DNA of 13,314 bases from Eubacterium sp. Lineage in GTDB: Bacteria; Bacillota_A; Clostridia; Lachnospirales; Lachnospiraceae. Within the stretch, counting starts at the first letter, position 1; every line of letters begins with the position of its first letter. Shown here piece after piece: positions 1 through 13,314 of this stretch. The position numbers were made by a program, and so were the translations under genes. The DNA lies in contig JAMPGN010000112.1 in assembly GCA_023663915.1 (NCBI GenBank), forward strand, positions 1 to 13,314. The letters run 5' to 3'. A model generated the notes under the pieces. The model saw only the letters and a list, made by a program, of their open reading frames with translations. It was not told the DNA's origin and searched no databases.

Positions 1-21
1 CATCCATGCGCGATTCGGGCT

Positions 22-80
22 TTTCGGGACATCCATGTCCCGAAATTGCTATTTCCTAGACGGAATACTAAGAAAATCTC
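22..80 (+). repeat. Hairpin-bearing repeat-like segment, copy A
   Basis: A 9-bp perfect stem (22-30 with 37-45, loop ATCCAT) is followed by TATTTCCTAGA (50-60) and, after eight bases, TAAGAAAATCTC (69-80). The same order of parts (hairpin, TATTCCTAGA, variable insert, TAAGAAAACTC) recurs at 4644-4710 on the same strand, while the hairpin and insert sequences differ. This suggests a dispersed palindromic repeat family of which two divergent copies fall here. The element may extend left of the window. No coding capacity is seen. The claim rests on two copies only. Confidence 0.4.
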
Positions 81-180
81 AGTCTCCTACACAAGACAAC
101 TGCGTGAACTTTTTGTACAATCTGCCAGCTAAAGTTTATCGATAGAGCTTTGGGTATCCGAATCCCGGAACATAAACAAA

Positions 181-210
181 TTGGTTGCGCACAGTCATAT
201 GTATTAAAAT
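181..210 (+). promoter_or_regulatory. Possible sigma-A promoter of the aminotransferase
   Basis: TTGGTT (181-186) and TAAAAT (205-210) are separated by 18 bases. The expected start, near 216-218, falls on the first bases of the MITE-like insertion, so the transcript would carry the whole insertion in its 5' leader. The -35 is imperfect and no other candidate is clearly better, so this is tentative. Confidence 0.33.
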
Positions 211-214
211 ATAT

Positions 215-326
215 GGTGTTAGTCAGCATCTGGGTCGGTGGACATATTTTCAGTTTGCCAACCTGCATAAATACTGATCCACTCATAGTCGAAATACTAT
301 CACCGCCCCATTTATTGACTAACACC
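215..326. mobile_element. MITE-like insertion, 112 bp, with terminal inverted repeats and 8-bp target duplication
   Basis: The ends are perfect 11-bp inverted repeats, GGTGTTAGTCA (215-225) and TGACTAACACC (316-326). The match resumes further in: GGGTCGGTG (232-240) against CACCGCCCC (301-309), giving imperfect 26-bp terminal repeats with about 21 matches. The element is flanked exactly by the direct repeat AAATATAT (207-214 and 327-334), as expected of a target duplication. It has no room for a transposase, so it would be a non-autonomous element moved in trans. Internal short stems (250-254/273-277; 285-289/296-300) mean the transcribed element would fold into a branched hairpin. An AT-rich 8-bp duplication and a GG start are compatible with ISL3-type transposases, but the family assignment is a guess. 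Confidence 0.7.
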
Positions 327-358
327 AAATATATCATAGAACACAGAGGAGCAGAAAC

Positions 359-1531
359 ATGAGTATACAATTTGCAGATCGTATGAAGGATTATGAGGCA
401 GGAATTTTTCAGGTATTGAATGAGAAGAAGGCAGAGGCGGAGAAGCAGGGCAAAAAGATTTATAACCTCTCTGTCGGTACGCCGGATTTTCCACCGGCGG
501 AGCATGTGATGAATGCGGTTGTCGAGGCGGCAAAAAAGCCGGAAAATTATAAGTATGCGCTGATTGACATGCCGGAATTGATCGAGGCGGTACAGAAACG
601 GTATGAGAAGCGGTATGGCGTATCCTTGGAGGCAGATGAGATTATGTCCGTGTATGGTTCCCAGGAAGGGATATCGCATATCTGTCTGACGCTCTGCAAT
701 CCAGGCGATGTGGTGCTAGTCCCCAATCCAGGTTATCCGATCTTCGGGATCGGACCGTCTCTTGGGGGCGCGGAAATAGCGACCTATGATCTGACGGAGG
801 AAAATCATTATCTGCCTGATCTCGACAGAATGGATGAGACATTGCTTGCACGTACCAAGTGCATGATTGTTTCCTATCCCTTAAATCCGGTATGTAAGGC
901 GGCACCTGACGATTTCTATGAGAAGCTGATTCCATGGGCGATCAAGCATAACATTGTAATTATCCATGACAACGCTTACTCGGATATCATTTACGACGGC
1001 AGGGTAGGGAAATCCATCTTGAGGGTGCCCGATGCAAAGAAAATTGCGGTAGAGTTTTATTCGCTGTCTAAGTCTTATAATTACACGGGAGCGAGAGTCA
1101 GCTTTTTGACCGGAAACCGGGAGATCGTGGCGCATTTTAAAAGGCTTCGTTCCCAGATCGATTACGGGACCTATCTTCCGGTGCAATACGGCGCGGTGGC
1201 GGCGCTTAACGGTTCTGACCAGATGGTCAAAGACCGGTGCGTGGAGTATCAGAAGAGAAGGGACGCGCTCTGCGGCGGCTTAAGGGATATCGGCTGGAAG
1301 ATGGAGGACAGCGAGGGGACAATGTTTGCCTGGGCGAAGATTCCAGAAGGGTACACGGATGATGTGGCTTTCGTCATGGAGTTGGTGGAGAAGACGGGAG
1401 TTTTGTGTACGCCGGGAAGCAGTTTCGGCTCTCTTGGCAGCGGACATGTACGTTTTGCACTCACTGTGCCGGTAGAGACGATCCAAGAGGCAATCGATGC
1501 GATTGCGCACTCCGGTATGGTTAAACCTTAA
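359..1531 (+). CDS. Class I/II PLP-dependent aminotransferase (LL-diaminopimelate/aspartate aminotransferase-like)
   Basis: This 390-residue fold-type I aminotransferase has the usual family length. The PLP Schiff-base lysine is K238 in a SLSKSYNYTGAR motif; N176 of the SYPLNP motif, D204 and Y207 (HDNAY) contact the cofactor, and R365 (GHVRFAL) is the expected substrate-carboxylate arginine. The N-terminal NLSVGTPDFPPAEHV stretch is typical of the aspartate/LL-diaminopimelate branch. The likely role is cytosolic amino-acid transamination; the true substrate cannot be read from the sequence, and lysine biosynthesis (DapL-like) is only one option. The ATG at 359 has a good AGAGGAG ribosome site about 7 bases upstream. 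The gene stands alone, ends in its own terminator, and its leader carries the MITE-like insertion. Confidence 0.88.
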   Translation: MSIQFADRMKDYEAGIFQVLNEKKAEAEKQGKKIYNLSVGTPDFPPAEHVMNAVVEAAKKPENYKYALIDMPELIEAVQKRYEKRYGVSLEADEIMSVYGSQEGISHICLTLCNPGDVVLVPNPGYPIFGIGPSLGGAEIATYDLTEENHYLPDLDRMDETLLARTKCMIVSYPLNPVCKAAPDDFYEKLIPWAIKHNIVIIHDNAYSDIIYDGRVGKSILRVPDAKKIAVEFYSLSKSYNYTGARVSFLTGNREIVAHFKRLRSQIDYGTYLPVQYGAVAALNGSDQMVKDRCVEYQKRRDALCGGLRDIGWKMEDSEGTMFAWAKIPEGYTDDVAFVMELVEKTGVLCTPGSSFGSLGSGHVRFALTVPVETIQEAIDAIAHSGMVKP

Positions 1532-1576
1532 AAGTCAATAGTTTTTTTGGAAAAATCCAGGTGCAGGGAAAACTTT

Positions 1577-1608
1577 GGGATATGTCACAAAAAGGCATAT
1601 CCCTTTTT
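1577..1608 (+). terminator. Rho-independent terminator after the aminotransferase
   Basis: GGGATATG (1577-1584) pairs perfectly with CATATCCC (1596-1603) across an 11-base loop and is followed by TTTTTGTTAG and another run of T. It lies 45 bases after the aminotransferase stop and before the nrd promoter, separating the two units. Confidence 0.85.
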
Positions 1609-1633
1609 GTTAGTTTTTGTAAAAGAGTTATCA

Positions 1634-1662
1634 TTGACAGAACGTGTCCCCTATCTTATACT
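1634..1662 (+). promoter_or_regulatory. Sigma-A promoter of nrdD-nrdG-dut
   Basis: A perfect -35 TTGACA (1634-1639), a 17-base spacer and a near-perfect -10 TATACT (1657-1662). Transcription should start near 1669, leaving a leader of about 270 nt before nrdD. It lies just after the upstream terminator and just before the NrdR-like boxes. Confidence 0.8.
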
Positions 1663-1671
1663 AAATTCAAA

Positions 1672-1717
1672 CCACAAAATATAGTAGATTTATGTCAACC
1701 AATACTATATTTTGTGC
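1672..1717. promoter_or_regulatory. Pair of NrdR-box-like operators
   Basis: Two 16-bp sites, 1672-1687 (core CAAAATATAG) and 1702-1717 (core CTATATTTTG), each match the published NrdR box (acaCwAtATaTwGtgt) closely. They also form a perfect 14-bp inverted repeat (1673-1686 with 1703-1716). Their starts are 30 bp apart, about three helical turns, which is the normal arrangement for NrdR tandem boxes. They begin just after the expected transcript start, a position suited to repression. NrdR is the ATP/dATP-sensing repressor of ribonucleotide reductase genes; the gene for it is not in this window. Confidence 0.75.
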
Positions 1718-1750
1718 ATTTTCTTGTATAAAAAGTTGTATTACATGTAT

Positions 1751-1900
1751 GAAATCTAAGAGGATTTCTTTGGTATTTATTCCCGCGAGCAACGAGTCAA
1801 GTGGCTTACTAAAAACCAACCAAAGTTGGTTTAGACATTTGAAGACTGCTGCGAGGGTCAATGCCCGTATGCTTGCATCGGGGTTGTTGACTAGTATAGA
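1751..1900 (+). ncRNA. Candidate structured leader RNA upstream of nrdD
   Basis: The long nrd leader holds three clear hairpins: GAAATC/GATTTC (1751-1756/1763-1768), a ten-pair stem with a two-base bulge and CAAA loop (1809-1820/1825-1834), and CCCG-t-ATG/CAT-CGGG with loop CTTG (1864-1871/1876-1882). A long-range helix AGTCAA/TTGACT (1795-1800/1887-1892) would enclose the last two, giving a compact domain of about 100 nt. I do not recognise a known riboswitch. It could be a cis-regulatory RNA, or the remnant end of a transposon such as an IS200/IS605 element. Only folding by eye supports it. Confidence 0.4.
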
Positions 1901-1940
1901 AATGTTATTTACGCCAGATACCACGGAGGGGGAGAATTGA

Positions 1941-4130
1941 ATGAGCAGTATATTTGAAACAGATCATGCAGTTGACGAGAATTACGGAGAGCAGTATCAA
2001 CCGGATGGTGTTGTCAAAGTCATCAAGAAGGACGGCAGTCTGGAGAATTTTAATGTGCAGAAAGTAATTGACGCGGTAGGGAAGAGTGCGTACCGTGCAC
2101 TGACCAAGTTCACGGAGGAGGAGAAATGTCATATCTGTCAGACGGTGGTCGATAAGGTCAACGAAATGGGGGAAGAGAAAATTCCGATCCAGATCATGCA
2201 CAATATCGTTGAGAGTGCATTGGAAGATGTGAAACCGATTGTAGCAAAGAGTTACCGGGATTATCGTAATTATAAGCAGGATTTTGTGAGAATGATGGAT
2301 GATGTCTATAAGAAGAGCCAGTCCATTATGTATATCGGGGATAAGGAGAACGCTAATACGGACAGCGCCCTTGTTTCCACGAAGAGAAGTTTGATATTTA
2401 ACCAGTTTAACAAGGAACTGTACCAGAAATTTTTCATGACCACGGAGGAGATACAGGCATGCCGCGACGGCTATCTGTATGTCCATGATATGTCAGCGAG
2501 ACGCGACACAATGAACTGTTGTCTGTTCAATGTCGCTGAAGTGCTGAGCGGTGGCTTTGAGATGGGGAATATCTGGTATAATGAGCCGAAGACGTTAGAC
2601 GTGGCGTTTGATGTGATCGGAGATATCGTATTGAGCGCGGCAAGTCAGCAGTACGGCGGTTTTACGGTGCCGGAAGTGGATAAGATCTTAGAGCCTTATG
2701 CGGAGAAATCCTATAAGCGCGATGTCGAGAAGTATCTCAGACTAGGCATTGCGAGGGAGACTGCCGAGGCAGAGGCTTTGGCAGATGTCACGAAAGAGTT
2801 TGAGCAAGGATTCCAGGGATGGGAGTATAAATTCAATACGGTGGCGAGCAGCCGGGGAGATTACCCTTTTATCACCGTGACGGCGGGCATAGGAACCGGA
2901 AGGTTTGCGAAGATGGCAACCATCGTTATGTTGAACGTGCGCCGCAAGGGACAGGGGAAGAAAGAATGTAAGAAACCGGTGCTTTTTCCTAAGATTGTCT
3001 TCCTCTATGACGAGAATTTACACGGTCCGGGCAAGGAGTTAGAGGAGGTTTTTGAGGCAGGCGTCAAATGTTCGGCAAAGACGATGTATCCGGACTGGCT
3101 CAGCCTTACCGGTAAGGGATATATTGCGAGTATGTACAAGCAGTACGGCAAAGTGATCTCGCCCATGGGGTGCAGGGCTTTCCTCTCGCCGTGGTATGAG
3201 AGGGGTGGAATGCATCCGGCAGATGAGGAAGATAGTCCGGTGTTTGTCGGCAGATTCAATATCGGTGTCGTGTCGCTGCATCTTCCGATGATCTTAGCGA
3301 AATCCCGTCAGGAGAGCAGAGATTTTTATGAAGTGCTGGACTATTATCTGAACCTGATCAGACGGCTGCATATCAGGACATATGCTTATCTGGGGGAAAT
3401 GCGTGCCTCTACCAATCCGCTGGCATACTGCGAGGGCGGATTCCTGGGCGGGCATCTTGACCTTCATGATAAAATCAAACCGATCTTAAAGACGGCGACG
3501 GCGAGTTTCGGTATTACCGCTTTTAACGAGCTTCAAGAGCTTTATAACGGCAAATCGCTTGTGGAAGACGGCGCGTTTGCACTGGAAGTATTGGAGCATA
3601 TTAACAATAAGATCAACGAGTTTAAGGAAGAGGATGGAAACCTCTATGCGATCTACGGAACGCCTGCGGAGAATCTGTGCGGTCTTCAAGTCAAGCAGTT
3701 TCGGGCGAAATACGGTATCGTCGAGGGCGTTTCTGACCGGGAATACGTTTCCAACAGTTTTCATTGCCATGTGACGGAAGATATCACGCCGATTGAGAAG
3801 CAGGATTTAGAATACCGTTTCTGGGAGCTTGCCAACGGCGGTAAGATACAGTATGTAAAATATCCCATTGATTATAATATGGATGCGATCAAGACGCTGA
3901 TTCGCCGCGCTATGGATATGGGGTTCTATGAGGGCGTCAATCTGTCCTTGGCATACTGTGACGACTGTGGGCATCAAGAACTTGAGATGGATGTCTGCCC
4001 GGTATGCGGCAGCCGCAATCTGACGAAGATCGATCGTATGAATGGATATCTGGCTTATTCCCGTGTGCATGGGGATACTAGATTAAGTGAAGCGAAGATG
4101 GCGGAGATCGCAGAAAGGAAAAGTATGTAA
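1941..4130 (+). CDS. nrdD: Anaerobic (class III) ribonucleoside-triphosphate reductase
   Basis: NrdD reduces ribonucleoside triphosphates to deoxyribonucleotides without oxygen, using a glycyl radical installed by NrdG. The 729-residue protein starts with an ATP-cone allosteric domain (about residues 23-115, VVKVIKKDGSLENF onward), followed by the catalytic barrel with C193/C194 in MNCCLF and the likely thiyl-radical cysteine C411 in PMGCRAFLSPW. The C-terminus has a four-cysteine zinc site (C673, C676, C686, C689) and the radical glycine G702 in RMNGYLAY. All key residues are present. The ATG at 1941 follows a very strong GGAGGGGGAG. It is the first gene of nrdD-nrdG-dut, behind a sigma-A promoter with NrdR-like boxes. 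Its stop shares one base with the nrdG start. Confidence 0.97.
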   Translation: MSSIFETDHAVDENYGEQYQPDGVVKVIKKDGSLENFNVQKVIDAVGKSAYRALTKFTEEEKCHICQTVVDKVNEMGEEKIPIQIMHNIVESALEDVKPIVAKSYRDYRNYKQDFVRMMDDVYKKSQSIMYIGDKENANTDSALVSTKRSLIFNQFNKELYQKFFMTTEEIQACRDGYLYVHDMSARRDTMNCCLFNVAEVLSGGFEMGNIWYNEPKTLDVAFDVIGDIVLSAASQQYGGFTVPEVDKILEPYAEKSYKRDVEKYLRLGIARETAEAEALADVTKEFEQGFQGWEYKFNTVASSRGDYPFITVTAGIGTGRFAKMATIVMLNVRRKGQGKKECKKPVLFPKIVFLYDENLHGPGKELEEVFEAGVKCSAKTMYPDWLSLTGKGYIASMYKQYGKVISPMGCRAFLSPWYERGGMHPADEEDSPVFVGRFNIGVVSLHLPMILAKSRQESRDFYEVLDYYLNLIRRLHIRTYAYLGEMRASTNPLAYCEGGFLGGHLDLHDKIKPILKTATASFGITAFNELQELYNGKSLVEDGAFALEVLEHINNKINEFKEEDGNLYAIYGTPAENLCGLQVKQFRAKYGIVEGVSDREYVSNSFHCHVTEDITPIEKQDLEYRFWELANGGKIQYVKYPIDYNMDAIKTLIRRAMDMGFYEGVNLSLAYCDDCGHQELEMDVCPVCGSRNLTKIDRMNGYLAYSRVHGDTRLSEAKMAEIAERKSM

Positions 4131-4639
4131 TGAGATATCACAATATAACGAAAGACGATATGCTTAACGGCGATGGTCTGCGTGTAGTCCTGTGGGTTGC
4201 CGGCTGTACACACTGCTGTAAGGAATGTCAGAATCCCGTCACATGGGACCCTGACGGCGGAATTTTGTTTGACGATGCCGCAAGACAGGAAATCTTTGAC
4301 CAGTTGGAGAAACCGTATATCCAAGGCATTACTTTTTCGGGCGGAGACCCGCTGCATTCGGCTAATCGTCTGGAGGTTCGGGAGTTGATGGAGGAAATTA
4401 AACAGAAATACCCCGATAAGACGATTTGGCTCTATACAGGGGATAGCTGGGAAGATATTTTACATTATCCGATTATGAAGTATGTAGATGTGCTGGTGGA
4501 CGGGGAGTTTCAGGTTGACTTAAAAGACACGAAATTATTCTGGAAGGGAAGCAGCAACCAGAGGGTGATCGACGTTCAGGCAAGTTTAGCGCAGAGTGGT
4601 ACTACACATCCCGTTTTGCACTGTGAAAACTATGCATAG
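4130..4639 (+). CDS. nrdG: Anaerobic ribonucleotide reductase-activating protein (radical SAM)
   Basis: NrdG is the radical SAM activase that forms the glycyl radical on NrdD. The CxxxCxxC iron-sulfur motif is C26, C30, C33 (GCTHCCKECQN), followed by the SAM-binding FSGGDPLH segment near residues 67-74. The closing GSSNQRVIDVQ...VLHCENY is the normal end of the family, so the 169-residue protein is complete. The start ATG overlaps the nrdD stop (TAATG), indicating translational coupling, with AAAGGA inside the end of nrdD as ribosome site. The cluster CTHCC gives one extra cysteine next to the ligand set, which is probably incidental. Confidence 0.96.
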   Translation: MRYHNITKDDMLNGDGLRVVLWVAGCTHCCKECQNPVTWDPDGGILFDDAARQEIFDQLEKPYIQGITFSGGDPLHSANRLEVRELMEEIKQKYPDKTIWLYTGDSWEDILHYPIMKYVDVLVDGEFQVDLKDTKLFWKGSSNQRVIDVQASLAQSGTTHPVLHCENYA

Positions 4640-4643
4640 AAAA

Positions 4644-4734
4644 AAACGAGCTACGCTCGTTTGCGAGATTATGAGTATTCCTAGAGATGCTCTGCATCTT
4701 AAGAAAACTCGTCGCGAACTCGAAATTTGCCGAG
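4644..4734 (+). repeat. Hairpin-bearing repeat-like segment, copy B, between nrdG and dut
   Basis: It begins five bases after the nrdG stop. An 8-bp stem AAACGAGC/GCTCGTTT (4644-4651/4655-4662, loop TAC) is followed by TATTCCTAGA (4676-4685), a second perfect stem AGATGC/GCATCT (4685-4690/4694-4699), TAAGAAAACTC (4700-4710) and a third small stem CTCG/CGAG (4719-4722/4731-4734). The layout matches copy A near the left edge of the window. Read on the - strand, the first hairpin is followed by a run of T and resembles a terminator; no - strand gene ends here. In the nrd transcript it could be a processing or attenuation point before dut. Confidence 0.42.
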
Positions 4735-4753
4735 AAAAAGAGGATAGTAAGAT

Positions 4754-5188
4754 TTGGAAACGATCAAGATCAAATATTTTACGGATAAAATAGACAAACT
4801 GACTTATATTGATGGCAAGTCCGACTGGATTGACCTGCGCGCGGCGGAGGAGATTCAATTAAAAGCGGGAGAGTTTAAACTGATACCGTTAGGCGTTGCC
4901 ATGGAACTGCCCGAAGGCTATGAGGCGCATGTAGTACCCCGCAGTTCCACGTTCAAGAATTATGGCATTATTCAGACCAATCACCAAGGTGTGATCGACC
5001 GCTCCTACTGCGGCGACAATGATCAGTGGTTTATGCCGGTATACGCCGTGCGGGATACAGAGATTCATGTAAACGACAGAATATGTCAGTTCCGCATTAT
5101 GAGAAACCAGCCGAAGATCGTTTTTGATGAGGTAGAACACCTCGACCATGCGGATCGCGGCGGGCATGGGAGTACCGGGAAACAATGA
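4754..5188 (+). CDS. dut: dUTP diphosphatase (dUTPase)
   Basis: Dut hydrolyses dUTP to dUMP and pyrophosphate, keeping uracil out of DNA and feeding thymidylate synthesis. The 144-residue protein shows the five trimeric-dUTPase motifs in order: IDLRA (near residue 27), PRSST (near 62), [12 protein letters not shown] (near 81), NDRICQF (near 107) and the C-terminal RGGHGSTGK arm that closes over the nucleotide. The start is a TTG at 4754: an in-frame stop lies at 4748-4750, there is no earlier ATG, and motif 1 needs the N-terminus. An AGAGGA ribosome site lies eight or nine bases upstream. It appears to be the last gene of the nrd transcript, after the repeat-like segment, and its stop is 15 bases before the terminator hairpin. 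Confidence 0.93.
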
Positions 5189-5192
5189 TTTA

Positions 5193-5223
5193 TGAATAAA
5201 ACGACTCCTTCCAAGACATACTA
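5193..5223 (+). promoter_or_regulatory. Sigma-G (forespore) promoter of spoVAF
   Basis: TGAATA (5193-5198), an 18-base spacer and CATACTA (5217-5223) match exactly the consensus given for Bacillus sigma-G promoters. The expected start is near 5230, about 32 nt before the GTG start of a spore germination gene, which is the kind of gene sigma-G controls. The spacer is at the same time the left arm of the terminator hairpin, so RNA made from here lacks that arm. Confidence 0.8.
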
Positions 5224-5259
5224 TGGGAAATAATGATGAAATCTTGGAAGGAGTTTTTT
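5204..5259 (+). terminator. Terminator of the nrd-dut operon, overlapping the spoVAF ribosome site
   Basis: ACTCCTTCCAAGA (5204-5216) is perfectly complementary to TCTTGGAAGGAGT (5242-5254), giving a 13-bp stem with a 25-base loop, and six T follow (5254-5259). The right arm contains the GGAAGGAG Shine-Dalgarno of spoVAF and the T run is its spacer to the start codon. On a read-through transcript the stem would therefore also hide that ribosome site. The loop is longer than in most terminators. Confidence 0.8.
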
Positions 5260-5261
5260 CA

Positions 5262-6698
5262 GTGAATAAAAGGGAACAAGATTACAACAGTAAAATGACC
5301 ACATCTTTACAACAGACGATGTCTTACATGAATGAACATATGGCGCCGGATACCAGCTTCGACATCGTTTACCGCGTTATAGAAGTGGGTGGCAGGCAGG
5401 CGTGCATCTATTTTATAGATGGATTCTGCAAAGACGAATTGATGATGAAGATTTTGCAGTATTTCATCGACCTTAAGCCGGCGGATATGCCGGAAAATGT
5501 TCATGAGATGGCGAAGAAGGCAACGCCCTATGTGGAAGTAGACTTAAAAGACTCATGGAACGAGATTTTATACAGTGTTCTTTCCGGTGTGTTTGCGCTG
5601 TTTATCGACGGTTATGACAGGTGCATCCTCATCGATTCCAGAACTTATCCCGCGCGAGGCGTGGAAGAGCCGGACAAGGACAAGACGCTGCGCGGTTCCA
5701 AGGACGGGTTTGTGGAGACGATCGTCTTCAACACGGCGCTTATCAGAAGACGTATCCGGAGCACACAGCTTCGCATGGAAATGATGAATGCGGGTAAGAG
5801 TTCACAGACAGATATTGTATTATGTTATATGGATAACCGGGTGGACCATAAATTCCTTGATAAAGTTAAGAAGCGCATCGAGGAGATTCAGGTTGACGCA
5901 CTGACGATGAATCAGGAAAGTCTGGCGGAATGCCTCTATCAGCGCAAATGGTATAATCCTTTTCCGAAATTCAAGTTTACTGAGAGACCCGATGTGGCGG
6001 CAGCTCAAGTGCTGGAAGGAGATATTGTCATACTGGTTGACAATTCGCCGTCGGCGATGATCGTGCCGACATCGATCTTTGATATCGTGGAGGAGGCGGA
6101 TGACTATTATTTTCCACCGATCACCGGAACTTATCTGCGGCTTTCAAGATTTATCATCTCGATACTGACTTATATCATGACGCCGACGTTTCTGCTTCTT
6201 ATGCAGAATCCGGACTGGATACCGGAGTCATTTCGCTTCATTATGCTAAAAGAGGAGTCGAATATACCGCTGATTGCCCAATTCCTCATATTAGAGCTGG
6301 CGATCGACGGCTTGAAACTGGCGGCAGTCAACACACCGAATATGCTCAGTACGCCTCTCAGTGTGATGGCGGCATTGGTGCTTGGCGAATTTTCGGTAAA
6401 TAGTGGCTGGTTCAACGCGGAGGTTATGCTCTACATGGCTTTTGTCGCAATCGCTAACTATACACAGCAGAATTACGAGCTGGGTTATGCCTTAAAATTC
6501 ATGAGGATCATCAATTTAATTCTGACTGCGATCTTTGGTCTGTATGGTTATATCGCAGCGATCCTAATTTTCATATTGTCGATTGTTTGCAATAAGACAT
6601 TATCGGACAAAAGCTATATTTATCCGCTTTTTCCCCTCAATCCGAAACAGCTTGCCAAAAGACTTTTACGGTTACGCTTGCCGGAAGCTAAAAAATGA
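5262..6698 (+). CDS. spoVAF: Stage V sporulation protein AF / GerA-family spore germination protein
   Basis: This is a GerA-family inner spore-membrane protein; the FDIVYRVIEVGGRQACIYFIDG, PYVEVDL and VDALTMNQESLAECL segments look closer to SpoVAF than to nutrient-receptor A subunits. The soluble N-terminal part (about residues 1-290) contains the family signature RGSKDGFVETIVFNTALIRRR from residue 144, and about five membrane segments follow (about 297-316, 334-355, 364-380, 386-402, 411-442). SpoVAF is known to amplify the germination response together with FigP; no such partner gene is seen here. I place the start at GTG 5262 (478 residues), eight bases after GGAAGGAG. An in-frame ATG at 5223 overlaps the sigma-G -10 box and precedes the expected transcript start, so it cannot serve that transcript. 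Confidence 0.85.
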   Translation: MNKREQDYNSKMTTSLQQTMSYMNEHMAPDTSFDIVYRVIEVGGRQACIYFIDGFCKDELMMKILQYFIDLKPADMPENVHEMAKKATPYVEVDLKDSWNEILYSVLSGVFALFIDGYDRCILIDSRTYPARGVEEPDKDKTLRGSKDGFVETIVFNTALIRRRIRSTQLRMEMMNAGKSSQTDIVLCYMDNRVDHKFLDKVKKRIEEIQVDALTMNQESLAECLYQRKWYNPFPKFKFTERPDVAAAQVLEGDIVILVDNSPSAMIVPTSIFDIVEEADDYYFPPITGTYLRLSRFIISILTYIMTPTFLLLMQNPDWIPESFRFIMLKEESNIPLIAQFLILELAIDGLKLAAVNTPNMLSTPLSVMAALVLGEFSVNSGWFNAEVMLYMAFVAIANYTQQNYELGYALKFMRIINLILTAIFGLYGYIAAILIFILSIVCNKTLSDKSYIYPLFPLNPKQLAKRLLRLRLPEAKK

Positions 6699-6734
6699 AT
6701 ATAGGTTAAGCAGATAAAAAATTAAAAATTTATT

Positions 6735-6763
6735 TTGACTTGTTTTTTATGAAATACAATAAT
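6735..6763 (+). promoter_or_regulatory. Possible upstream promoter for manA
   Basis: TTGACT (6735-6740), 17 bases, AATAAT (6758-6763). The region is very AT-rich, so the -10 match is weak evidence; a TACAAT at 6755 has a better sequence but too short a spacer. The second promoter at 6815 is more convincing. Confidence 0.35.
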
Positions 6764-6814
6764 AGAATAAGGGCGAAAGAGTATAATGCTTTTTGTATGC
6801 TCATGGATAGGCGG

Positions 6815-6843
6815 TTGACTTCATGGGTTAGAATATTTACAAT
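6815..6843 (+). promoter_or_regulatory. Promoter of manA
   Basis: TTGACT (6815-6820), 17 bases, TACAAT (6838-6843): one mismatch to consensus in each box and ideal spacing. Transcription should start near 6850, giving a leader of about 130 nt. That leader can form a ten-pair stem, GCGCAGGCAG (6856-6865) with CTGTCTGCGC (6904-6913, one G-U pair), enclosing a small CAGAA/TTCTG hairpin (6880-6894). Confidence 0.7.
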
Positions 6844-6981
6844 GGTATATGGTGTGCGCAGGCAGGGTCATAGTTTGAACAGAACACTTTTCTGAATAAA
6901 TATCTGTCTGCGCTGCAATGCGCAAGCGATGAAGAAGCGGAAGGCGGGGATTCTGCTTACTGATATGGAGGAAAATGATAG

Positions 6982-7938
6982 ATGTTGTCGATCAATCAAT
7001 CGGCTCAGCCGATTTTATTTTTAACTCCTGTTTTTAAACAGACAATATGGGGTGGAGACCGCCTCGGCAAAGACTGGCATTATGAGATTCCCGGAAGCGA
7101 TACGGGGGAATGCTGGGCAGTCAGTGCGCATCCCAATGGGGAGTGCACGATTAGGGAAGGCGTGTACAAAGGCGAGACGCTTTCGGGATTGTGGGAAAAG
7201 CATCCGGAACTTTTCGGAAATACCAGACAGGATCGTTTCCCGCTGCTTGTCAAAATCATTGATGCCAGAACAGATTTAAGCATTCAGGTACATCCAGACG
7301 ATACATATGCCAAAGCCAATGAAAACGGTTCCCTCGGTAAGACGGAATGTTGGTATGTTCTGGACTGCGACGAGGATTCTCGTCTGGTGGTCGGGCACAA
7401 TGCAATGAATAAAGAAGAACTTGCGGATATGATCCATGGCGGCAGATGGGGAGAACTGGTTCGGGAGATTCCTGTGAAAAAGGGTGATTTTATCCGGATT
7501 GATCCCGGCACGGTACATGCGGTCAAAGGCGGGATTATGGTTCTGGAGATCCAGCAGAACAGTGACATTACTTACCGTGTTTATGACTATGGCAGGCTGA
7601 CGGACGGCAAGCCCAGAGAACTTCATATCGATAAAAGCATGGACGTGATTACCGTTCCCGCAAAGCCGATAGAAGAGAGTGTTGTCAAGGTGGGAGAACT
7701 GCCTGCTGATCGGATGAATCTGGTGGTTGCGTGTGATTACTATAAAGTTTGGAAATTGGATGTGACCAGACCGATTACCTTCGAGCAGAAATATCCGTTT
7801 CTCATCATGAGCGTGGTAGAGGGAAAAGGGATGGTCAATGGTCAGACGATCGCGAAAGGGGATCATTTTATCCTGCCAAGCGGCTGCGGCGGGATTAAAT
7901 TGCAGGGCAATATGCAGTTGATTGCATCATCAATATAG
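6982..7938 (+). CDS. manA: Mannose-6-phosphate isomerase, type I
   Basis: ManA interconverts fructose-6-phosphate and mannose-6-phosphate in the cytosol, linking glycolysis to mannose use and to GDP-mannose for glycans. At 318 residues it is the short Firmicutes form of the zinc-dependent type I family. Zinc-site residues are Q102 and H104 (QVHPDD), E122 (GKTECWYVL) and H179 (PGTVHAVKGG); the catalytic arginine is R199 in TYRVYDYGR. The N-terminal PVFKQTIWGGDRL is characteristic. The ATG at 6982 follows GGAGG by ten bases; an ATG at 6975 in another frame gives only a short peptide. It is flanked by unrelated genes, so whether it serves mannose catabolism or glycan synthesis is open. Confidence 0.95.
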   Translation: MLSINQSAQPILFLTPVFKQTIWGGDRLGKDWHYEIPGSDTGECWAVSAHPNGECTIREGVYKGETLSGLWEKHPELFGNTRQDRFPLLVKIIDARTDLSIQVHPDDTYAKANENGSLGKTECWYVLDCDEDSRLVVGHNAMNKEELADMIHGGRWGELVREIPVKKGDFIRIDPGTVHAVKGGIMVLEIQQNSDITYRVYDYGRLTDGKPRELHIDKSMDVITVPAKPIEESVVKVGELPADRMNLVVACDYYKVWKLDVTRPITFEQKYPFLIMSVVEGKGMVNGQTIAKGDHFILPSGCGGIKLQGNMQLIASSI

Positions 7939-8022
7939 TGGGGCAGGCTTTATGTAAGAAGTTAGATTTAATTGTTTTTTTGTCAAAATGCAGATTATAA
8001 TTATGGCAAAGCAGCTTATGTA

Positions 8023-8031
8023 TGGTATAAT
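8023..8031 (+). promoter_or_regulatory. Extended -10 promoter of the MNT/HEPN pair
   Basis: TGGTATAAT (8023-8031) is a perfect extended -10, giving a start near 8038 and a short leader before the ATG at 8059. No good -35 is present, which is acceptable for an extended -10. A second combination, TTGTTT (7972-7977), 18 bases, TATAAT (7996-8001), lies just upstream. Both argue against translation starting at 7972. Confidence 0.6.
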
Positions 8032-8058
8032 CGATATCAGCAGAGGATTATATGTGAA

Positions 8059-8421
8059 ATGGAATTATTAAAAAATATAGAGTTAAACAGAGATATTGTA
8101 GAAAAAATAAAAATAGAAGCGCCTGATATGATTAAGGAGTTTATGGAGAAAGACCTTGTAAAAATGATCTTATATGGTTCGTGTGCCAGAGGGGATTTTA
8201 AAGAGTATTCGGATGTGGATATAGCTCTTCTTATCAAAGGGAGTCGCACGGATTCGTGGAAATATAGTGACAGAATAGATGAAGTTGCCACGGAACTTGC
8301 ACTGAAATATTTTGCAATCGTAAACTTCGTTCTCCTTCCATATGATGAATTTGAGGAAAAAAAGGGCTGGTATGGTTACTTCAAAAATATCGAAAAGGAA
8401 GGTGTAAAACTGTATGGATGA
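8059..8421 (+). CDS. MNT-domain nucleotidyltransferase (probable antitoxin of an MNT/HEPN pair)
   Basis: This is a small protein of the minimal nucleotidyltransferase family. The catalytic signature GSCARGDFKEYSDVDIAL gives G40-S41 and the metal-binding aspartates D52 and D54. A third acidic residue, often present later in the fold, appears to be N89 (AIVNFVLL), as happens in some MNT branches. In related type VII modules (MntA/HepT) the MNT protein neutralises a HEPN toxin by AMPylation; that role is inferred from the pairing. I start at ATG 8059 (120 residues) with AGAGGA upstream; the frame is open from TTG 7972 but that part overlaps promoter elements. It overlaps the HEPN gene by eight bases. 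Both genes are clearly AT-richer than their neighbours, hinting at transfer. Confidence 0.82.
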   Translation: MELLKNIELNRDIVEKIKIEAPDMIKEFMEKDLVKMILYGSCARGDFKEYSDVDIALLIKGSRTDSWKYSDRIDEVATELALKYFAIVNFVLLPYDEFEEKKGWYGYFKNIEKEGVKLYG

Positions 8422-8818
8422 AAATTATTACGATTCTTTGGTCACAGTACGATTCGAAAGGGCGAAGGAATTGTATTGTGAAGCAGTTGAATTGGTAAAT
8501 ATGGATTCCTATAAGTCTGCAAATAATAGAGCTTTTTATGCAATCGAAAAATGTATAAAAGCTCTTTTGGCGACACGTCAGATAGATGTAGAAACGCATA
8601 ATGGTGCAGTATCGCAGTTTAATCTTCTTTTTATACATCAAGAAGATACTTTTTTTACAAGGAATGATTATCAAAAAATCGCGAAGGCTGATCGGATAAG
8701 AAGTGCATCAGATTATGATGATTTTTATATTGTGAATAAAGATGAAACGAAAGAACTTCTTGAGTTCGTCAAAGATTTCCTGGAAAAGACAGAAAAATAT
8801 ATTCAGAAAACAATATGA
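8414..8818 (+). CDS. HEPN-domain protein, UPF0332-like (probable partner or toxin of the MNT protein)
   Basis: This 134-residue all-helical protein has the UPF0332-type HEPN pattern: RAKELYCEAVELV, then SANNRAFYAIEKCIKALLATR (near residues 34-54), then RIRSASDYDDFYIV (94-107). Active HEPN toxins carry an Rx4-6H (often RNxxxHxY) RNase motif; here the corresponding R94-x4-S99-x-Y101 has serine in place of histidine, so RNase activity is uncertain. The start ATG lies inside the end of the MNT gene (8-base overlap), indicating translational coupling. The role as toxin is inferred from gene order; it might instead be a non-toxic partner of the nucleotidyltransferase. Confidence 0.8.
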   Translation: MDENYYDSLVTVRFERAKELYCEAVELVNMDSYKSANNRAFYAIEKCIKALLATRQIDVETHNGAVSQFNLLFIHQEDTFFTRNDYQKIAKADRIRSASDYDDFYIVNKDETKELLEFVKDFLEKTEKYIQKTI

Positions 8819-8850
8819 TATAGGTGGATTTTATGATTGGAGGCAGCCAT

Positions 8851-10413
8851 ATGGAGAGGAAATTTATTTACGATGAGGACACCGCCCTCGTGGAAACACT
8901 AAGCGGAAAAGTACGCGGATATTTCTATGACGACATCTACATATTTAAAGGAATCCCTTATGCGAAGGCGAAGCGTTTTCATGCGTCGGAGCCGGTAGAA
9001 CCGTGGGAAGATGTGTTTCAAGCCACAAGCTACGGCTATGTATGCCCGCTTTTAGAATTGCCAAAGCCGAACGGGGAATTGCTGGTGCCTCACCGTTACT
9101 GGGTCATGAATGAGGACTGCCAGAATCTGAATATATGGACACCTGGCTTAGACGGGAAGAAACGCCCTGTTATGGTATGGCTGCACGGCGGCGGATTCAC
9201 CGATGGCTCTTCGATCGAGCAGATCGCCTACGAAGGCGGGAATATGTGTAAATGCGGGCAGGTTGTTGTGGTGTCCGTGAACCACAGGCTGAATATACTG
9301 GGTTATTGCGACCTTTCTCCTTTCGGGGAAGAATATGCAAATTCCGGAAACGCAGGAACGGATGATCTCATAGCGGCTTTGAAATGGCTGCATGACAATA
9401 TTGAGAAATTTGGCGGCGATCCGGAGAATGTAACCATCTTTGGTCAGTCCGGCGGCGGCGCGAAGGTGACGACCTTGATGCAGACGCCTGCGGCGGACGG
9501 GCTATATGCCAAGGGAATCAATATGAGCGGCGTGATCGGTGAATCTTTGCTTAGTGACGGACAAGGCACTGGAGAAAAATTAGGTCATGCTCTTATGGAA
9601 GAACTTAAGGCTGCCGACGTGAAGGCTCTTGAGACCGTTCCTTATGATGCATTGGCGGCGGCGTATCATAAAGTAATGCCTGCACTTAGGAAAGCAGGGG
9701 AGTATGTGGGCGGAACACCGTATGTAAATGCTTTTTATAAGGGAGAACCGGTTAGGAATGGTTTCCGCAAAGAGACGGCAGATATACCGTTAATGGTTGG
9801 CAGCGTGTTCGGGGAATTTGCATCTTTTGCGCCTACATCTTACAAAAAGTCCAAGCTGACGACAGAAGACGGCATCCATATTGTAGAACAGGCGCTAGGA
9901 AAAGAAAATGCGAAAGAGCTGGTCGGGCTGTTCCGGAATGCTTATCCGGAGCGCAACCCGGTGGATCTCATGACAATGGATTTTATCTTTCGGATGCCGG
10001 AGATAAACTATATTAGGGAGAGAAGCAGATGCAGCGGAAAAGTGTGGTCGTATTTATTCAATCTGGATATGAACCTTGACGGTGGACGCACGCCATGGCA
10101 CTGTGCGGATATCCCATATTTCTTCCACAATACGCAATACGCGCCTTACACACAGGAGGCGGGTGTTACGGAGCGCGTGGAGAAATTGATTTTTGATTCT
10201 GTCATGGCTTTTGCCAGAACAGGAAATCCGGAAAACCCGGAAGTTCCAAAGTGGGCTGCATGTACACCGGAGAAAGAGTCTACGCTTGTGATCGGTAAGG
10301 AAACAAAAGTGCGTGAGAATTTCGACCACGAACTGATCCCGGCGCTTGAAAAATGTATGAAACCTATATATGCCGCAAATATGGAAAAGCAGATGAAAAA
10401 TGTACAGCACTAA
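8851..10413 (+). CDS. Type B carboxylesterase/lipase-family protein
   Basis: This alpha/beta-hydrolase of the carboxylesterase type B (para-nitrobenzyl esterase) family hydrolyses carboxylic esters; the substrate is unknown. The catalytic triad is S200 in FGQSGGG, E322 in GSVFGEFASF and H417 in TPWHCADIPYFF. The oxyanion-hole motif is HGGGF at 112-116, and EDCQNLNIWTP near residue 90 is the second family signature. With 520 residues it has normal length. I see no signal peptide, so it is probably intracellular. The ATG at 8851 has GGAGG seven bases upstream; the frame is open from a GTG at 8824 and an ATG at 8833, both with weaker ribosome sites. It starts 32 bases after the HEPN gene and may be co-transcribed with it. 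Confidence 0.93.
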   Translation: MERKFIYDEDTALVETLSGKVRGYFYDDIYIFKGIPYAKAKRFHASEPVEPWEDVFQATSYGYVCPLLELPKPNGELLVPHRYWVMNEDCQNLNIWTPGLDGKKRPVMVWLHGGGFTDGSSIEQIAYEGGNMCKCGQVVVVSVNHRLNILGYCDLSPFGEEYANSGNAGTDDLIAALKWLHDNIEKFGGDPENVTIFGQSGGGAKVTTLMQTPAADGLYAKGINMSGVIGESLLSDGQGTGEKLGHALMEELKAADVKALETVPYDALAAAYHKVMPALRKAGEYVGGTPYVNAFYKGEPVRNGFRKETADIPLMVGSVFGEFASFAPTSYKKSKLTTEDGIHIVEQALGKENAKELVGLFRNAYPERNPVDLMTMDFIFRMPEINYIRERSRCSGKVWSYLFNLDMNLDGGRTPWHCADIPYFFHNTQYAPYTQEAGVTERVEKLIFDSVMAFARTGNPENPEVPKWAACTPEKESTLVIGKETKVRENFDHELIPALEKCMKPIYAANMEKQMKNVQH

Positions 10414-10507
10414 GATTCAACACTAGAGAAAGCGAATTTTTGTATGAAAGAGGTTTATCGGCTGGCTTTAACATCTTGTGAAATTTTAGGATAATGTAAA
10501 CTAGAAC

Positions 10508-10537
10508 TTGCCTTTCCTATACAAAGAATGGTAAAAT
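10508..10537 (+). promoter_or_regulatory. Promoter of the FlxA-like gene
   Basis: TTGCCT (10508-10513), 18 bases, TAAAAT (10532-10537) preceded by TGG, an extended -10. The start would be near 10544, about 80 nt before the coding region. The rest of the gap from 10414 shows no clear terminator for the esterase gene. Confidence 0.6.
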
Positions 10538-10622
10538 ATAGATAAATATATCAGTAAAGAGAAGATATATGTAACGGACGTGCTGTTTTGGACAGTTTAT
10601 GACAGGGGAAGGAGATTATACT

Positions 10623-11549
10623 ATGGGAGTTGGAAGCGTAACATCAACAGCATCAATGAACAGTATGTCAAACCTGCAGACAGCAATGGCAGGTTCCACA
10701 GATGTAAAGAGTAAGAACATTCAGAATGAGATTGATGATATACAGCAGCAGATGCAGAAGTTATCTTCACAAGAAGAACTTTCCGCTGACGAAAAGGCGG
10801 ATGAAAGAAAGAAGCTGCAGAAAGAGATGTCAAATCTCAATACGGAGTTAGAACGGCATCAGGAAGAGTTTCTCAGGGCACAGAAGAGAGAAATGATGCT
10901 GGCACAACTGCGAAAGGATGAAGACCCGGCAGAGGAGGAAAAAGCCGTCGGCAGGGTGCAGACAGACGAAGATGACGAGTCCGCACAGCAGGCACAGCAA
11001 CAGGGAACGGTTCTGCTTAGGAACAGTGACGGTGTCGTTGTTTTCAAAGGAGCGGAGGAATCGGATGAAAAACGCGGCGCAGATGCGGAAGAATCAGTTG
11101 CAGAGGCTGTCGTTGAAGAAGAGGTTGCAGAACCGGAGACAGACGATGAAAATATGGATACAGATGCCGAGCAGTCCCGTAAAGAGATGCGTGCAATGGT
11201 ATCTGCTGACGTTTCCGCACAACAAGCAAGTCGTCAGGGGACAATTATAGCCAGAATCAGTGGTGATATTGCTATCCTAAAGGGAGAAATGGATCTGGAC
11301 GAGAAGCGCGGTGAAGATACAGAGAAAAAACAGGAGCAGCTTGAGAAATTGGAAGAACGGGAAGAAAAGGCAAGGATATTCCAATTTTCCGTTCTGGGTG
11401 AGGCGAATAATGCGATGAATCCGGATACGGGAGCGGTGGTTTCCGGGGTACAGGATGGTATGGGAGATAATGCATTTATTAATGCTTCTAAGTTATCACA
11501 GGAAGAAGCGCAGGCATTTGAACAAAGGTTTTTTGTTTCGATTGGATAA
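10623..11549 (+). CDS. FlxA-like coiled-coil protein with internal duplication
   Basis: The 308-residue protein begins MGVGSVTSTASMNSMSNLQ and continues into a heptad-rich segment (about residues 31-100: IQNEIDDIQQQMQKLSS, then alternating Lys/Glu and Leu) that resembles FlxA-like proteins, whose function is not established. Two copies of a motif of about 38 residues follow: 117-154 and 195-232, both running S-A-Q-Q-A, Q-G-T, a short hydrophobic beta-like stretch, K-G, D-E-K-R-G, D. A very acidic linker separates them and another Glu/Lys coiled coil (about 233-256) follows. There is no signal peptide or membrane segment. The ATG at 10623 has GGGGAAGGAG eight bases upstream, better than the in-frame ATG at 10599. 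It ends in a hairpin terminator that runs into the next gene. Confidence 0.72.
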   Translation: MGVGSVTSTASMNSMSNLQTAMAGSTDVKSKNIQNEIDDIQQQMQKLSSQEELSADEKADERKKLQKEMSNLNTELERHQEEFLRAQKREMMLAQLRKDEDPAEEEKAVGRVQTDEDDESAQQAQQQGTVLLRNSDGVVVFKGAEESDEKRGADAEESVAEAVVEEEVAEPETDDENMDTDAEQSRKEMRAMVSADVSAQQASRQGTIIARISGDIAILKGEMDLDEKRGEDTEKKQEQLEKLEEREEKARIFQFSVLGEANNAMNPDTGAVVSGVQDGMGDNAFINASKLSQEEAQAFEQRFFVSIG

Positions 11550-11560
11550 TGTAAATGTGA

Positions 11561-11590
11561 AAGGGCAGAACCATAAATGGATCTGCCTTT
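11561..11590 (+). terminator. Terminator-like hairpin after the FlxA-like gene
   Basis: AAGGGCAGA (11561-11569) pairs with TCTGCCTTT (11582-11590, one G-U pair), then an A-A mismatch and CCA/TGG (11571-11573/11578-11580) close on a TAAA loop; GTTATT follows. It lies 11 bases after the stop. The ATG at 11577, the apparent start of the next gene, sits at the loop/right-arm boundary, and its weak AAAGGG ribosome site is in the left arm. Confidence 0.6.
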
Positions 11591-12704
11591 GTTATTCATC
11601 GTGATAGCAGTGTTAAGGATATTGTTTGCAGTACTCAGTATTTATACAATGAAATTATCACATAAGGGAAGGACATGTCTTATGATTAGCAATTTACTTT
11701 TGGTAGCTGGCATAGTGCTTTGGGGATATGTATTGACAAGTATATTAAAAATCAAGGAAGGCTTTGGACCTGTTCTGGGTATTGCAGTGAGTATGGCTGT
11801 ATTGGAAATAGGCGGGGCATTCGGGATATTATGGACGGTTGCAAAAATTTATTGTTTTGCTGTCTGTATGCTCTCGATTACTTATATTATTAGCACAAGG
11901 GATCAAAAGAATAGGAAGGCTTACTTTTTGAATCCTTCCATTATCGGTTTTCTGTTTGCAACTTTGTTTTATATGATTCTATCCTCGGGGGAAACGCTAT
12001 TCTATACGGGTGCGGATTCTTTTATGCATTGGGGTATGTTTTCCAAAGCTGTATTTTATAATCATAACCTTGATGTCTGGAACAGTGATTTATGGGTAAA
12101 CCATCAGGTTTATCCTCATGGTATGGCATCGTGGTATTCATTATTTGCTTTAGGGAAAAGTGTTTATATGGAACGGGATATTATGCTGAGCATCAATGTC
12201 CTTTTGTTTGCCGCAAGCTGCCCGATTGTTGATATCGCTGTATGTAGAATACGGGAATTGCTTCCAAGTAAAAAATTTACTTCATGGCTGCTTTATCTCG
12301 TATCCGGAATAAGTATTGCAAGTTTTCTGTGGATTTGGAGATTTGGGGAAGGGGTATGGTCATATACATCCGGTTATATGGATATACCGCTTGGCGCTGT
12401 TTTTATGGCTGCTCTTTGTCTGGCAGTAACAGATTATGCAAACTATTACTGCAAAGCGGTTGGGGTCTCCCTGTTATCTGCTATGCTGGTTATGATCAAG
12501 CCGAGTGGCATTATTTTTGTCAGCGCTGTCTGTCTGGTTTATCTGGTGCATGAATACATCAGTAGAGGGCTTCGCATGAATTTCAATACTGCTGGAAAGT
12601 TATTTGGGGGGGGGTATGCTGTGCATCTGTGCTCCGCTGCTGGAATTAGGCATATGGAATATCATGATGAAGTATCTTGGCATAACGGGCGGAGACCAGT
12701 TTAG
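11577..12704 (+). CDS. Membrane glycosyltransferase-like protein (GT-C fold), N-terminal part, frameshifted
   Basis: This is a polytopic membrane protein: many hydrophobic helices from residue 5 on, and a conserved-looking first large loop TGADSFMHWGMFSKAV (D147, H151, W152) followed by NHQVYPHGMASWYS, like the acidic-loop motif of GT-C glycosyltransferases that use lipid-linked sugars. Donor and acceptor are unknown. The reading frame leaves the plausible protein at a run of nine G (12606-12614): the last 29 or so residues, up to the stop at 12702-12704, are not membrane-like, whereas the +1 frame continues with hydrophobic helices to the window edge. Eight G would make one continuous protein of at least 579 residues. 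The start is uncertain: ATG 11577 lies in a terminator hairpin with a weak ribosome site, but the next ATG (11649) would cut off a good first helix. Confidence 0.68.
   Translation: MDLPLLFIVIAVLRILFAVLSIYTMKLSHKGRTCLMISNLLLVAGIVLWGYVLTSILKIKEGFGPVLGIAVSMAVLEIGGAFGILWTVAKIYCFAVCMLSITYIISTRDQKNRKAYFLNPSIIGFLFATLFYMILSSGETLFYTGADSFMHWGMFSKAVFYNHNLDVWNSDLWVNHQVYPHGMASWYSLFALGKSVYMERDIMLSINVLLFAASCPIVDIAVCRIRELLPSKKFTSWLLYLVSGISIASFLWIWRFGEGVWSYTSGYMDIPLGAVFMAALCLAVTDYANYYCKAVGVSLLSAMLVMIKPSGIIFVSAVCLVYLVHEYISRGLRMNFNTAGKLFGGGYAVHLCSAAGIRHMEYHDEVSWHNGRRPV
12606..12614 (+). repeat. Nine-G homopolymer at the frameshift point
   Basis: Nine consecutive G lie inside the coding region of the glycosyltransferase-like gene, in the sequence between LFGGG and the next helix. 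One base fewer restores the long frame (reading GGG-GGG-GGT-ATG). Runs of this length are prone to slipped-strand changes during replication and to sequencing or assembly miscounts. Confidence 0.95.
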
Positions 12705-13314
12705 GCTAAAAAGTTTCCTGCCGGGTAATGTGATTTCGAAATATCAAGCGGATACTACATATACAGAATTATTTCATACTGTCGTACATAATTTTATTAC
12801 CGTCTTTTTTAAGAGGGGTGTGGTATTTCACGTAAGCGCTTTTGGGTGGATGACATTATGCATTGCGGCAGCCATATTTATCATCATATTTCAGAAGGAT
12901 CGCCGTGAGAAAAAGAAAGTGCTGTGCGTGAGTATTTGTATCTTGTTAATGTTCTGTTTTTACAATCTGTTTCTGCTGTGGACATATTTAACTACGATGT
13001 CAGAGGGTGAAGCGATTTCGGTTAAATGCTATGACAGATATATCGGCACGTATATTATGGGATGGTTCGGGCTGTGTGTTTATCTTCTGTTTTTTAATAA
13101 TATTGGCGGTTTGAAAATTCAATATCTAATCTTAGGTGTTTTCTTCTTGTATAGTCTTTCCGGTTTTTTGGACAGAAACACCTATCTCAAAGAAATTGAC
13201 TCTGAAATTATGGAAATTTATGAATTGAATAACAGCATCAAAGAGTGCATTCCAGATGCAGATTATGATGATTTCAAAGATATGCCCGATTTATGGATTT
13301 CTTGCGCAGATCAC
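12616..13314 (+). CDS. Membrane glycosyltransferase-like protein, C-terminal part, cut by the window edge
   Basis: This frame is open from the G run to the end of the window with no stop (233 codons). It encodes further membrane helices (for example SAFGWMTLCIAAAIFIIIF, VSICILLMFCFYNLFLLW and MGWFGLCVYLLFF), a VKCYDRYIGTY segment reminiscent of the last conserved block of GT-C proteins, and a soluble tail (EIDSEIMEIYELNNSIKEC). It joins smoothly to the upstream gene if one G is removed, so it is best read as the rest of the same protein. The ATG at 12616 has no ribosome site of its own, only the G run. The true end lies beyond the window. Confidence 0.66.
   Translation, partial: MLCICAPLLELGIWNIMMKYLGITGGDQFRLKSFLPGNVISKYQADTTYTELFHTVVHNFITVFFKRGVVFHVSAFGWMTLCIAAAIFIIIFQKDRREKKKVLCVSICILLMFCFYNLFLLWTYLTTMSEGEAISVKCYDRYIGTYIMGWFGLCVYLLFFNNIGGLKIQYLILGVFFLYSLSGFLDRNTYLKEIDSEIMEIYELNNSIKECIPDADYDDFKDMPDLWISCADH

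Follow-up and report, generated by a model that had tools for sequence, protein, structure and literature searches.

A predicted intrinsic terminator, a forespore-type promoter and the Shine-Dalgarno (SD) sequence of a sporulation gene are interleaved between dut and spoVAF in the window, the 13,314-nucleotide stretch of Eubacterium sp. DNA analysed here. This observation is confirmed. We think that the element is best explained as a fused read-through insulator, with a probability of about 0.6 given the evidence of folding and comparison. The mechanism, which is partly supported by folding models and by comparison of sequences, could work as follows. RNA polymerase arriving from nrdD-nrdG-dut would copy both arms of a hairpin, and the hairpin with its U run would end most nrd-dut transcripts. 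In transcripts that escape, folding predicts that the spoVAF SD is buried in the stem, which would result in poor translation. In the forespore, RNA polymerase with sigma-G (or sigma-F) would use the promoter boxes on either side of the left arm, with transcription starting near position 5230, past that arm. RNA started at about 5230 would lack the left arm, so the hairpin could not form and the message would be neither terminated nor hidden. Selection would keep the hairpin mainly while the upstream gene transcribes towards it.

We also suspect, at slightly better than even odds, that the element belongs to a recurrent class in which terminator, anti-SD arm and forespore promoter share the same ~70 bases. 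Members of this class would be kept, or rebuilt with new arms, behind a co-directional gene (dut, fabH or the gene for gyrase/topoisomerase IV subunit A), and would decay when the upstream gene is divergent.

Genes of the window

The plus strand carries four genes: nrdD, encoding an anaerobic ribonucleoside-triphosphate reductase (1941..4130; TIGR02487, 563.5 bits, cut-off 326); nrdG, encoding the NrdD-activating enzyme (4130..4639; TIGR02491, 185.6 bits, cut-off 126); the dUTPase-type gene dut (4754..5188; PF00692, 54.2 bits, cut-off 22, and under the NCBIfam dut cut-off); and a GerA-family spore germination gene with a GTG start (5262..6698; PF03323, 483.6 bits). The GerA-family gene, for which the sole NCBIfam match was GerXA, far under its cut-off, is most likely of the SpoVAF type. 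This name is inferred from related genomes: the GerAB permease (PF03845) was absent from all six related genomes, SpoVAC/AEB genes were found in all six, and the gene was the only one of the GerA family in the two genomes examined. SpoVAF/FigP is described as an ion channel by which the germinant response is amplified (PMC11837508). An in-frame ATG at 5223 was considered as an alternative start of spoVAF and is less likely, since no SD was seen before it and, by eye in relatives such as L003 and L039, it lies out of frame with the start codon that the SD serves.

Two further features of the window were noted. At positions 1-94 on the minus strand there is a match to the Rfam TwoAYGGAY RNA (46.5 bits, gathering score 43), clipped by the window end. 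Upstream of nrdD there is a perfect 14-bp inverted pair, CACAAAATATAGTA (1673-1686) and TACTATATTTTGTG (1703-1716), which we take to resemble an NrdR box pair.

The interleaved element

All parts of the element are on the plus strand. The dut stop codon TGA (5186-5188) ends 4 bases ahead of a match to a -35 box of the sigma-G type, TGAATA (5193..5198, with GAATA as its core), which is followed by an 18-nt spacer (5199-5216) and a -10 box, CATACTA (5217..5223). The left arm of the hairpin, ACTCCTTCCAAGA (5204..5216), lies within the spacer and is an anti-SD sequence. It pairs at 13 of 13 positions with the right arm, TCTTGGAAGGAGT (5242..5254), across a loop of 25 nt that here contains the -10 box; in several relatives the -10 box is in the stem. 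Inside the right arm is the SD, AAGGAG (5248..5253), and a run of six T (5254..5259, the first one paired) would be both the terminator U-tract and the spacer between the SD and the GTG start codon of spoVAF (5262-5264). Transcripts are expected, from the promoter spacing, to start at 5228..5232. Between the dut stop and the GTG at 5262 there is no space for a separate terminator. The first-pass annotation had described a perfect 13-bp hairpin plus six T behind dut, with the spoVAF SD in its right arm and its left arm in the spacer of a sigma-G-type promoter, and every one of these parts was found in its place. The interleaved stretch (5193-5264) is 72 bases long, against the 73 that had been given.

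The promoter boxes of the window (GAATA-18-CATACTA) agree with the sigma-G consensus, GHATR - 17/18 - CATNMTA. The exact consensus that had been claimed holds for boxes and spacing; the sigma factor itself is a putative assignment, since in Clostridia the boxes of sigma-F overlap with those of sigma-G. In the part of a C. difficile promoter map available to us, the SigF and SigG consensus sequences overlap, and the spoVAC operon is among the genes with SigF-like boxes that are under both SigF and SigG control (PMC7438776).

A chance inverted repeat is ruled out by folding and by shuffle counts. The fold of 5200-5262 has -21.8 kcal/mol versus -10.0 +/- 2.6 for shuffled sequences (z -4.6; 0 of 200 shuffles as good). 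Perfect 13-bp inverted repeats with a loop of at most 40 were counted three times in the window, at two places, and not once in 20 mononucleotide shuffles; the second place is AT-rich and lies upstream of nrdD. With this stem and the adjoining six T, the element has the parts of an intrinsic terminator. A loop of 25 nt is long for such a terminator, and a simple terminator scan of the window did not list the 5204-5254 hairpin because the scan accepts loops of 3-8 only. The minus strand folds the same hairpin too, followed by CGTTTTATT. The element had been proposed to be a one-way insulator; its logic fits both folding and comparison, but because the minus strand folds as well, "one-way" is doubtful.

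Folding of long and short transcripts

Folding of the window RNA predicts that the SD is unpaired at 0.00 in read-through RNA, that is, paired as in a T4-type switch, versus 0.97 in RNA that starts at any of 5228-5232. For the GTG the predicted values are 0.25 with the upstream arm and 0.75 in the short RNA. The same folding was done for 77 loci with dut upstream and identity above 60%, a set that includes the window and the duplicates L083 and L085. In the long RNA the SD is predicted to be free at 0.05 or less in 70 of the 77 loci, and it is freer in the short RNA than in the long RNA in 76 of them (short-form median 0.58). Three of the seven exceptions (L016, L037 and L062) have loop insertions longer than the folded stretch, and at full length their outer stem closes.

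Sample of relatives

Relatives were collected by a contig scan of genomes, from which the best 80 of 591 relatives were kept, and by further searches of 150 and 397 same-family genomes. These sets overlap, and part of the additional matches was fetched; 9 of the 49 new matching genomes from the 397-genome search were left out. The main test covers 144 loci, including the window, classed by the nearest upstream gene. Loci were taken as near co-directional when the upstream gene was within 270 nt, or was dut further off. Where the upstream gene was not dut, the call was based on an ORF length of at least 140 aa, so that some of the orientations may be in error (those of L182, L102 and L184 look doubtful), and 13 of the 144 loci had no callable upstream gene or start. 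Left out were L054 (no upstream DNA), L081-L082 (not spoVAF), and L083-L085 and L155-L157, whose contigs had already contributed a locus; of these, L083 and L085 remain in the 77-locus folding set and in the 69-locus T-run count below. L113-L152, with only 300 nt of the gene each, were scored apart; L150 and L152 gave no match, which leaves 38 loci in this set.

A locus was scored as having the element when it combined an arm containing the SD, a tail rich in T, a start codon in frame and an arm score of 14 or more. This threshold was chosen after the data were seen, and 22 of 116 reversed-arm controls passed it. This test replaced an MFE-based presence metric that was too lenient.

Presence of the element and orientation of the upstream gene

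When dut is directly upstream on the same strand, the element is present in 78 of 80 loci (window included), and a sigma-G-like match of at least 10.5 of 13 is likewise present in 78. This is the comparison of dut-spoVAF junctions that the first-pass annotation had proposed. The element is present in 18 of the 24 other near co-directional loci, in 3 of 7 far co-directional loci, in 5 of 20 loci with a divergent upstream gene, and in 1 of the 13 without a callable upstream gene or start. Near co-directional and dut-adjacent loci together (96/104) compared with divergent loci (5/20) give a Fisher p of 7e-10, a value that ignores kinship. The five divergent positives have arm scores of 15.8-17.4, with a different left-arm change in each of L026 and L043; three of the 18 near co-directional positives (L097, L101 and L173) score merely 14.5-16.3.

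The two dut-adjacent misses are L166, in which the hairpin appears bulged by eye, and L172, in which the paired part is the start-codon region. In L172, GTTCATACTAAT pairs with ATTAGTATGAAC, bringing together the -10 region and the start-codon region without a T run (by eye), and this locus could be a translation-only version. The near co-directional misses are L092, L102, L108, L184, L187 and L191. L092 follows a gene of the manganese-catalase family that is presumably CotJC-like and so may have a part in sporulation itself. Behind a similar gene, L086 passes at 17.4, though no SD pairing had been seen there earlier. The element is also present behind other genes: it is kept in all seven loci (L025, L027, L032, L035, L037, L039 and L047) that have a gene of 490-506 aa between dut and spoVAF, in two with fabH upstream (L181 and L189, over the NCBIfam cut-off), and in two with the gene for gyrase/topoisomerase IV subunit A upstream (L094 and L168, over the Pfam cut-off, the gene being clipped by the fetched stretch).

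Of the loci that bear the element, 99 have a co-directional gene upstream, and in 93 of these the -35 box is GCATA, GTATA or GAATA. The sigma-G-like score reaches 10.5 of 13 in 95 of the 99 versus 235 of 3000 random places, a background that should fairly be set somewhat higher because the random scan was shorter (38 starts versus 60-80). The left arm mostly starts 0-5 nt past the -35 box, and in 98 of the 99 its end is no more than 5 nt from the -10 box, so that it fills the promoter spacer. With divergent neighbors, 19 of 20 loci still have a promoter-like match. Judged from these sequences, the promoter is separable from the hairpin, and when upstream transcription points away, loss affects the arm more than the promoter.

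Loss of the arm with the promoter kept had been named beforehand as counting against the insulator. Of the 15 divergent loci that lack the element, 14 literally show this, in the class for which the insulator idea predicts it, and it is also found in some co-directional loci. The insulator reading gains from the predicted pairing of the SD and from a hairpin and T run that are kept co-directionally and mostly lost divergently. It is weakened by the 6 of 24 near co-directional loci that lack the element, by the scarcity of the element in the distant branch described below, by the long loop, and by four dut-adjacent loci whose T run is just 3.

On a quick tree, which carries long-branch warnings, the orientation of the upstream gene has changed at least 14 times. 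A kinship-corrected contrast with nine independent pairs on supported branches gave a mean of 5.2 pairs in agreement, 0.4 opposed and 3.3 without a difference, and fell short of significance (p 0.125 at the median, with a range of 0.016-0.375). For dut-adjacent loci versus all others the means were 4.4 in agreement, 0.6 opposed and 4.0 equal (median p 0.219), and an earlier, smaller tree test with four independent pairs had 2.9 agreeing and 0 opposing. The kinship-corrected direction is consistent and the test is underpowered.

In the distant branch (the 38 loci scored apart), the element test is passed by 1 of 11 dut-adjacent loci (L125) versus 3 of 27 others (L121, L145 and L149). Since this branch is mostly without the element, the fused form is one solution used in part of the Lachnospiraceae. 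By eye, L131 and L133 seem to have an ordinary, separate terminator instead of the fused element. Classical hairpin-plus-T terminators were seen by eye near the spoVAF start in L131, L133 and L146. L145, a locus that lacks dut upstream, carries a strong element (arm score 26.7), which possibly arose separately.

A genome-wide pattern search (CTCCTT, CATAMT, AAGGAG) in seven relatives, which covers this one arm sequence only, gave nine matches in six genomes, compared with one in the control. Six of the nine are the spoVAF element and three are elsewhere. A design widespread in the genome is not indicated: of the three, the two that were read (L081 and L082) look like chance matches by eye, and the third is in G005. 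Genome G006 had no match, though its locus L068 has a variant of the element.

Pairing of the arms

Pairing of the arms appears to be conserved more than their sequence. In 58 distinct arm pairs, a locus's own arms score a mean of 22.1, versus 17.1 with right arms of other loci and the left arm re-optimised; the own score is above the swapped mean in 51 of the 58, and reversed arms score 10.9. For a locus at the median, 13.5% of the foreign right arms are as good a fit as the native one. A permutation test of pairing, in which 711 of 812 positions paired and none of 5000 permutations reached that number, is biased because each left arm was picked to fit its own right arm, and the re-optimised arm swap is the fair figure. 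Arms and SDs have been remade, by eye, in L160, L165, L181, L185 and L189, all of which pass the element test. The hairpin loops of L016, L037, L075 and L094 have self-complementary inserts, and the outer stem still closes; shuffled inserts were as good in 9 of 500 cases for L037 and in 0 of 500 for each of the others. In the subclade of L055, L063, L069 and their kin, the -10 box is in the stem and the inner loop is about 8-9 nt.

Alternative explanations

The alternative that survives best is a plain terminator of the upstream operon, with promoter and SD packed in to save space and hiding of the SD without a role of its own. In its favor, presence of the element tracks upstream transcription, two distant loci (L131 and L133) seem to have a separate terminator, and the T run accompanies the hairpin in most loci. 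Each of the 69 dut-adjacent loci measured (the window and the duplicates included) has a T run of 3 or more, mostly 5-7. Runs no longer than 3 occur in 7 of the 80 loci with dut adjacent, in 9 of the 24 that are near co-directional and in 16 of the 20 that are divergent. However, the stem is strong despite a short or interrupted T run in some loci: L065, L068, L069 and L073, all dut-adjacent, have an intact stem and a T run of just 3. In addition, L172 pairs its start-codon region with its -10 region in the absence of any T run, and the arm of a terminator has no need to match an SD. We therefore regard a plain terminator as unlikely, though it deserves to be taken seriously.

Hiding of the SD could instead be the whole function, as in T4 gene e, with termination weak or absent. 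The long loop and the precedents in T4 and sigG are in keeping with this, but a T run that is found in every dut-adjacent locus measured and is short in most divergent ones is unexplained by translation alone, which makes the idea improbable. Least probable of all, and very doubtful, is that the inverted repeat serves as the DNA operator of a protein or persists by common descent alone. In favor are its two-fold symmetry about the promoter, the close kinship of many loci and the lack of significance in the kinship-corrected test. Against it, pairing holds where arm sequences differ widely (by eye in L160, L165, L185 and L189), loop length varies through self-folding inserts, and the hairpin is mostly gone with divergent neighbors while the promoter-like match stays.

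Implications and comparison with known systems

The fused read-through insulator would explain, in a compact and testable way, how a spore gene of gut Lachnospiraceae can remain silent downstream of a growth operon. The relation between orientation of the neighbor and retention of the hairpin is a natural experiment that is feasible on hundreds of genomes. If confirmed, the element would add a terminator function to the design known from T4 and sigG, and it could provide a ready-made insulator part that opens solely for its own promoter.

The first-pass annotation had regarded the arrangement as undescribed. That is not so for its principle, a promoter that removes one arm of the hairpin, which is described for T4 gene e and I-TevI and for B. 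subtilis sigG. According to the available parts of PMC3014915 and PMC2988022, long early RNAs of gene e and I-TevI hide the SD, RNA from the late promoter lacks the 5' part and is translated, with a 100-fold reduction in the case of gene e. As predicted for read-through RNA of the spoVAF element, the long early RNA folds the SD into a stem, and this is so for e, soc, 49 and the I-TevI group of homing endonuclease genes. Unlike the spoVAF element, these are phage genes with phage late promoters, and we claim no homology; those parts of the two papers name no intrinsic terminator formed from the SD hairpin (PMC3014915, PMC2988022), whereas the spoVAF element has a predicted one. In B. subtilis, sigG (spoIIIG) is downstream of spoIIGA-sigE, and a hairpin of 20 or more pairs was proposed, in the part of PMC5942855 available, to block translation of read-through RNA; it cannot form in RNA from PsigG. 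Like spoVAF, sigG is a chromosomal sporulation gene with a GTG start, and its hairpin is absent from RNA of its own promoter, as is predicted for spoVAF. However, it is a different gene, its read-through comes from another sporulation operon, and the block described is translational only (PMC5942855).

The element shares with intrinsic (Rho-independent) terminators a stable stem and a T run right after an operon, and differs from them in a 25-nt loop that holds a -10 box and in a U run that doubles as the SD-to-start spacer. A literature search, with most subscription journals outside its coverage, found no terminator fused with a promoter and an SD, and none is described in the available part of PMC8450116. 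Thus, the principle is known from T4 and B. subtilis, and what is apparently new is the fusion of an SD-hiding hairpin with an intrinsic terminator.
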